Assembly (NCBI RefSeq): GCF_000413935.1 | Contig: NZ_KE340381.1 | Location: forward strand, 1 to 64,000 | Direction of reading: 5' to 3' | Length of the DNA: 64,000 nt | Source of the DNA: Acinetobacter colistiniresistens | GTDB lineage: Bacteria > Pseudomonadota > Gammaproteobacteria > Pseudomonadales > Moraxellaceae | Shown: positions 1 to 64,000 of the stretch, piece by piece | How the letters are laid out: each line of letters opens with the position of its first letter | Position numbering within the stretch: position 1 is the stretch's first letter | Made by a program: the position numbers and the translations under genes | Notes under the pieces: model-generated | Told to the model about the DNA's origin: nothing | Databases searched by the model: none | The model's input: only the letters and a program-made list of their open reading frames with translations

Positions 1-118
1 TTTGAGGGAGACGTTGTGCAGTCTGGACAAAAATATCGGTTAAAACTTCTTCCTGCAAAAACTCTGGGTGGTGTTTACCACGAATAATATTTTTTGCGCT
101 CATCACACATTGATTCAT
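1..118 (-). CDS. N-terminus of an adenylate-forming (AMP-binding) enzyme, cut by window edge
   Basis: Only the first 39 codons lie in the window. The reverse strand starts with ATG at 116-118, preceded by a GAGAG Shine-Dalgarno-like stretch, and reads MNQCVMSAKNIIRGKHHPEF followed by a segment ending in DIFVQTAQRLPQ. A short N-terminal tail followed by 'F..TAQR.P.' is typical of the beginning of AMP-dependent synthetase/adenylation domains, such as the long Acinetobacter adenylation-domain proteins. The catalytic part is outside the window, so the family call rests on this short tail only. The 167 bp between this start and the pqiC stop hold no gene. Confidence 0.5.
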   Translation of the reverse strand, partial: MNQCVMSAKNIIRGKHHPEFLQEEVLTDIFVQTAQRLPQ

Positions 119-285
119 TGTTATACTCTCTTTAATGCTCTGATTCAGCTAAAAGCGAATAGACTATTCGTATGAGCTGTAACTTAAAGAGAACAACTTA
201 AAACAATATTAAAGCTCCAGATGGATATAAAAATTAAAACGTTAAGTGAACAGGTATGATCCGTTTTAACCATATTTCATCTAAA

Positions 286-984
286 TTATGAACAAATAAC
301 CCCATTTACGTTGGCCTGAGCTTTTGAATCTGATGCCACAATAGATTGTGCAATCGCATCGACAACTTTGTTCAATGATCCGCTTGCCGCACTGACAATA
401 TGCTGTATCTGATTTTGACCTGACAATATCGGTTGACTAAAACTCATACGACAAGCCAACTGCTGATTTTGATTTGAATTTGTATCTAGAGTGATATTAG
501 GATCATTGCGCTTAATGATCCATGCCACCGAGACTTCCACATTTTTATTCGCCGCATCAGAAGCATTCACAATGTCAAAGTGGGAAAAGTCAGTCGCCAC
601 ACGATAGGACACCTTCCCCCCCGTCATACCACTATTATAGCGATCAACTGCCCCTAGCTTTTGCTGTAAACCTGCTGATAAGTTATCTCTAAGCTCAGCA
701 CCGAGGGTCGAAGTCCATCGCTCGTTCTCTAAAATTCTCGATTTGCCCGCAGCGTCCTGCACCACGATTGACACCCGATCAATACGATCAGGTAGACCGA
801 CAGGTAGCACCTCAATCACACGAACCTTAGAGCTTGCCAAAGGTGAAACTTTACTTGCCAAAGTATAATAATTGGGTGTGGGCGTACTTGAACATGCGAC
901 AACGCCAATCATCGTCAGTACCACAGCTGAGGACTGTATCAATAATGGAAAACAGAACACACCTTTATTTTTTTTAATCATCAT
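286..984 (-). CDS. pqiC: PqiC-like outer-membrane lipoprotein (DUF330/ABC-type transport auxiliary)
   Basis: 232 residues. The N-terminus has a positively charged stretch (MMIKKNKG), a hydrophobic segment and a lipobox-like IGVVAC followed by SSTPTPNYYTL, so Cys31 is the likely lipidated residue. The YYTL motif just after the lipid anchor is characteristic of PqiC/YmbA proteins. In the family this outer-membrane lipoprotein binds PqiB, an MCE-protein tunnel across the periplasm that moves lipids between the membranes. The start codon overlaps the pqiB stop as ATGA (984-981), so translation is probably coupled. It is the last gene of the pqi operon. Confidence 0.9.
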   Translation of the reverse strand: MMIKKNKGVFCFPLLIQSSAVVLTMIGVVACSSTPTPNYYTLASKVSPLASSKVRVIEVLPVGLPDRIDRVSIVVQDAAGKSRILENERWTSTLGAELRDNLSAGLQQKLGAVDRYNSGMTGGKVSYRVATDFSHFDIVNASDAANKNVEVSVAWIIKRNDPNITLDTNSNQNQQLACRMSFSQPILSGQNQIQHIVSAASGSLNKVVDAIAQSIVASDSKAQANVNGVICS

Positions 985-2633
985 TTATTTGCCTCTGCTT
1001 TTTTGCCACGAATCAGTGACTCAGGATGTTGCTCAATATAATCTGCCATAAGCTGTAACGATGCTGCTGCTCGAGTCATTTGCTGTAAGGCTTTACGAAC
1101 ATCCTGCTGCATCGGTGCATCGCTAGAGAGAATCGACTCACTGGATTGCATGGTTTTACGCACATCATTCAAGGTTGCTTGCAAGTTTGGAGCAACCTTA
1201 TCATCAAGCTGTTTCACCAACTTATCCGTAGACTCAATCGTTTTATTCATATTATTAAATGTCTTACGGATATCCTGACCGATTTCTTCTAATGGGAACT
1301 TACTGACTTTATCGGCGATCTGTGACACTTGTGCCTGTAAGCCGCTCAGCTCAGTTGCTGTAGTTGGAACTTCTGCACGTCCATCTGCTCGTATTTTTAA
1401 AGTCGCGAATTGTGCTTTTGGAAACTTATCAAAGGCAATGTAGTTTTGCCCAGTTAACAGATTTCCTGTGCGCATTTGTGCTCGCCATCCTTTAGTAATA
1501 AAGTATTTAAAAATTTCACCATCGGGATCTAACTCTTTGCCATGTGCCAAACGGGATGGATAAATAACCGCATCGACCCGCATACGTAGCTGCGTATAAG
1601 ACCGATCAAATTCAACATTGATTGCTTTTACATTTCCAATCTCGATGCCCATGAAATCAATTGGTGCACCTGCACTAAGTCCGCGCAGTGATTGATCAAA
1701 GTACATGATAATTTGACGTGGTTTACCATCAGGCTCTTTCATAGCCTCTTTGCGAGAATCCGACAAGGTAAAATAACTATGATCTGGAGCGATACTACCC
1801 ATTGAGTTGTCTGGATAGCCAAATGCAATTCCCCCTGCAACAATACTGGCAAGTGATTGAGTATCTAGGTTAAATCCAGAAGCATTTAAAGTCACATCTA
1901 CCCCACTGGCTTGCCAGAACCGCGCATCTGTTGTTACGAACTTATCATATGGAGACTGGATAAAAGTTTGAAGTTCAACACTTTTCCCATCAGCAGCCAA
2001 TTTATAGGCCGTAATCTGCCCAACATTAATTTTTCGATAGTAGATTGGTGCGCCAATATCCAGTGAACCCAGATCTTGAGCCTTCAAGAAAAAAACTTTA
2101 CCAGGAATATCAGAAGACACTACGGGAGGAACTTCAAGCCCAGTAAACACTTCCTGTTTTTCCTCAGATTTGCCACCATCAACATCAATATATGCACCAG
2201 ACAATAAGGTATCAATTCCGGAAATCCCACCAGTCCCAACCCGAGGTCTGACCACCCAGAAACGAGAATCTTTTGCTGCAAAATTACTGGCATCTTTACG
2301 TAATTCAATTTTAGCAATGATATGAGAACGATCATCAGAAAGGTCAATCTGGCGAACTAGACCAATATCCACCTGTTTATAGCGGACTGTGGTTTTACCT
2401 GCGACCAGACCTTCTGCAGTGCGGAAAGACACTTCAATGGTGGGTCCCGTGTCCAACACGGCTTTTGCTGCAAGCGAAAGTGCAATCAACAAGGCAATGA
2501 ATGGAACCAGCCAAATCAGCGCAGGTCTTAAGCGCCCTTTCTTTTTTTCAGGTTCGGCAAAGACTGTATCATTCTGAGTTGACTCAGTTGCAGTCTGTTC
2601 CGAATCTTGGCTATTTTGCGTATTTTCTGACAT
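981..2633 (-). CDS. pqiB: PqiB, MCE-domain periplasm-spanning lipid transport protein
   Basis: About 550 residues from the chosen ATG at 2633 (MSENTQNSQD...); the frame is open further upstream to 2675 but those codons look untranslated. A charged N-terminus is followed by one membrane helix (RPALIWLVPFIALLIALSLA). Repeated MCE/MlaD modules follow, recognisable by 'GPTIEVSFRTAEGL', 'KVFFLKAQDLGSLDIGAPIYYR' and 'FDQSLRGLSAGAPIDFMGIEIG'. A C-terminal helical region (about residues 440-530) probably forms the coiled-coil needle. PqiB hexamers bridge the inner and outer membranes. Spacing to the upstream pqiA gene is 44 bp. Confidence 0.92.
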   Translation of the reverse strand: MSENTQNSQDSEQTATESTQNDTVFAEPEKKKGRLRPALIWLVPFIALLIALSLAAKAVLDTGPTIEVSFRTAEGLVAGKTTVRYKQVDIGLVRQIDLSDDRSHIIAKIELRKDASNFAAKDSRFWVVRPRVGTGGISGIDTLLSGAYIDVDGGKSEEKQEVFTGLEVPPVVSSDIPGKVFFLKAQDLGSLDIGAPIYYRKINVGQITAYKLAADGKSVELQTFIQSPYDKFVTTDARFWQASGVDVTLNASGFNLDTQSLASIVAGGIAFGYPDNSMGSIAPDHSYFTLSDSRKEAMKEPDGKPRQIIMYFDQSLRGLSAGAPIDFMGIEIGNVKAINVEFDRSYTQLRMRVDAVIYPSRLAHGKELDPDGEIFKYFITKGWRAQMRTGNLLTGQNYIAFDKFPKAQFATLKIRADGRAEVPTTATELSGLQAQVSQIADKVSKFPLEEIGQDIRKTFNNMNKTIESTDKLVKQLDDKVAPNLQATLNDVRKTMQSSESILSSDAPMQQDVRKALQQMTRAAASLQLMADYIEQHPESLIRGKKAEANK

Positions 2634-2677
2634 AGTGATCATTCTTTTATGGGTCAAAAACAGGACTTTGTGCAATC

Positions 2678-3448
2678 TTAACTGTTCAATTGATGAATTG
2701 CCGTTCCTTTTGAGTGATGTACGGGTTGCTCATTGGTATGATGTGTCTTGAAGTAATTATCCCAGATAATTCTAGGATCAAAACTTAGTGATGCAAACAT
2801 GGTTAAGACCACTACAGCGCCAAAAGCAACAGCGCCTGGTCCTGCCAAAATCGTCGCAAGTGACTGAATCTGGATCAGTGCCGTCAGTAGCGCGACAACA
2901 AATACATCGATCATCGACCAACGTCCAATAAATTCCACAATGCGATAGAGCAAGGCGCAATGTTCTGGAGAGAAATGCACTCTGGAAGCCGATTGCATAT
3001 ACACCGCGACGAGTAAAAACATCAGAATCAGCAACTTTAAAATTGGGATAAAAATACTGGCCATAAAAATCACCACCGAGACCAGATAATCCCCGTTTTG
3101 CCAGAAATAAATCACCCCACTAATAATGGTATCTTGCTGACGACCCAATAATGAATCCGTCACCGTCATCGGTAATACATTGGCTGGAATGTATAAAATT
3201 GCAGCGGCTATCACCAGCGCGAAAGTCCGGTTTAAACTTTGTGGTTTACGTGAATGTAAGGCACTACCACAGCGTACACAATGTGGATGTTCCCGAGCTT
3301 CTTGCTGTGCGGAGACTTGATTCAGCCGACCACAACAATGACATTGGATGAGCCCTAGATCTTTTGCTCTTTGATAGTTTTTAACCTGTAAATCTTGCGC
3401 TGGAAGATGCGGTGCAATAATCCCGATCTGATCGTCATTCGTGCTCAT
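2678..3448 (-). CDS. pqiA: PqiA second-half protein: zinc ribbon plus four-helix membrane domain
   Basis: 256 residues. The N-terminal cytoplasmic part has two CxxC pairs (CHCCGR and CVRCGS), consistent with a rubredoxin-like zinc ribbon. Four hydrophobic segments follow in the PqiA domain (FALVIAAAILYIPANVLPM..., VVIFMASIFIPILKL..., IGRWSMIDVFVVALLTALI, VAFGAVVVLTMFASLSFDPR). In E. coli a single PqiA carries two such halves; here each half is its own gene. The start overlaps the stop of the upstream half as ATGA. It is an inner-membrane partner of PqiB. Confidence 0.88.
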   Translation of the reverse strand: MSTNDDQIGIIAPHLPAQDLQVKNYQRAKDLGLIQCHCCGRLNQVSAQQEAREHPHCVRCGSALHSRKPQSLNRTFALVIAAAILYIPANVLPMTVTDSLLGRQQDTIISGVIYFWQNGDYLVSVVIFMASIFIPILKLLILMFLLVAVYMQSASRVHFSPEHCALLYRIVEFIGRWSMIDVFVVALLTALIQIQSLATILAGPGAVAFGAVVVLTMFASLSFDPRIIWDNYFKTHHTNEQPVHHSKGTAIHQLNS

Positions 3449-4095
3449 CCAAGACTCCTATCTACTTCATCCCAGAGATCTTTGATCTTGATCGAAGCAA
3501 TATAGACCAAAAGTACGCTTAACAAGGTAAAGGCCCAGAGTGCGATGCCAGGAATAACCGTCACCATTCCTACCAGTTTAACCAAGGTCACCAAAACACC
3601 GATTAAGAAAACCTCAACCATTCCCCAGATTCGAAACAAGAATAGCGCTCTTAGCGCTAACCTCAGATATTGCGGACGTCGTTTCAATAAACCAATGAAG
3701 AACAGAACATAACTCAGTAATAACAGCTCAACCAAGGGAACAATAAATGTGGTGATCAAAATCAAGACCCCGACCAGAGCACGATCAATATGAAACATGG
3801 TCCATGCAGCGCCAATCAAGGTCGTTTGCGATGTATTACCTTGCAATTCAACAATCACGATCGGAAAGCTGTTCGCAATCACAAAAACAATCAATGCAGT
3901 CAATACCAAGGCCAGCAAAGATGAAAATGAGCGGCTTCGTCGATACAACTCTGCCCCACAACAGGTACAGTAAGCTCGCTCATTGGGTAAAAGATCGATC
4001 TTACGATAAATTGCGTCACATTCTTCACAGCCCGCCAATTCAGTTAAGATGACTTTTTGGCCCATTGCTAAAGGCTGATTATTTTTATTCGCCAT
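3445..4095 (-). CDS. pqiA: PqiA first-half protein, first gene of the pqi operon
   Basis: 216 residues with CxxC pairs CEEC and CTCC near residues 18-44 and then four membrane segments (ALVLTALIVFVIANSFPIVIVEL, VLILITTFIVPLVELLLLSYVLF, IWGMVEVFLIGVLVTLVKL, ALWAFTLLSVLLVYIASI). It is paralogous to the next gene: both have the zinc ribbon, the 'P(I/M).V...G......I' extracellular segment and the 'F.IWGMVEV/IGRWSMIDV' helix. Two complete tandem half-PqiA genes argue for a natural gene split and not a frameshift. The 267 bp upstream are AT-rich and hold the presumed promoter; no other gene is seen there. Confidence 0.88.
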   Translation of the reverse strand: MANKNNQPLAMGQKVILTELAGCEECDAIYRKIDLLPNERAYCTCCGAELYRRSRSFSSLLALVLTALIVFVIANSFPIVIVELQGNTSQTTLIGAAWTMFHIDRALVGVLILITTFIVPLVELLLLSYVLFFIGLLKRRPQYLRLALRALFLFRIWGMVEVFLIGVLVTLVKLVGMVTVIPGIALWAFTLLSVLLVYIASIKIKDLWDEVDRSLG

Positions 4096-4362
4096 GCAGT
4101 CATGCCCATTTCAAAGACTCGCTATGATTTTAAAAAAACCGACTTAAGTTCTGTTATACCGCTTATTTTTGTAAGCACAACGCATCATGGTCATTCTTAC
4201 ACAATATGTAAACAAATTATCTAAATCAATTCAGTGATCTAATCACACAAGTTTACTGATGAACACGATATTGTGCATCTCTGCGTACAATAAAAAAAAC
4301 GAATAAAATTGCAAAATTGCCGCAATCTTACTCGTCTAGTTTTTTTTATATAATATTATGAT

Positions 4363-5853
4363 TTAACTAATTTTTTCTTTATAAAACATATAATAGCTTG
4401 CATAGCAGGCGATAATGAACAAAATACAGCAGATAAAGCCAACCTGCATCGAAGGGTCTGTCACCATACTAATACAGGTAATCACACAAAATAGGCCACC
4501 TAAAATCGGTGTTAATGGAAATAATGGTGCAGCAAATTTAAGATCTTTCACCGTTTTGCCTGATTTAATCCACTGTCTGCGAAAATTAAATTGGCATACA
4601 CAAATCGAAATCCACACCACCACCATCGTAAAGGCAGCAACCCCCAATAAATTCTTAAAAATTGTTTCAGGTGCAAAATGTTCCGATAATAGTCCCGGAA
4701 TTGCGCCAAACATGGTCACCATAATCGCAACAATCGGTGTTCCAGAACGGGTTAATTTGGAGAAAACTTTCGGTAACTGATTCTTTGCCGAGAGTGACCA
4801 CATCATACGTGATGCAGCAAATAAACCCGAGTTCGCTGCGGATAAAAGTGCCGTAATAATAACAAACCGAATGATATCTTCTGCATATGCGATGCCAATA
4901 TAATTAAATACCGTAACGAATGGACTATTACTCACGCTATTTGAATTAAGGCCAGCCATTTCAAAAGGAAGTAGTGCACAGATCACCACTATGGTACCGA
5001 CAAAGAAAATCAATAAACGCCAAATTGCAGCATTGATTGCCTTAGGTACCGTTTTCGCTGGCTCTTCGGCCTCACCCGCTGCAACCCCAATCAATTCAGT
5101 CCCCGAAAAGGCAAAATTGACAATCAACATAGTCGCAAAAATTGGAAAAATACCATGAGGAAACCAGCCATGTTCGGTGAGCTTACTAAATAATGGTGCT
5201 GACTCATGACCATGATAGGAAATAAAGCCAAAGATCGCAGCTAAGCCTAAACCAATAAAACAGATAATGGTCAGCACTTTGACCAAGGACAACCAGAATT
5301 CAGACTCAGCAAATAACCGAGTAGAACTGACATTCAAACTAAAGACCAAACCAGCAAACAGCAAAGTCCATGTCCACATGGAAACGGAAGGAAACCATTC
5401 CTGCATCAGCAATGCGGCAGCAGTAAATTCAGTCCCCAAAGTTGCCGTCCAAGTCAGCCAATACAACCAAGTAATCATATAGCCTGTGCCTGGTCCAATA
5501 TAAGTTCTGGCATATTCACCGAATGAGCCTGAAACAGGCATATGTACGGCTAATTCACCCAAACATAACATGACCATATAGGCAATTACGCCACCCAGAA
5601 AATAGGAAATAATTGCACCAATGGGGCCCGCCTGAGAAATGACATCACCAGAACCTAAAAACAATCCGGTTCCAATTGCCCCACCCAATGAAATCATGAC
5701 CAAATGACGTTTGGTCATGGCACGTTTTAAGGGTTTTCCAACCTCGGTCTCTGCACTGGAAATGCCCGATGCGCTGGTTACCTCTTGCTGCGGTACATAT
5801 GATCCACTCAGGATTTCTCCTGATGAAAATGTCTTTTCATTATTGTTACTCAT
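4363..5853 (-). CDS. APC-family amino acid permease, probably basic amino acids
   Basis: 496 residues and about 12 hydrophobic segments. The conserved start of the amino acid transporter (AAT) family is plain: LKRAMTKRHLVMISLGGAIGTG, with GSGDVISQAGP and 'GELAVHMPVSGSFGEYA' following. 'FSGTELIGVAAGEAEEPAKTVPKAI' is the family's substrate-pathway helix. It lies next to and in the same direction as the arginine succinyltransferase operon, so arginine, ornithine or lysine are reasonable substrates, but the sequence alone does not settle specificity. It is separated from astE by about 170 bp with no obvious gene. Confidence 0.85.
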   Translation of the reverse strand: MSNNNEKTFSSGEILSGSYVPQQEVTSASGISSAETEVGKPLKRAMTKRHLVMISLGGAIGTGLFLGSGDVISQAGPIGAIISYFLGGVIAYMVMLCLGELAVHMPVSGSFGEYARTYIGPGTGYMITWLYWLTWTATLGTEFTAAALLMQEWFPSVSMWTWTLLFAGLVFSLNVSSTRLFAESEFWLSLVKVLTIICFIGLGLAAIFGFISYHGHESAPLFSKLTEHGWFPHGIFPIFATMLIVNFAFSGTELIGVAAGEAEEPAKTVPKAINAAIWRLLIFFVGTIVVICALLPFEMAGLNSNSVSNSPFVTVFNYIGIAYAEDIIRFVIITALLSAANSGLFAASRMMWSLSAKNQLPKVFSKLTRSGTPIVAIMVTMFGAIPGLLSEHFAPETIFKNLLGVAAFTMVVVWISICVCQFNFRRQWIKSGKTVKDLKFAAPLFPLTPILGGLFCVITCISMVTDPSMQVGFICCILFIIACYASYYMFYKEKIS

Positions 5854-6024
5854 ACACGGTCACTCCAAGTGTATATATGACAACCTATCCTTGCTATTTC
5901 ACTTTGATAAAAAATGAATATCTAAACGATCTTATTTGACGCGTTTTGTTTTACTGAACATCCATATTCAAACTCCATTTATGTCGATTCCCTGTTGACC
6001 TCCACGCAGTGACCCTGCCGAGGT

Positions 6025-6999
6025 TTATACCATTTCTGTTAAAACTAACCCTGCCCGAAGCCCTGCTTTTACCTTCGGATTAGGAAATAAGATCCAGACC
6101 TGCTGATTGTGTGCCACATAATCGCCTGCCTGTTGCGTCGCAATCACTTGGTCTTTCTGAAAAGTTGAGAAATTCGGTGCATCAGCACTGAGGTGCAACT
6201 GAAAATCGTCACTTTGCTTTAAAATTGAATCCACCACCTTAAATTGGCGAATCGGACCTTTTTGCCGAACAGGCAATGCTTGATCCGACAACACGGCACG
6301 CAACATCTGATCAGTACTGGAAAATTCAGATAAATCATTGGCACCAAAGGGTTTCGCTTTCCCTAACTCCAAAGTACTACTCGCAGCCTGAAAGCGTTCA
6401 GTCGTAAAATGGGTAAAGGTTTTGCCTGCTGCATTGTGATAGACCAATGCATCCAGATCAGCAGCCTTAAGAGTTTGAATCAAAAAATCATCATAAGAAT
6501 GTGTTTGGTAAGGGAATAAGGCAAATACTGGCAATAACGATGCGCGAATCGCAGTATGCAAATCATAATGATAGCGCTGTGCAACTGGATTGCTCTGCTG
6601 AAAAAACTGTGCTGTGACTTGCTCTAAATGTGCTGCTCGCTCAGTTTCCTGATCCTGAATTAAATGCTGATATGCACCACAGAACATGCGGTTCATATCA
6701 TTCTCCAGATAACGTACCCCATGACGGATCGCCTCAGGATTACCCAAAACGAAAAGTACCTGTACCGCAAGTACTAAACGCTCAGCAAATAAGTCGTGAA
6801 TGATCTGATCCAATAGCTCGATGGGTGCAGTTTCATTGCCATGAATGCCTGCCGAAAGTACGATGGTTTTTCCATAGCCAGTCTTGGGTGTACATTGCAA
6901 TAGCCCTTCACCTAGCCACTGCCATGTAAATCCTGCTGTTTCACCTTGCATCTGCACAGGCATTTTCTGCGCGAGTGTCAACGCCAATAGATCAACCAT
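6025..6999 (-). CDS. astE: Succinylglutamate desuccinylase
   Basis: 324 residues. It catalyses the last step of the arginine succinyltransferase pathway: N-succinylglutamate to glutamate plus succinate. The zinc carboxypeptidase-like signatures are visible: HGNETAP (zinc ligands His and Glu), [11 protein letters not shown], and [10 protein letters not shown] carrying the third ligand His. The length matches the family. It is the last gene of the ast set, 34 bp after astB. Confidence 0.95.
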
Positions 7000-7033
7000 G
7001 TACTTTCATCCTTAAAAGCTGTTATTTAATGTT

Positions 7034-8374
7034 TTATCTCTGGAAGTGATAAACCGAACCTAATGCCAAAATTTTTGTGAGCTCATCCAGTGCCGTACGG
7101 CTCTCAATCAATAAACTTGGATCAGCCAGATCATCCTGCGTTAACTCATCACGATAATGCTGATCCACCCACTGATTTAAGGTTTTGAACAAAGCATCAT
7201 TCATAAACAAGTTCGGATTTACGGCATTCAGTTCAGCTTCATTCACAGCAACCCGCAATCTCAAACATGCTGGCCCACCGCCATTACGCATACTTTCACG
7301 CAAATCAAACACCTTGATGTCATCAATTGGCGTTCCCATTTGAATCATGTCAGTCAAATAGCTCCACACAGCTTGGTTGTGACGTGATTCTTCTGGTACC
7401 ACAATGCTCATGCCACCATCAGCACGCGTTAAAATCTGGCTATTAAATAAATACGTTGAGACTGCATCTTCAACCGTCACACGATTGTCTGGCACTTCAA
7501 TCGAAATAAACTCTTGCTCGATCCCTGCCATTTTTCTACGGATGTCATCCAAGGCCGCAGCCTGATTCAAAAATGCCTGTTGATGATGGAATAACACCTG
7601 CTGATTACTCACGGCGATCACATCGTTATGAAATACACCTTGATCAATCACATCTGGATTCTGCTGTATGAACACTGTGCGTTTCGCATCTAAACGATGT
7701 AAACGTGCAATTGCTTCACTTGCCTCACGGGTTTGACGCGCAGGAAATTTCTGCGGTGCAACCGTTCCACCTAGTTGCTGTTGTCCATAGACAAAAACCT
7801 GTACACCTGCCTGATCGTATGCGCCACCAAGACGGTTATGATTGGCTGCACCTTCATCCCCAAATAAAGCTGCTTCTGGCAAGGCTTCATGGTGCGCGAA
7901 ATATACATCATTATTGAACATGGCTTGAAGAATACGGGTGGTCGTATGATGCTCAATTGATCGATGAAACTTATTATTTAAGTTTGCCGCAGTAAAATGC
8001 ATACGCCCATCAGCACTATCTGCCGATGGAGACACCGTACATGAGTTGGCGGTCCACATCGATGATGCTGAACTCAGTGATGACAATAAGGCTGGCGCAG
8101 TACGCATGGCTTGGGTAATGACATCAATATCACTGCCCGTAAAGCCCAAACGGCGGAGCGTTGGCACATGTGGGCGCTCTTGCGGTGCGAACACACCTTG
8201 CTTGAGACCTAAATCCGCAAGCGCCTTCATTTTTTTCAAGCCTTGTTTTGCGGCTAATTTCGGATTTGATGCATTATTACGGTTTTTAGTCGATGCAACA
8301 TTACCGAATGATAAGCCTGCATAATGGTGCGTCGGCCCAACCAAACCATCAAAATTGATTTCATAACCTGACAT
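7034..8374 (-). CDS. astB: N-succinylarginine dihydrolase
   Basis: 446 residues, the usual AstB length. The protein opens with the family's [19 protein letters not shown]. It converts N-succinylarginine to N-succinylornithine, CO2 and ammonia with a guanidine-modifying-enzyme fold. The catalytic residues expected in the family can be located: the Glu in the '[14 protein letters not shown]' region, the His of FHNDVIAV, and the Cys of [11 protein letters not shown] near residue 370. It sits between astD and astE in one transcriptional direction. Confidence 0.96.
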
Positions 8375-8406
8375 GTTCTTCTCCCTGTGTCCCGATACCC
8401 GCTGAC

Positions 8407-10919
<2,513 letters not shown>

Positions 10920-10940
10920 GGGCAGATGCTCACGGCAGAC

Positions 10941-12146
10941 TTAGAGACGTGCTAATGCACGGGTAAAACGGTTTAGACCTTCATCAATATCCTGTTGTGG
11001 AATGATCAGTGAAGGAGTAAAACGAACCACATCAGCACCCGCCACCAAAGCCAGTAATCCTTCTTCACCCGCCAGTGTGACGATATTTTTTGCTTTGCCT
11101 GCATGCTCATCTTTCAGCACACAGCCAATCAATAGACCTTGTCCACGGATTTCTTTGAACAACCCATATTCCGCATTGATTTTGTTTAGGGCATCAATGA
11201 AATATTGATGACGTTGCTTTACACCATCTAAAACTTCAGGCGTATTGATCAATTCAAATACCGCACCTGCCACCGCACAAGCCAATGGGTTACCACCATA
11301 GGTGGTCCCGTGATCGCCTACTGCATACATGTTGGCATAATGGTCTGTGGTGATCATTGCACCAATTGGAAAACCACCGCCCAATGCTTTTGCCGTAGTC
11401 AAAATGTCAGGAGTAACACCCGTGTTCATGTAGGCATATAAGGAACCTGTACGACCCACACCGGTTTGTACTTCATCAAAAATCAGTACCGCACCTTTTT
11501 CATCACAGAGTGCACGTAAACCTTTTAAGAACTCAATATCTGCTGGAAGAACACCACCTTCACCTTGAATCGGTTCTACAATCACCGCACAGGTATTGTC
11601 AGTAATCACGGCTTTCGCAGCTTCAAGATCATTAAAAGCAGTATGTTCAATGCCACCTGGTAATGGTGCAAAATCTTGAGAATATTTTGGCTGACCGCCC
11701 GCTGTTACGGTAAATAAGGTACGACCATGAAAGGCATTTTTAAAAGCTACGATCTGGTTCTTATTTGCATTGCCACTGAGTAAACCTACTTTACGCGCCA
11801 GTTTTAATGCGGCTTCATTGGCTTCGGCACCAGAATTACAGAAAAAGACCTTATCGGCAAAAGTGCTATCGACCAATTGCTTGGCAAGGCGTAATACTGG
11901 TTCATTGGTATAACCATTGCCGATATGCCATAATTTTTGCGCTTGCTCAGTCAGGGCTTTTACTGCAACAGGATGTGCATGGCCTAAAGCATTTACCGCG
12001 ATCCCACCTGCAAAATCAATATATTCTTTATCGTTTTGATCCCACAGACGTGAACCTTCGCCACGCACTAAAATGAAATTTGCCGGGGCAAAAACGGGAA
12101 CCATCCACTCATTAAAGTTGCTACGTGTAATTGCGACTTCGCTCAT
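10941..12146 (-). CDS. astC: Succinylornithine transaminase (class III aminotransferase)
   Basis: 401 residues. The PLP-binding class III motif is clear: '[14 protein letters not shown]' followed by the Schiff-base Lys in [15 protein letters not shown]. It converts succinylornithine to succinylglutamate semialdehyde and can act as an acetylornithine aminotransferase in relatives; the ast context favours AstC. The first gene of the ast block, it lies 78 bp downstream of glutamate dehydrogenase in the same direction. Confidence 0.94.
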
Positions 12147-12176
12147 TTTATTTACTCACTTCCTGTTTAATCTTCA

Positions 12177-12200
12177 GGCTTATTGAATGCTCAACAAGCC
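12177..12200 (-). terminator. Imperfect hairpin in the gdhA-astC spacer (possible attenuator)
   Basis: Arms GGCTTATTGA and TCAACAAGCC enclose a 4-base loop with one mismatch. On the transcribed strand it is not followed by a T run, so it may only slow polymerase or stabilise an RNA end between gdhA and astC. Weak call. Confidence 0.3.
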
Positions 12201-12224
12201 CTTTACTTTCATTTTTTGAATTGC

Positions 12225-13499
12225 TTAACCTGGGAAAATACCGCGCTCTTTGCGCGCTTTCAGAATACGCTCACAGGCCAAGATATATGCTGCCGTCCGC
12301 AAGCTACATTCTTTCTGTGCTGCGGTATTCCATACATCAGCAATGGCTTGGATCATCAGTTTGTCTAGACGCTCATTGATCTCGTCTTCGCTCCAGAAGT
12401 AACTCGCCATATCTTGAACCCATTCAAAATAACTGACGGTTACACCACCTGCGTTACAGATCACATCAGGTACAACGGTAATGTCACGACTGACAAACAC
12501 GTCATCGGCTTCTGGATAGGTTGGGCCGTTGGCACCTTCAAGTACGATTTTGGCTGTTAGTTTTTGTGCGCGTTCAACGGTAATCTGGCTTTCCAATGCT
12601 GCTGGAATCAGGATGTCCATCTCAACCGTCCAGAACTCTTCATCTGAAATCACGGTTGAATCCGCAAAGCCCATCACACCGCCTGTTTCAAGCACATGTT
12701 TTTGCAACGCTTTAACATCCAAACCTTCTGGATTAAAAATCGTGCCTGTATGGTCTTGTACCGCAACAATTTTTGCACCTGCATGGCTAAACAAATAAGC
12801 TGCTTCATTGCCCACGTTACCAAAGCCTTGTACAGCGACTTTGCTGCCTTCAACAGGTAATTTAATACGCTCTGCAACTTGCATACCGGTCACGAATACA
12901 CCACGACCTGTGGCACGAACACGACCAAGTGAACCACCTAAATGTACTGGCTTTCCAGTCACTACACCTGTGACGGTATGACCTTTGATACTTGAATAGG
13001 TATCCATCATCCAGCCCATGATGTTGGCATTGGTGCCGACATCTGGCGCAGGAATATCAATTTGTGGACCAATAATTGGGCTGATTTCACTGGTAAAACG
13101 GCGGGTTAAACGCTCTAATTCACGTGGTGAAAGCTCTTTAGGATTCACGCGAATACCACCTTTAGCCCCACCAAATGGCAAGTTAAGCACCGCAGTTTTA
13201 ATGGTCATCCATGCAGACAATGCCATGACTTCGTTTAATTCAACATCTTGGTGATAACGAATACCGCCTTTACCTGGACCACGTGATAAATTGTGTTGTA
13301 CGCGGTAACCTTCAAAATGACGGATTGAGCCATCATCCATCACGATTGGTACATCGACAATCAGGGTACGTTTTGGCGTTTTCAGTGTGTTGACAAAGTT
13401 GCTGAGGTCGGCATCCAAATAAGGTGCCACTCGATCGACCTGAGTGAGAAAAGTTTGCCAAGCACTGCCATTTTGAGCCGCATATGATAAAGACATCAT
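12225..13499 (-). CDS. gdhA: Glutamate dehydrogenase (Glu/Leu/Phe/Val dehydrogenase family, RocG-like length)
   Basis: 424 residues. Substrate-binding signatures '[10 protein letters not shown]' and '[10 protein letters not shown]' carry the catalytic lysines, and the dinucleotide-binding loop is [14 protein letters not shown]. The length and sequence style resemble catabolic NAD-type enzymes such as RocG/GudB and not the 447-residue biosynthetic GdhA type. Its position just upstream of astCADBE fits removal of the glutamate that arginine catabolism produces. Cofactor preference is not proven from sequence. It is transcribed away from the Lrp-type regulator across a 224-bp promoter region. 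Confidence 0.9.
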
Positions 13500-13643
13500 C
13501 TATTCCTTAATTAATCCATTGTCCCTGTTATTCACAGATTCCCTTTATTTCAGGGCATCCTACCCCATTCTCCCTGGTGTGCATTTTTGTGCTTTTTTGC
13601 AAAAGTAAAAATGCTTGGGGTGCTGTATAGTCATTATTATTAA

Positions 13644-13675
13644 GAATCAAATTGATTCACAAAATTTGTTATAAT
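13644..13675 (+). promoter_or_regulatory. Palindromic operator candidate and -10 box between gdhA and the Lrp-type regulator
   Basis: GAATCAAATTGATTC at 13644-13658 is a perfect odd-centre palindrome. A TATAAT box at 13670-13675 lies 49 bp before the regulator's ATG, so the palindrome overlaps the expected -35 zone. Lrp/AsnC proteins bind AT-rich palindromes and usually control themselves and the neighbouring divergent gene. That this regulator binds here is inference. Confidence 0.55.
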
Positions 13676-13723
13676 GATTAAAATGAATTATTTTTTATCA
13701 CTTTGCTAATAGTAAATATCAAA

Positions 13724-14146
13724 ATGAACAATATCGATCATATTATATTAGGATTACTCAAAGACAATGCACGGATGTCGATTACCGACTTAGCAGCAAA
13801 AACACGTGTGTCGCGTGCCACGGTACAAAAGCGAATTGAATACATGGAATCAACCGGTGTCATCACGGGTTATACGGTACGTTTCCGTCCAAATACCGAG
13901 AAGAATATTATCCGGGCCTGGATGAATATTATGGTGGAAGGTACACGGGCTCAGGCTGTTATTCGGGAGTTGCGCCTAGAGTCCGCTGTGGAACGTCTAC
14001 ATACCACCAATGGCAAGTGGGATCTGTTGGTGGAACTACAATCCGACAGCTTAGAGAATTTCGATAAAGCGTTGGAGCGAATCCGAAATATTTCAGGCAT
14101 TTATAATAGTGAAACCAGCATTTTACTCTCCACCTACAAAACCTAA
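13724..14146 (+). CDS. Lrp/AsnC-family transcriptional regulator
   Basis: 140 residues from ATG 13724 (MNNIDHIILGLLKDNARMSI); the frame upstream of this has only a TTG and overlaps the promoter. The winged-helix part (about 1-60) contains TDLAAKTRVSRATVQKRIEYMESTGVITGY, and the C-terminal half is an AsnC ligand-binding (RAM) domain ending EASILLSTYKT-like. Divergent position next to gdhA and the ast operon suggests it senses arginine or a related amino acid and controls that catabolism. The specific ligand is not visible in the sequence. Confidence 0.9.
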   Translation: MNNIDHIILGLLKDNARMSITDLAAKTRVSRATVQKRIEYMESTGVITGYTVRFRPNTEKNIIRAWMNIMVEGTRAQAVIRELRLESAVERLHTTNGKWDLLVELQSDSLENFDKALERIRNISGIYNSETSILLSTYKT

Positions 14147-14176
14147 AAAAGGGACTCTATTCAGAGTCCCTTTTTT
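14145..14176. terminator. Bidirectional intrinsic terminator between the Lrp-type gene and maeA
   Basis: AAAAAAGGGACTC at 14145-14157, a 6-base loop, then GAGTCCCTTTTTT. The stem is strong and carries A and T runs on both sides, so it can end both converging transcripts. Confidence 0.9.
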
Positions 14177-14191
14177 GCATCAGCTCATGGC

Positions 14192-15892
14192 TTAATAACC
14201 GACACGGCGATAACTACGATATTCAGGCGTCCAGAAATTATCTTCAATCGCTTGTTTCAGGACGTCATTGCTCAATGGCACTGCCAAACCATCAGCCATA
14301 GCCGCTTTTGCTACTTTAAAAGCAATAAATTTTGACACTTGTTGAATATCGTTGATATTCGGCAATAAGTCTGCTGCTGCATTGTTCAAACGTGGTGAAC
14401 AATCGGCCAAGGCAGTACTTGCAGCCATCAACATCGAGTCACTGATATGGGTTGCGCCACATGCAATCACGCCTAAACCAATCCCTGGGAAAATATAGGA
14501 GTTATTACATTGGGCAATGCTATACACCTTGCCTTGGTAATAGACGGGTGCAAATGGACTGCCTGTTGCCACAATTGCAGCACCTTGAGTCCACTCAATG
14601 ATATCTTTGGGTTGTGCTTCAACCTGTGAGGTCGGGTTCGACAATGGCAAGACAATCGGATGTTTATAATATTTGGCTAAGGTTTTAATCACATCTTCAC
14701 TAAACAGGCCTGCCTGACCAGAAACGCCAATCAAGATACTCGGTTTGGCATTTTTCACCACATCCAATAAAGCGACATTGTCACCGCTATATTCCCAAGT
14801 CGCAATTGCATCGACAGGTGTTGCAAGTTTTTGTTGGAAGTCGAGTAAATTCGGTTGCTGATCTGTCATTAAGCCAAAACGATCCACCATAAAGATACGT
14901 GAACGTGCTTCATGATCACTCAGGCCTTCATCCATCATTTGTCTGACGATCTGTTCGGCAATCCCGCAACCTGCTGAACCTGCACCGACAAAAGTAACGG
15001 TTTGGTCTTTCAGTTGTTTGCCTTGCGCGCGTGATGCGGCAATCAAGGTCGCAACAGTCACTGCCGCAGTGCCCTGAATGTCATCATTGAAACAGCAAAT
15101 TTTATCGCGGTATTGAGTCAATAAAGGCATGGCATTGGTTTGTGCAAAATCTTCGAACTGAATCAACACATCCGGCCAGCGTTGACGCACTGCCGTAATA
15201 ATTTGCTCAACAAATTCATAATATTGCTCGCCACGAATACGTGGCTGTTTCCAACCCATATAGATTGGGTCATCCAGCAATTCTTGGTTATTGGTTCCGA
15301 CATCAATGGTAATCGGCAAGGTATAGGCAGGACTAATCCCCCCACATGCGGTATAGAGCGACAATTTACCAATTGGAATGCCCATGCCACCAATACCCTG
15401 ATCGCCAAGACCTAAAATACGCTCACCATCGGTAATCACAATCACCTTAACGTTTTTCTTATTCACATTATGGATAATTTGATCGATGTATTGACGTTCT
15501 GGATAGGAAATAAAAATACCACGATGGCGACGGTAGATATCCGAAAAGCGCTGACAAGCCTCACCAACGGTAGGCGTATAAATGATCGGCAGCATTTCAT
15601 CTAAATGCTGACTCAATAAATTATAGAACAGCGTTTCATTGGTATCTTGAATATTTCGCAAATAAATATGCTTATTCAAGTCGCTATCGAATGAAAGGTA
15701 CTGTTGATATGAACGTTGGGTCTGCTCTTCAATATTCTCAATATTGTAGGGAACGAGTCCATGTAAGTTAAAATTCTCGCGTTCTTCTTCAGAAAATGCA
15801 GAGCCTTTATTTAGCAGAGGGAGTTCTAAAAGAGCATTTCCAGCATAGTGAATATATAAAGGTTTTTTGGTTTTACTCGGGTTCACAGACAT
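14192..15892 (-). CDS. maeA: NAD-dependent malic enzyme (malate decarboxylating)
   Basis: 566 residues from ATG 15892 ([18 protein letters not shown]), essentially the length of E. coli MaeA. The frame stays open upstream to 16036, but that stretch is unlike the family. Signatures: [16 protein letters not shown] with the catalytic Tyr, [20 protein letters not shown], the metal-binding FEDF...[13 protein letters not shown], and the nucleotide loop [14 protein letters not shown]. It converts malate to pyruvate and CO2, feeding gluconeogenic and acetyl-CoA needs during growth on amino acids or aromatics. Confidence 0.93.
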
Positions 15893-16529
15893 ACCTGACT
15901 CTTTAGACTCTCTCTCAAATGTACGAAAAATGGATTGGCTGAAGCACTTTAAAAAAAGGCTTTGGCATGGGCAATAATTTACACCAATCGAAGCCCGAAG
16001 CCGAATAATCTGACGGTATGTAAAGTGATTCAACATTTAGTAAATAAATAGTAGTGCCTATTTTGGATCATTTTTTAATCTTCCATGCAACATTTTGAAT
16101 TATTTTTGCGACATTGAGACTTTAGAATTGTAGTGAAATCGTTTGATACATGGTTTAACACAAATGAAAGCCTGACCCTCAGCCAGCATAGCCATTTATC
16201 CAACTTACTGTTTTGCTCTCTCCTGCTTTGTTATTATGCCCGCTTGTGTAATGAGCAAAATGATAGACCGATCAATAAAACAAGGTTCACAGCCATTAAA
16301 CCCTCTAAAACACTACAAAATGGGACAATTTTTCTCAATCTCTTGCAAATAAGCCTCAATTTTATATGATTTTGAGTGAAAGCATTGCTCTCCCAATAAC
16401 CTCCTTGTTTAACAGTGGGCAATGCCTTCACCCATAAAAATCAAACAGAGACGGAAATAACATTTACACCACCCAGATCAATTTCATACAACTGAGAAAG
16501 CAATAGGTTGTTAAAATATAAGGTTTTTA

Positions 16530-16655
16530 TATAAAAAAATAAGCGTTATTCTTTTTCTAATATTCTTTATCTCAGCTTGTTCAGAAAAAATACCTGAGGT
16601 TAATGTTGAAAACTGCAAACGTGAAAACATTGTAAAGATCAAGAAAGAAGGTTGA
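16530..16655 (+). pseudogene. Remnant of a TrbK-like entry-exclusion lipoprotein
   Basis: Within the roughly 850-bp gap between maeA and the next gene, one frame reads Y-KKISVILFLIFFISAC followed by SEKIPEVNVENCKRENIVKI and then a stop. That is a lipoprotein signal with an ISAC lipobox followed by the PEVN.ENCK.ENI pattern I associate with small TrbK conjugation entry-exclusion lipoproteins. There is no ATG/GTG/TTG at the expected start (TAT at 16530), although an AAGG ribosome-binding-like site precedes it, and the protein ends early. It looks like a dead fragment of a mobile element. The family assignment is from memory of the motif and is not certain. Confidence 0.4.
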
Positions 16656-16671
16656 GCTTAACCTTCTTTTA
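16644..16671 (+). terminator. Terminator-like hairpin after the TrbK-like remnant
   Basis: AAAGAAGGTT, a short loop and AACCTTCTTTT form a hairpin with a T-rich tail on the + strand. Apart from this and the remnant, I see no gene in 15893-16742. Confidence 0.5.
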
Positions 16672-16742
16672 TGCACCTTAAAGCCATGAAGTTACCTTCT
16701 TTTGAATACAGCCTCAATGATTGAGAGAGCAGCTCAAGCATT

Positions 16743-17585
16743 TTAAGCTTTCTTTTTTTTACTTTTCTTGCTAAAAAAACTCAAAGCATACGAATAATGG
16801 GTCGGGGTAATACGCTGAATCAAATCCAGAACTTTGGCATCATTACCAATCAAGATCCGCGCTTTATCCGCTTTCACTGCATCTAGAATGACTTTAGCCG
16901 CCTGCTCTGGTGGGGTTTTTAAGACTTTATTAAATGCCTGACTGGCCTTAGCTGGATTCATGCCTAAACTGCGAATACTGTCACTCATGCGGGCACTGTT
17001 GGCAATATTGGTGCGGATACCGCCTGGATGCACACAGGTTGCACTGAGGCCCTCATTTTGAAGTTTCAGCTCTTGTCTTAAAGATTCCGTAAAACCACGA
17101 ACAGCAAATTTGGTCGCATTATAAGCGCTTTGCGTTGGCTGTGCGGTTAAACCAAACAGACTGGAAATGTTAATGATATGCCCTTCGCCACTTTGCTTGA
17201 GATAAGGCAAGAACTCTTTAGTGCCATAAACGACACCCCAAAAATTAATCTTGAAAATCCATTCCAGTTCTTCATAGCTCATGCCTTCCACCGTGCTGGC
17301 TAAGGCCACGCCTGCGTTATTGAAAATCAGGTTGATCTTGCCATGTGCCTTGAAGCTGTCTGCTGCCCAATGACGAACGGCCTGCTGATCTGATACATCC
17401 AACTGAGTCAAGCTAACTTTGACTGGATATTGCTGTACTAAAGCCTGTGTTTCTGCCAATCCTTTTTCATTGACATCACTTAAGGCTAAATGTGCCCCTT
17501 GCTGCGCCAATAAAATCGCCAGTTGTTGCCCAATTCCTGACCCTGCACCCGTAATTGCAGCGACTTTTTGATTAAAATTTTTCAT
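16743..17585 (-). CDS. Short-chain dehydrogenase/reductase
   Basis: 280 residues. Classical SDR signatures: the nucleotide-binding AAITGAGSGIGQQLA, the NNAG motif (FNNAGVALA), the catalytic Ser in INISSLFG, and YNATKFAVRGF with the active Tyr and Lys. The C-terminus is lysine-rich (FFSKKSKKKKA). Acinetobacter genomes have many such SDRs acting on lipid or wax-related alcohols and ketones, but the substrate cannot be read from sequence. Its start overlaps the amidohydrolase gene by 14 bp, so the two are co-expressed. Confidence 0.85.
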   Translation of the reverse strand: MKNFNQKVAAITGAGSGIGQQLAILLAQQGAHLALSDVNEKGLAETQALVQQYPVKVSLTQLDVSDQQAVRHWAADSFKAHGKINLIFNNAGVALASTVEGMSYEELEWIFKINFWGVVYGTKEFLPYLKQSGEGHIINISSLFGLTAQPTQSAYNATKFAVRGFTESLRQELKLQNEGLSATCVHPGGIRTNIANSARMSDSIRSLGMNPAKASQAFNKVLKTPPEQAAKVILDAVKADKARILIGNDAKVLDLIQRITPTHYSYALSFFSKKSKKKKA

Positions 17586-18663
17586 GTGATGACTCTATTT
17601 TAAGTTGATAAAAATGAGCAGCGTTTTGTCTAAACATGGCATGTAAAGCCTGCTCACCGTAAGGACTTAACATTTGGATATAAGCTTGAATTAAGTCAAC
17701 CAAAGCAACGTTGGGTTTATCCATCGGAAAATTAGAAGCAAACATAATGCGATTGATTCCAAAAACCTGAATCGCATGTTGCAGCATTGGATTTAGTAAA
17801 TTGACAATTTCAGAGATTGTTGCCGTTCGCTGTTGCTGATAAAAGCGATGTCCAAGTACAGGCATCATCAAGCCTGATATTTTGGCATAGACATTTTTCT
17901 GCTCGGCGAGGCGTGCCAAATCCTGTTGCCATTGCTGAAAAATCGCCATCCGTTGTGCTGGCGTTTTTCCTGTACGTTTACCCACGGCGCCAAATAGTCC
18001 CGCAGGTGTTGCCAAATGGTCGACCACAATCCGTGTTTGAGGGAATTGCCGAGCCAAGGCTGTTATCTCGGATAATTGTGTTGAGTAGCCCCATGCATCA
18101 AAGGACAAATCCAGTCGTGCCAGTTGTTCAAAGCCTTTGAGAAATTTTTTGTGCTGATATAAATGCGGCCGATCACACCAACGATAAATACCAGTGTCCT
18201 CATGCCACGCTGCCATTTTTCGAATACCACGAAATAGCGGACTTGCCTCTTGATGTGCGTTAAGAATGTCTTTGAATTTCCGGTCTCGGGGATCCGCTGT
18301 TGCAACAATGGCACCGAGCTTTAAGCCTTGCGCTTTAAAGTCTAATTGCTGAATCCACTGGGTTTCTTCCACTACCCCAAAGCCTTTGTGATGATGCCAA
18401 TTGGCTTCAACATGCACCACACGTTCCACTGAGAATGGCGCGCTGTCGGCGTGATAATTTTCAGGCAAATAAGGACTTAAAGCATATTGTGTGATTCCTA
18501 AACTTTCCAACAAGGGTTTAGGTTTGACCCAGCGAATGACTCGATCCATCGCAGCAGGATATTTCCCTAAAACTTTGACCAATAATGCTGCTGAATGAGG
18601 GGTGTGATAAGGGTCCCACTGATGAATATGAGGATCAATTATTGCAAAATCTAATCTTTTCAT
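17572..18663 (-). CDS. Amidohydrolase-family protein (TIM-barrel, dicarboxylate/lactone hydrolase type)
   Basis: 363 residues. The N-terminal metal-binding motif of the amidohydrolase-2 group appears as IIDPHIHQWDPYHTPH, followed by 'RIVVDHLATP' and 'RIMFASNFPMDKPNV', the usual C-terminal Asp-region signature (here N in place of the more usual D-F-P context, 'ASNFPMD'). Relatives hydrolyse lactones or decarboxylate aromatic acids. It overlaps the SDR gene downstream, so they may act in turn on one substrate. That substrate is unknown. Confidence 0.75.
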   Translation of the reverse strand: MKRLDFAIIDPHIHQWDPYHTPHSAALLVKVLGKYPAAMDRVIRWVKPKPLLESLGITQYALSPYLPENYHADSAPFSVERVVHVEANWHHHKGFGVVEETQWIQQLDFKAQGLKLGAIVATADPRDRKFKDILNAHQEASPLFRGIRKMAAWHEDTGIYRWCDRPHLYQHKKFLKGFEQLARLDLSFDAWGYSTQLSEITALARQFPQTRIVVDHLATPAGLFGAVGKRTGKTPAQRMAIFQQWQQDLARLAEQKNVYAKISGLMMPVLGHRFYQQQRTATISEIVNLLNPMLQHAIQVFGINRIMFASNFPMDKPNVALVDLIQAYIQMLSPYGEQALHAMFRQNAAHFYQLKIESSHEKF

Positions 18664-19004
18664 TTTTAGACTCTATGTCATTTTAAATATTGTACTTTGA
18701 GTTTTATGCATCCATGCTTCATCTTACTTATGTTCTCACTCATCCCGATCATTTAAGCCTACTGAACAAGTCATTATGCATAAAATGATTTATTTAAATA
18801 TTGAACTATGAATGACATTCATTGCCATGTTCCGACAAAGCATAAATAATGAAATAATTATAATAAATTTTATAAGCTTACGAATATGTTCTTTTCAATA
18901 ACGGCCCTCTTTTTTTCTTGAGTAAAAATAAAATCATTTTTTAAAAATAATGAACGCATTATCAATTGTTTAATTTTTTTCATTGCCTTACTGCGGCTTA
19001 AGTT

Positions 19005-19028
19005 CTTGTAAATGATTCTTATTTAAAT
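19005..19028 (+). promoter_or_regulatory. Weak Fur-box-like sequence upstream of the siderophore receptor
   Basis: The segment AAATGATTCTTATTTAAA (about 19010-19027) partly matches the Fur consensus of repeated NATWAT units. It lies about 100 bp before the receptor start, where an iron-regulated promoter would be expected. The rest of the 412-bp gap (18664-19075) is AT-rich and holds no gene that I can see. Confidence 0.4.
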
Positions 19029-19129
19029 ATACTTAAGCACTTTCTATGGCCTTGCATATGTCGCCGTCTGCTTAAATGGCCATGCCTCTCCTGCCTCAAC
19101 TTCATGTTCTGTATCGCTCAGGTATGCTT

Positions 19130-21298
19130 ATGTCTGCTTTCTCCCCACGTAAAAATCTCATTACTGTTGAAATTTTAAAACATAGCAGTCCTTTGCTGTT
19201 ATCTCTCCTTCCAGTTGCGTCATGGGCAGAAACGGCAGTGGTTCAACCCACGCAACTAGAGACCATTAGCGTGCAGGCTGAATCCAGCACAGGTTATATT
19301 GGATCACAATCAACATCGACCTTGAGAGGCAATCAAAAAAATCTGGAAAGTCCACAAACAGTCAACGTGGTGTCTAAGCAGTATGTGAAGGATTATATGC
19401 CTGCAAACTTAGACAATGCACTGACTCAAGTGAGTGGTATTACCCAAGGCAATACATTAGGGGGCACTCAAGATACCGTGATGAAACGCGGATTCGGCGA
19501 TAATCGTGACGGTTCAATTACCGTCAATGGTATGCCGATTGTACAAGGTCGCACCATGAATGCCGCCGTTGAACAAGTTGAAGTGTTAAAAGGCCCAGCT
19601 TCTTTACTTTATGGCATCATGGACCCAGGGGGTGTGGTCAATGTTATTACTAAAAAACCTGAACGTACACAAAAAACCGAGCTTTCAGTTTATGGGTCAA
19701 GTTTTGCTGCCGGTAAAAATGGTTTAGGTGCCAGTCTGGATACCACGGGTGCAATTAATGACAGTAACTTTGCCTACCGCTTTATTGCAGATCATTCAGA
19801 TGCGGACTACTGGCGTAATTTTGGCAATCTAAAGCAGACCTTGATCGCCCCATCCTTAGCTTGGGATAATGGCCAAACCAAAGTCAATCTCAGCTATCAG
19901 TATCGTGACTTTGATGTGCCCTTTGATCGTTCCACTATTTTTGATCCTAACACCAAGAAAGCCTTGCCGATCTCAAAATATCAACGCCTAGATGAAGCCT
20001 TTAACCAAATGAAAGGCGAAGCTCATCTGGCACAATTGCTGGTTGACCATCAAATTAATGATACTTGGTCAGCGCATTTGGGCTATAGCTATAACTATGA
20101 AACCTATGATGCCAACCAGTTACGTGTAACCAAGTTAAATACAGCCAATCATACGGTGACACGTCGTACCGATGCGACCTTAAATGCAGAAAGTGTCGAT
20201 AGTAATGCCCAAGCCTATCTTAATGGCTCAGTCAATTTACTTGGCTTAAAGCATGATCTTCAAATTGGTTCAGATATCGAATACCGTAAATATTTCCGTC
20301 CAGATATGGTCCGTGGTGATACTTCAACTTTAGATTATTTAAATCCAAAGTTTGGTACTGTTGAAGCCTCTCGGAATATCGTGGCATCCGATAGCGACCA
20401 AACTGATAAACTACATACCTATGGTTTTTATCTACAAGATGCAATTCACTTAAATGATCAATGGATTGCAGTATTGGGTGGCCGTTACCTCAATTATCAA
20501 CAGACTGCTGGGCGTGGCCGACCGTTTAAGGAAAACACCAACAGCAAAGATGATGCTTGGCTGCCCCATGCAGGTTTAGTTTACCAATGGAATGACCAGC
20601 TTTCCTTCTATGGCAGTTATACCGAATCACTTAAGCCATCGTCTTCTATCGCGCCTTTAGGTGGCAATGCAGTCATTGATGCAAACGTGAGTCCTGAACA
20701 AGCAAAATCCTATGAAATCGGTGCAAAATACCAACTCAATGATCGTATCAAAGCCAATTTTGCGCTCTATGATATAAAAAAACGTAATGTGCTCGCCAAA
20801 ATAACCAACGCCGCAAAAGAAGTCGAACTGCACACCACAGGTGCCGTACGTTCTAAAGGTGCTGAACTCGACCTTACCGGCCGTCTGACCGATCAGCTTG
20901 ATGCAACCCTGACCTATGCCTATACCGATGCCAAAGTCACTGAAGATGAAATTGGTCTACAAGGCAATCGTTTGAGTAATGTCGCACGAGATACTGCGTC
21001 GCTTGCTCTGGCCTATAATTATGGTGAACTTTATCAAGGCAACTTACGTTTAGGTCTCAGTGGTAATTATGTGGGTAAACGCGCAGGTGATTCAGAAAAT
21101 ACCTTTGATTTGCCTGAGTATACATTGGCGAATGCCTTTATCAGCTATGACACCACTATTGCCAAACAAGCAGTCAACTTCCAATTTAATTTAAATAATC
21201 TCTTTGACAAAACCTATTACACCGCCAGCGTCAATAATCTGGCCGTATCTCAAGGTGATTCTCGCCAAGCAGTATTGCGTGCAACCTTTAAATTCTAA
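19130..21298 (+). CDS. TonB-dependent siderophore receptor (FhuE/FpvA-type)
   Basis: 722 residues from ATG 19130 (MSAFSPRKNL...), chosen because CAGG lies 8 bases before it. The ATG at 19124 is too close to that site, and the frame is open back to 19076. A signal peptide ends near LLPVASWAET. The plug domain follows: LETISVQAES (TonB box region), ESPQTVNVVSKQYVKDY, 'MKRGFGDNRDGSITVNGMPI' and VEVLKGPASLLYG. The barrel ends in the aromatic 'RATFKF'. It imports a ferric hydroxamate or similar siderophore through the outer membrane with TonB energy. The gene directly downstream encodes a secreted protein and may be co-transcribed. Confidence 0.9.
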   Translation: MSAFSPRKNLITVEILKHSSPLLLSLLPVASWAETAVVQPTQLETISVQAESSTGYIGSQSTSTLRGNQKNLESPQTVNVVSKQYVKDYMPANLDNALTQVSGITQGNTLGGTQDTVMKRGFGDNRDGSITVNGMPIVQGRTMNAAVEQVEVLKGPASLLYGIMDPGGVVNVITKKPERTQKTELSVYGSSFAAGKNGLGASLDTTGAINDSNFAYRFIADHSDADYWRNFGNLKQTLIAPSLAWDNGQTKVNLSYQYRDFDVPFDRSTIFDPNTKKALPISKYQRLDEAFNQMKGEAHLAQLLVDHQINDTWSAHLGYSYNYETYDANQLRVTKLNTANHTVTRRTDATLNAESVDSNAQAYLNGSVNLLGLKHDLQIGSDIEYRKYFRPDMVRGDTSTLDYLNPKFGTVEASRNIVASDSDQTDKLHTYGFYLQDAIHLNDQWIAVLGGRYLNYQQTAGRGRPFKENTNSKDDAWLPHAGLVYQWNDQLSFYGSYTESLKPSSSIAPLGGNAVIDANVSPEQAKSYEIGAKYQLNDRIKANFALYDIKKRNVLAKITNAAKEVELHTTGAVRSKGAELDLTGRLTDQLDATLTYAYTDAKVTEDEIGLQGNRLSNVARDTASLALAYNYGELYQGNLRLGLSGNYVGKRAGDSENTFDLPEYTLANAFISYDTTIAKQAVNFQFNLNNLFDKTYYTASVNNLAVSQGDSRQAVLRATFKF

Positions 21299-21346
21299 AA
21301 CATGACCTCAGCGCAGCAAATTCATTACTGCGCTTTTGAGATTAAT

Positions 21347-22030
21347 ATGAAAAAGCTAATTTCTATCATGGCGGTGATCATTGCATTCTGTGTATGGACA
21401 TCCTCTATTTATGCCCAAACCCGAATTGCACTGGTTTCTCAGATCAATGGCGCATCCTCAGCCACAGATGTTGCGATTCAAAAATACTTACAGCACCAAG
21501 GCTATCAGGTTGAAATATTCGATCAATCGATTTCCCCTGACCGTTTAAAAAACACCGATCTGGTGCTGATCTCCTCAACGGTGGCTTCCAAAAATCTGCA
21601 ATCAGGTTGGCGACAACTGCCGATTCCCCTGATGACATGGGAAAATGATTATCTGGATGATCTGGCCATGACTGGCAAACGAATCCATACCGATTTTGGC
21701 GAGGTTGAAAAAGAACGTTACTTATGGCTGGTCAATGCCCCACACCCCTTGTCTGCACAACTCTCGGCAGGGACGCATAATGTATACAAAGCACAAGCGC
21801 CAATGAGTTGGGGGAAACCTGGATTAGGTGCCACCATTATCGCGACCATTTATGGGCAACCTGAAAAAGTGGCAATCTGGGGCTATGAAAAAGGTGCAAC
21901 CATGGACTATGAATCACTTGCCCCAGCAAAACGGCTAATGTTTTTTCTCAACAATGATACCTTTACCAATCTATCAGCAGAGGGTTTAAAACTGTTTGAT
22001 GCCGCGATCCAATGGTCACTGAGGAAGTAA
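21347..22030 (+). CDS. Secreted protein with a class I glutamine-amidotransferase/ThuA-like fold
   Basis: 227 residues from ATG 21347 (MKKLISIMAVIIAFCVWTSS), which gives a clean signal peptide ending near SIYAQT; the upstream Met at 21302 would bury it. After cleavage the protein opens RIALVSQINGASSATD, and the pattern of alternating hydrophobic strands ('TDLVLISSTV', 'IPLMTWENDYLDDL', 'VAIWGYEKG', 'RLMFFLNNDTFTNLS...LFDAAIQW') resembles ThuA-like proteins. No catalytic Cys nucleophile is seen. It lies 48 bp after the receptor gene, so it may serve periplasmic iron or sugar handling. Function unknown. Confidence 0.6.
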   Translation: MKKLISIMAVIIAFCVWTSSIYAQTRIALVSQINGASSATDVAIQKYLQHQGYQVEIFDQSISPDRLKNTDLVLISSTVASKNLQSGWRQLPIPLMTWENDYLDDLAMTGKRIHTDFGEVEKERYLWLVNAPHPLSAQLSAGTHNVYKAQAPMSWGKPGLGATIIATIYGQPEKVAIWGYEKGATMDYESLAPAKRLMFFLNNDTFTNLSAEGLKLFDAAIQWSLRK

Positions 22031-22381
22031 AAGCCCTGCTTAGATTTCAGTTTGCCAGAACTGGTGCAGTTAAACAGGCATCAGTTCAATCCGCTCCAAA
22101 CCATAGATTTCACCAAAGATATCAATCCATCGGTCACTATCAAAAAAAGATATCGGTTAATCCCCGTTTATCATGTTCTGCTCTCATTCCATACCTTTGT
22201 CCTTAAAAGTATTTCTGCAAAAACTTTGGCATTTCATTTATTGTGAATACAAAACACCAATAATCTTTTGAGAAGATTTAGATAGTATAAAAAACACCCA
22301 CCACCTAGCTCTTCATACCCTAAGACGTCCACGATTAAACACTGAAAATTCAATAAAATAGCATTTAGTTAGGAGATAAGT
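22031..22381. other. Gene-free stretch
   Basis: 351 bp between two + strand genes. Short open frames exist, but none has a plausible start, ribosome-binding site and protein-like composition. The last 20 bp carry an AGGAGA ribosome-binding site for the hydrolase gene downstream. Confidence 0.6.
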
Positions 22382-23077
22382 ATGAGTACTCAACCCACCA
22401 TTATTTTGGTACACGGTTTTTGGGGCGGTGCTGCCCACTGGACCAAAGTGATTACTGAATTGTCCCATCAAGGCTATCGTGCCTTACGTGCAGTCGAACT
22501 GCCACTCACCTCTCTTGCAGATGATGTTGAACGAACGCGAAAAATGATCGCCCAAGTTGAGGGTGATGTACTTCTGGTCGGCCATTCTTATGGGGGTGCC
22601 GTGATTACAGAAGCAGGCAACCACCCCAATGTCGTAGGTCTGGTTTATATAGCCGCTTTTGCACCAGATTATAATGAAAGTCCTGGCGCAATTACACAGC
22701 AACATTTACCCGTTGCTGCACCGAATTTAGCACCTGATAGCGATGGTTATCTCTGGTTAAAAGTGGATAAGTTTCACGAAAGTTTCTGTCAGGATTTAAC
22801 TCAAGATGAAGGCTTTGCAATGGGGGTGACTCAAAAAGCGCCTTTAGCCAGTACCTTTGGCGATAACATTAGCAACCCAGCCTGGAAAACCAAGCCATCC
22901 TGGTATCAAATCTCTACACAAGATCGAATGATCAGCCCTGAAAATCAAGCCGTCATGTCCGATCGATTGAATGCAAAAAAAGTCATTTCGCTCAATGCCA
23001 GCCATGCTTCATTAGCTTCACAACCGAAAGAGGTCTCCGCCTTGATTACAGAAGCTGTGGCATTTCTAAGCAAATAA
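22382..23077 (+). CDS. Alpha/beta hydrolase (esterase-like)
   Basis: 231 residues. The alpha/beta-hydrolase core is visible: the oxyanion segment ILVHGFWGGAAHW, the nucleophile elbow VGHSYGGAV (Ser of GHSYG), a later acid region around 'STQDRMISPENQ' and the catalytic His in NASHASLAS. This small group without a lid includes esterases and signal-molecule hydrolases; no substrate can be assigned. A strong AGGAGATAAG ribosome site precedes the ATG. An inverted repeat (TGACAG...CTGTCA, about 23085-23115) follows the stop and may end the transcript. Confidence 0.82.
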   Translation: MSTQPTIILVHGFWGGAAHWTKVITELSHQGYRALRAVELPLTSLADDVERTRKMIAQVEGDVLLVGHSYGGAVITEAGNHPNVVGLVYIAAFAPDYNESPGAITQQHLPVAAPNLAPDSDGYLWLKVDKFHESFCQDLTQDEGFAMGVTQKAPLASTFGDNISNPAWKTKPSWYQISTQDRMISPENQAVMSDRLNAKKVISLNASHASLASQPKEVSALITEAVAFLSK

Positions 23078-23158
23078 ATGATCTGTGACAGAGGGAATAA
23101 CAATTCCCGCTGTCATCTCTTCATTCAATTCTGTTTCAATAAGGCAGCACAGTCACGG

Positions 23159-23269
23159 TTACAGTAAATATTCCCAGATGATGTAGCCTAATCCGAATCC
23201 AATGAATGCATACAGTGTGATAATGAAGAACACAAAACTGGCATTATTCTTTTTTTTCAAAAAACTCAT
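23159..23269 (-). CDS. Small single-pass membrane protein, 36 residues
   Basis: On the reverse strand ATG at 23267-23269 opens a 37-codon frame: MSFLKKKNN, then one hydrophobic helix (ASFVFFIITLYAFIGFGLGY), ending IIWEYLL. An AAGG site sits 7-8 bases before the ATG. A basic head followed by a single glycine-containing helix is typical of bacterial small membrane proteins. It is not closely linked to a neighbour on the same strand. Function unknown; the call rests on the start site and composition. Confidence 0.6.
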   Translation of the reverse strand: MSFLKKKNNASFVFFIITLYAFIGFGLGYIIWEYLL

Positions 23270-23482
23270 ATCGGCACCTTTGGCTTTGCTCAACTCATAT
23301 TGTTATAGTGCAATAAGATACAGAACAAAGAAAGACACAGAATTTTCTAAAAAAAATATAACAGATCAGCATAAAAATTTAGAATTGTTATGAAAAACAG
23401 CCCAGAATATGATTAAAGTATGAGTGATCTCACCCCTAATATATTGAGGACTGTTCTCGGTTGATCTCAACAGCTTAACAAA

Positions 23483-25948
23483 TCAGCTGTTAAGGTGCGG
23501 ATTTTCAAGTGGTAAATCATGCTCTAAATGTGCATCAAAAATATCGGTCAGCATGCTGTCATAACGTTTGGCATTGTATTGTAAAAGCCATTCTGCCTCT
23601 GCCTCTGTAATAAATCCAATTTCAACCGCATTGCTGATTCGCTCCTCAAAAGTCAGGCCGCTGAACTGATCTTTCGACTCGGCTTTTTTGAATTTATTCC
23701 ACAGTGGTTGTCGCTGCAATAACATCTGAAAGGTCGATTCCATACGTCCCATCACATCATTGGCATCGGTATTATAGTAAACGTGTTGTTTCAATTGCTC
23801 ACGGAATGCATGTTCTTGCATAATCAACTGAGCAACCTCCTGCTTTAATTGATCCGATGGTGCTGCAATTGGGCGGCCAAATGGAAAACAGATGAATCTC
23901 ACCATGCAGGCAGCAAGTTTCATCGGGAAATTAGTATAAAAACCAAAGAAGGCTTCTTGCACTTGATATAACGCTTTATTTAACGCCAATTCGGCATGCT
24001 TCTGTTCAGCCTCAGTTCGTTGACCATGCTCATAGTATTTTAAGATTGCCGTTGCGATAAATAAATGTGCATGGATATCCGCCAAACGCCCAGACAGCAT
24101 TTCTTTACGTTTTAAATCACCCGCTAGTATGCCCAGCGCCATGTCTGCCGTTAAGGCAAAATTAGCACTGAAACGGTTGATCTTGCTGTAATAAGGTTTA
24201 GAAAAATCATCAGCCTGTTGAGAGCCTGCATTGGAACCACCACTCATACCATAAACCAATGCTTTGGCAGCACGATTAAAAGTATACGCAAGATGTTTAA
24301 ACAATAGGGGCGAAAATTGCTTGAACGCAGCGGCTTTCTCTTCAGATTGCAAGAGCTGTAATTCTTCAAATAAATAAGGGTGGCAGCGCATCGAGCCTTG
24401 ACCAAAAATCATCAAAGAACGGGTCAGAATATTTGCCCCTTCCACTGTAATCGCCACCGGAATAGATTGATAAGTCAGCGCGAGGAAATTACGGGGGCCT
24501 AACTGAATTGCGCGACCACCAACCACATCCATGCCATGATTCACCACTTTGCGCATGGTTTCAGTCGCATAGTATTTGGCCATCGCCGTCATCACCGCAG
24601 GCGTTCCACCTTGGTTTAAACCACAAGTAACAAGATAGCGGAAGGACTCCAACATATAGGCATCACTGGCGATATCACTGGTTGCCTCTTGCACCCCTTC
24701 AAAATGCCCGACTGAGATTTTGAATTGTTGACGCACACTGGCAAATGCACCGACCAGTAAATAACTCATTTCCGCTCCTGCCGTTGCCAGAGCAGGCAAT
24801 GAAATCCCCCGACCCACACCGAGACATTCCATCAGCATCCGCCAGCCTTTACCCGCATTTTGCTGTCCACCAATAATCCAGTCCAGTGGAATAAAAATAT
24901 CACTGCCCTCAACCGTACCATTCATAAACGGCGCACCCGGATTATGGCGAGGCCCGATCTTGATTCCGTCATGATCCGCAGGAATCAGGGCGCAGGTAAT
25001 GCCATATTCCACTTTAGCTTTATCCCCTAACAACCCATCTGGATCATACAGTTTAAACGCCAAACCAATGACAGTGGCAATCGGTGCAAGCGTAATCCAG
25101 CGCTTGGAGAAATTCATTTTTAAGCCTAATACTTCTTGCCCCTGATACTGTCCATAACAGACCACGCCAGTATCAGGAATTGCACCTGCATCCGAACCCG
25201 CTTCAGGGCTAGTCAAGCCAAAACAAGGGACTTCCGTCCCCTTTGCCAGCCCCGGTAAATAACGTTGTTTTTGCTCTTCTGTCCCATAGTGCAGCAGTAA
25301 TTCACCCGGACCAAGTGAATTCGGTACCATACAGCTGACTGCTGCGGTGAGCGAGCGAGAAGCAATTTTGCTCATAATTCGACTTTGTGCAAAGGGCGTA
25401 AATTGCTTCCCACCAAATGACTTTGGAATAATCAGCCCTAAAAAACCTTGGTCTTTAATAAATTGCCAAACCTCAGGCGGCAGATCTTTTTCTTGATGAT
25501 GGATCTGCCATTCATCCAACATTGAACAGAGTTGTTGGACCTCATTGTCCAAAAAGGCTTGTTCTTCTGTTGATAACATCGGATACGGATACTGATCAAA
25601 CTTTTCCCAATCTGGCGCCCCCATAAAGAGCTCTTTTTCCCACCAGCTAGTGCCCGCCTCTAAAGCTTCTCTTTCTGTCGTACTCATACTCGGCATGGCT
25701 TTTGAGAGAATATTAAAGGCAGGTCGACTCACAAGTGCATCACGTAACGGCGCAATCAATATAATCACACTAGCGAGAATAATCGGCACACCCAATAACA
25801 GACTCCACGGTGTAATCAACACACTGCAGAGAACGGCGGCAACAATGGAAACAAGACAACCCACACTCCGATTGACTTCAAAATAAAAAACAGCCCATAC
25901 CACAACGAGCTGAATCAATAGGCCAAGCAATATCAATAATACAATCAT
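23483..25948 (-). CDS. fadE: Acyl-CoA dehydrogenase FadE
   Basis: 821 residues, matching the long FadE class (E. coli 814). The N-terminus has two hydrophobic segments (IVLLILLGLLIQLVVVWAVF and a second near residue 45-70). The dehydrogenase core contains 'CFGLTSPEAGSDAGAIPDTG' and 'ITVEGANILTRSLMIFGQGS', and the C-terminal third matches the DUF1974 extension ('FGFYTNFPMKLAACMVRFICFPFGRP'). It carries out the first, FAD-dependent step of fatty acid beta-oxidation. The 5' gap to the next gene (25949-26252) holds no further gene. Confidence 0.95.
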   Translation of the reverse strand: MIVLLILLGLLIQLVVVWAVFYFEVNRSVGCLVSIVAAVLCSVLITPWSLLLGVPIILASVIILIAPLRDALVSRPAFNILSKAMPSMSTTEREALEAGTSWWEKELFMGAPDWEKFDQYPYPMLSTEEQAFLDNEVQQLCSMLDEWQIHHQEKDLPPEVWQFIKDQGFLGLIIPKSFGGKQFTPFAQSRIMSKIASRSLTAAVSCMVPNSLGPGELLLHYGTEEQKQRYLPGLAKGTEVPCFGLTSPEAGSDAGAIPDTGVVCYGQYQGQEVLGLKMNFSKRWITLAPIATVIGLAFKLYDPDGLLGDKAKVEYGITCALIPADHDGIKIGPRHNPGAPFMNGTVEGSDIFIPLDWIIGGQQNAGKGWRMLMECLGVGRGISLPALATAGAEMSYLLVGAFASVRQQFKISVGHFEGVQEATSDIASDAYMLESFRYLVTCGLNQGGTPAVMTAMAKYYATETMRKVVNHGMDVVGGRAIQLGPRNFLALTYQSIPVAITVEGANILTRSLMIFGQGSMRCHPYLFEELQLLQSEEKAAAFKQFSPLLFKHLAYTFNRAAKALVYGMSGGSNAGSQQADDFSKPYYSKINRFSANFALTADMALGILAGDLKRKEMLSGRLADIHAHLFIATAILKYYEHGQRTEAEQKHAELALNKALYQVQEAFFGFYTNFPMKLAACMVRFICFPFGRPIAAPSDQLKQEVAQLIMQEHAFREQLKQHVYYNTDANDVMGRMESTFQMLLQRQPLWNKFKKAESKDQFSGLTFEERISNAVEIGFITEAEAEWLLQYNAKRYDSMLTDIFDAHLEHDLPLENPHLNS

Positions 25949-26252
25949 ATTTGCTCCTTTATCTCAGACTGGGATGAAGATGAAATGAGAAAGATCTGAG
26001 TTGATTTATGAAAAAGTAATCGCTTAATAAAATAATAATGGTTGTTTTTTATTCTACATATCGACAATCTATTTGCTTGATTAACTACTAAAATTTACAC
26101 AAAGGCATTCAGATGACACTGAAAATGAAAATCATTCACTCAATGAATCTATGACGAACGAACATGGGCAACAGAGCCATTATTAAGCCATGATCAATCA
26201 GCAGCGATGACCCGTTAAAGATGCCCCAACATCCTCGCGGTTGACTATCCAT

Positions 26253-26292
26253 AAAATAAAAAAGGAGGAAACCCTGTTTCCCCCTTTTATTT
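26253..26292. terminator. Terminator after the DUF3325/PepSY operon
   Basis: An A-rich run, then GGAGGAAAC-loop-GTTTCCCCC and a T-rich run at 26253-26292 form a stable hairpin with tails on both sides. It lies 24 bp past the DUF3325 stop on the minus strand. Confidence 0.8.
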
Positions 26293-26315
26293 AAGTACAC
26301 TTCGATCTACTGACT

Positions 26316-26651
26316 TTAGATCAAGCTGATAATCAACAACAATCCGAACAACGTACTCACAATCATATTGGCCTGTAACAGCTTTTTAGGCTGATAGGTC
26401 AATAATAACCCCACCACTAAAGCAGCAAAGCTGATACAGCCTAACCATTCCGACAAGCCAACTGAAGCACCTTTAGCACAGATAATCAGCACCGCAGAAA
26501 CAAGGAGAATAAGCCACCCTGCAACCTCAAACCGCCGACTGTTTTGAGCTGAAATCTGAGAACTAAAAATATCACGCTGATGCTTACTCATTGCACACGC
26601 CAGACTGGATAAACCTACCACTGCAATACACCACAACATCAATGCTGTCAC
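26316..26651 (-). CDS. DUF3325-like small integral membrane protein
   Basis: 111 residues with four predicted helices (MTALMLWCIAVVGLSSLACAM, GWLILLVSAVLIICA, LGCISFAALVVGLLLTY, MIVSTLFGLLLIISLI). The 'LACAM.KHQRDIF' segment after the first helix is what I associate with DUF3325. Its start overlaps the PepSY gene stop by 4 bp. In pseudomonads and relatives this trio (DUF3649, PepSY, DUF3325) accompanies siderophore receptors, suggesting a role in inner-membrane ferri-siderophore reduction. Confidence 0.7.
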   Translation of the reverse strand: MTALMLWCIAVVGLSSLACAMSKHQRDIFSSQISAQNSRRFEVAGWLILLVSAVLIICAKGASVGLSEWLGCISFAALVVGLLLTYQPKKLLQANMIVSTLFGLLLIISLI

Positions 26652-28345
26652 TCTGCTTGCTCCTGTACAGGTTGAATCTTGGATTGTTTTTTCTGCTTGA
26701 GCGGCAAGCCTTGGTAACGCTTTAATTTATAGTATGCATAGATAAAAATCAGACCTAGCACGATGCACACCAGATCAAAACTGGCAATCATCCACTGCCC
26801 ATGATAAATACTCATCCAAAGCGCCTGCCCACCTGTGAAGCCATTCAGGATCGGCATAAACAGGAACATTGCTGCAACCAAGGCCAATTGTTCCAGCCAT
26901 GCTGAACGATGCGGCCGAATCACTGCATGAATAAGGCACAATAACCATGAAATAAAGAACACATTAATTTCGAGTGGCGAACGTTCTGCAAGTTGAGCAG
27001 GGATAAAACGGTTAGCAACAAAATAGGCTGCACAAGCAATCGGCAGGCCTGTGATTGCGGTAATATTCAGTACTTCAACCACGCGATGTCCGAACGGTTT
27101 ATAACCGAGTTTTTGTACATCTGGAACGCGTTTCACCACCCATAAGATCAACCCCGAAGCGACCATCATCGTCCCGAGCACGCCAGATAAAAATAACAAC
27201 CAACGTAAAACTGAATCCACACCACGTGCCATATGTAGCCATGTCACTAAGGTATAAATTGCTTTTGATACCGATTGGGCTGGCTTGGCTTCATCGATGA
27301 GCTGGCCTGTTACTGCATTAAACTTGAGTGAAGGAATACTTTCCCGATCCAGCAAAGTGCGGGTGTGGGTCGCGTTAAATTGAACATCCGCCTCAATAGT
27401 ATTGGGCTGATTAATCCGAATCGATGCAATTGGATTTTTCCCCCAGTCTTGCTGAACCTGTTGGCTGAGTGTAATCAAATTAATCATTGGTGCAGTTGCA
27501 AGGACTGGCGCCGCTTGTCCAGAATCACGACGGCTGCCCTCTCGAGTCCCACGCTCATCTGCTAAAGCCTGTTTTTGTTTTTGTAACTCGAGTAAGCGTG
27601 CCTGCTCAAGTGTTTTAGCCACAGGTTCGTTTAAAACCCGATAAAAGCTTTGACTATTGCCATAATGACTGTTCATCGCCCATGGCATAAACAGAAACAT
27701 CAGCAGTAACAGGCCACTGAAGGTAATCATCAGGTGAAAAGGTAAGGCAAAAACTGCCGTCGCATTATGTGCATCTAACCATGAACGCTGGCCTTTGGCC
27801 GGACGGAAGGTAAAGAAATCTTTGAAAATTTTTTTATGCGTGATAATCCCGCTGATAATGGCAACAAACATGAACAAAGTTGCAATACCGACGATCCAAC
27901 GTCCCCAAATTCGTGGCATACCATAGAGTTCAAAATGGAAGCGGTATAAGAAACCTCCACCACGTGTTTCGCGGGCTTTAATTTCCTGTCCCGTTTGCGC
28001 ATCTAAATAAATTTCCCCGCCACGACGGCGCCCCTCACCAGGCTTACGTACATTCAACATAATGGCAGGCTGTCGTTCATTGGCAAAACGAATATTCCAA
28101 CTCTCGGCAGGTTGTCCCTTTTGATTTAAATAGTTCAGCGCATAACTCAATTGTTGCTGCTGTGAAGTGCTATTCACTGACTGATGCAGTTCAGGTTTCA
28201 TCCAGACCGTGATTTCATTTTGAAAAAAACTGAGTGTTCCTGTCAGAAAAACAGCATACAACAACCATCCCAACAATAGGCTGGTCCACGTATGTAACCA
28301 TGACATGGATTGGCGTGGGCCTTCATTTTTACCATCAACACGCAT
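26648..28345 (-). CDS. PepSY-associated TM-helix protein (putative inner-membrane ferric-siderophore reductase)
   Basis: 565 residues. The N-terminus shows the family's 'SWLHTWTSLLLGWLLYAVFLTGTLSFFQNEI' helix. A periplasmic PepSY-type region follows ('YLDAQTGQEIKARETRGGGFLYRFHFELYG'), then several helices including HNATAVFALPFHLMITFSGL and 'HMARGVDSVLRWLLFLSGVLGTMMVASGLILWV'. The His residues within the helices could bind haem. It sits in the middle of a three-gene operon with 4-bp spacings or overlaps and a Fur box upstream, so an iron role is well supported; the exact reaction is inferred. Confidence 0.85.
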   Translation of the reverse strand: MRVDGKNEGPRQSMSWLHTWTSLLLGWLLYAVFLTGTLSFFQNEITVWMKPELHQSVNSTSQQQQLSYALNYLNQKGQPAESWNIRFANERQPAIMLNVRKPGEGRRRGGEIYLDAQTGQEIKARETRGGGFLYRFHFELYGMPRIWGRWIVGIATLFMFVAIISGIITHKKIFKDFFTFRPAKGQRSWLDAHNATAVFALPFHLMITFSGLLLLMFLFMPWAMNSHYGNSQSFYRVLNEPVAKTLEQARLLELQKQKQALADERGTREGSRRDSGQAAPVLATAPMINLITLSQQVQQDWGKNPIASIRINQPNTIEADVQFNATHTRTLLDRESIPSLKFNAVTGQLIDEAKPAQSVSKAIYTLVTWLHMARGVDSVLRWLLFLSGVLGTMMVASGLILWVVKRVPDVQKLGYKPFGHRVVEVLNITAITGLPIACAAYFVANRFIPAQLAERSPLEINVFFISWLLCLIHAVIRPHRSAWLEQLALVAAMFLFMPILNGFTGGQALWMSIYHGQWMIASFDLVCIVLGLIFIYAYYKLKRYQGLPLKQKKQSKIQPVQEQAE

Positions 28346-28349
28346 TACA

Positions 28350-28697
28350 TCACCCTTTTAGAAACCAATACACCAATGTCATGACCAGACTTGGAATGAT
28401 GACGCCCATCCAGACTTTCAAAGTCGAGCTCACCATAAACACCCAAATGAACACGGCACAATGGACTAAAAAAGCCACCATGGTTGCAGCAAAGACCGCA
28501 TTGGCTTTTGATGGCTCTGTTGAAAACAACACACCGAGCAACATGGCGGTTATTGCTGCAAAGTAATAACCGCCAAAAATTGCGAGCACAAAACGTGAAA
28601 AAATCATCAATCGGTATTTAACCAATGATGATTGTCCAAGCTGCTTTTTTACGACCCTTTTAGTGGAAACCAAGGGCACAGATGCTTCAATAGCCAT
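28350..28697 (-). CDS. DUF3649-like small integral membrane protein
   Basis: 115 residues with helices around VLAIFGGYYFAAITAMLLGVLF, NAVFAATMVAFLVHCAVFIWVF and 'VWMGVIIPSLVMTLVYWFL'. The YYFAA segment and final helix match DUF3649 as I recall it. It is the first gene of the operon, 4 bp before the PepSY gene. The Fur box at about 29 kb is 290 bp upstream. Confidence 0.7.
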   Translation of the reverse strand: MAIEASVPLVSTKRVVKKQLGQSSLVKYRLMIFSRFVLAIFGGYYFAAITAMLLGVLFSTEPSKANAVFAATMVAFLVHCAVFIWVFMVSSTLKVWMGVIIPSLVMTLVYWFLKG

Positions 28698-28986
28698 AGA
28701 AAAAATACCACGTAAGAGAATGATATAAACTGATCATCACCTCTTTTTAAGGAAGATAGAAAACAACGTTTAAGATTTTGGACAGTAGCGAACAGAGATA
28801 CGCTCAGAGCGAATATGGGAAAATACTTAAAATCCCCCTTTAAACATATGGAAGACGCTTCAATTTAGTATTCGATGCCAGTCAGCTTAGTTTTCGCCTG
28901 CACTTATTTCCAAATGCATAAAAACCTTAAACAAATCTTAAAAACAGAAAATCATACAGATTACATAACAAAAATACAATGAAAGT

Positions 28987-29005
28987 GATAATTATTATCA
29001 TTAAT
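28987..29005 (-). promoter_or_regulatory. Fur box upstream of the DUF3649-PepSY-DUF3325 operon
   Basis: GATAATTATTATCATTAAT matches the 19-bp Fur consensus at about 15 positions and is nearly palindromic. It is the strongest Fur-like site in the window. The rest of 28698-29187 is AT-rich and shows no gene. Confidence 0.75.
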
Positions 29006-29187
29006 TTATTTTGGTTCTAATTCCCGAAGCCTTTACCGTCTAACGTTCTATTTTTAAATCTACTCAAGATAAGATTTTTTTCTTCACTTTGGACTTTGCA
29101 ACTGCCTTGCTTGCTCCTCTCAAAAGGCCAATCCTATTCAAGAGCTGGAATAAGATTGACTCTCCGTTCTCTATAGAGATCTCAGGG

Positions 29188-30453
29188 TTAAAATTTATGT
29201 GTATACGTTGTCATGATTCGATTTTCAACAAAATCTGTGCCTGGATTGTTGCCCGCACCATATTGAATATCGGCTCGGATATGTCGCCATTCAAAGCCTA
29301 AGCCTTTTAGTTTACCTTCGGGTACGGTGTAATTGATGATCACATTCTTCTCAGTTTCTTTATTATCCTTAAAGCCTTCCCGATAGATTTCACTGCCATT
29401 TAAATAGCGTAAAGTCAGTTTTAACCCGGGGAGACCTTGCTCTTTAAAGTCATAACTATATAAAACATGCCAAGTGAACTCTTTGGCTTTGTAGAAAGCA
29501 ATTGCAGACCAACTCTGTAAATAGGCTTGTGGAACATAACCATTCAACAAAGGAATATTATTCTCACCCATATGCTTTTGCAGACCAGTCAAAATGGTAT
29601 GCGGTCCATTTTGCACACTGGCTTGCAGACCAATTGACTGGACATCAATATCACCAAAATAAGCCTCACCATCTTGTTTATAGTTAAAGTAGCGGGCATC
29701 CACTTTAAGCTTGCTTTTGTTGACCGTTTCCGTAAAGGCCGCACTCAAATATTGTTGTTGGTAAATATCTTCAAGCTGCCCAAACCAATATGAACCCGTC
29801 AACTGAGGGGTAAAATTATAATCTAGACCCAGAAAATTCAGCCCGTCACTTCTTTTGTTTGGGTCTGTCGAGTTGCCTAAGGTGAATTTTCGATATTCAT
29901 CATCATCTCGGGCATTCACATGGGTAAAACGCCCTGCCGATACTTTTAAATTTTTGATGTCTTTGCTTTCTAGCATGGCACCTGCATAAGTAGTGACCAA
30001 TTGCCGAGAATCATCAATAAACAGTACCGGTGTTTTTGGGAAAAGCTCACCGACTTTCAGTTCAGTATCGTGATATTTAAATTTCAAAGTCGCACCTAAT
30101 TTTAAATAATCACGCTCCTGTCGACCTTGGTACTGATCATATTTAAATACGGTATCCAGACGTTCGTCATAGCGATCCGTTAAACGCAGCGCATATTGAA
30201 ACCCCAGATCTAAACCGACTTGAATCGGGGTATCGGTATAACCAGATTCAAAGCGTCCTGTCATCGCCTGAGACCAACTGCCTAGATCTTTATTGGTTCC
30301 TTCAAAATCGCGTTCTAAATAAAAGTTGCGTAGATAAATGCTTTTTTCACTGTCTTCTAAAAAATCCGCATAAGCCGCATTGATATTAAGACAGCCAAAC
30401 AGTGCGTACAGTGCCACGCGCTGTGCTTTATACAGCGTATCTGGTTTTAACAT
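29188..30453 (-). CDS. OprD-family outer-membrane porin
   Basis: 421 residues. A signal peptide ends near NINAAYA, then 'DFLEDSEKSIYLRNFYLERDF' begins the barrel, which is typical of OprD channels. It ends with aromatic 'NRIMTTYTHKF'. 'LKVGELFPKTPVL' and 'DARYFNYKQDG' are family-like strands. Porins of this kind next to benzoate and catechol genes take up aromatic acids; with catM adjacent, an aromatic substrate is likely. Its promoter region shares a conserved 39-bp block with that of the MFS transporter at 58-59 kb. Confidence 0.85.
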   Translation of the reverse strand: MLKPDTLYKAQRVALYALFGCLNINAAYADFLEDSEKSIYLRNFYLERDFEGTNKDLGSWSQAMTGRFESGYTDTPIQVGLDLGFQYALRLTDRYDERLDTVFKYDQYQGRQERDYLKLGATLKFKYHDTELKVGELFPKTPVLFIDDSRQLVTTYAGAMLESKDIKNLKVSAGRFTHVNARDDDEYRKFTLGNSTDPNKRSDGLNFLGLDYNFTPQLTGSYWFGQLEDIYQQQYLSAAFTETVNKSKLKVDARYFNYKQDGEAYFGDIDVQSIGLQASVQNGPHTILTGLQKHMGENNIPLLNGYVPQAYLQSWSAIAFYKAKEFTWHVLYSYDFKEQGLPGLKLTLRYLNGSEIYREGFKDNKETEKNVIINYTVPEGKLKGLGFEWRHIRADIQYGAGNNPGTDFVENRIMTTYTHKF

Positions 30454-30618
30454 GGGAAATCCTTTCCTAAGTATTTGAAATTCTTATTCGTTCACGTCAT
30501 GGGTACATCTGCACTCATCACCTCGACCACGCTTCCCGATACCTTTTAAAAACCTGCATAAATTCAGAAAGATATATTTGAGCAAATATTGGTCATGCTT
30601 TTATTATTTGAATTATTA

Positions 30619-30667
30619 ATGTAATTTTCCATAGATAATGAAGTATATAGTTATACCTTTTAAGTCT
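30619..30667 (-). promoter_or_regulatory. Conserved 39-bp block and CatM-like half site upstream of the oprD porin
   Basis: On the minus strand GGTATAACTATATAC (30657-30643), 9 bp, then TATGGAAAATTACAT (30633-30619). The same two motifs with the same 9-bp spacing recur upstream of the MFS gene near 59.6 kb. Overlapping it, ATACCTTTTAAGTCT (30653-30667) is an ATAC-N7-GTcT near-match to the CatM site in front of catB. The remainder of 30454-30744 holds no gene. Confidence 0.6.
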
Positions 30668-30744
30668 GGTTTTAAGCCATTTTCACAAACATTAAAAAGC
30701 GATCATGATGACCGCTGATAAGTAAACTGAGTACTTCGAGTGGC

Positions 30745-31662
<918 letters not shown>

Positions 31663-31667
31663 TTAAT

Positions 31668-31682
31668 ATACCTTTTAAGTAT
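31668..31682 (+). promoter_or_regulatory. CatM/BenM operator, ATAC-N7-GTAT
   Basis: ATACCTTTTAAGTAT in the 104-bp catM-catB space is an exact instance of the ATAC-N7-GTAT recognition pattern known for CatM and BenM. A half site ATAC (31688) lies about 20 bp further on, in line with the usual two-site arrangement. Confidence 0.85.
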
Positions 31683-31766
31683 CTAAAAATACCAAATTCA
31701 GTCTAGTTCTAAATATTACATTAATTTAGGGTATGTAAATAGCTCAGGATCAAAGAAATACCCAAG

Positions 31767-32876
31767 ATGTATAAATCCATAGAAACCCTACTTGTCGAGA
31801 TTCCAACCATCCGTCCACATAAGATGGCGGTTGCAACCATGCAAACCCAAACCTTGGTCCTCATCAAAGTGACAACAGAGGATGGTTTGATTGGTTGGGG
31901 TGAAGCAACGACCATTGGTGGCTTGGGTTATGGCGATGAAAGTCCTGAAAGTGTCAAAACCAATATCGAGCATTACTTTTCGCCATTGTTAAAAACTTTG
32001 GACAGTTTTAATGTGGCTCAGACACTTCAGGCCATTCAAAATAGCATCAATGGTAACCGTTTTGCCAAATGCGCCATTCAAACGGCGCTACTGGATATTC
32101 AGGCGCAACGTTTAGGTTTACCGCTCAGTGAAGTATTAGGTGGACGCCTACGTGATAGTGTCTCTGTACTTTGGGTTTTGGCCTCTGGCAATACTGAAAA
32201 GGACATTGCTGAAGCAGAAAAGATGATTGCGTTAAAACGCCACAATGTGTTCAAGCTCAAAATCGGTTCCCGCCCAGTTGAGCAGGATGTTGAACATGTA
32301 CTGGCAATTAAACAGGCATTGGGCGCAGATGTTTCGATTCGTGTTGACGTTAACCGTGCATGGTCTGAATTAAACGCGATTAAAGGGATTCAAATGCTTC
32401 AGGATGGTGGTATTGATCTGATCGAGCAACCGTGTGCAATTCACAATATTGACGCCATGCAACGCCTGACGCGCAAGTTCGATATTGCCATTATGGCGGA
32501 TGAATCGTTAACCGGTCCGCAAAGTGCGTATCAACTGGCAAAAAGTAATGCCGCCTCAGTGTTTGCAGTAAAAATTGCCCAATCAGGTGGTCTGATTGAA
32601 GCCTGTGAAGTCGGAAAAATTGCCAATCTGGCAGGTATCGATCTTTACGGTGGCACCATGTTAGAAGGTCCAGTTGGCACCATCGCTTCCGCACATGCCT
32701 TCTCTACCTTTAGCAATTTAGCCGCTGGCACGGAACTGTTTGGTCCACTGTTGCTCACGGAAGAAATTTTAAAAACACCGCTTCAATATGGCAATTTTGA
32801 ACTCAAAATTCCAACTGGCCCTGGTCTCGGTATTGAACTGGATGAAGACAAAATCGACAAGCTGCGTCGTCAATAA
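31767..32876 (+). CDS. catB: Muconate cycloisomerase
   Basis: 369 residues, enolase superfamily. It cyclises cis,cis-muconate to muconolactone. The N-terminal capping domain starts ETLLVEIPTIRPHKMA. The catalytic barrel shows LKIGSRP (general base Lys), the metal ligands in IRVDVNRAW, LIEQPC and IMADES, and a C-terminal 'GGTMLEGPVGT' loop. It is the first gene of the cat operon, with a CatM site in front. Confidence 0.95.
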   Translation: MYKSIETLLVEIPTIRPHKMAVATMQTQTLVLIKVTTEDGLIGWGEATTIGGLGYGDESPESVKTNIEHYFSPLLKTLDSFNVAQTLQAIQNSINGNRFAKCAIQTALLDIQAQRLGLPLSEVLGGRLRDSVSVLWVLASGNTEKDIAEAEKMIALKRHNVFKLKIGSRPVEQDVEHVLAIKQALGADVSIRVDVNRAWSELNAIKGIQMLQDGGIDLIEQPCAIHNIDAMQRLTRKFDIAIMADESLTGPQSAYQLAKSNAASVFAVKIAQSGGLIEACEVGKIANLAGIDLYGGTMLEGPVGTIASAHAFSTFSNLAAGTELFGPLLLTEEILKTPLQYGNFELKIPTGPGLGIELDEDKIDKLRRQ

Positions 32877-32890
32877 TTCAAGGAGTTGCC

Positions 32891-33181
32891 ATGCTTTTTC
32901 ATGTACGAATGGATGTGAATATCCCGCTCGATATGCCAGTTGAACAGGCCAATCAAATTAAAGCTGTTGAAAAAGCCTATTCACAAGATTTACAGCGTCA
33001 GGGTAAATGGCGTCATATCTGGCGCATCACGGGGCAATACTCAAACATCAGTATCTTTGATGTGGACAGCAATGAAGAGCTGCACAATATTTTACAGGGT
33101 CTGCCGCTATATCCCTACATGAATATTGAAGTGATGGCGATGAATCGTCATCCATCAGCCATCCGCGAAGACGATAGCTAA
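32891..33181 (+). CDS. catC: Muconolactone delta-isomerase
   Basis: 96 residues, exactly the small CatC size. It opens MLFHVRMDVNIPLDMP and ends with '..LPLYPYMNIEVMAMNRHPSAI', a family hallmark. It turns muconolactone into 3-oxoadipate enol-lactone. A strong AAGGAG site precedes the ATG, 14 bp after catB. Confidence 0.95.
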   Translation: MLFHVRMDVNIPLDMPVEQANQIKAVEKAYSQDLQRQGKWRHIWRITGQYSNISIFDVDSNEELHNILQGLPLYPYMNIEVMAMNRHPSAIREDDS

Positions 33182-33283
33182 AGATCACAACAGAATTTAA
33201 ACAAGGAATGTGGCAAGCCAAGCAAGCAGCAAAACAGCAAGTCCGCGAGCCACCAAAAATTATCATACTTCAGGAGATTATGT

Positions 33284-34204
33284 ATGAACCGTCAAGAAAT
33301 CGATGCACTGGTTAAAAAAATGAATGTGGATACCGCGACAGGTGAAGTCAATCCACGTGTACAACAAATTGTGGTTCGTCTGCTCGGTGATCTGTTTCAG
33401 GCGATTGAAGATTTGGACATCTCGCAAAGCGAACTGTGGAAAGGTCTGGAATACTTTACCGATGCAGGCCAAGCCAATGAACTCGGTTTATTGGCAGCAG
33501 GCTTAGGTCTTGAGCATTATCTGGATTTACGTGCTGATGAAGCTGATGCCAAAGCAGGCATTACAGGTGGAACACCGCGTACCATTGAAGGTCCACTCTA
33601 TGTGGCTGGTGCTCCTGAATCTGTCGGTTTTGCCCGTATGGATGACGGTTCTGAATCGGACAAAGTCGATACCTTATTCATCGAAGGTACAGTGACTGAT
33701 CCTGAAGGTAATATAATCGAAGGCGCTAAAGTCGAAATTTGGCATGCCAACAGCCTAGGTAACTATTCATTCTTTGATAAGTCCCAATCTGACTTTAACT
33801 TACGCTGTACCATTTTATCGGATGCCGATGGTCACTATGTGGCACAGACTACTATGCCTGTCGGTTATGGCTGCCCGCCAGAAGGGACCACACAAGCAGT
33901 GCTGAACTTGCTCGGCCGTCATGGTAACCGCCCTTCTCATGTGCACTATTTTGTTTCTGCACCGGGTTATCGCAAATTAACCACGCAGTTCAATATCGAA
34001 GGTGATCAATACCTGTGGGATGATTTTGCATTTGCAACACGTGAAGGCTTGGTCGCAACTGCTGTTGATGTGACTGATGAAGCTGAACTTGCTCGTCGTG
34101 GTGTGAATAAGCCATTCAAACACATTACATTTAATGTGGAATTGGTAGCAGAAAAAACAGGTGCACCAAGCACTGAAGTTGACCGTCGTCGTGTCGGTGC
34201 TTAA
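33284..34204 (+). CDS. catA: Catechol 1,2-dioxygenase
   Basis: 306 residues, intradiol dioxygenase. The N-terminal helical linker domain is followed by the catalytic beta-sandwich. Iron ligands fit the family: Tyr in GPLYVAGAP, Tyr in GNYSFF, His in NRPSHVHYF (two His). 'GTPRTIEGPLYV' and 'LRCTILSDADGHY' are standard signatures. It opens the catechol ring to cis,cis-muconate. Here it lies inside the operon between catC and catI. In A. baylyi ADP1, as I recall, catA is transcribed separately upstream. Confidence 0.95.
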   Translation: MNRQEIDALVKKMNVDTATGEVNPRVQQIVVRLLGDLFQAIEDLDISQSELWKGLEYFTDAGQANELGLLAAGLGLEHYLDLRADEADAKAGITGGTPRTIEGPLYVAGAPESVGFARMDDGSESDKVDTLFIEGTVTDPEGNIIEGAKVEIWHANSLGNYSFFDKSQSDFNLRCTILSDADGHYVAQTTMPVGYGCPPEGTTQAVLNLLGRHGNRPSHVHYFVSAPGYRKLTTQFNIEGDQYLWDDFAFATREGLVATAVDVTDEAELARRGVNKPFKHITFNVELVAEKTGAPSTEVDRRRVGA

Positions 34205-34217
34205 CTTCCCAAAATCA

Positions 34218-34302
34218 CTGTGAGCTAGACCTTAGCTCACAGTTTTTAAATTTCTATGCATACCCGTTTATACAGCAATCTGTATGTATAGAAATTTAAA
34301 AA
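34218..34302 (+). terminator. Terminator-like hairpin plus long stem-loop between catA and catI
   Basis: First hairpin: CTGTGAGCTA (34218-34227) and TAGCTCACAG (34233-34242) followed by TTTTT, a classic intrinsic terminator 14 bp after catA. Overlapping its T run starts a second structure: a 21-base arm at 34243-34263 pairs with 34282-34302 with one G-T wobble and an 18-base loop. Together they could reduce read-through into catIJ. Confidence 0.8.
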
Positions 34303-34323
34303 CATGGATAAAAGGTTGGCCTT

Positions 34324-35007
34324 ATGATTGATAAAAGTAAGCTCTCATTGACTGAGGTGCTGTCACAGATCAAGGATGGCGCCACCATCATGATTGGTGG
34401 CTTTGGCACCGCAGGACAACCCGCTGAATTGATTGATGGATTAATCGAACTTGGCATCAAGGACTTGGTCATCGTCAATAATAATGCCGGTAATGGCGAT
34501 TATGGCTTGGCCAAACTGCTTAAAACAGGTGCGGTACGGAAAATCATCTGTTCCTTCCCGCGTCAGTCTGACTCTTGGGTCTTTGATGAGCTGTATCGTG
34601 CTGGCAAGATTGAACTGGAACTGGTGCCGCAAGGCAATCTGGCGTGCCGTATTCAAACTGCGGGGATGGGCTTAGGTGCGGTCTTCACGCCAACAGGCTT
34701 TGGTACCTTATTGGCGGAAGGCAAAGAAACCCGTCATATCGAGGGCAAAGACTATGTACTGGAATATCCGATCAAAGCCGACTTTGCCTTAATCAAAGCA
34801 CACAAAGGCGACCGTTGGGGCAATCTGGTCTATAACAAATCTGCGCGTAACTTTGGTCCAATCATGGCGATGGCGGCGGATGTCACTATTGCTCAAGTGT
34901 CTGAATTAGTCGAACTCGGTCAACTTGATCCTGAACATATCATTACCCCAGGGATTTTTGTACAGCATGTGGTCGCTGTCGATGCAGCCAATGGCGCAGG
35001 AGCATAA
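34324..35007 (+). CDS. catI: 3-oxoadipate CoA-transferase subunit A
   Basis: 227 residues, CoA-transferase family I alpha subunit. It has the glycine-rich 'IMIGGFGTAGQPAELIDGL' segment and 'GNLACRIQTAGMGLGAVFTPTGFGT'. With CatJ it activates 3-oxoadipate using succinyl-CoA. The catJ ATG follows two bases after the stop region, so the subunits are translated together. Confidence 0.94.
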   Translation: MIDKSKLSLTEVLSQIKDGATIMIGGFGTAGQPAELIDGLIELGIKDLVIVNNNAGNGDYGLAKLLKTGAVRKIICSFPRQSDSWVFDELYRAGKIELELVPQGNLACRIQTAGMGLGAVFTPTGFGTLLAEGKETRHIEGKDYVLEYPIKADFALIKAHKGDRWGNLVYNKSARNFGPIMAMAADVTIAQVSELVELGQLDPEHIITPGIFVQHVVAVDAANGAGA

Positions 35008-35009
35008 AC

Positions 35010-35657
35010 ATGAGCTATCAAAAACTAAGTCGTGACCAGATTGCTGAACGTGTCGCACAAGACATTCCCGATGGGGCTTATGTCAATCTCGGCATTGGCC
35101 TGCCAACCAAGATTTCAAATTATCTTTCTGCGGATAAAGATGTATTCCTGCATTCGGAAAATGGCTTGCTGGCTTTCGGTCCACCGCCTGTCAAAGGTGA
35201 AGAAGATCCTGAGCTGATCAATGCAGGTAAAGAATATGTCACCATGCTGACGGGTGGTAGCTTTTTTCATCATGGTGATTCCTTTGCCATGATGCGTGGC
35301 GGTCATTTGGATATTGCAGTACTCGGTGCTTTCCAAGTGGCAGCTAATGGTGATCTGGCCAACTGGCATACTGGTGCAGCAGATGCCATTCCTGCGGTGG
35401 GTGGTGCGATGGATCTCGCTGTCGGTGCCAAGAAAGTATTTATCACCACCGATCACAACACCAAGCAAGGTGAACCGAAGATTGTTGAAACTCTTTCATA
35501 TCCTGCAACAGGCTTGAAATGTGTCGATCGTATTTATACCGACCTGTGTGTGATTGATGTGACTGCTGACGGTTTAAAAGTGATTGAGAAAGTAGACGGT
35601 TTGAGCTTTGAGGAATTGCAAGCTTTGACGGGTGCGCAGTTGATTGATGCGACGTAA
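35010..35657 (+). CDS. catJ: 3-oxoadipate CoA-transferase subunit B
   Basis: 215 residues, beta subunit. The catalytic Glu lies in 'FLHSENGLLAFGP' (SENG motif), after VNLGIGLPTKI. 'GGHLDIAVLGAFQVAANGDLANW' is typical of the family. It is paired with catI (2-bp spacing). A 424-bp hairpin-rich stretch separates it from catF, unlike the tight spacing elsewhere in the operon. Confidence 0.94.
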   Translation: MSYQKLSRDQIAERVAQDIPDGAYVNLGIGLPTKISNYLSADKDVFLHSENGLLAFGPPPVKGEEDPELINAGKEYVTMLTGGSFFHHGDSFAMMRGGHLDIAVLGAFQVAANGDLANWHTGAADAIPAVGGAMDLAVGAKKVFITTDHNTKQGEPKIVETLSYPATGLKCVDRIYTDLCVIDVTADGLKVIEKVDGLSFEELQALTGAQLIDAT

Positions 35658-35665
35658 GGATAATG

Positions 35666-35997
35666 AATCCCTCCCAACCTCCCTTTAAAAAAGGGAGGAG
35701 TTCCCCTCTTTACAAAGAGGGGTTAGGGGGAGATTTTTAAGGATAAAAAGTAACAAAAATCCTTTGTTAGACTGATGGTATATCCATATACCACAGTCTA
35801 ACGGGCGGCATCCATGCCGCCACCGCGAAACATTGAATGCTAAGGTTTAAATACAGCTTCTGCTTAGGAAGATTTAGACTTTTCACCTCATTGACTATCG
35901 TGACAGGCGACAGGGATGTCGCCCGTTGAACAGGGAGGCAAGGAAGCCTCCTCTGTTCAACAAAGGGTTTTGTCACTTTTGACAGGGCAAAAGTGAG
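35666..35997. repeat. Multi-hairpin intergenic element inserted between catJ and catF
   Basis: At least seven stem-loops lie in a row: CTCCCTTT/AAAGGGAG (35680-35698), CCCCTCTTT/AAAGAGGGG (35704-35723), GTTAGACTG+TGGTATAT with ATATACCA+CAGTCTAAC (35767-35803), GGCGGCAT/ATGCCGCC (35805-35822), GGCGACA/TGTCGCC (35907-35924), GTTGAACAG+GGAGGC with GCCTCC+CTGTTCAAC (35926-35962) and CACTTTTG/CAAAAGTG (35975-35996). No plausible protein is encoded. It resembles a dispersed palindromic repeat; copies elsewhere cannot be checked here. Confidence 0.7.
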
Positions 35998-36081
35998 GCG
36001 TTGCCTACACGAAATAAGAATGACTAAACCTGTAATTTGTGGCAGTGATCACAATAGCTTTAGAAATGGAAATGTAAGACT

Positions 36082-37296
36082 ATGAAAAACGCTTATATCA
36101 TCGATGCTATCCGTACCCCATTCGGTCGTTATGCGGGTGGATTAGCCCCTATACGTGCCGACGACTTGGGAGCGATTCCGATTCAGGCTTTGATACAACG
36201 TAACCCAAGTGTCGATTGGCAACACGTCGATGATGTGATCTATGGCTGTGCCAATCAGGCGGGTGAAGACAACCGCAATGTTGGACGTATGTCAGCGTTA
36301 TTGGCAGGTTTGCCTTATCAAGTACCCGCCACCACAGTGAACCGTTTATGTGGTTCATCACTGGATGCGATTGCCATGGCTGCACGTGCCATTAAAGCCA
36401 ATGAAGCTGATTTAATCATTGCGGGTGGTGTGGAAAGCATGAGCCGTGCACCCTATGTGATGGGCAAATCGGATAGTGCCTTTGGCCGTAGTCAAAAGAT
36501 TGAAGACACCACCATGGGTTGGCGTTTTATCAATCCAAGACTGAAACAACTGTATGGTGTGGATAGCATGCCGCAAACCGCAGAAAACGTGGCGGAACAG
36601 TTCAACATTAATCGTGCCGATCAAGACCTGTTTGCGCTCAACAGCCAACAACGTACTGCAACGGCGCAAGCCAAAGGCTTCTTCAGCAATGAAATCGTGC
36701 CTGTGACGATTCCACAGCGTAAGGGTGATGCGATTGTGGTGGATCGCGATGAGCATCCACGTGCATCAACCACTTTGGAAGCCCTAACCAAACTTAAAGC
36801 TGTGGTGAAAGCCGAAGGGACTGTGACAGCAGGTAATGCCTCAGGGATTAATGATGGTGCTGCTGCCGTATTGATTGCTTCAGATGAAGCGGTGGAAAAA
36901 TACCAGCTCAAACCCCGTGCCAAAATCATTGCTGCGACTACCGTTGGTGTTGAACCACGGATTATGGGTTTTGCGCCTGCACCTGCCATCAAGAAATTAC
37001 TGAAACAGGCCAATCTCACGCTAGAACAAATGGACGTGATTGAACTGAATGAAGCTTTTGCAGCACAAGCTTTAGCAGTGACTCGTGATTTAGGCTTGAG
37101 TGATGATGATGCACGAATCAACCCGAATGGCGGTGCGATTGCTTTAGGTCATCCTTTGGGTGCTTCAGGTGCGCGTTTGGTGACAACGGCCTTGAATCAG
37201 CTTGAACAGATCAAGGGACGTTATGCTTTATGTTCAATGTGCATTGGTGTTGGTCAAGGCATTGCGCTGATTATTGAACGTATCGAACAGAATTAA
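36082..37296 (+). CDS. catF: 3-oxoadipyl-CoA thiolase
   Basis: 404 residues. Thiolase signatures: the acyl-accepting Cys in TTVNRLCGSSLDAIA, NPNGGAIALGHPLGASGARL, and the second Cys in CSMCIGVGQGIAL. The start 'AYIIDAIRTPFGRYAGGLA' is typical of PcaF/CatF. It cleaves 3-oxoadipyl-CoA to succinyl-CoA and acetyl-CoA, the end of the pathway. It is followed after 12 bp by catD. Confidence 0.95.
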   Translation: MKNAYIIDAIRTPFGRYAGGLAPIRADDLGAIPIQALIQRNPSVDWQHVDDVIYGCANQAGEDNRNVGRMSALLAGLPYQVPATTVNRLCGSSLDAIAMAARAIKANEADLIIAGGVESMSRAPYVMGKSDSAFGRSQKIEDTTMGWRFINPRLKQLYGVDSMPQTAENVAEQFNINRADQDLFALNSQQRTATAQAKGFFSNEIVPVTIPQRKGDAIVVDRDEHPRASTTLEALTKLKAVVKAEGTVTAGNASGINDGAAAVLIASDEAVEKYQLKPRAKIIAATTVGVEPRIMGFAPAPAIKKLLKQANLTLEQMDVIELNEAFAAQALAVTRDLGLSDDDARINPNGGAIALGHPLGASGARLVTTALNQLEQIKGRYALCSMCIGVGQGIALIIERIEQN

Positions 37297-37308
37297 GGAA
37301 GACACCTC

Positions 37309-38088
37309 ATGCCCACTTTTCAATCCGCTGATGCGCAAATTAATTATCAAACCTTTGGCGATCCCAGCTCCCCTGCACTGCTGTTTTCCAACTCTTTGGG
37401 CACCAACTATGGCATGTGGCAAAAGCAGTTCAATGATTTTAAAGAACGATTTTATGTGATTTGTTATGACACACGCGGTCATGGTTCATCTTCGACGCCA
37501 ACAGGCCCATATACCCTGCAGCAACTGGGTGAAGATGTGATTCGCCTACTTGATCATTTAAAGATTGAAAAAGCCAATTTCTGCGGTATTTCCATGGGGG
37601 GAATAACGGGGCAATGGCTAGCGATCCATTACCCAGAGCGTTTTCAGCGTGTGGTTGCGAGTAATACCGCTGCAAAAATTGGACAGGAACAAGCATGGCT
37701 GGATCGTGCCCAACTGGTTCGAAAGCAAGGTTTAGTTCCAATCGCTACCACAGCAGCTTCACGCTGGTTTACAGATCCCTTTATCCAAAGCCATCCTGCA
37801 ATTGTCAATAACCTGTGTAACGACTTAAGTGCTGGCAGCGCGGACGGTTATGCTAATTGTTGTGAGGCTTTGGCTAAGGCGGATGTCCGTGATCAACTCA
37901 AAGACATCCACATTCCTGTTTTGATCATCGCTGGTGCACAAGACCCTGTGACTACCGTTGCCGATGGACAGTTTATGCAACAACAGATACCACAATCGCA
38001 ACTGGTCGAAATCAATGCCTCACATATTTCAAATATTGAGCAAGCAGAAAGCTTCAATCATATTTTAAAAGACTTTCTGACTGACTAG
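37309..38088 (+). CDS. catD: 3-oxoadipate enol-lactonase
   Basis: 259 residues, alpha/beta hydrolase. It hydrolyses 3-oxoadipate enol-lactone to 3-oxoadipate. The nucleophile is the Ser of CGISMGGITG, the acid lies in 'IIAGAQDPVT', and the His in 'EINASHISNIEQAESF'. 'NSLGTNYGMWQKQ' near the N-terminus is typical of PcaD/CatD. It is the last gene of the operon, ending at a bidirectional terminator. Confidence 0.93.
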   Translation: MPTFQSADAQINYQTFGDPSSPALLFSNSLGTNYGMWQKQFNDFKERFYVICYDTRGHGSSSTPTGPYTLQQLGEDVIRLLDHLKIEKANFCGISMGGITGQWLAIHYPERFQRVVASNTAAKIGQEQAWLDRAQLVRKQGLVPIATTAASRWFTDPFIQSHPAIVNNLCNDLSAGSADGYANCCEALAKADVRDQLKDIHIPVLIIAGAQDPVTTVADGQFMQQQIPQSQLVEINASHISNIEQAESFNHILKDFLTD

Positions 38089-38106
38089 CGGATAAATTGA
38101 AGCATT

Positions 38107-38136
38107 AAAAAAATGGCCATTTCAGGCCATTTTTTA
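38107..38136. terminator. Bidirectional intrinsic terminator between catD and the aldehyde dehydrogenase
   Basis: An A run, TGGCC, a 6-base loop, GGCCA and a T run form a compact hairpin with tails on both strands, ending the converging cat and aldehyde dehydrogenase transcripts. Confidence 0.9.
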
Positions 38137-38150
38137 GATCTGAGATAAAG

Positions 38151-39638
38151 TTAGTATCGAATCATCACTGATTTAAGTTCAGTATAATCTTCGATAAATG
38201 CATCAGAAAATTCACGGCCCAGACCTGACGCTTTCACCCCGCCAAAAGGCACAGATGGATCAAGGAAGGTATGCATATTGACCCAGACCGAACCCGCTTC
38301 AATTTGCGGGATCAGACGCAAAGCTTTGGCCAAATCATTGGTCCAGACACTTGCTGTTAAACCAAAACGGGAGTGATTCATCATCTGAATTAACTCGTCA
38401 TCATTTTCAAAAGCAATCACATCCACCACAGGACCAAAAGTTTCTTCAATAAATAAAGGATCATCCACACCATGTACCTTTAATAATGTCGGCTCAACAA
38501 AATAACCCGTTCCTTGCAGAGCCTTACCGCCACAAATCACTTGCTTATTTTGATTGGCAAGGTCGAGATAATGTTTGACCTTGTCAAAGTGTGGCTTATT
38601 GGAAAGTGGTCCAAACATGCTCGACTCATCCAGTGGCGAACCAATTTTTATCTGTTGAATTGCTCCTGTCAGCTTTTCTACAAATTCATCATATTTGGAC
38701 TGATGTATAAAGAAACGCTCAGGAGCTGCACAGACTTGCCCCTGATGTACGAAGGTTGCCTGTAACAAAGTTGGTAGGATTTCATCCAGATTAGCATCCG
38801 CAAGAATTGCTGCGGCATTTTTTCCACCGAGCTCCAGACTGACCCGAGTGAGGTCATTCTTCATCGCTTGTTGCCCAATCGCAATACCTGTAGGAACTGA
38901 ACCCGTAAACGAGACTTTTTTTACTAAAGGCGAATTTATTAAGTGTTGTCCAGTCGCCCCTTTACCTGTGACTACATTAATCACCCCTGCTGGAATGCCT
39001 GCTTCAATTGCAAGTTCAGCCAAACGCAATAATGACAAAGTGGTAAATTCACTTGGTTTTAATACAATAGTACAACCCGTAGTTAATGCTGAACCTATTT
39101 TCCAGCATCCAATCATCAGAGAAAAATTCCATGGCACAATCCCGGCCACCACACCAACAGGTTGGCGCATGCTATAAGCGGTATATTTTTCACCCTGCAT
39201 GGAGGGAATTGACGGTTGCATAGTCTGACCATTGATCTTGGTCGCCCAGCCTGCAAAATACCTTAAAAACACAACCGTTTGTGCCACTTCCAAATGTCGA
39301 GCCAGATGAATCAATTTGCCCGTAGTTAAGGTTTCCAGTTGCGCTAATTCTTCAGCATGTAATTCCACTAAATCGGCTAATTTATTCAGCCGCAGACCAC
39401 GTTCATAGGGTGATGTATTGGCCCACGCATTTCGAAAAGCATCATCGGCACTCTGGACGGCCTTGGCAACTTCATTTTGAGTCGCCATCGCAATGCTTGA
39501 TACAACTTGTTCAGTGGCTGGATTGACCAGCTCAATCCGTTCAGCTGTTTCTGCGACAGTCATTTTACCGCCAATAAAATGGCCATGTTGAAGTGCCATA
39601 AATTGCTGTACGCTAGCTAGAATTTGTACTTCACTCAT
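38151..39638 (-). CDS. Aldehyde dehydrogenase resembling phenylacetaldehyde dehydrogenase (FeaB/PadA type)
   Basis: 495 residues. The catalytic Glu lies in VSLELGGKNAA and the Cys in HQGQVCAAPERFF. 'GVVAGIVPWNFSLMIGCWKIGSALTTGC' and the C-terminal 'PFGGVKASGLGREF' are standard. The N-terminus (SVQQFMALQHGHFIGGK) and 'AGWATKINGQTMQPSIPSMQG' closely resemble phenylacetaldehyde dehydrogenases. It lies 34 bp after the GMC dehydrogenase and downstream of a FeaR-like regulator, as FeaR/FeaB pairs do. Probable reaction: arylacetaldehyde (phenyl- or indole-3-acetaldehyde) to the acid. The exact substrate is inference. Confidence 0.82.
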   Translation of the reverse strand: MSEVQILASVQQFMALQHGHFIGGKMTVAETAERIELVNPATEQVVSSIAMATQNEVAKAVQSADDAFRNAWANTSPYERGLRLNKLADLVELHAEELAQLETLTTGKLIHLARHLEVAQTVVFLRYFAGWATKINGQTMQPSIPSMQGEKYTAYSMRQPVGVVAGIVPWNFSLMIGCWKIGSALTTGCTIVLKPSEFTTLSLLRLAELAIEAGIPAGVINVVTGKGATGQHLINSPLVKKVSFTGSVPTGIAIGQQAMKNDLTRVSLELGGKNAAAILADANLDEILPTLLQATFVHQGQVCAAPERFFIHQSKYDEFVEKLTGAIQQIKIGSPLDESSMFGPLSNKPHFDKVKHYLDLANQNKQVICGGKALQGTGYFVEPTLLKVHGVDDPLFIEETFGPVVDVIAFENDDELIQMMNHSRFGLTASVWTNDLAKALRLIPQIEAGSVWVNMHTFLDPSVPFGGVKASGLGREFSDAFIEDYTELKSVMIRY

Positions 39639-39672
39639 TTTATCCTCCTCTTTTAATACCTACAGACAGCAA

Positions 39673-41283
39673 TTAAGCAACTTGATTTAAAATAAAATCG
39701 GCACCACGCTCACCAATCATGATGGCAATAGCATTGGTATTTCCACTTGGCACCTGCGGACAGATTGAACAGTCGATGACGCGTAAATTTTGAAAGCCAT
39801 GTACTTTAAGGGTCTGGTCTGTGACTGAATCTTTTGGTGTATTGCCCATTTTGCAGCTGCCTGCCGGGTGGTAAACGGTTTTAATGTTCTGGCACATCCA
39901 GGCCTCAATCGCTTCAATATCGTCAGGATCGGTATTTGCAGGTTCAATGACCGCTTGAACAATCGCTTTTAATGCAGGTTGCTGCAATAGACGTAATCCC
40001 GCCTGCACGGCGCGAATATTGGCATCAACATCCTCTGGATGACCTAAATAGTTAGGATCAATGATTGGTAAGGCATTCGGATCTTTGCTACTCAAGCGGA
40101 CGCTACCACGTGCTTTGGGTTGTACATGTCCCACCTTAATCGTTAGACCATGTGCGTGTGCGGCTGCCTTCTCCCCAGGGGTATTATCAAAATTATCCAG
40201 TACAGGCAGAAAATGGAACTGTACATCTGGTCGACCATTGTCATGAGTATCGATAAAACCACCACCCTCTAGAACATTTGAAGTCAACACACCTGAGCAA
40301 GTGAATTGCCATTGCAAAAAGTTCCGCACCGCTTTTAAGCCCTGATCTTCTCCAAGCAAACTATTCTGGGTAGTGACTGTTGCATTCACAGACATGTGCA
40401 AATGATCATGGAAATTTTCACCCACAGGGAGGTCTTGAATACATTCAATCCCGAGTTCATCTAAATGTTGCTTCGGCCCAATCCCTGACAGTAATAAAAC
40501 CTTAGGGCTGCCAATCGCCCCCGCACTGACAATCACTTCTTTACGTGCTTTTACAGTCACTGGGGCTTTGCCTGCAATGCTAAAAGTCACACCCGTGACT
40601 TGATCCGCGTGAATTTCGATTTTATGCACCAGTGCATTGGTCATAACCCTAAGATCTGGATGATGCTCAACGGATTTTAAATAGGTTTTTGAGGTACTGG
40701 CTCTTTCGCCATTCTGTGTGGTGGTCTGATAAAATCCAACACCGGCTTGGTTCCAACCATTGAAATCGTTGACATAGTGCAGGCCCATTTGCTGCCCTGC
40801 CTGAATACAAGCAAGGGTTAAAGGATGTCGGTAACGATTTTCACTGACCGCTAAGATGCCATTTTGACCATGATATTCATCGGCAAGACTTTCATTTTTT
40901 TCTGCTTTTTTAAAGAATGGCAGCACATCTTGATAGGACCAATTGCTGCATCCCCATTCCGATGCCCATAAATCATAGTCCTGACGCTGTCCACGGCAGT
41001 ACACCATACCATTGACTGAGCTGCCACCACCCAAGACTTTGCCTTGTGCAAGAATCATTTCTCGCTGGTTGCAATGTTGTTGTGGAACCGTCATGTACGG
41101 CCACGATTTTTGTTGAAAGACTTTGATCACTGTTGCAGGAATAGTATGGAACAGGCTGCTATCCTTGCTCCCTGCTTCAAGCACCAATACTCGGCCTGCA
41201 TTGGCTTGTAATAAACGTGCTGCAACCACACAACCGGCTGAACCCGCCCCAATAATGATATAGTCATATTCTGTGTTCATCAT
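39673..41283 (-). CDS. GMC-family FAD-dependent alcohol dehydrogenase (choline dehydrogenase/AlkJ-like)
   Basis: 536 residues. The FAD-binding start is YDYIIIGAGSAGCVVAARLL, followed by 'GKVLGGGSSVNGMVYCRGQR', the second GMC signature 'GAIGSPKVLLLSGIGP', and the C-terminal active-site region VYHPAGSCKMG. Length and motifs match membrane-associated alcohol dehydrogenases of the BetA/AlkJ type. Upstream of an arylacetaldehyde-type dehydrogenase it probably makes the aldehyde from an alcohol such as 2-phenylethanol or tryptophol (inference). The 127 bp before its start contain a CACAATTGTG palindrome. Confidence 0.85.
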   Translation of the reverse strand: MMNTEYDYIIIGAGSAGCVVAARLLQANAGRVLVLEAGSKDSSLFHTIPATVIKVFQQKSWPYMTVPQQHCNQREMILAQGKVLGGGSSVNGMVYCRGQRQDYDLWASEWGCSNWSYQDVLPFFKKAEKNESLADEYHGQNGILAVSENRYRHPLTLACIQAGQQMGLHYVNDFNGWNQAGVGFYQTTTQNGERASTSKTYLKSVEHHPDLRVMTNALVHKIEIHADQVTGVTFSIAGKAPVTVKARKEVIVSAGAIGSPKVLLLSGIGPKQHLDELGIECIQDLPVGENFHDHLHMSVNATVTTQNSLLGEDQGLKAVRNFLQWQFTCSGVLTSNVLEGGGFIDTHDNGRPDVQFHFLPVLDNFDNTPGEKAAAHAHGLTIKVGHVQPKARGSVRLSSKDPNALPIIDPNYLGHPEDVDANIRAVQAGLRLLQQPALKAIVQAVIEPANTDPDDIEAIEAWMCQNIKTVYHPAGSCKMGNTPKDSVTDQTLKVHGFQNLRVIDCSICPQVPSGNTNAIAIMIGERGADFILNQVA

Positions 41284-41368
41284 GCTTCCCTATGCTGCAA
41301 ACTCCATGCCTAGGATTTGATCATCACTTACTGGTCTTGTTCTTGTTTAAACGTGACAGATATGATGC

Positions 41369-41378
41369 ACAATTGTGA
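41369..41378. promoter_or_regulatory. CACAATTGTG palindrome upstream of the GMC gene
   Basis: A perfect 10-bp palindrome (CACAATTGTG) lies 86 bp before the GMC start in the promoter region shared with the end of the regulator gene. It may be an operator; there is no proof of which protein binds. Confidence 0.3.
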
Positions 41379-42196
41379 CATGTGCAGCGTATTTAAAATA
41401 AATACCGTATTTAAATTTTCAGACGATATTGTTTAGGCGTCAGTCCAATCATCTTACGGAACAGTTTGGAAAAATGCGCACTATCACCAAAACCCCATTT
41501 CAAAGCAATTTCAGTAATCGACAGACTTTTATTTTTGTTATCTTTTAATTCATACTGAATTTTTTTGATGCGATGTGTTTGAATAAATTGATGTACAGAC
41601 TGCTGCTGATGCTCAAATAAGCGATGTAACTGCCGCAGCGAAATGCCTAAATGATCCGCAATCATGGCGGCATTTAAGCTTTGTTTGCTTAGGTGTTCAA
41701 AGATAAATCGTTCTGCTTTTATCTTGAGATGATCGGCAATTTCAACATTTTTATAATTAATGGTTGGCTTAATCAGGGCAATCAAAGCATCTTCAAAAGC
41801 ATTCTCATCCTCTTTTGCATACCAGAGTTCAATCTTTTCAGGTGACAGATTCTGCAGCATGCACTTCAATAAATGTCCACTCATATTCGAAGTAATCAAT
41901 TTGCCAAAATGATCAACCGTAATACCTTGTCTGAACAATTTCTCCCGTGACAAATGAACCGATACATGGCTAAACAAGCCTTGTGGATACATATCAATCG
42001 TTTCGTCCGGATCAAGTAATGCAACGTCCCCTTCATTTAGCTGAATGCTTTGGTCTTTATATGCAATGCGCATCTTGCCTGTGTATTGGATCAGTAAGAA
42101 ACATAAACGGTCTTGGACTCGATCAGGCATTCCACTTTTTCTAGAAATATGGCTGGCTGAACCGTACCGGGTTTGTCGGAGACTTTTTTATTTAAG

Positions 42197-43099
42197 TTAA
42201 GCCACCTGACCTAACGGGTTAATCTTATCATAGTACATTGCTTCAAACTCAAAAGGCGATACATAACCCAGTGCACTGTGTACACGCTTTTTATTGAACC
42301 AATCTACCCAGTTTAGTGTCGCAAGTTGTACATCTGCTAAACCTTGCCAATCTGCTTTTAAATATTCAATCACCTCTGTTTTGTATAAGCCATTCACCGT
42401 TTCAGCCAGAGCATTATCGTATGAATCACCCGTTGTACCGACTGATGCTCGTAAATTTGCTGCTTCTAAACGATTGGTATAGCGAATGGAAAGATATTGC
42501 ACACCTCTGTCGGAATGATGAATCACATTCTTTGGCATGCCTCGATCATGCAATGCTTGCTCTAATGCATCAAGCACCATATCTGTATTCATCCGTGTAG
42601 ATACTTTCCATCCAACAATTGCTCGTGAGAACACATCAATAACAAATGCGGTATATACCCAGCCTGAATGAGTTTGAATATACGTAAAGTCACCCACCCA
42701 TAGTTGGTTTGGATGATCAGCATTAAAATTACGTTTCACTAAATCATCTGCCCGTTTTTGGTCATCTCGGTTACGGGTGGTTTGTTTATTCTTACCACGC
42801 CAAACACCTTGTATACCTAGCTTTTGCATCAATCGAGCAACTGTACAACGTGCAATAACATAACCCTCACGTTTCAATTTTTGCCAAACTTTACGTACAC
42901 CATATCGACCTGAACTTTCTTTCCAAATTCGTTTAATTTGTTCAGCATGATACTCATCATGTAGATCTCGTTTCGCTCGATGTTCTGGATTGTCAGTGAG
43001 ATCTAAAGTTCGGTAATAGGTTGAAGGTGCAATCGGTAAAATTCTACAAATCGCTTCAACACCATATCGATCTTTATTGTTATGGATAAAATCCACCAT
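42197..43099 (-). CDS. IS3-family transposase OrfB (rve integrase), copy 1
   Basis: 300 residues. It begins with an HTH_21-like segment (NKDRYGVEAICRILPIAPST) and has the DDE catalytic core with Asp137 (VGDFTYI), Asp197 (HHSDRGVQY) and Glu233 (ALAETVNG), giving the D-D-35-E spacing. Its ATG overlaps the orfA stop (TAATG). The full transposase is normally made as an OrfAB fusion by a -1 frameshift; a T-run in the last codons of orfA (KAAAFF region) is a candidate slip site. Confidence 0.95.
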   Translation of the reverse strand: MVDFIHNNKDRYGVEAICRILPIAPSTYYRTLDLTDNPEHRAKRDLHDEYHAEQIKRIWKESSGRYGVRKVWQKLKREGYVIARCTVARLMQKLGIQGVWRGKNKQTTRNRDDQKRADDLVKRNFNADHPNQLWVGDFTYIQTHSGWVYTAFVIDVFSRAIVGWKVSTRMNTDMVLDALEQALHDRGMPKNVIHHSDRGVQYLSIRYTNRLEAANLRASVGTTGDSYDNALAETVNGLYKTEVIEYLKADWQGLADVQLATLNWVDWFNKKRVHSALGYVSPFEFEAMYYDKINPLGQVA

Positions 43100-43416
43100 T
43101 ATTTGTGTGGGCGGTCGAGCTCCGCCTGGGCGAAAAAAGCGGCTGCTTTACGTAGAATTTCATTGGCACGTTTTAATTCTTTAATTTCACGTTCCATTTG
43201 CTTCATTTTTTCTTGGTCAGATATCTGTTGTACTTTGGCAGGATTTAGTTGATCCAGATGCTTTAAATACCAAACACGCAATGTTTCAGGAGTACAACCG
43301 ATTTTAGGAGCAATAGCTGTGATTGCTGCCCAAGTAGAAGGATAATCTTTTTCAGATTCAATTAGTAATTGAACCGCTCTTTCTCTAATTTCGGGGGTAT
43401 AGTTTGGTTTTGTCAT
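43099..43416 (-). CDS. IS3-family transposase OrfA (HTH), copy 1
   Basis: 105 residues with an N-terminal helix-turn-helix (TPEIRERAVQLLIES...GCTPETLRVWYLKH) and a C-terminal leucine-zipper-like helix (MKQMEREIKELKRANEILRK). It binds the IS ends. It is identical in sequence to the copy at 55366-55683. Confidence 0.95.
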   Translation of the reverse strand: MTKPNYTPEIRERAVQLLIESEKDYPSTWAAITAIAPKIGCTPETLRVWYLKHLDQLNPAKVQQISDQEKMKQMEREIKELKRANEILRKAAAFFAQAELDRPHK

Positions 43417-43768
43417 CGGGATAGTCTCTCAGAATATTGACTCTCCGACAAACCCGGTACGGTTCAGGCATTACTTTTGATAAATGCCACCTCAGTCTCG
43501 CCCAGTAAAAAAGACTTTACCTCGCCAATAAATAAATTACCGTGTTTGTCAAAAGTCGTCTCAAAATCACCACAAACCTTTTGAATACATTCGGTCCACT
43601 GCAACATTTCATTTTTTTGGTCTTGATTCATATCCATTTCCCTCGGATAGATCGATTTAATCCTTTGCGTAATTACACTGATCTCACTTTTCGTTCAGTT
43701 AAAATATAAGGGCCCCCCCCCAACAGCGACCGACAAATTCATGTACAAATTTGCCGGTAACTGGAAGC

Positions 43769-44743
<975 letters not shown>

Positions 44744-44794
44744 TTATCCTGTTTCTGGCCGATATTGGATAGCGATTTATCCTGATTAAATCGC

Positions 44795-45748
44795 TTAAAT
44801 ATCCAGTACCAATCGTGCTGACTTAGAACGTGAACAGCACACCAATATCTGCTCATTACTGGCTTTTTCTTCATCGGTAAAATACACATCACGATGATCA
44901 GGTTCGCCTTCGATCACATCGCACATACAGGTACCGCAAACGCCTTGTTCACAGGACATTTCAATCTCAATGCCTTCACGTGCCAACGCCTGTAAAATGG
45001 TTTCTTCGACATCAACCAAAATGATCTTGCCACTTTGCTGAGCCACCACCTCAAAAGCATCGCCGCCAGTTTCCACCTCAACCTGAAAATATTCCTTATG
45101 AATCTGCTGTTCAGAGAAGTTCTGTGTCAGGGCTAAATTGATCACCCAATCCATAAAACCATTGGGGCCACAGGTATAAATATGGCTGTCTGGATCAATG
45201 TCCTGGATGGCGGATTGGAAAAACTCGCGGTGACTGGCCCCTTCCGATTTAAAATGGAAAGTGGTGAAAGGCGCTAAGATGCCATGTTTAATTTCATCGA
45301 CAAAAGCACAACGTTCTGGACTTGCACCGCAGTAATGCAGTTCAAAAGAAGCCCCTTCCTGCGCCAATTGATAGGCCATGCTAATCAGTGGAGTAATCCC
45401 GATCCCCCCACCTACTAATACCGCATGTTTGGATTTGACCAGTGGAAACAGATTTTTCGGTTCGCTGACCTGAATCTGCATGCCATCTTTTAAATCATCA
45501 AATGCCGACACTGAACCACCACGTGATTCAGGATCGCGTAAAATCCCAAGTCGGAACGTCCCGACATCATTTGGGTTCTGACACAATGAGTACTGCCGCA
45601 CCATGCCATTGGGCAGGTGCACGTCGATATGCGCACCTGCTTCAATTTTGGGTAATACGGTCGAATTTGCAGATTCAAACTCCATGACTGCAACATTCCC
45701 ACCTTCGATATGACGGTTTTTTACCACCACATTATAAAGTATCGTCAT
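44795..45748 (-). CDS. iacF: Rieske dioxygenase reductase (PDR/VanB type)
   Basis: 317 residues from ATG 45748 (MTILYNVVVKNRHIEGG), chosen because AGGGAGAG lies just before it; the frame is open to 45802. Domain order: flavin-binding barrel (DVHLPNGMVRQYSLCQ), NAD-binding domain (AVLVGGGIGITPLISMAYQL, CGPNGFMDWV), and a C-terminal plant-type [2Fe-2S] ferredoxin (CEQGVCGTCMCDV...LVCCSRS). It passes electrons from NADH to the IacC/IacD dioxygenase. Confidence 0.9.
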   Translation of the reverse strand: MTILYNVVVKNRHIEGGNVAVMEFESANSTVLPKIEAGAHIDVHLPNGMVRQYSLCQNPNDVGTFRLGILRDPESRGGSVSAFDDLKDGMQIQVSEPKNLFPLVKSKHAVLVGGGIGITPLISMAYQLAQEGASFELHYCGASPERCAFVDEIKHGILAPFTTFHFKSEGASHREFFQSAIQDIDPDSHIYTCGPNGFMDWVINLALTQNFSEQQIHKEYFQVEVETGGDAFEVVAQQSGKIILVDVEETILQALAREGIEIEMSCEQGVCGTCMCDVIEGEPDHRDVYFTDEEKASNEQILVCCSRSKSARLVLDI

Positions 45749-45782
45749 GATTTCTCTCCCTGATATGCATCTCGCCGAAGGC

Positions 45783-46520
45783 TTAACGCATAAATAATCC
45801 ACCGTTAATATCCCATGTTGCCCCAGTCACGAAAGCTGCACTTGGGCTGGCCAATAGCGCACAGGTTTCCGCAATAAATTCCATGCTGCCTAATGCTTTG
45901 ACGGGGATATTTTGAATAAATTGCGCCATTTTCTCGTCAGAGACCACGCTATGTACAATCGATGATTCCATCGGTCCTGGGGCAATCGCATTCACCGTCA
46001 CGCCTTTGGCTGCAAACTCCTTGGCAAAGATTTTGGTCAGGGTAATAATTGCGCCTTTGGTGGACGCATAATGTGCACCCGTTGCAGTCCCACCATTTTG
46101 TCCAGCCAAAGACGCCATATTGACGATACGGCCATAGCCTTGATCGGCCATATATTTGCCAATAATCTGGCAAGACTGGAACGTGCCACGCTGATTCACT
46201 TGCGTGATCATGTCAAAATCCGCAGCACTAATCTCTAAAACAGGGGTTGCCTTGGTCATGGTGGCATTGTTAATCAACACATCCAGTTTTGAGAATGTCT
46301 GCTGAATCCACTGCACTGCAGCATGAAAATCGGCTTCAACCGAAATATCTAGTTTTAAAGCAGACATATTCTGTGCATGTGGACTACGTGCTTTGGCCTG
46401 CTCAGCCTTTTCCAAAGTACTGGCAGACAGGATCACCTGATGTCCCTGTGCTGCAAAATACTCAGCAATGACATTCCCTAAACCCGAAGCGGCACCTGTG
46501 ACTAATACAACCTGTTTCAT
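45783..46520 (-). CDS. iacE: Short-chain dehydrogenase of indole-3-acetate degradation
   Basis: 245 residues. SDR motifs: VLVTGAASGLGNVIAEYF, INNATMTK (NNAG variant), catalytic Ser in VNMASLAGQ and Tyr-x3-Lys in HYASTKGAI; C-terminal INGGLFMR. In the iac pathway IacE reduces the early hydroxylated or keto intermediate made by IacA, giving a dioxindole-3-acetate-type product. It is tightly spaced between iacD and iacF. Confidence 0.85.
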   Translation of the reverse strand: MKQVVLVTGAASGLGNVIAEYFAAQGHQVILSASTLEKAEQAKARSPHAQNMSALKLDISVEADFHAAVQWIQQTFSKLDVLINNATMTKATPVLEISAADFDMITQVNQRGTFQSCQIIGKYMADQGYGRIVNMASLAGQNGGTATGAHYASTKGAIITLTKIFAKEFAAKGVTVNAIAPGPMESSIVHSVVSDEKMAQFIQNIPVKALGSMEFIAETCALLASPSAAFVTGATWDINGGLFMR

Positions 46521-46529
46521 TTTTTGCTC

Positions 46530-47015
46530 CTAGAGAATGTAGCTGATACCCGCCAAGGTATCGGTTGAGTTAACTAAATTGATAATTTTACGATTGATCT
46601 TAAAGCCTTGTTCCGCATCACGAACCAAATGGAAAGTTACATCAGCGGTATAGTGTTTTAGATTTTCTTTACGGAATTCACGCAAGTTCTGTGCACAACG
46701 TAGAATGATTTCACCATCTTGATCTTTGACAATACGAATACGCGAAACACTGCGTACCGTATTGGCTTTGGGCGCAGTTGAAATCGCTTCGCCATTTTCC
46801 AGACGCTGTACCCGTAACTTACGCATATGATGGTCGTCATAGGCATAGTTCAAATTATTTTCATAATCAGTCAGTTTTGGATCAATCGGAATGATATACA
46901 CCCCTTTTTCATTCCACAGATCCAGCCAAGTATCATGCTCAGAATGGTCCAGCATATCGGCTTCTGCCCAGATAAAAGCGGTCACTTCATTCAGTAAATT
47001 TAAATCGATTTTCAT
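46530..47015 (-). CDS. iacD: Aromatic-ring-hydroxylating dioxygenase beta subunit
   Basis: 161 residues, the typical size of a ring-hydroxylating dioxygenase small subunit (NTF2-like fold). It shows 'VTAFIWAEADMLDHSEHDTWLDLW' at the start and 'RSVSRIRIV...FREFRKENLKHY' later. It is a structural partner of IacC, with 10-bp spacing. Confidence 0.9.
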   Translation of the reverse strand: MKIDLNLLNEVTAFIWAEADMLDHSEHDTWLDLWNEKGVYIIPIDPKLTDYENNLNYAYDDHHMRKLRVQRLENGEAISTAPKANTVRSVSRIRIVKDQDGEIILRCAQNLREFRKENLKHYTADVTFHLVRDAEQGFKINRKIINLVNSTDTLAGISYIL

Positions 47016-47025
47016 GGCGCTCTCC

Positions 47026-48306
47026 TTAAGCCGTCATCATCTTTTTCCACTGCTGATAGGCAGCGCGCATCCCCGTTTCGGCACTGACATCGCTCTTTAA
47101 GCCATCTTCAGTTTTGACTTCGCCTGGCAAGCCGCGATTGAGCATGATCCACAGATCATTGCCCGCATTGGCACCGTGTTGCACACGCTCCCACGCTTCC
47201 GAATCATCTGGCGTACCAAAACCAAATGGGCCTTGGAAATGTTCATGCAGACGCAAGCGATATTGGTTGGCAATTTGTGGACCGCCATCCATCGTAATGA
47301 CGGAATGGTGAATCTCAGTTTCATTGACGGAAATCGGTTGCATCACACGGAAAAACGCCATTGAACAGGCAATGTTCGGGAACAGATTCAGGTTGAAACC
47401 AGAACCACCGACTGCACGGACGATACGACGTACTTCCAGTTCTTCATGTCCTTCATCACGTAAGGCTTGTGCCAAGTCTTCAAAACGTTCCTGAATCGGA
47501 CGCTCCATTAATTCTTCATCCAGATCAACCAGTTCAGGAATCATCACCATGACACTGTGACCATTGCCGAGGTCTTCGACATAGCCTGGCTGATTTTCAA
47601 AGTTAAACAGTTCTTCGGTTTTTTCATCGACTGAACTTAAGAATGACTTGTGTACCAATGGGAAATGATAAGCATCGGTGGTATTTTCCAACTGGATTTT
47701 CCAGTTACCTGGAAAGCGGAAACGGTGCTCACCCAAGACTTTAATGGGATAACCCGCGCCTTGTTTCATAAACAAGTCGATCCATTTTTTCGCAGCACCC
47801 AAGAAATCATCTAAAGGCTCAATATCCTGTTTAAAGGTGGCGAAAATCATGCCGTTGTATTCTTCTACCCGTAGGCTAATCAATGGAAACTCTGATTTAT
47901 CCAGACATTCGCCATAGCTTTCAGGTGAAGGCACACCACGTAATGAACCATCTAATGCATAGCTCCAGCCATGATAGGGACAGACAAAACTGTTGGTTTT
48001 ACCTTTTTTATGTTCACACACTGTTGCCGCACGATGGCGACAACGATTCAACAAGACATGCACTTTCTTCTTGCGATCACGTACCACCACCACAGGTTGC
48101 TTACCAATATTGATGGTTTTATAGCTGCCTGCATCTGGGATTTCACTGGCATGTGCCACCCACACCCATGTGCTGTAATAAATCTTTTCCATCTCATCTT
48201 CAAAGATTTTTTCATCTTTATACAGTGAGGTATGCGCACGATCACTTTGCACTAAGCTACTGTAATCCATCTCAATATTCTGCATTGGAATAATACTGCT
48301 GTTCAT
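47026..48306 (-). CDS. iacC: Aromatic-ring-hydroxylating dioxygenase alpha subunit (Rieske)
   Basis: 426 residues from ATG 48306 (MNSSIIPMQNIEMDY), which has AGGA 8 bases upstream; the ORF could start at 48333. The Rieske [2Fe-2S] ligands are Cys89-x-His91 (NRCRHRA) and Cys109-x2-His112 (CPYHGW). The mononuclear iron site lies in 'LENTTDAYHFPLVHKSF'. Studies of the iac pathway implicate IacC in the step that yields catechol from the dioxindole-type intermediate; the catechol then enters the cat pathway encoded 9 kb away. Confidence 0.92.
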   Translation of the reverse strand: MNSSIIPMQNIEMDYSSLVQSDRAHTSLYKDEKIFEDEMEKIYYSTWVWVAHASEIPDAGSYKTINIGKQPVVVVRDRKKKVHVLLNRCRHRAATVCEHKKGKTNSFVCPYHGWSYALDGSLRGVPSPESYGECLDKSEFPLISLRVEEYNGMIFATFKQDIEPLDDFLGAAKKWIDLFMKQGAGYPIKVLGEHRFRFPGNWKIQLENTTDAYHFPLVHKSFLSSVDEKTEELFNFENQPGYVEDLGNGHSVMVMIPELVDLDEELMERPIQERFEDLAQALRDEGHEELEVRRIVRAVGGSGFNLNLFPNIACSMAFFRVMQPISVNETEIHHSVITMDGGPQIANQYRLRLHEHFQGPFGFGTPDDSEAWERVQHGANAGNDLWIMLNRGLPGEVKTEDGLKSDVSAETGMRAAYQQWKKMMTA

Positions 48307-48336
48307 ATCCACGATCCTTTTCGGTCTATCCATTGG

Positions 48337-48873
48337 TTATTGCTGAGACGGCACTGGCAATACGGCTGTGCTGTCCCAGTGAGATACAGGGCGACTAAAA
48401 ATATTTTCAGTCTGAAAATGTTTGATCTTCCAACGTCCATCCTGTTGCTGTTTAAACTGCACTGTGAGTTTGGCGGCATTTAAATGGCTACGCCCATCAC
48501 GGAAAGTTGAGGTCTGCAACATCATCCAACTGGCATTGGCTTGATCGGCTTCGATATACATTTGTTCTGAACTGACAAAATGCGCATTCATGACAAAATG
48601 TGATTGCTGTTGGGTATAACTTTTGAACATGTCATAAATGGCTTGCCAAGACGCATAACGGCCAAAAGACTGGGCATATTTCTTGCCAATGCCTTCCCAA
48701 ATGCTGTCTTGATCAAATAAATCCATCAATTCATTCAGGTCGGTATCAGCATTCAAGGCATCACAAATTTCCATATAACGATTGATGCAGTTACGGATCG
48801 CATTTTGAGCTTCAAGCTGTTGCAAGCGTTGTAACAGTTCCGTTATATCCATTGGCGCATTCATGTCATTCAT
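48337..48873 (-). CDS. iacI: SnoaL/NTF2-like small protein of indole-3-acetate degradation
   Basis: 178 residues. An N-terminal helical stretch (ELLQRLQQLEAQNAIRNCINRYMEICDAL) leads into an NTF2-like fold with 'LFDQDSIWEGIGKKY', 'HFVMNAHFVSSEQMYIEAD' and 'GRWKIKHFQTENIFSR'. It lies between iacA and iacC, the place of iacI in the iacHABICDEFG order. Its reaction is not settled; isomerase, hydrolase or dehydratase roles are possible. Confidence 0.8.
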   Translation of the reverse strand: MNDMNAPMDITELLQRLQQLEAQNAIRNCINRYMEICDALNADTDLNELMDLFDQDSIWEGIGKKYAQSFGRYASWQAIYDMFKSYTQQQSHFVMNAHFVSSEQMYIEADQANASWMMLQTSTFRDGRSHLNAAKLTVQFKQQQDGRWKIKHFQTENIFSRPVSHWDSTAVLPVPSQQ

Positions 48874-48905
48874 CCTTGTTGCCGCACGAGTTGATAAAAT
48901 CTGGC

Positions 48906-50072
48906 TTATAAATAACCGGGTGCCGGCTTCATACCGAAGCTGACCAGTCCAGCATTTTGCAAAGTGGCATCGCCCATAAAGGCATGCTGGGTCACTACAT
49001 TGGTATCATTCACAAAACGGCTAAACGGGTTTTGGGTATAAATCGCGGTCATCCCTGCCAACATCTGGATTTTACGGGTGACACGTGCACAAACCCGTGC
49101 CACATGGGTACAAGACAAACGCATATCACTGATCTGTTCTGCTGTTGGCGTACGTCCTGCCAGTACTTCATTCCAGACGATCTGCATGGTGTCATAGAAC
49201 CAGACACGAGCAGCCTTAAACTCGGCTTCAGCTTGGGCAAATTCATATTGGGTCACTGGACGGTTGGCAATTTCCGCGCCACCCGTAATTGAAGACTTGC
49301 CCGGTGCCAGTTTTTGAAATTCCTCGATCGCTGCGGCTGCGACACCAATCCCCACCACAGTTAAGACCTGAGTTGCTAAAGACAGTGATGGGTATTTAAA
49401 AAATGGCTCAGGCAGTTTTGAAGGTTCACCACGAACAAAAGTCCATTCCTTCGCTACCAGCACCTCTTTCACCACCAGATCATGACTGCCTGTACCCTTC
49501 AGACCAACCGTATCCCAAGTCATATCAATCTGTGCTTTATTGGCTGGCATCACCGCCATGCGCGGCAAGCCTTGGGCTTCATTGTCTTTTTGCGGGGAAA
49601 TCCCGACACCGACAATATCTGCACCCATACAGCCACTGGAAAATTTCCAGCGTCCGCTCACCACCACGCCATCATCAGTAATTTCGGCAGGTTGTGGTGG
49701 GAAAATCCCGCCTGCAAACACGATGTCTGGACTGTCTTTATACAGTTGCGCAAGCGTTGCTTCTGGCAAACTGCCTAAATAGGCTGGACTCATACCAAAA
49801 CTTGCGACCCAACCCACGGAACCATCAGCTTTGGACAGTTGCTCGATCAATTCACAAAACTGTTTCGGTGACCATTCATTGCCACCAAAACGCTTAGGTA
49901 CCAAAGCTCGATAGACGCCAACCTGTTTCAGCTTTTCAATCATGTCTTGACTGACATATGCTTGGTTATCGAACTCTCCCGTACAGGCACGTTCACGAAT
50001 TTCCTGACATAAGCTCTCTAAGTCGATTGTGTTGCTGTCCATTACACATTCCTTTATCGCTAAATGATTCAT
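48906..50072 (-). CDS. iacA: Flavin-dependent indole-3-acetate monooxygenase (acyl-CoA dehydrogenase fold)
   Basis: 388 residues (378 if the second ATG at 50042 is used; both have plausible ribosome sites). The fold is that of group D monooxygenases such as HsaA and HpaH-type C2: 'LVPKRFGGNEWSPKQFCELIEQLSKADGSVGWVASF', 'GRWKFSSGCMGADIVGVG', 'DTVGLKGTGSHDLVVKEVLV' and a helical C-terminus. It uses the reduced flavin from IacG to hydroxylate the indole ring of IAA. It directly follows iacH. The iacB gene normally found next is missing. Confidence 0.87.
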   Translation of the reverse strand: MNHLAIKECVMDSNTIDLESLCQEIRERACTGEFDNQAYVSQDMIEKLKQVGVYRALVPKRFGGNEWSPKQFCELIEQLSKADGSVGWVASFGMSPAYLGSLPEATLAQLYKDSPDIVFAGGIFPPQPAEITDDGVVVSGRWKFSSGCMGADIVGVGISPQKDNEAQGLPRMAVMPANKAQIDMTWDTVGLKGTGSHDLVVKEVLVAKEWTFVRGEPSKLPEPFFKYPSLSLATQVLTVVGIGVAAAAIEEFQKLAPGKSSITGGAEIANRPVTQYEFAQAEAEFKAARVWFYDTMQIVWNEVLAGRTPTAEQISDMRLSCTHVARVCARVTRKIQMLAGMTAIYTQNPFSRFVNDTNVVTQHAFMGDATLQNAGLVSFGMKPAPGYL

Positions 50073-50094
50073 TCCCTAATTCCTTGTCATTTAT

Positions 50095-51207
50095 TTATTG
50101 CGCTGCACTCACGATATATGTCGCAACAGCACACAGATATTCATCGGCATTGTGTTTTGCCACGATTTGTAAACCCACAGGTAAACCTTCATTGGTTTGC
50201 AGTGGGATTGAAATCGCAGGGTGTCCAGAAAGATTAAAAGGCCGAACCAGACCGGTGAGATTTAAAAAAGCCACCGTATTTTCAGCCTCTGCGACCTTAG
50301 GCGGTAACTGCGGTAAAGTCGGTAAAATCAAAGCGTCGTATTGATCGAGCAAGGCATCAATCTCAGCAGTGAAACTTGCTTTTACCTGCTCAGCCTGCTC
50401 GACTTGCGCCAAAGTGGTAGCAGCGGCCTTGAGTAAACGGGCATTAACATCTGTGCCAAGTAAGCCTGTTTGGGTTAACTCGCCATAGGCCTGCCAGTTT
50501 TCGTAATTGATGATCTGCATGCCTGCATCAAACGCAGCGTCAAAACCTTTAACCGTCACATGGGTGGGTTGTAAATCAGCCTGAGCAAGATAGTGTTGGA
50601 TGCACTTAGCCACAGTAGAATCCGCTTGCACATCCAGCCAAGCCAGTTTCGGTGCCTGAGTCAATGCGGCATGTTGCTGGAACGTTGGATCGATGATCTG
50701 CATTGCGGTTTCAATCATCTCGATTGAATTTGCAAAAGGACCAACACAGTCAAGTGAACTGGTTGCTGGGTGTACGCCTGCACGGCTGACACGCCCAAAG
50801 GTCGGCTTTAAACCGTAAATACCACAACAGGCTGCGGGCATACGAATAGAACCACCGGTATCGGTGCCTAATGTGAAATCCGCCAGACCTGCTGCAACTG
50901 CCGCTGCCGAACCACTCGAAGAACCACCCGGAATCAGTTCCGGATATTTCGGATTCGTGGCCGTACCAAACACATGGTTAATGCCTGTGATGCCAAAAGC
51001 CAGTTCATGCAGATTGGTCTTGGCGGTAATTTGGCAATCCGCAGCGAGAATTCGATCCACCACGTCCGCATTTGTGCTTGCAGGTTGGCTTTGCATCAAA
51101 GCTTTACTGCCTGCCATGGTCTGCATGCCTTGAATATCGATAGAATCCTTGACCATGACTTTCAAAGCACCTGCACCTTTTTGTACCTCTTGTACAATAA
51201 TATTCAT
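50095..51207 (-). CDS. iacH: Amidase-signature hydrolase of the iac pathway
   Basis: 370 residues. The amidase-signature triad is visible: Lys in MVKDSIDIQG, the cis-Ser in IPGGSSSGSAAAVAAGLADF, and the Ser nucleophile in LGTDTGGSIRMPAA. It is shorter than most amidases (about 450-500) but complete at both ends. First gene of the iac operon, divergent from iacR. Substrate is probably a ring-opened or amide intermediate, or an IAA conjugate; this is inference. Confidence 0.83.
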   Translation of the reverse strand: MNIIVQEVQKGAGALKVMVKDSIDIQGMQTMAGSKALMQSQPASTNADVVDRILAADCQITAKTNLHELAFGITGINHVFGTATNPKYPELIPGGSSSGSAAAVAAGLADFTLGTDTGGSIRMPAACCGIYGLKPTFGRVSRAGVHPATSSLDCVGPFANSIEMIETAMQIIDPTFQQHAALTQAPKLAWLDVQADSTVAKCIQHYLAQADLQPTHVTVKGFDAAFDAGMQIINYENWQAYGELTQTGLLGTDVNARLLKAAATTLAQVEQAEQVKASFTAEIDALLDQYDALILPTLPQLPPKVAEAENTVAFLNLTGLVRPFNLSGHPAISIPLQTNEGLPVGLQIVAKHNADEYLCAVATYIVSAAQ

Positions 51208-51219
51208 TCACTTTTCCAT

Positions 51220-51282
51220 GTATTTTTATACTTAATATAAATATCGGAAAAAGTAATGTAATTGTCAAGTATTTTTAGATAC
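51220..51282 (-). promoter_or_regulatory. iacH promoter flanked by two GTAT/ATAC inverted repeats
   Basis: On the minus strand TTGACA (51268-51263), 17 bp, then GATATT (51245-51240) form a good promoter for iacH. GTAT-N6-ATAC lies right next to the -35 (51269-51282) and GTAT-N4-ATAC lies past the -10 (51220-51231). Both are placed where a MarR repressor would act. A TATAAT at 51313-51318 serves iacR. Confidence 0.6.
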
Positions 51283-51355
51283 GAAGAATCAAGAAAATGT
51301 TTCTAATTTTTGTATAATGCTGAATGTCCATTTTTATAAAAGTAATGACTTGGCT

Positions 51356-51823
51356 ATGCTTACTCATTTAGAACAATTTCTACCCAACAATGAACCGAGC
51401 AGCTTACAAAGCTATCCTTTTTTCTGGATCTCGCAAGTGAATGGGAAATACACGCAGCTTATTGAAAAATCAATTAAAAAATTAGGCATCGACAATACTC
51501 GTCGTAAAATTATTTTAAGTACCAATGCGCTGCAACAAGCCAGTATTACCGAGATTGCCAACCTCTCTACCCTCAAGCTGACCACGGCAACCAAAGCCAT
51601 TTATCGTCTGGTTGAAGATGATATCGTGCAGGTGTTCTCCTCAGAGTCAGATGAACGCATCTCAATGGTGAAACTCACTGACAAAGGTAAAGAGATGGTT
51701 GAGCAAATTAACCAGATCAGTCAGGTGACCTTATCTGGGATTCTGAATGCCTTTGACGATGCTGAACTGCACCAGCTCAACGGTCAATTGAAAAAGCTAT
51801 TTGATTTAATGCCCTCAAGTTAA
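51356..51823 (+). CDS. iacR: MarR-family repressor of the iac operon
   Basis: 155 residues from ATG 51356 (MLTHLEQFLPNNE). The in-frame ATG at 51317 overlaps a TATAAT box, so it would probably not be in the mRNA. The winged helix is visible: 'LQQASITEIANLSTLKLTTATKAIYRLVEDDIVQVF' and the wing 'ESDERISMVKLTDKGKEM', with dimer helices at both ends. It is divergent from iacH by about 150 bp. In other iac clusters IacR represses until IAA or a metabolite binds. Confidence 0.85.
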   Translation: MLTHLEQFLPNNEPSSLQSYPFFWISQVNGKYTQLIEKSIKKLGIDNTRRKIILSTNALQQASITEIANLSTLKLTTATKAIYRLVEDDIVQVFSSESDERISMVKLTDKGKEMVEQINQISQVTLSGILNAFDDAELHQLNGQLKKLFDLMPSS

Positions 51824-51919
51824 GGCAACAACAAAAGCCCATGTCTATGCAGAGATGGGCAAAACTTCGGATCGAGCCGGTTGCTGATTTAAAATATTGG
51901 CTTTAAGGAAGAAGTAACA

Positions 51920-52107
51920 GTGAACGAAGAAGTTATCGAGAGAATCTCAACCACACAGCATTCAGTCTCATCACAAGTAATCAAAGCTCAACAGAATTTG
52001 CTCGAAACAACTGAATTCTTGAAGCGGATATCATCCAAAAAGAACGGAAAAAGGAAATGCAACAGCCCCAACCTAAGCAGGATCGGGGTATAAATTTTGG
52101 CTGGTAA
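51920..52107 (+). pseudogene. Frameshifted small open frame and Rhs debris
   Basis: GTG at 51920 follows AAGGAAG and opens VNEEVIERISTTQHSVSSQV..., after which the composition continues best in a shifted frame (DIIQKERKKEMQQPQPKQ, ending INFGW). This suggests one lost base near 52024. I do not recognise the family; the tail style is like a plasmid-type protein. Just beyond (52107-52135), the minus strand encodes YDLNTGR, a scrap like the Rhs core YDPNIGRY at 53.07 kb. Confidence 0.35.
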
Positions 52108-52177
52108 TTATGTATGGCTATCGCCCTGTGTTCAGATCATATAAGAAAATACCAGATTCGGTTTGAGCCAGTAAATG

Positions 52178-52438
52178 CTATTTTATAATTTCTCTGACTT
52201 TTTCACAGTCTGTTTCATATCCGTTAAGGGGTAAACTATTTAGCATCGTTTCAAACTGTTTCTTTTTCTGTTGATCATTTGAGTTGATCATTGATTTTGA
52301 TTGATTAGAAAGAGAAGCTAGTGCTTCTGAATAACATAAATTCAAGCCGAAAGAATTGAATATACTTCCTAAATAGGCTGCCATAATAATCAAAAAAAGA
52401 AAAATAGTTGCAAATAAAAAAACTCTTAAATACTTCAT
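52178..52438 (-). CDS. Small membrane-anchored protein, putative immunity protein for the Rhs toxin domain
   Basis: 86 residues. One N-terminal hydrophobic segment (VFLFATIFLFLIIMAAYLG) acts as signal or anchor, followed by a polar domain with two Cys (LCYSEAL and ETDCEKV) that could form a disulphide outside the cytoplasm. It lies 70 bp downstream of the Rhs C-terminal toxin-like frame on the same strand, where immunity genes sit. No homologue is recognised. Base composition is more AT-rich than its neighbours, as is common for toxin/immunity cassettes. Confidence 0.55.
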   Translation of the reverse strand: MKYLRVFLFATIFLFLIIMAAYLGSIFNSFGLNLCYSEALASLSNQSKSMINSNDQQKKKQFETMLNSLPLNGYETDCEKVREIIK

Positions 52439-52508
52439 ATTTATAAACCTTATCTTAAAAATCCGAATAGAACCTGTAAAAAAGTCATTGTAAATATAAA
52501 TGATAATT

Positions 52509-53371
52509 TCATGGATTAAACTCCAGTAGGCTATTTGGAGTTTTACTACCTTGAGGAATATCTATTGATTTTGCTCTATTCCGCCACATAATAATTTCAG
52601 TATCAATAGGAAAAGGCGAAATTGAAGGGATTAGTGCTGATCTGACATTACCTTTATCTAATGCCTTTTGAGTCCTCGTTGCACATGTGTCTTTAAGTGC
52701 ATTTATTGGATCCTTTAATGGATTAGGTAATTTACTTGGATCATATTTTAATAATTCTTTAATCATCTCAGCTTCTTGCTGTGGTGTTGTATTTAAAATA
52801 TAAATTGTTGAATTTCTATAAGATGATTGTTTTGAAATGTAGTCAGTGAAGCTCTCTCTATAATTATTTTGAGTCCCTGAACTAAATATCCCCTGCCCAG
52901 TAAAGCCAATAGCAACATGACCAAATGGATTTGAACCAGTAGCATGTCCAACTACTACAGCCGTTCTTAACCCCATAGGATCCACATTATTAATCGGATT
53001 ATTACCCGATATGCATAGGTATTTAAACCGCCAGCCAGCCCAATCGGATCACTTTGAGTGTATCGCCCTATGTTTGGATCATAGTAACGATTCCAGTTGT
53101 ACCATAGCGAACTTTCCTCATCAAAATATTGGCCTGGGAAGCCGAGGTTGAACGCACCTATCGTCTCATTGGTTATGGTTCGCCCGAAACTATTATTTTG
53201 GGCTTTCCATACGATGGCTTGATATGGATTTGTGATGAATTCAGCACGACCGAGATGGTCATTGTGAATAAAATTCACTGTACTATTTCTAACCACACCG
53301 ACAGGTTCACCGTTAAACCAAATATAGACACTGCCAAGACTACCAACTTGCCATGTTTCTGCTATTAAACG
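52509..53371 (-). pseudogene. Truncated, frameshifted Rhs repeat protein end with an orphan C-terminal toxin-like domain
   Basis: Frame 1 (about 53371-53006) reads '[19 protein letters not shown]', [15 protein letters not shown] and '[21 protein letters not shown]', the conserved Rhs core. A one-base loss near 53006 shifts into frame 2, which carries [12 protein letters not shown] and a C-terminal domain to 52509. That domain has GHVAIGF (His23 of the 158-residue ORF starting at 52985) and later DTCATRTQKAL (Cys101). His before Cys with a 'D.CATR' motif resembles circularly permuted NlpC/P60-like (DUF4105-type) enzymes. The Rhs 5' region is missing and a stop lies upstream, so expression is doubtful. 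Confidence 0.75.
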
Positions 53372-54463
53372 ATGGAGTTGCAGTCACAGTAATTGTTGGT
53401 AATGTACCTGAGTTGAAAGACCTTTTACCCGCTTCACAGGCCCCCATAGTGATAGAACTGCTGCACATACCGACAATAATTTTTTTAGGATATAAGATTG
53501 GGACAAGGGAAGATCTCTAGGTATTCCGCAGAGCCAAAATATTAAACGGAGGTTTAAGCTGATTTACAGCAATCCGATCTGAAAAGGTCTGCAAAACCTG
53601 TTGCTTATAAGCAGCGATATCAACTTGCTGATAATTATAAAAACCCTGCTTTTCACGCAAGCCATTGCGTTGCTGTCGCATATTCTCGGCAATAATTTCA
53701 GGGGTTCGATAACGTTCGCCTAACTCTTTTTGTAAATATTGCGAGGCATAGTACAGGATATCGCCACCACCCCAATCAATAAATTCCAGTAAGCCCAATA
53801 CCGAAAAGCGCAAACCAAAACCTGTCCGAATCGCGATATCAATATCCTCAGCCGAGGCTACACCTTCTTCCACCATCCGTGCCGCTTCGTTCATTGCCAA
53901 GGCCTGAATCCGTGGCACGATATAGCCCGCTTTGGCATGACACACCACAGGGACTTTCCCGATCAACTGTAAAAAGCTTTTCAGTTGCGCAACCACGCGC
54001 TCTGAAGTTTGCTCAGAACGACTTAATTCCACCAGTGGAATGAGATAGGCAGGATTGAGCCAGTGCGCATTCAACACCCGTTCTGGATGAGAAATCATGT
54101 GCGCAATATCCGTAACCAGAAAAGTAGAGGTGGTCGATGCCACAATACAGCGAGATGAAATGAATTGATCCAGCCAAGCAAATACGCCCTGTTTGACTGG
54201 TTTCACTTCTGGGACGGCTTCCATTACAAGCTCACAGCCCGCTAAGCGCTGTACAGAGCCAGCCCGACTCAGAATCGTAATCTGATCCAGAATAAAAAGC
54301 TGTTGTTCAGGCTGAATAAATTGAATCTGTTCAAGTAACCCTAACTCCTGCTGCAAATCAGCTTGAATCTGGCTCTGATATTGCCCGAACTCAACTTCAC
54401 TGCGCTCTCTGGCATCAATCAAATTGAACCGTACCGGGTTTGTCGGAGACTTTTTTATTTAAG

Positions 54464-55366
54464 TTAAGCCACCTGACCTAACGGGTTAATCTTATCATAG
54501 TACATTGCTTCAAACTCAAAAGGCGATACATAACCCAGTGCACTGTGTACACGCTTTTTATTGAACCAATCTACCCAGTTTAGTGTCGCAAGTTGTACAT
54601 CTGCTAAACCTTGCCAATCTGCTTTTAAATATTCAATCACCTCTGTTTTGTATAAGCCATTCACCGTTTCAGCCAGAGCATTATCGTATGAATCACCCGT
54701 TGTACCGACTGATGCTCGTAAATTTGCTGCTTCTAAACGATTGGTATAGCGAATGGAAAGATATTGCACACCTCTGTCGGAATGATGAATCACATTCTTT
54801 GGCATGCCTCGATCATGCAATGCTTGCTCTAATGCATCAAGCACCATATCTGTATTCATCCGTGTAGATACTTTCCATCCAACAATTGCTCGTGAGAACA
54901 CATCAATAACAAATGCGGTATATACCCAGCCTGAATGAGTTTGAATATACGTAAAGTCACCCACCCATAGTTGGTTTGGATGATCAGCATTAAAATTACG
55001 TTTCACTAAATCATCTGCCCGTTTTTGGTCATCTCGGTTACGGGTGGTTTGTTTATTCTTACCACGCCAAACACCTTGTATACCTAGCTTTTGCATCAAT
55101 CGAGCAACTGTACAACGTGCAATAACATAACCCTCACGTTTCAATTTTTGCCAAACTTTACGTACACCATATCGACCTGAACTTTCTTTCCAAATTCGTT
55201 TAATTTGTTCAGCATGATACTCATCATGTAGATCTCGTTTCGCTCGATGTTCTGGATTGTCAGTGAGATCTAAAGTTCGGTAATAGGTTGAAGGTGCAAT
55301 CGGTAAAATTCTACAAATCGCTTCAACACCATATCGATCTTTATTGTTATGGATAAAATCCACCAT
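54464..55366 (-). CDS. IS3-family transposase OrfB, copy 2
   Basis: 300 residues, identical to the OrfB at 42197-43099, with the same intact Asp137, Asp197 and Glu233 catalytic residues. Both copies therefore look functional, consistent with recent transposition. Confidence 0.95.
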   Translation of the reverse strand: MVDFIHNNKDRYGVEAICRILPIAPSTYYRTLDLTDNPEHRAKRDLHDEYHAEQIKRIWKESSGRYGVRKVWQKLKREGYVIARCTVARLMQKLGIQGVWRGKNKQTTRNRDDQKRADDLVKRNFNADHPNQLWVGDFTYIQTHSGWVYTAFVIDVFSRAIVGWKVSTRMNTDMVLDALEQALHDRGMPKNVIHHSDRGVQYLSIRYTNRLEAANLRASVGTTGDSYDNALAETVNGLYKTEVIEYLKADWQGLADVQLATLNWVDWFNKKRVHSALGYVSPFEFEAMYYDKINPLGQVA

Positions 55367-55683
55367 TATTTGTGTGGGCGGTCGAGCTCCGCCTGGGCGA
55401 AAAAAGCGGCTGCTTTACGTAGAATTTCATTGGCACGTTTTAATTCTTTAATTTCACGTTCCATTTGCTTCATTTTTTCTTGGTCAGATATCTGTTGTAC
55501 TTTGGCAGGATTTAGTTGATCCAGATGCTTTAAATACCAAACACGCAATGTTTCAGGAGTACAACCGATTTTAGGAGCAATAGCTGTGATTGCTGCCCAA
55601 GTAGAAGGATAATCTTTTTCAGATTCAATTAGTAATTGAACCGCTCTTTCTCTAATTTCGGGGGTATAGTTTGGTTTTGTCAT
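55366..55683 (-). CDS. IS3-family transposase OrfA, copy 2
   Basis: 105 residues, identical to OrfA of copy 1; helix-turn-helix plus leucine-zipper helix. It overlaps orfB by one base. Confidence 0.95.
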   Translation of the reverse strand: MTKPNYTPEIRERAVQLLIESEKDYPSTWAAITAIAPKIGCTPETLRVWYLKHLDQLNPAKVQQISDQEKMKQMEREIKELKRANEILRKAAAFFAQAELDRPHK

Positions 55684-55828
55684 CGGGATAGTCTCTCAGA
55701 ATATTGACTCTCCGACAAACCCGGTACGGTTCAAATCAACTTTCAGTCCTGCATAGGCAAAGGCTATCGCAATCGCTTTGCCCATTCGCCCAGCACCCAA
55801 TACCGCAACCTGTTTAATTGTGCTCATC

Positions 55829-56935
55829 CTAGACCCCTTGCTGCAAAATCACGTGCAACTCGGCTTTGCTTTTATTGGCAAGCCCTAGACTTTCAAAAGT
55901 CCGACCCTGCTGATATAAGTCTTTGTCAGTCACCGCAGAAGCAATATTTAATAATCCTTCCGCTACAGGGGTCGCGACACCCACCCAGCGCCCGACCGAA
56001 ACCAGAAAGGATAGACCCAGTCGAGTATCTTCCAGCATATAACGATGTGTCTGTAAGTTGATGTCCTCACGCCAGTCACCACTATCAGTTAATTTGCCAT
56101 GTGCACCGCGTCCATACATCCATTCCTCACCTTCACCTTCTTTGTTGTAGTGATCGGCTAAAGGGAAATGCGGTGCAGCATAGCCAAGTGCTTCCCGAAC
56201 TTGCATACGTTCTGAATCCAACTGATTGGTGACACGGCGGATTGAGGGCTGTGTACCCTCATGATGAATATCCCAAGCTTCAAAATGCTCTAGCGGTCCA
56301 GCATTCATTAGAATCAACGGTGGATGAATAATTGGCCCTGCATTCATCAAAGCACCGCTGAGGCTGTCTTCAATCGGTTCTACACTTGGATAAGCCTGTT
56401 TGATAACTTGAAATGCATGTTCAGACAAGGCACTTGGAAAAACCCCTGTCGGTAAACGGGTCGCATAACCACTGACCACAATCTGATTGACCCCATGCTT
56501 ACGCACCAAATAAGGTAAGGTTCCAGTTTCGGCAAAAGCCATTTTGGCATTGTTACCTGCCTCGCGCATGGCTTTGGCAAAGATAAAGCTGCCAAAGGTT
56601 GCAGGTGGTAAATACACCACTTGCCCTGCTTGAAAAAACGGCGCCGCCTGCTTGGCCAAGTCCTGATGCGTGGTGGCAGGCAAAGGAATAATGACCAGCT
56701 CCGCATGCTGAATGGCTTTTTCTAAATGATCTGATAGCTTGATCTGGCTGTTTTCAAAGCCAACACTCACTGAGCGCTCACCCTGATAATCTTTGATCTT
56801 GAGTTCACCTGTTGCAGCTAATTGTTGCAAGGCTTCACGGTCACGACGCCATAACACCACGTCGTGACCTTTTTCTGCCATTTCGACTGCTGCGGCATAA
56901 CATCCGTGCCCACCACCGAGTACTGTAATTTTCAT
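55829..56935 (-). CDS. NAD/NADP octopine/nopaline (opine) dehydrogenase-family protein
   Basis: 368 residues. The dinucleotide-binding start is MKITVLGGGHGCYAAAVEMA with 'GHDVVLWRRDREAL' (second strand; Arg suggests NADP is possible). The C-terminal opine dehydrogenase domain contains 'GALMNAGPIIHPPLILMNAG', where the conserved His lies. Family members reductively join amino acids and 2-oxo acids, or run the reverse reaction in catabolism. Paired in one operon with a 3-hydroxyacyl-CoA-type dehydrogenase and near an MFS transporter, a catabolic role is more likely than opine synthesis. Substrate unknown. Confidence 0.8.
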   Translation of the reverse strand: MKITVLGGGHGCYAAAVEMAEKGHDVVLWRRDREALQQLAATGELKIKDYQGERSVSVGFENSQIKLSDHLEKAIQHAELVIIPLPATTHQDLAKQAAPFFQAGQVVYLPPATFGSFIFAKAMREAGNNAKMAFAETGTLPYLVRKHGVNQIVVSGYATRLPTGVFPSALSEHAFQVIKQAYPSVEPIEDSLSGALMNAGPIIHPPLILMNAGPLEHFEAWDIHHEGTQPSIRRVTNQLDSERMQVREALGYAAPHFPLADHYNKEGEGEEWMYGRGAHGKLTDSGDWREDINLQTHRYMLEDTRLGLSFLVSVGRWVGVATPVAEGLLNIASAVTDKDLYQQGRTFESLGLANKSKAELHVILQQGV

Positions 56936-57019
56936 GTGCGTTCCTGCTGATTGATTTTCAATTCAGCATAAAAGAGACCACAGCTTGTAGCTTATCCAAA
57001 TACGCAAGCATTATTCCAT

Positions 57020-58033
57020 TTACGCACGCATTTGGCTGACTGGCACAGCATCTTTTTTTAGGGTGTACGATGGCAAGCAACCAAAGCGCTTTTTATACAG
57101 CGTCGAGAAATGCCCAAAACTTTGGATACCATGATCCAGTAAAATATCGGTGACCGTTTCATGAGATGATGCGTGCTGCAAAGCCAAATGTACCCGTTCC
57201 AAGCGCTGCTCACGGATATATTCCACTGGGGTTTGCTGTAAATACTGACTAAAGCCTTTTTGCAAAGTTCGTACCGACACATCGCAATACTGACCTAGGT
57301 CAGACAATGAAATGGCCTGTTGTACATGTTCCCGAATATATTGCTGTGCCTTTTGAAGATAACTTGGTAGCAGTTGTTGCCGCTGTGCATTCAAGCGTTC
57401 GGTATAATTATTTGGAATTTTCAGCAAAATGAGCTCAATCAAATACTGGCTAAAACTGGCTGAAATAAAACTCCAGTTCTGAATATGATAATAGGCATGA
57501 CACAGATAATTCAGCGTTTCAATGATCGCATCCATCCCTTCCGCACTACATGACAAAGATGGATCAAAACGCAGGGGGTCTTGGCTACAATGCCCCAACA
57601 TGTTAAACAACTGGGTTTCGATATCCTGCTGTGCCAATTTTAAAATAATATTGCGGCAATGCTGATTAGTAATGATCTGCTGTCGCGTATGTGGATGGGT
57701 CACTGACATCACCCCAACCGATTGCAGGATTTTGTGCTGATCGAATCCAATCTGGCATTGTCCTTCCAGTGTGATTCGAAATAAATAAAAGTCGGCACCA
57801 TCTTCAATATTGATCATGACGGGCGCACTATATTTCAAGTCATACAATGCACCACGACCAAAACTAAAACCGTTTAATCGGGTATTTAATGGCTCATGTG
57901 TCTCGACATCAAAGCGATGCGGGCAGAGGTAATGACTGATTCGATCTTTAATGGTTTGATAATCATTAGATTTAAATAACAACAACTCATCCAGATAATG
58001 CAGATGATCCAATTTCAAAGTTGTTTGCATCAT
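57020..58033 (-). CDS. AraC-family transcriptional regulator
   Basis: 337 residues from ATG 58033 (MMQTTLKLDHLHYLDEL), preceded by AAGGGAG; the frame is open to 58078 but that start lacks a site. The N-terminal half is an AraC_binding_2-like cupin region (SFGRGALYDLKYSAPVMINI...FYLFRITLEGQCQIGFDQ). The C-terminal half is the DNA-binding domain (ISLSDLGQYCDVSVRTLQKGFSQYLQQTPVEYIREQRLERVHLAL...GIQSFGHFSTLYKKRFGCLPS). It sits between the opine-type dehydrogenase and the MFS gene and probably controls this cluster. Confidence 0.85.
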   Translation of the reverse strand: MMQTTLKLDHLHYLDELLLFKSNDYQTIKDRISHYLCPHRFDVETHEPLNTRLNGFSFGRGALYDLKYSAPVMINIEDGADFYLFRITLEGQCQIGFDQHKILQSVGVMSVTHPHTRQQIITNQHCRNIILKLAQQDIETQLFNMLGHCSQDPLRFDPSLSCSAEGMDAIIETLNYLCHAYYHIQNWSFISASFSQYLIELILLKIPNNYTERLNAQRQQLLPSYLQKAQQYIREHVQQAISLSDLGQYCDVSVRTLQKGFSQYLQQTPVEYIREQRLERVHLALQHASSHETVTDILLDHGIQSFGHFSTLYKKRFGCLPSYTLKKDAVPVSQMRA

Positions 58034-58119
58034 TTCACTCCCTTGTGATGAATCAATCAAAGTAAGCACAAAGCCCATTACAATGAATGGGCCTGTGATC
58101 TACTCATTGCAGCATCAAA

Positions 58120-59463
58120 TCAAGATGCATGTTCCTGCTGCATACTGTCACTAAATGCCTGACAGCCTTTTTTCAATAGAATAAAGGCCAGCACACAGGA
58201 AATCGTGCCCACAATCGACAGTGACATCCCGACCATGAGTGGATTTTCAAACACCTTATCGGTAATGAGTGCTACTAATGTGGTGCCAATTCCAACGGCA
58301 ACCAGATTACTGATCAGTAAAAACACTGCAGAGATTTGTGCACGTAACTGGTTCGGTGCCAACATTTGCATAGCCGTGGTTGAAATCGGCATCGGGAATG
58401 AAGCAAAGAACATCGCAGGTACGAGGAAAACCACTGATAGCCATAGTTCATTGACTTGAGTAAAGATCATGATTGGTAAAATTAACCCGATAATGCCAAT
58501 CACACCTGTAATCATCGGCGCATCCTTACGGCCTTTTTGAATAAACCAGTCATTCAGCCAGCCTGCACAAAACACACCCAGAATATTAGCCACCAATAAC
58601 ACGCTACCCAGCATATAACCCGCTTCGGTCGGTGTTAAACCAAACTTACGCATATAGAACGCAGGCGACCAGCTGATCAGGCAATACAACGCCATCGCGT
58701 AAAAAGTAAAACCTAAGTAGTGACATTTGAAGGTGCGACCATGTTTTTTAATAAACTTGAAGGCATCCTTCATACTGGTCTTTTCTACTTGCCCCTGTGC
58801 ATTGAGACGCTGACCTTTACGTTGTGGTTCTCTCACGGTGAGTAAAACCAATAGACCAATAAAGACACCCGGTAGACCCACAATAATAAAGGCCGCTTGC
58901 CATGCCTTAAGCGCACCAAAAACCGGAACCATGATGCTATCCATATTTTTCAGTAAGCCAATCACATAACCACCGACCAGAAAAGCAATCCCGCCGCCGA
59001 CAAAAGAACCAATTGAATACACCGCGACAGCACGCCCAAGCTTATCCTTACTAAACATATCGCTGAACATAGAATAGGCGGCTGGAGATAAAGCAGCTTC
59101 ACCTACTCCCACTCCCATGCGACTTAAAAACAGTTGGATAAAATTCTTACTCAGACCACAGAATGCTGTTGCAATACTCCAAAACACCACCCCGATGGCA
59201 ATAATTTTTGGACGTGAAAAACGATCAGCCAAATAAGCCAGAGGTAAGCCCATAAAGGCATAAAACAGTGAGAAAGCCAAACCGTGTAATAAACTAAACT
59301 GCGTGTCTGAAAGCCCGAGATCTGCTTTAATTGGCTCAATCATCAGCGCCAGTATTTGCCGATCAATAAATGAAAAGATATAAGCCAGCATGCAGAGCAA
59401 AACCACATACCATGCATAGAGATTTGATTGAGCTTGTTTCGGCTCAGTTGAATGCGTATCCAT
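58120..59463 (-). CDS. MFS transporter (spinster-like/organic acid type)
   Basis: 447 residues with about 12 hydrophobic segments. The first helix and loop 'YAWYVVLLCMLAYIFSFIDRQILALMIEPIKADLGLSD' and the MFS motif 'GLPLAYLADRFSRPKIIAIG' are clear, as is 'RMGVGVGEAALSPAAYSMFSDMF'. Relatives move organic acids, sugars or lipids. An AAGGAAG ribosome site precedes the ATG. Its promoter region contains the 39-bp block also found upstream of the OprD porin. It is divergent from the NTF2-like gene. Confidence 0.83.
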   Translation of the reverse strand: MDTHSTEPKQAQSNLYAWYVVLLCMLAYIFSFIDRQILALMIEPIKADLGLSDTQFSLLHGLAFSLFYAFMGLPLAYLADRFSRPKIIAIGVVFWSIATAFCGLSKNFIQLFLSRMGVGVGEAALSPAAYSMFSDMFSKDKLGRAVAVYSIGSFVGGGIAFLVGGYVIGLLKNMDSIMVPVFGALKAWQAAFIIVGLPGVFIGLLVLLTVREPQRKGQRLNAQGQVEKTSMKDAFKFIKKHGRTFKCHYLGFTFYAMALYCLISWSPAFYMRKFGLTPTEAGYMLGSVLLVANILGVFCAGWLNDWFIQKGRKDAPMITGVIGIIGLILPIMIFTQVNELWLSVVFLVPAMFFASFPMPISTTAMQMLAPNQLRAQISAVFLLISNLVAVGIGTTLVALITDKVFENPLMVGMSLSIVGTISCVLAFILLKKGCQAFSDSMQQEHAS

Positions 59464-59586
59464 TGTTCTTCCTTGTCCATGCCATTTTTCTAATGCGTCT
59501 TCTTATTGGAGACAACATGACCAGAATCCATTTCTGCTCTGTCTTCAACAAGGTAAATCATCCCTCTCTATATTTATTATTTTTAC

Positions 59587-59625
59587 ATGTAATTTTCCAT
59601 AATATTTAAGGTATATAGTCATACC
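59587..59625 (-). promoter_or_regulatory. Conserved 39-bp block upstream of the MFS gene
   Basis: On the minus strand GGTATGACTATATAC (59625-59611), 9 bp, then TATGGAAAATTACAT (59601-59587). The oprD-upstream block has the same two motifs (14 of 15 and 15 of 15 bases) and the same spacer length. GTAT-N6-ATAC is an inverted repeat suitable for a dimeric regulator. The rest of 59464-59819 is AT-rich and holds no gene. Confidence 0.65.
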
Positions 59626-59831
59626 TTTTTTGAGCTATGGTTTTTGGCTATTATTTTCTGGCACTCAAAATACAATTTAAGCCTATGATAAAACAAATAT
59701 TTCTTATATTATCTCGCTAAACTCAACTTTAGTTCTAGCCATTCAGTAAATAATTTAATTTAAAATTATATTGAATTTTACATTTATTTTTGGTTTAAAA
59801 TAAACTCAGTATATTCTTAATGGAAATGAAT

Positions 59832-60224
59832 ATGGCCCTTGTAAAAGAACAAGCAATCGAAAGCATTCATAGCATGCACGTGCTGATTGAAAACATTTTT
59901 AGTGGCAAACATGCTGAACAAGACCTACCCCGACTGATCGCCTATTTTGCTGATCATTTTGAAATGGTCGGTGCGGCAGGCAAGCGTATTTCACTCGAAC
60001 AAGTAAAAGGCTTATTTGCCAATAATCAGGGCAAAATGCCCGATATCCAGATTGAAATCTATGACGAACAGGTCTTGATGCAAAAGCCCGATACAATTGT
60101 TTTGACCTATACAGAAAAGCATACCAAAGCCTCTGGTGTTCTGATTCGACGCTCATGCGCACTCATTGAAGAGATTGATGGCAAAATGCTGTGGAGTTAT
60201 CTGCAAGAAACCTTCTTGCCATAA
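59832..60224 (+). CDS. NTF2-like (SnoaL/DUF4440-type) small protein
   Basis: 130 residues from ATG 59832 (MALVKEQAIESIHSMHVLI); 59820 is an alternative with four extra residues. The fold pattern is NTF2-like: N-terminal helices, 'LIAYFADHFEMVGAAGKRISLEQVKGLF', then strands 'IQIEIYDEQVLMQKPDTIVLTYTEKH' and 'LWSYLQETFLP'. It is divergent from the MFS gene and near the conserved block, so it may belong to the same pathway as an isomerase or dehydratase. Function unknown. Confidence 0.7.
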   Translation: MALVKEQAIESIHSMHVLIENIFSGKHAEQDLPRLIAYFADHFEMVGAAGKRISLEQVKGLFANNQGKMPDIQIEIYDEQVLMQKPDTIVLTYTEKHTKASGVLIRRSCALIEEIDGKMLWSYLQETFLP

Positions 60225-60292
60225 AACCACGCCCTGCTTGTCGCAGCTGACTCAATATGACATCCAAACGCCGTACTGAGTCTTCAGCTCGA

Positions 60293-61144
60293 TTATTGAT
60301 TTAATTTTTGCGCTAGCCATGCAATAAAATCATTCATTTTTTGATGGTGAATATGTTCTTTATTCGGGATGTAATAGCAGAGATCAGATTGAATTGACTG
60401 GGTCTGACATTGCTGGATCTGTTGCTGTTTCAGTAATCGGTTCATCAAGGTACTAGAAGCAAATACCCAGCCATTTCCTGCCAATGCCTCCTGAATGCCA
60501 AATAGCTCTTGATCAAAGCTTTTCACCACAATCTTCGATAAGGCGATACCATTTTGCCTACACCATTGTTCTAAGGGTGGTGCGGCCAAAGCTTTATTTT
60601 TCCAAGCCGTGGTAAAAACAACAAGTGGCGCATCATTCGCGTTTAACAGATCGATCTGCTGTCTGCCGTATAGATTAAATGTTTCGTAGCGAATAATTTC
60701 AGACGCTGGAACAGCCGCGATATTGCCCAACCGAATCGATAAATGATAGAGCTGATTGTCTAATGCTTCCCCTGTGGAAACTTCAACCGAAAGCTCTGGA
60801 CGGTGTTCTGAAAATTCATGCAATGCCGGAATTAAAATCAGTGCTGCCAATGAAGAGGTAGTACTTATGCGAATCGCATGGCTGACCCGCCCCAGCTCAT
60901 CTACAGCATCCTCAATTGTCCTGAATCCTGCAGAAATTTGCTTTGCTAATCTCTCTCCGACTTCTGTGAGTACAATTTTTCTGACTTCTCTGTGGAATAA
61001 ATCCACATTGAACCGCGCTTCAAGATTCGCAATATGATGCGAAATTGCTGTCGGTGTCAGAGCAAGTTCTTCAGCCGCCAATTTAAAACTGCCTAAACGG
61101 GCAGCTGATTCAAATGCTTTTAATGCTGGTAATGAAACTTGCAT
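60293..61144 (-). CDS. LysR-family transcriptional regulator (GcvA-like)
   Basis: 283 residues. The helix-turn-helix region 'ALKAFESAARLGSFKLAAEELALTPTAISHHIANLEARFNVDLF' is GcvA-type. The effector domain begins at 'IRISTTSSLAALILIPALHEF'. It is divergent from the azoreductase-like gene with about 120 bp between, the common arrangement of a LysR regulator and its target. Confidence 0.88.
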   Translation of the reverse strand: MQVSLPALKAFESAARLGSFKLAAEELALTPTAISHHIANLEARFNVDLFHREVRKIVLTEVGERLAKQISAGFRTIEDAVDELGRVSHAIRISTTSSLAALILIPALHEFSEHRPELSVEVSTGEALDNQLYHLSIRLGNIAAVPASEIIRYETFNLYGRQQIDLLNANDAPLVVFTTAWKNKALAAPPLEQWCRQNGIALSKIVVKSFDQELFGIQEALAGNGWVFASSTLMNRLLKQQQIQQCQTQSIQSDLCYYIPNKEHIHHQKMNDFIAWLAQKLNQ

Positions 61145-61265
61145 TGTTCACTCCCCAAAACATATAGATGAAATAAAATCATCTATAACTGTAATTTACT
61201 CGTTTGTCGAGGGTGATTTTTAATTTCAAAATGAGTGCTTGTTTAACGCCTAAAGGTCATTTTAA

Positions 61266-61970
61266 ATGAGCACAATATTACATATCGATGCCAGTATTCG
61301 TAACATAACCAATCCAAACCCAAGTCATAATTCTATTTCAAAGAATATTGCCCATCGCTTTATCCAGACTTTGGAAAAACATTCCCTTATAGATGAATAT
61401 ATCTATCGTGATATCGGTATTAATCCACCACCTTTTATTACTCAAGCCTGGATGGGAGCAGTATTTACACCAGAAGAAAAAAGAACCACTGAACAAAAGG
61501 AACTCTTAACGCTTTCAGATCAACTGATTGCTGAAATTGTCGTGGCTGACCTGATTGTCATTTCCTCACCGATGTACAACTATGGCATGCCTGCTCAGTT
61601 AAAAGCATGGTTTGATCAAATCGCCCGAGTGAATAAGACCTTTGATTTTGATCTTTCGCGGGGCGATTTCCCATTACAACCGCTTTTATCAGGCAAAACG
61701 CTGGTCATTATTAGCTCTAGTGGGGAATTCGGTTTTGAAAAAGGTGGGATTAGAGAACAAATGAGTCATCTGATTCCACACCTATATACGCTCAGCAAAT
61801 ATTTAGGTGTAGAAAAAATCTATGAAATTGCAGCTGAATATCAGGAATTTGCCGATGATCGGCATCTAAAGTCCGTAGCAGATGCTTATCTAAAGGCTGA
61901 AGAGCTGGCTTTGCAACTCAGCCATTTTTCACATAAAACAGTCGAATTGAAGAAAGCCATTCATACTTAA
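61266..61970 (+). CDS. FMN-dependent NADH-azoreductase/flavodoxin-fold quinone reductase
   Basis: 234 residues. Flavodoxin-like start 'ILHIDASIRNITNPNPSHNSISKNIA' (FMN phosphate loop), then VISSPMYNYGMPAQLKAWFDQIARVNKTF, the AzoR signature, and 'LSGKTLVIISSSGEFGFEKG'. It reduces quinones or azo compounds by two electrons. It is longer than E. coli AzoR (about 200). Probably controlled by the divergent LysR protein. Confidence 0.87.
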   Translation: MSTILHIDASIRNITNPNPSHNSISKNIAHRFIQTLEKHSLIDEYIYRDIGINPPPFITQAWMGAVFTPEEKRTTEQKELLTLSDQLIAEIVVADLIVISSPMYNYGMPAQLKAWFDQIARVNKTFDFDLSRGDFPLQPLLSGKTLVIISSSGEFGFEKGGIREQMSHLIPHLYTLSKYLGVEKIYEIAAEYQEFADDRHLKSVADAYLKAEELALQLSHFSHKTVELKKAIHT

Positions 61971-62297
61971 TCTGCTTAATGCTTCCTCATAAGGATTTGA
62001 TCTTGAAGAATAAGCAATCCCATTCCACCTTATTCTTCTTAACTCAATTAAGCTCAACTACAGCAGACGCTAATGATAGAAAAATTCATCATCTGGATCG
62101 CAGAGCAACGCAAAAAGCATTTACATGAACTATAAATACTTATGTCATTGTTCCGCTAAAATCGAAACTGAAAAGCGATGTCTCAAATTTATCTCCTCGA
62201 AAGCATCGCTGCTTCCAAAAGCTGATATGGGCTCATGCTTCCGCTTGAGCACAGTCAACTGGGTTACTCAATAAAGAAAGACAGGATAGATCGTTTT

Positions 62298-62657
62298 ATG
62301 GAAAAACCAATCGAATGCCCTAAATGTGGTTCGACTGAAATTGAAACACGTAATCATGACAAATTACTGAGAACAACAGGTGGCGTGTTACTGATGGCCG
62401 CAGGAACAACAGCTGGGACTGTTGGTGGTGCAGCAAGTGGTGCTTCTGTTGGCGCAGCGATTGGCACCGTTGCTGGTCCTTTAGGTGTAATTGTTGGTGG
62501 AACAGTTGGAACCTTTGTCGGTGCGATCAGCGCAGGAATTACTGGTGGTGTTGTGGGTAATATTTTTGGGAAAAAGGCAGGCGTCATGGTCGACAAGAAT
62601 ATTTTTCAGGATTACCGCTGCCTGAAATGTAACTATCGTTTTAAACAAAAAAAATAA
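62298..62657 (+). CDS. Zinc-ribbon protein with an internal glycine-zipper membrane hairpin
   Basis: 119 residues from ATG 62298 (MEKPIECPKCGSTEIETRNH); the ORF is open to 62235. An N-terminal CPKC and a C-terminal CLKC (YRCLKCNYRFKQKK) together look like the two halves of one zinc ribbon. Between them is a glycine/alanine-rich stretch of about 70 residues with repeating small residues (GGAASGASVGAAIGTVAGPL and further) typical of glycine-zipper membrane hairpins. The 327 bp before it (61971-62297) show no convincing gene. Function unknown. Confidence 0.65.
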   Translation: MEKPIECPKCGSTEIETRNHDKLLRTTGGVLLMAAGTTAGTVGGAASGASVGAAIGTVAGPLGVIVGGTVGTFVGAISAGITGGVVGNIFGKKAGVMVDKNIFQDYRCLKCNYRFKQKK

Positions 62658-62673
62658 TCCCCCACTGTTCAAT

Positions 62674-62705
62674 TCAGGTCTGGAAAATACGTTTTTCAGG
62701 CCTTT
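62674..62705 (+). terminator. Terminator-like hairpin after the glycine-zipper gene
   Basis: AGGTCTGGAAAA, a 4-base loop and TTTTTCAGGCCT followed by TTTT, with one mismatch, lie about 17 bp after the stop. The rest of 62658-62973 holds no gene. Confidence 0.55.
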
Positions 62706-62973
62706 TCCAAAATCTAAGCAAACCATATCTTCCCTAAATCAAAAGCAATCAGAGCACGTAAAATTGATGGTTCAAGCATTCTCGAGAGCAAAAAAAAATC
62801 CCAAACTCTTGGGGAAGAGTATGGGACTACGATATTACTATCGTGAATAGTGTTATTTATATCACACATCCAATTAAAAAACATAGAACAAATCACAAAA
62901 ACAATACATAACTGTCTATCCAACAGTTCAAGAAGAGTAAGCCAAACTCCGTCTAACGCTAGAATTTGAATCT

Positions 62974-63999
62974 TTAATGTGATTTTAAAGCATTGGTTTT
63001 GTGTTCCTGCATCGGGCTTTCATAAGTGGTTTGAGCAATCGGTGATACACGCCAAACCGTATTCCCAACATCATCAGCCACTAAAAGCGCACCCGAAAAA
63101 TCGATTGCAACACCAACTGGTCGTCCATAGGCTTGTCCTTTGTCACTTAAAAAACCTGTCAACACATCTTGCGGTTCACCATCAGGTTGACCACTTCTAA
63201 ACGGCACAAAAATCACCTTATAGCCACTATGCGGTTTACGGTTCCATGAACCATGTTGACCAATGAATGCCCCACCTCGATACTGTGGCATCAATTCAGT
63301 CGCATAAAATGCTAAACCTAAAGATGCGGTATGATTGCCCAATGCATAGTCAGGTTTAAGTGCGCGAGCCACCCTTTCAGGATTTTGTGGTTTTACCCGT
63401 GTATCGATATGCTGTCCATAATAACTATAGGGCCAGCCATAAAATCCACCATCCTTAACTGAAGTCATATAGTCAGGTACTAAGTCATTGCCCAATTCAT
63501 CACGCTCATTCACAACCGTCCAAAGCTGGCCGCCTTGAGGTTGCCAGCCCATACCATTCGGGTTACGCAAACCTGTAGCAAAAGGTCGAGCTTTAGCTGT
63601 CGCAATATCAAACTCCAGAATCTGTGCCCTGCCAACCTCTTTGTCTAATCCGTTCTCAGCCACGTTACTATTTGAACCCACCGAAATATATAGCTTTGTC
63701 CCTGCTGGATTTACAATTACATTTTTGGTCCAATGATGATTGAGTTTGCCTGCAGGAAGATCCAAAACTTTTGTGCCCTGCGCCGTAATCTTAGTTACAC
63801 CATCCTGATAAGGAAAACGCAGGAGTACATCTGTATTCGCCACGTAAAGTGCATTGCCGACCAAAGCCATCCCAAAAGGAGAATTCAAATTCTCCAGAAA
63901 GATGCTATTGGTATCTGCAATCCCATCACCATTGGTATCACGCAGTAAACGAATACGATTGGCGCTTGGAAAAGATGCCCCTGCGCGTTGCATCACCTT
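62974..63999 (-). CDS. PQQ-dependent sugar/sorbosone dehydrogenase-like beta-propeller, N-terminus outside window
   Basis: About 340 residues in the window; the frame remains open at the right edge, so the N-terminus (signal peptide expected) is missing. Recognisable propeller motifs: '[16 protein letters not shown]', '[20 protein letters not shown]', '[28 protein letters not shown]', '[29 protein letters not shown]', '[17 protein letters not shown]' and '[22 protein letters not shown]'. These match periplasmic glucose/L-sorbosone dehydrogenases that use PQQ. Substrate not determined. Confidence 0.85.
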
Positions 64000-64000
64000 T

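Follow-up and report, generated by a model that had tools for sequence, protein, structure and literature searches.

A rare Rhs toxin tip with a predicted permuted NlpC/P60-like fold, and its candidate immunity gene, within an insertion with an ISL3-type end in Acinetobacter colistiniresistens

Orphan Rhs-CT/immunity modules and immunity arrays are a known concept, and recombination between Rhs cores is the usual account of how orphan pairs arrive. The tips of Rhs toxins are set off by a boundary motif of the DPxGL type (PMC6833914). Tox-Act1, a T6SS effector of Salmonella, shows toxicity when placed in the periplasm but none in the cytoplasm, depends on both H43 and C151, and cleaves PG and PE; its immunity protein, Imm-Act1, is a membrane protein with two TM helices (PMC12994826). 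Tox-Act1 is said in the same source to be sister to DUF4105/Lnb. TseH is classed there as permuted NlpC/P60; it had earlier been proposed as an endopeptidase, and of two assays for phospholipase activity one was positive (PMC12994826).

Here we describe an Rhs tip and the gene beside it in a stretch of 64,000 nucleotides from Acinetobacter colistiniresistens (positions 1 to 64,000 of contig NZ_KE340381.1), which is referred to below as the window. The features of the pair and of the Rhs remains around it are these:

52509..52985, reverse strand: Rhs C-terminal toxin domain of 158 aa with His23 and Cys101 (AlphaFold2 model, PDB comparison, family alignment, relatives)
52967..53371, reverse strand: truncated Rhs core in a frame that differs from that of the toxin ORF (TIGR03696, E 4.7e-19, and reading of the frames)
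53343..53471, reverse strand: short open stretch with LPTITVTAT in the toxin's frame, overlapping the start of the core piece (by eye, against the Rhs N-termini of A. rudis and genome G082)
52178..52438, reverse strand: candidate membrane-anchored immunity protein of 86 aa with Cys35 and Cys78 (A. rudis homologue, immunity array of G082)
52119..52141, reverse strand: Rhs-core remnant of 23 bp on the downstream side of the immunity gene (87% identical, in the same orientation, to 53061-53083 in the core)

The toxin ORF opens with VDPMGL at a GTG codon at 52985, the sole start listed, and has His23 within FGHVAIGF and Cys101 within DTCATRT; the initial annotation had described a DPMGL boundary followed by a domain in which His23 precedes Cys101, and its coordinates and residues were correct. 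The core piece (53371-52967) scores 27.2 bits against PF03527, just below the cut-off of 27.9, has lost its upstream end at about 53371, and is separated from the toxin by a frame break between LNTYAY (53026) and VDPMGL (52985). The open stretch at 53343-53471 possibly, on a weak resemblance, stems from the region of an Rhs gene that encodes its N-terminus, and the remnant at 52119-52141 reads YDLNTGR by eye. Because the core is truncated and out of frame, and neither it nor an export signal is joined to the toxin frame, the local toxin is probably silent, or not produced as an exported protein. Judged on sequence comparison, the ORF is not a chance one: related domains are encoded at 14 loci elsewhere, and comparison with A. 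rudis gives a dN/dS of 0.16 (toxin) and 0.14 (86-aa gene), values that express constraint over both lineages jointly and not on the window copy alone. The features by which an Rhs polymorphic toxin is recognised, namely a core, a DPxGL boundary, a variable C-terminus and a downstream immunity gene, occur together in the long frames of three of these relatives (L007, L009 and L014). Apart from the window copy, this genome has a single Rhs-core match (L048, G000:C6:578000-594000), which belongs to a 336-aa Rhs-tip protein, which is preceded by a 1655-aa repeat protein and adjoined, by eye, by several small secreted-looking genes.

No Pfam family matched the 158-aa domain at E<=1 and no NCBIfam cut-off was reached. 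The absence of a named family, noted initially, holds for the Pfam and NCBIfam cut-offs and not for the superfamily, which includes the named toxins TseH and Tox-Act1. Models of ribosomal protein L16 were rejected for the domain: the match (E 0.026) scored 13.9 bits, whereas the cut-off is 233. An AlphaFold2 model built from 14 sequences reached a pLDDT of 90.1 and a pTM of 0.86. Foldseek returned nothing from the PDB at E<=0.001, its top rows being vasohibins at E 0.14. A second structural aligner placed TseH (6v98) first with Z 10.3, rmsd 3.7 and 139 residues aligned, followed by a Bacillus cereus enzyme (3kw0), which we take to belong to the permuted NlpC/P60 fold class, with Z 8.9, rmsd 3.3 and 129 residues aligned; the next matches were a DUF862 protein (Z 4.9) and H-REV107 and a viral 2A protein (both 4.6). 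By the aligner's own guidance, a best Z of 7 to 8 is usual for models that Foldseek does not clearly place; 8.9 and 10.3 are only somewhat higher, and the fold call rests on the gap to 4.9, on the coverage and on the two top hits sharing a fold class. Every one of the 15 rows of family alignment A4, the window included, has His23, and every one of the 14 rows of alignment A5, those long enough to reach it, has Cys101; Gly22, Gly32, Ser35, Gly37, Ser45, Tyr49, Gln53, Arg57, Gln70 and Ile143 are likewise invariant in A5. The model therefore supports a predicted fold resembling the permuted NlpC/P60 enzymes. This backs the suggestion, first made from residue order and motif, that the domain is of this kind, and the profile and structure prediction of 52509-52985 that had been proposed as a check did not yield a fold lacking a His/Cys site. 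A canonical NlpC/P60 peptidase was rejected on residue order, His coming before Cys. Comparison by hhalign of the toxin family with Peptidase_C92 and with one TseH-like sequence gave nothing informative, the alignments being shallow.

The one Pfam family whose cut-off is exceeded by any isolated member of the toxin family is Lnb_N (22.2), with 23.9 bits for the domain at L014 and 26.1 for that at L019. This raises the alternative that the domain is an Lnb-like lipoprotein acyltransferase, which would poison lipoprotein maturation or sorting, and not a hydrolase. The motifs GNPFGH and DTCATRT do look, by eye, like the NPSSMFGH and DNCAYRL of Acinetobacter Lnb_N proteins. On the other side, an hhalign comparison with 12 Lnb_N domains gave a weak 4.1%, although with the two cysteines in register, the full-length L014 protein falls below the cut-off at 17.5 bits, and three of the 15 family members match at E<=1, the window domain not among them. 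Searched with the toxin profile, the 12 Lnb_N proteins give no match at E<=10; searched with the Lnb_N profile, the toxin family gives only L019 (E 2.7) and a partial copy at L010 (E 6). Tox-Act1, moreover, hydrolyses its substrates (PMC12994826), and we regard the acyltransferase as quite improbable beside a hydrolase. The host genome has two Lnb_N (DUF4105) proteins of its own, at G000:C6:316148-316660 and C10:19489-19956.

The domain family is rare. Counting the window's own copy, it was found in two of 58 nearby genomes and in three of 175 genomes of the genus Acinetobacter, and a class-level search of 369 genomes found the window's own copy alone. A pattern scan of 84,980 species genomes gave 255 stretches, 14 of which encode relatives of the domain; the scan requires one of two short motifs, so relatives are undercounted. 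The hosts of these 14 loci are A. rudis, Variovorax, Xylophilus, Paracidovorax, Dyella and Sphingopyxis, together with MAGs of Desulfobulbaceae, Desulfocapsa, Verrucomicrobia, Rhodocyclaceae and Acinetobacter. Repeats of the window, L020 or L007 (L001, L002 and L004-L006) had been removed before counting. The locus L017, where the domain contains four stops, was excluded from A4 and A5 and kept among the loci used for downstream genes, a broken plasmid copy (L003) is in A4 and absent from A5, and the frame at L019 starts within the domain. At three of the 14 loci (L007, L009 and L014) the domain closes an uninterrupted frame, longer than 1400 aa, in which RHS repeats and DUF6531 are also encoded; at the remaining loci the frame is short or is ended by the contig edge. 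The N-termini at L007 and L009 are signal-like by eye. An origin from PAAR-Rhs proteins was rejected, as PAAR matched none of the Rhs proteins of L007, L009, L014 and G082 at E<=0.01; these four were compared, the window copy lacking its N-terminus.

Beyond chromosomes, a plasmid search gave a single record, a Pseudomonas aeruginosa plasmid with a cut-short copy of the domain upstream of an IS630 transposase. A phage search with the domain gave none, and none of 47 pattern matches on viral contigs was confirmed. Neither the toxin nor the immunity candidate of the window had a match at E<=0.1 in PHROGs and PADLOC. Searching the PDB by sequence gave nothing in one search and, in another, nine rows of unrelated proteins with a best E of 0.16. 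In the available parts of the literature on Rhs and permuted NlpC toxins we found no description of the 158-aa domain family, and the words NlpC and papain are absent from the available part of PMC6833914, which deals with T6SS effectors of A. baumannii.

Three of the relatives are arranged in ways of their own. In an Acinetobacter MAG (L020:458-940, also seen as L002) the domain lies in a free-standing protein with MRELSDYELSNVTGQG immediately before it, which resembles what we take to be a double-glycine-type bacteriocin leader and suggests that this protein uses a different export route; an anchored 107-aa gene overlaps the toxin gene, and there is no Rhs core in the roughly 450 bases to the contig end. 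A Desulfocapsa MAG (L010:1-2932) has tandem Rhs tips, consisting of a full copy of the domain, a TseH-like tip and an N-terminally incomplete second copy, and both copies of the window family are trailed by a lipoprotein immunity gene each. In Xylophilus sp. Leaf220 (L017:3-680) a sister Rhs tip, SSSFGHVS ... NNCG, matches the toxin profile weakly (E 2.3e-6) and has its own anchored 113-aa neighbour.

The gene that follows the toxin in the window starts 70 bases beyond it (52438 versus 52509). As had been noted from the sequence, it encodes an 86-residue protein with an N-terminal anchor and two cysteines, the N-terminus having a mean hydropathy of 3.0 across 15 residues and the cysteines being Cys35 and Cys78. 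It reached no Pfam or NCBIfam cut-off; DUF4834 and Fijivirus_P9-2 were rejected as under cut-off (E 0.04 and 0.06). A search of plasmids with the gene gave no match at E<=0.01. In A. rudis an Rhs protein with the same tip, in an open frame of 1405 aa (NZ_BBRX01000032.1), is followed by a 77%-identical 86-aa gene, so the pair exists joined to Rhs in a single open frame. The initial annotation had called for intact Rhs proteins with this C-terminus and the 86-aa gene next to them, and A. rudis provides one, with the two genes co-occurring outside the window. On the strength of such gene neighbourhoods, the reading of the 86-aa gene as a putative immunity gene for the 158-aa tip, the two forming an orphan pair, is supported.

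Clear homologues of the 86-aa protein (E<=2e-10) occur in six of 175 genus genomes, that of the window counted; a further six matches have E 0.003-0.01 and are weak, and stops interrupt five of these. In G082 (L045:4071-11591) a 1444-aa Rhs protein, whose tip has instead a weak ParB_N match (21.5 bits against a cut-off of 26.3), precedes a series of small genes that contains a copy, and we read this series as an array of spare immunity genes. The first small gene of the series is also present, by eye, in a second, similar copy. A distant form of 90-93 aa is found in genomes G101, G171 and G027 (L036-L038, about 1501-1782), with no Rhs within the 3.2-kb stretch, standing alone between genes that by eye are YbeD-like and lipB-like. 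These Rhs-free forms could mean that the 86-aa family has a role besides immunity.

The 86-aa type adjoins the toxin in only two genomes seen; at the 13 remaining loci that have a gene downstream of the toxin, that gene is of other types. The third Acinetobacter holder of the toxin (L020) has a neighbour of another type, so immunity types vary within the genus. By a simple rule, the downstream gene is anchored or lipobox-bearing at 14 of 15 loci, compared with 25 of 139 control ORFs, which were taken from the same loci at >=250 aa and are not size-matched; the starts of the downstream genes were chosen manually, with an internal ATG at L008 and L009. At L013, the exception, a Cys lies close to the beginning of the protein, and the start codon may have been placed wrongly. 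Among the downstream genes, homology (hhalign 97.75%) joins eight lipoproteins with three anchored proteins. Three types have no convincing link to that group, at most 7.4%: that of the window (86 aa), that of L020 (107 aa) and that of L018 (80 aa), the last having been compared with the lipoproteins only; nor did hhalign give a convincing link between the 86-aa type and those of L020 and L018. A model of the major lipoprotein immunity family (pLDDT 89) was compared with 384 chains, none of which exceeded Z 2.3. Since apparently unrelated downstream genes share one topology, the target of the toxin is probably periplasmic.

Acyl cleavage of membrane lipids by the domain is favoured as its predicted activity, on the periplasmic target and the precedent of Tox-Act1 (PMC12994826). 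The periplasmic site would suit equally well a domain with the same fold and the same partner whose substrate is peptidoglycan, acting as an amidase or endopeptidase as canonical NlpC/P60 enzymes do, and TseH, the closest solved structure, was itself once proposed as an endopeptidase (PMC12994826). The order of His before Cys speaks against peptidoglycan, as does the fact that the permuted toxins tested so far, Tox-Act1 and TseH, hit lipids in that source, and we think this substrate unlikely. Under the favoured lipid-acyl activity, an Rhs protein with an N-terminal signal sequence would carry the domain into the periplasm of a neighbouring cell, where Cys101, activated by His23, would attack acyl bonds of membrane lipids and so break the membrane. 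Phospholipids would be the substrate, the acyl chains of lipoproteins being less probable. The 86-aa protein would be anchored in the inner membrane, its C-terminal part facing the periplasm, and would block the enzyme there.

The pair sits in an insertion of 1637 bp (51899-53535), whose boundaries and further contents are as follows:

51891..51898, no strand assigned: left copy of the 8-bp target duplication AAAATATT (empty sites and overlap of flank alignments)
51899..51912, forward strand: left end of the insert, GGCTTTAAGGAAGA, a weak terminal inverted repeat (10/14 identical to the right end)
51923..52101, forward strand: 3' end fragment of a plasmid relaxase/mobilization gene (plasmid matches; annotated relaxase in pD36-1)
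53522..53535, reverse strand: right end of the insert, GGCTCTGCGGAATA, an ISL3-type terminus (13/14 identical to the ends of ISL3 elements at L124 and L120)
53536..53543, no strand assigned: right copy of the 8-bp target duplication AAAATATT (empty sites and overlap of flank alignments)

The MarR gene to its left (51317-51823) is present in 62 of 173 genus genomes. Among the best 19 other MarR loci, 16 run from MarR to a 3-hydroxyacyl-CoA dehydrogenase gene without the insert, two (L072 and L074) are arranged otherwise and one (L075) matches in short pieces only, so the insert is present in none of the 19. At ten of them the flank alignments join exactly at 51898/53536 with an overlap of 8 nt. 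Of the 13 site sequences displayed, 12 have a single AAAATATT, and L063 has AGAATATT. An 8-mer common to two random places in the window turned up in 39 of 1,000,000 trials, and random pairs with 10/14 identity and the first four letters equal in 30 of 200,000. The 8-bp target duplication looked for in an ISL3-type insertion is therefore present. The ISL3 element at L124 (G077) has ends that match at 19/22 positions and an 8-bp target duplication of its own, and is, by the rule applied, the one locus among 26 ISL3 loci scanned with a recognisable end pair and such a duplication; a window-like end occurs in two of the 26 (L124 and L120) and nothing of the kind in the other 24, some of whose flanks are possibly too short. 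No transposase gene was seen among the ORFs of the insert, and an ISL3 transposase match is absent from this genome and present in 24 of 149 genus genomes. The relaxase fragment matches 74 plasmid records, 71 of them from Acinetobacter, at 77-87% identity among the 20 matches listed, and resembles relaxase genes of small Acinetobacter plasmids. Plasmid searches with the right part of the insert gave nothing at E<=0.01 and chance rows only at E<=10, and a genus search gave two chance-size matches besides its own. From the duplication, the ISL3-like right end, the relaxase fragment and the Rhs scrap we infer an ISL3-type insertion event, probably from a plasmid setting. Elsewhere in the window, the 3-hydroxyacyl-CoA dehydrogenase gene is split close to its beginning by an IS3-type element (54425-55730) in which two transposase ORFs were recognised by eye, and this element is absent from 16 of the 19 related loci.

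These remains also fit another account, in which the locus is decayed debris and both genes are functionless passengers of a degraded Rhs and plasmid fragment. The truncated, out-of-frame core, the relaxase fragment, the Rhs scrap at 52119-52141 and the absence of the cassette from the 19 related loci examined all agree with it. Both ORFs, however, are open, and their dN/dS of 0.16 and 0.14 against A. rudis speaks for constraint, though perhaps mostly in the time before insertion. We hold this account to be somewhat improbable; it concerns the present state of the locus and is compatible with our preferred explanation. According to the latter, the pair would have entered the genome on an insertion of 1637 bp whose right end is ISL3-type and which lacks a transposase, and at present, with the Rhs carrier truncated and out of frame, the immunity gene only is probably still expressed. 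To the whole of this reading, an Rhs warhead with its immunity protein, attack on lipid acyl bonds, arrival by an ISL3-type event and continued expression of immunity alone, we give a probability of about 0.6.

If the reading is right, the locus is a base-exact example of an orphan toxin/immunity pair entering a chromosome via transposition and not through recombination of Rhs cores. A rare family would join the permuted NlpC/P60-like toxins, and its several apparently unrelated immunity types with one topology would yield a clear target prediction. A wider generalisation, which we consider unlikely, is that Rhs tip/immunity pairs travel as non-autonomous ISL3-type cassettes mobilised in trans, with the L020 warhead placed on another export route; genomes would then gain immunity, and a spare warhead, through transposition and independently of Rhs recombination.

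Going by predicted fold and residues, the domain would work like Tox-Act1 and TseH. The likeness to Tox-Act1 and Imm-Act1, as far as the features described in PMC12994826 go, would lie in the permuted NlpC/P60 character of the toxin, its His and Cys, action in the periplasm and a membrane-anchored immunity protein. Tox-Act1 differs in being delivered by T6SS whereas the window has an Rhs tip, and in a His-Cys spacing of 108 versus 78 in the window domain, and Imm-Act1 has two TM helices where the 86-aa protein has one predicted anchor (PMC12994826). TseH, the T6SS effector of V. cholerae, is the closest structural match (Z 10.3) and shares the permuted core (PMC12994826), but its PF25218 is not matched by the window protein; PF25218 does match the other Rhs tip on the Desulfocapsa contig (L010:917-1768, E 6.9e-21). 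With Lnb_N/DUF4105 (PF13387) the family has in common the isolated domains of L014 and L019 over the cut-off and, by eye, similar FGH and NCA motifs, whereas the Lnb_N proteins are longer and common (at least one in 19 of 24 genomes searched) and the window protein is unmatched. The model points to a putative new permuted NlpC/P60-like family of Rhs tips. Like orphan Rhs-CT/immunity modules, the locus has a CT and an immunity gene without an intact Rhs, scraps of core nearby and an array in G082; unlike them, the window pair lies in a discrete insert with a target duplication and an ISL3-type end.
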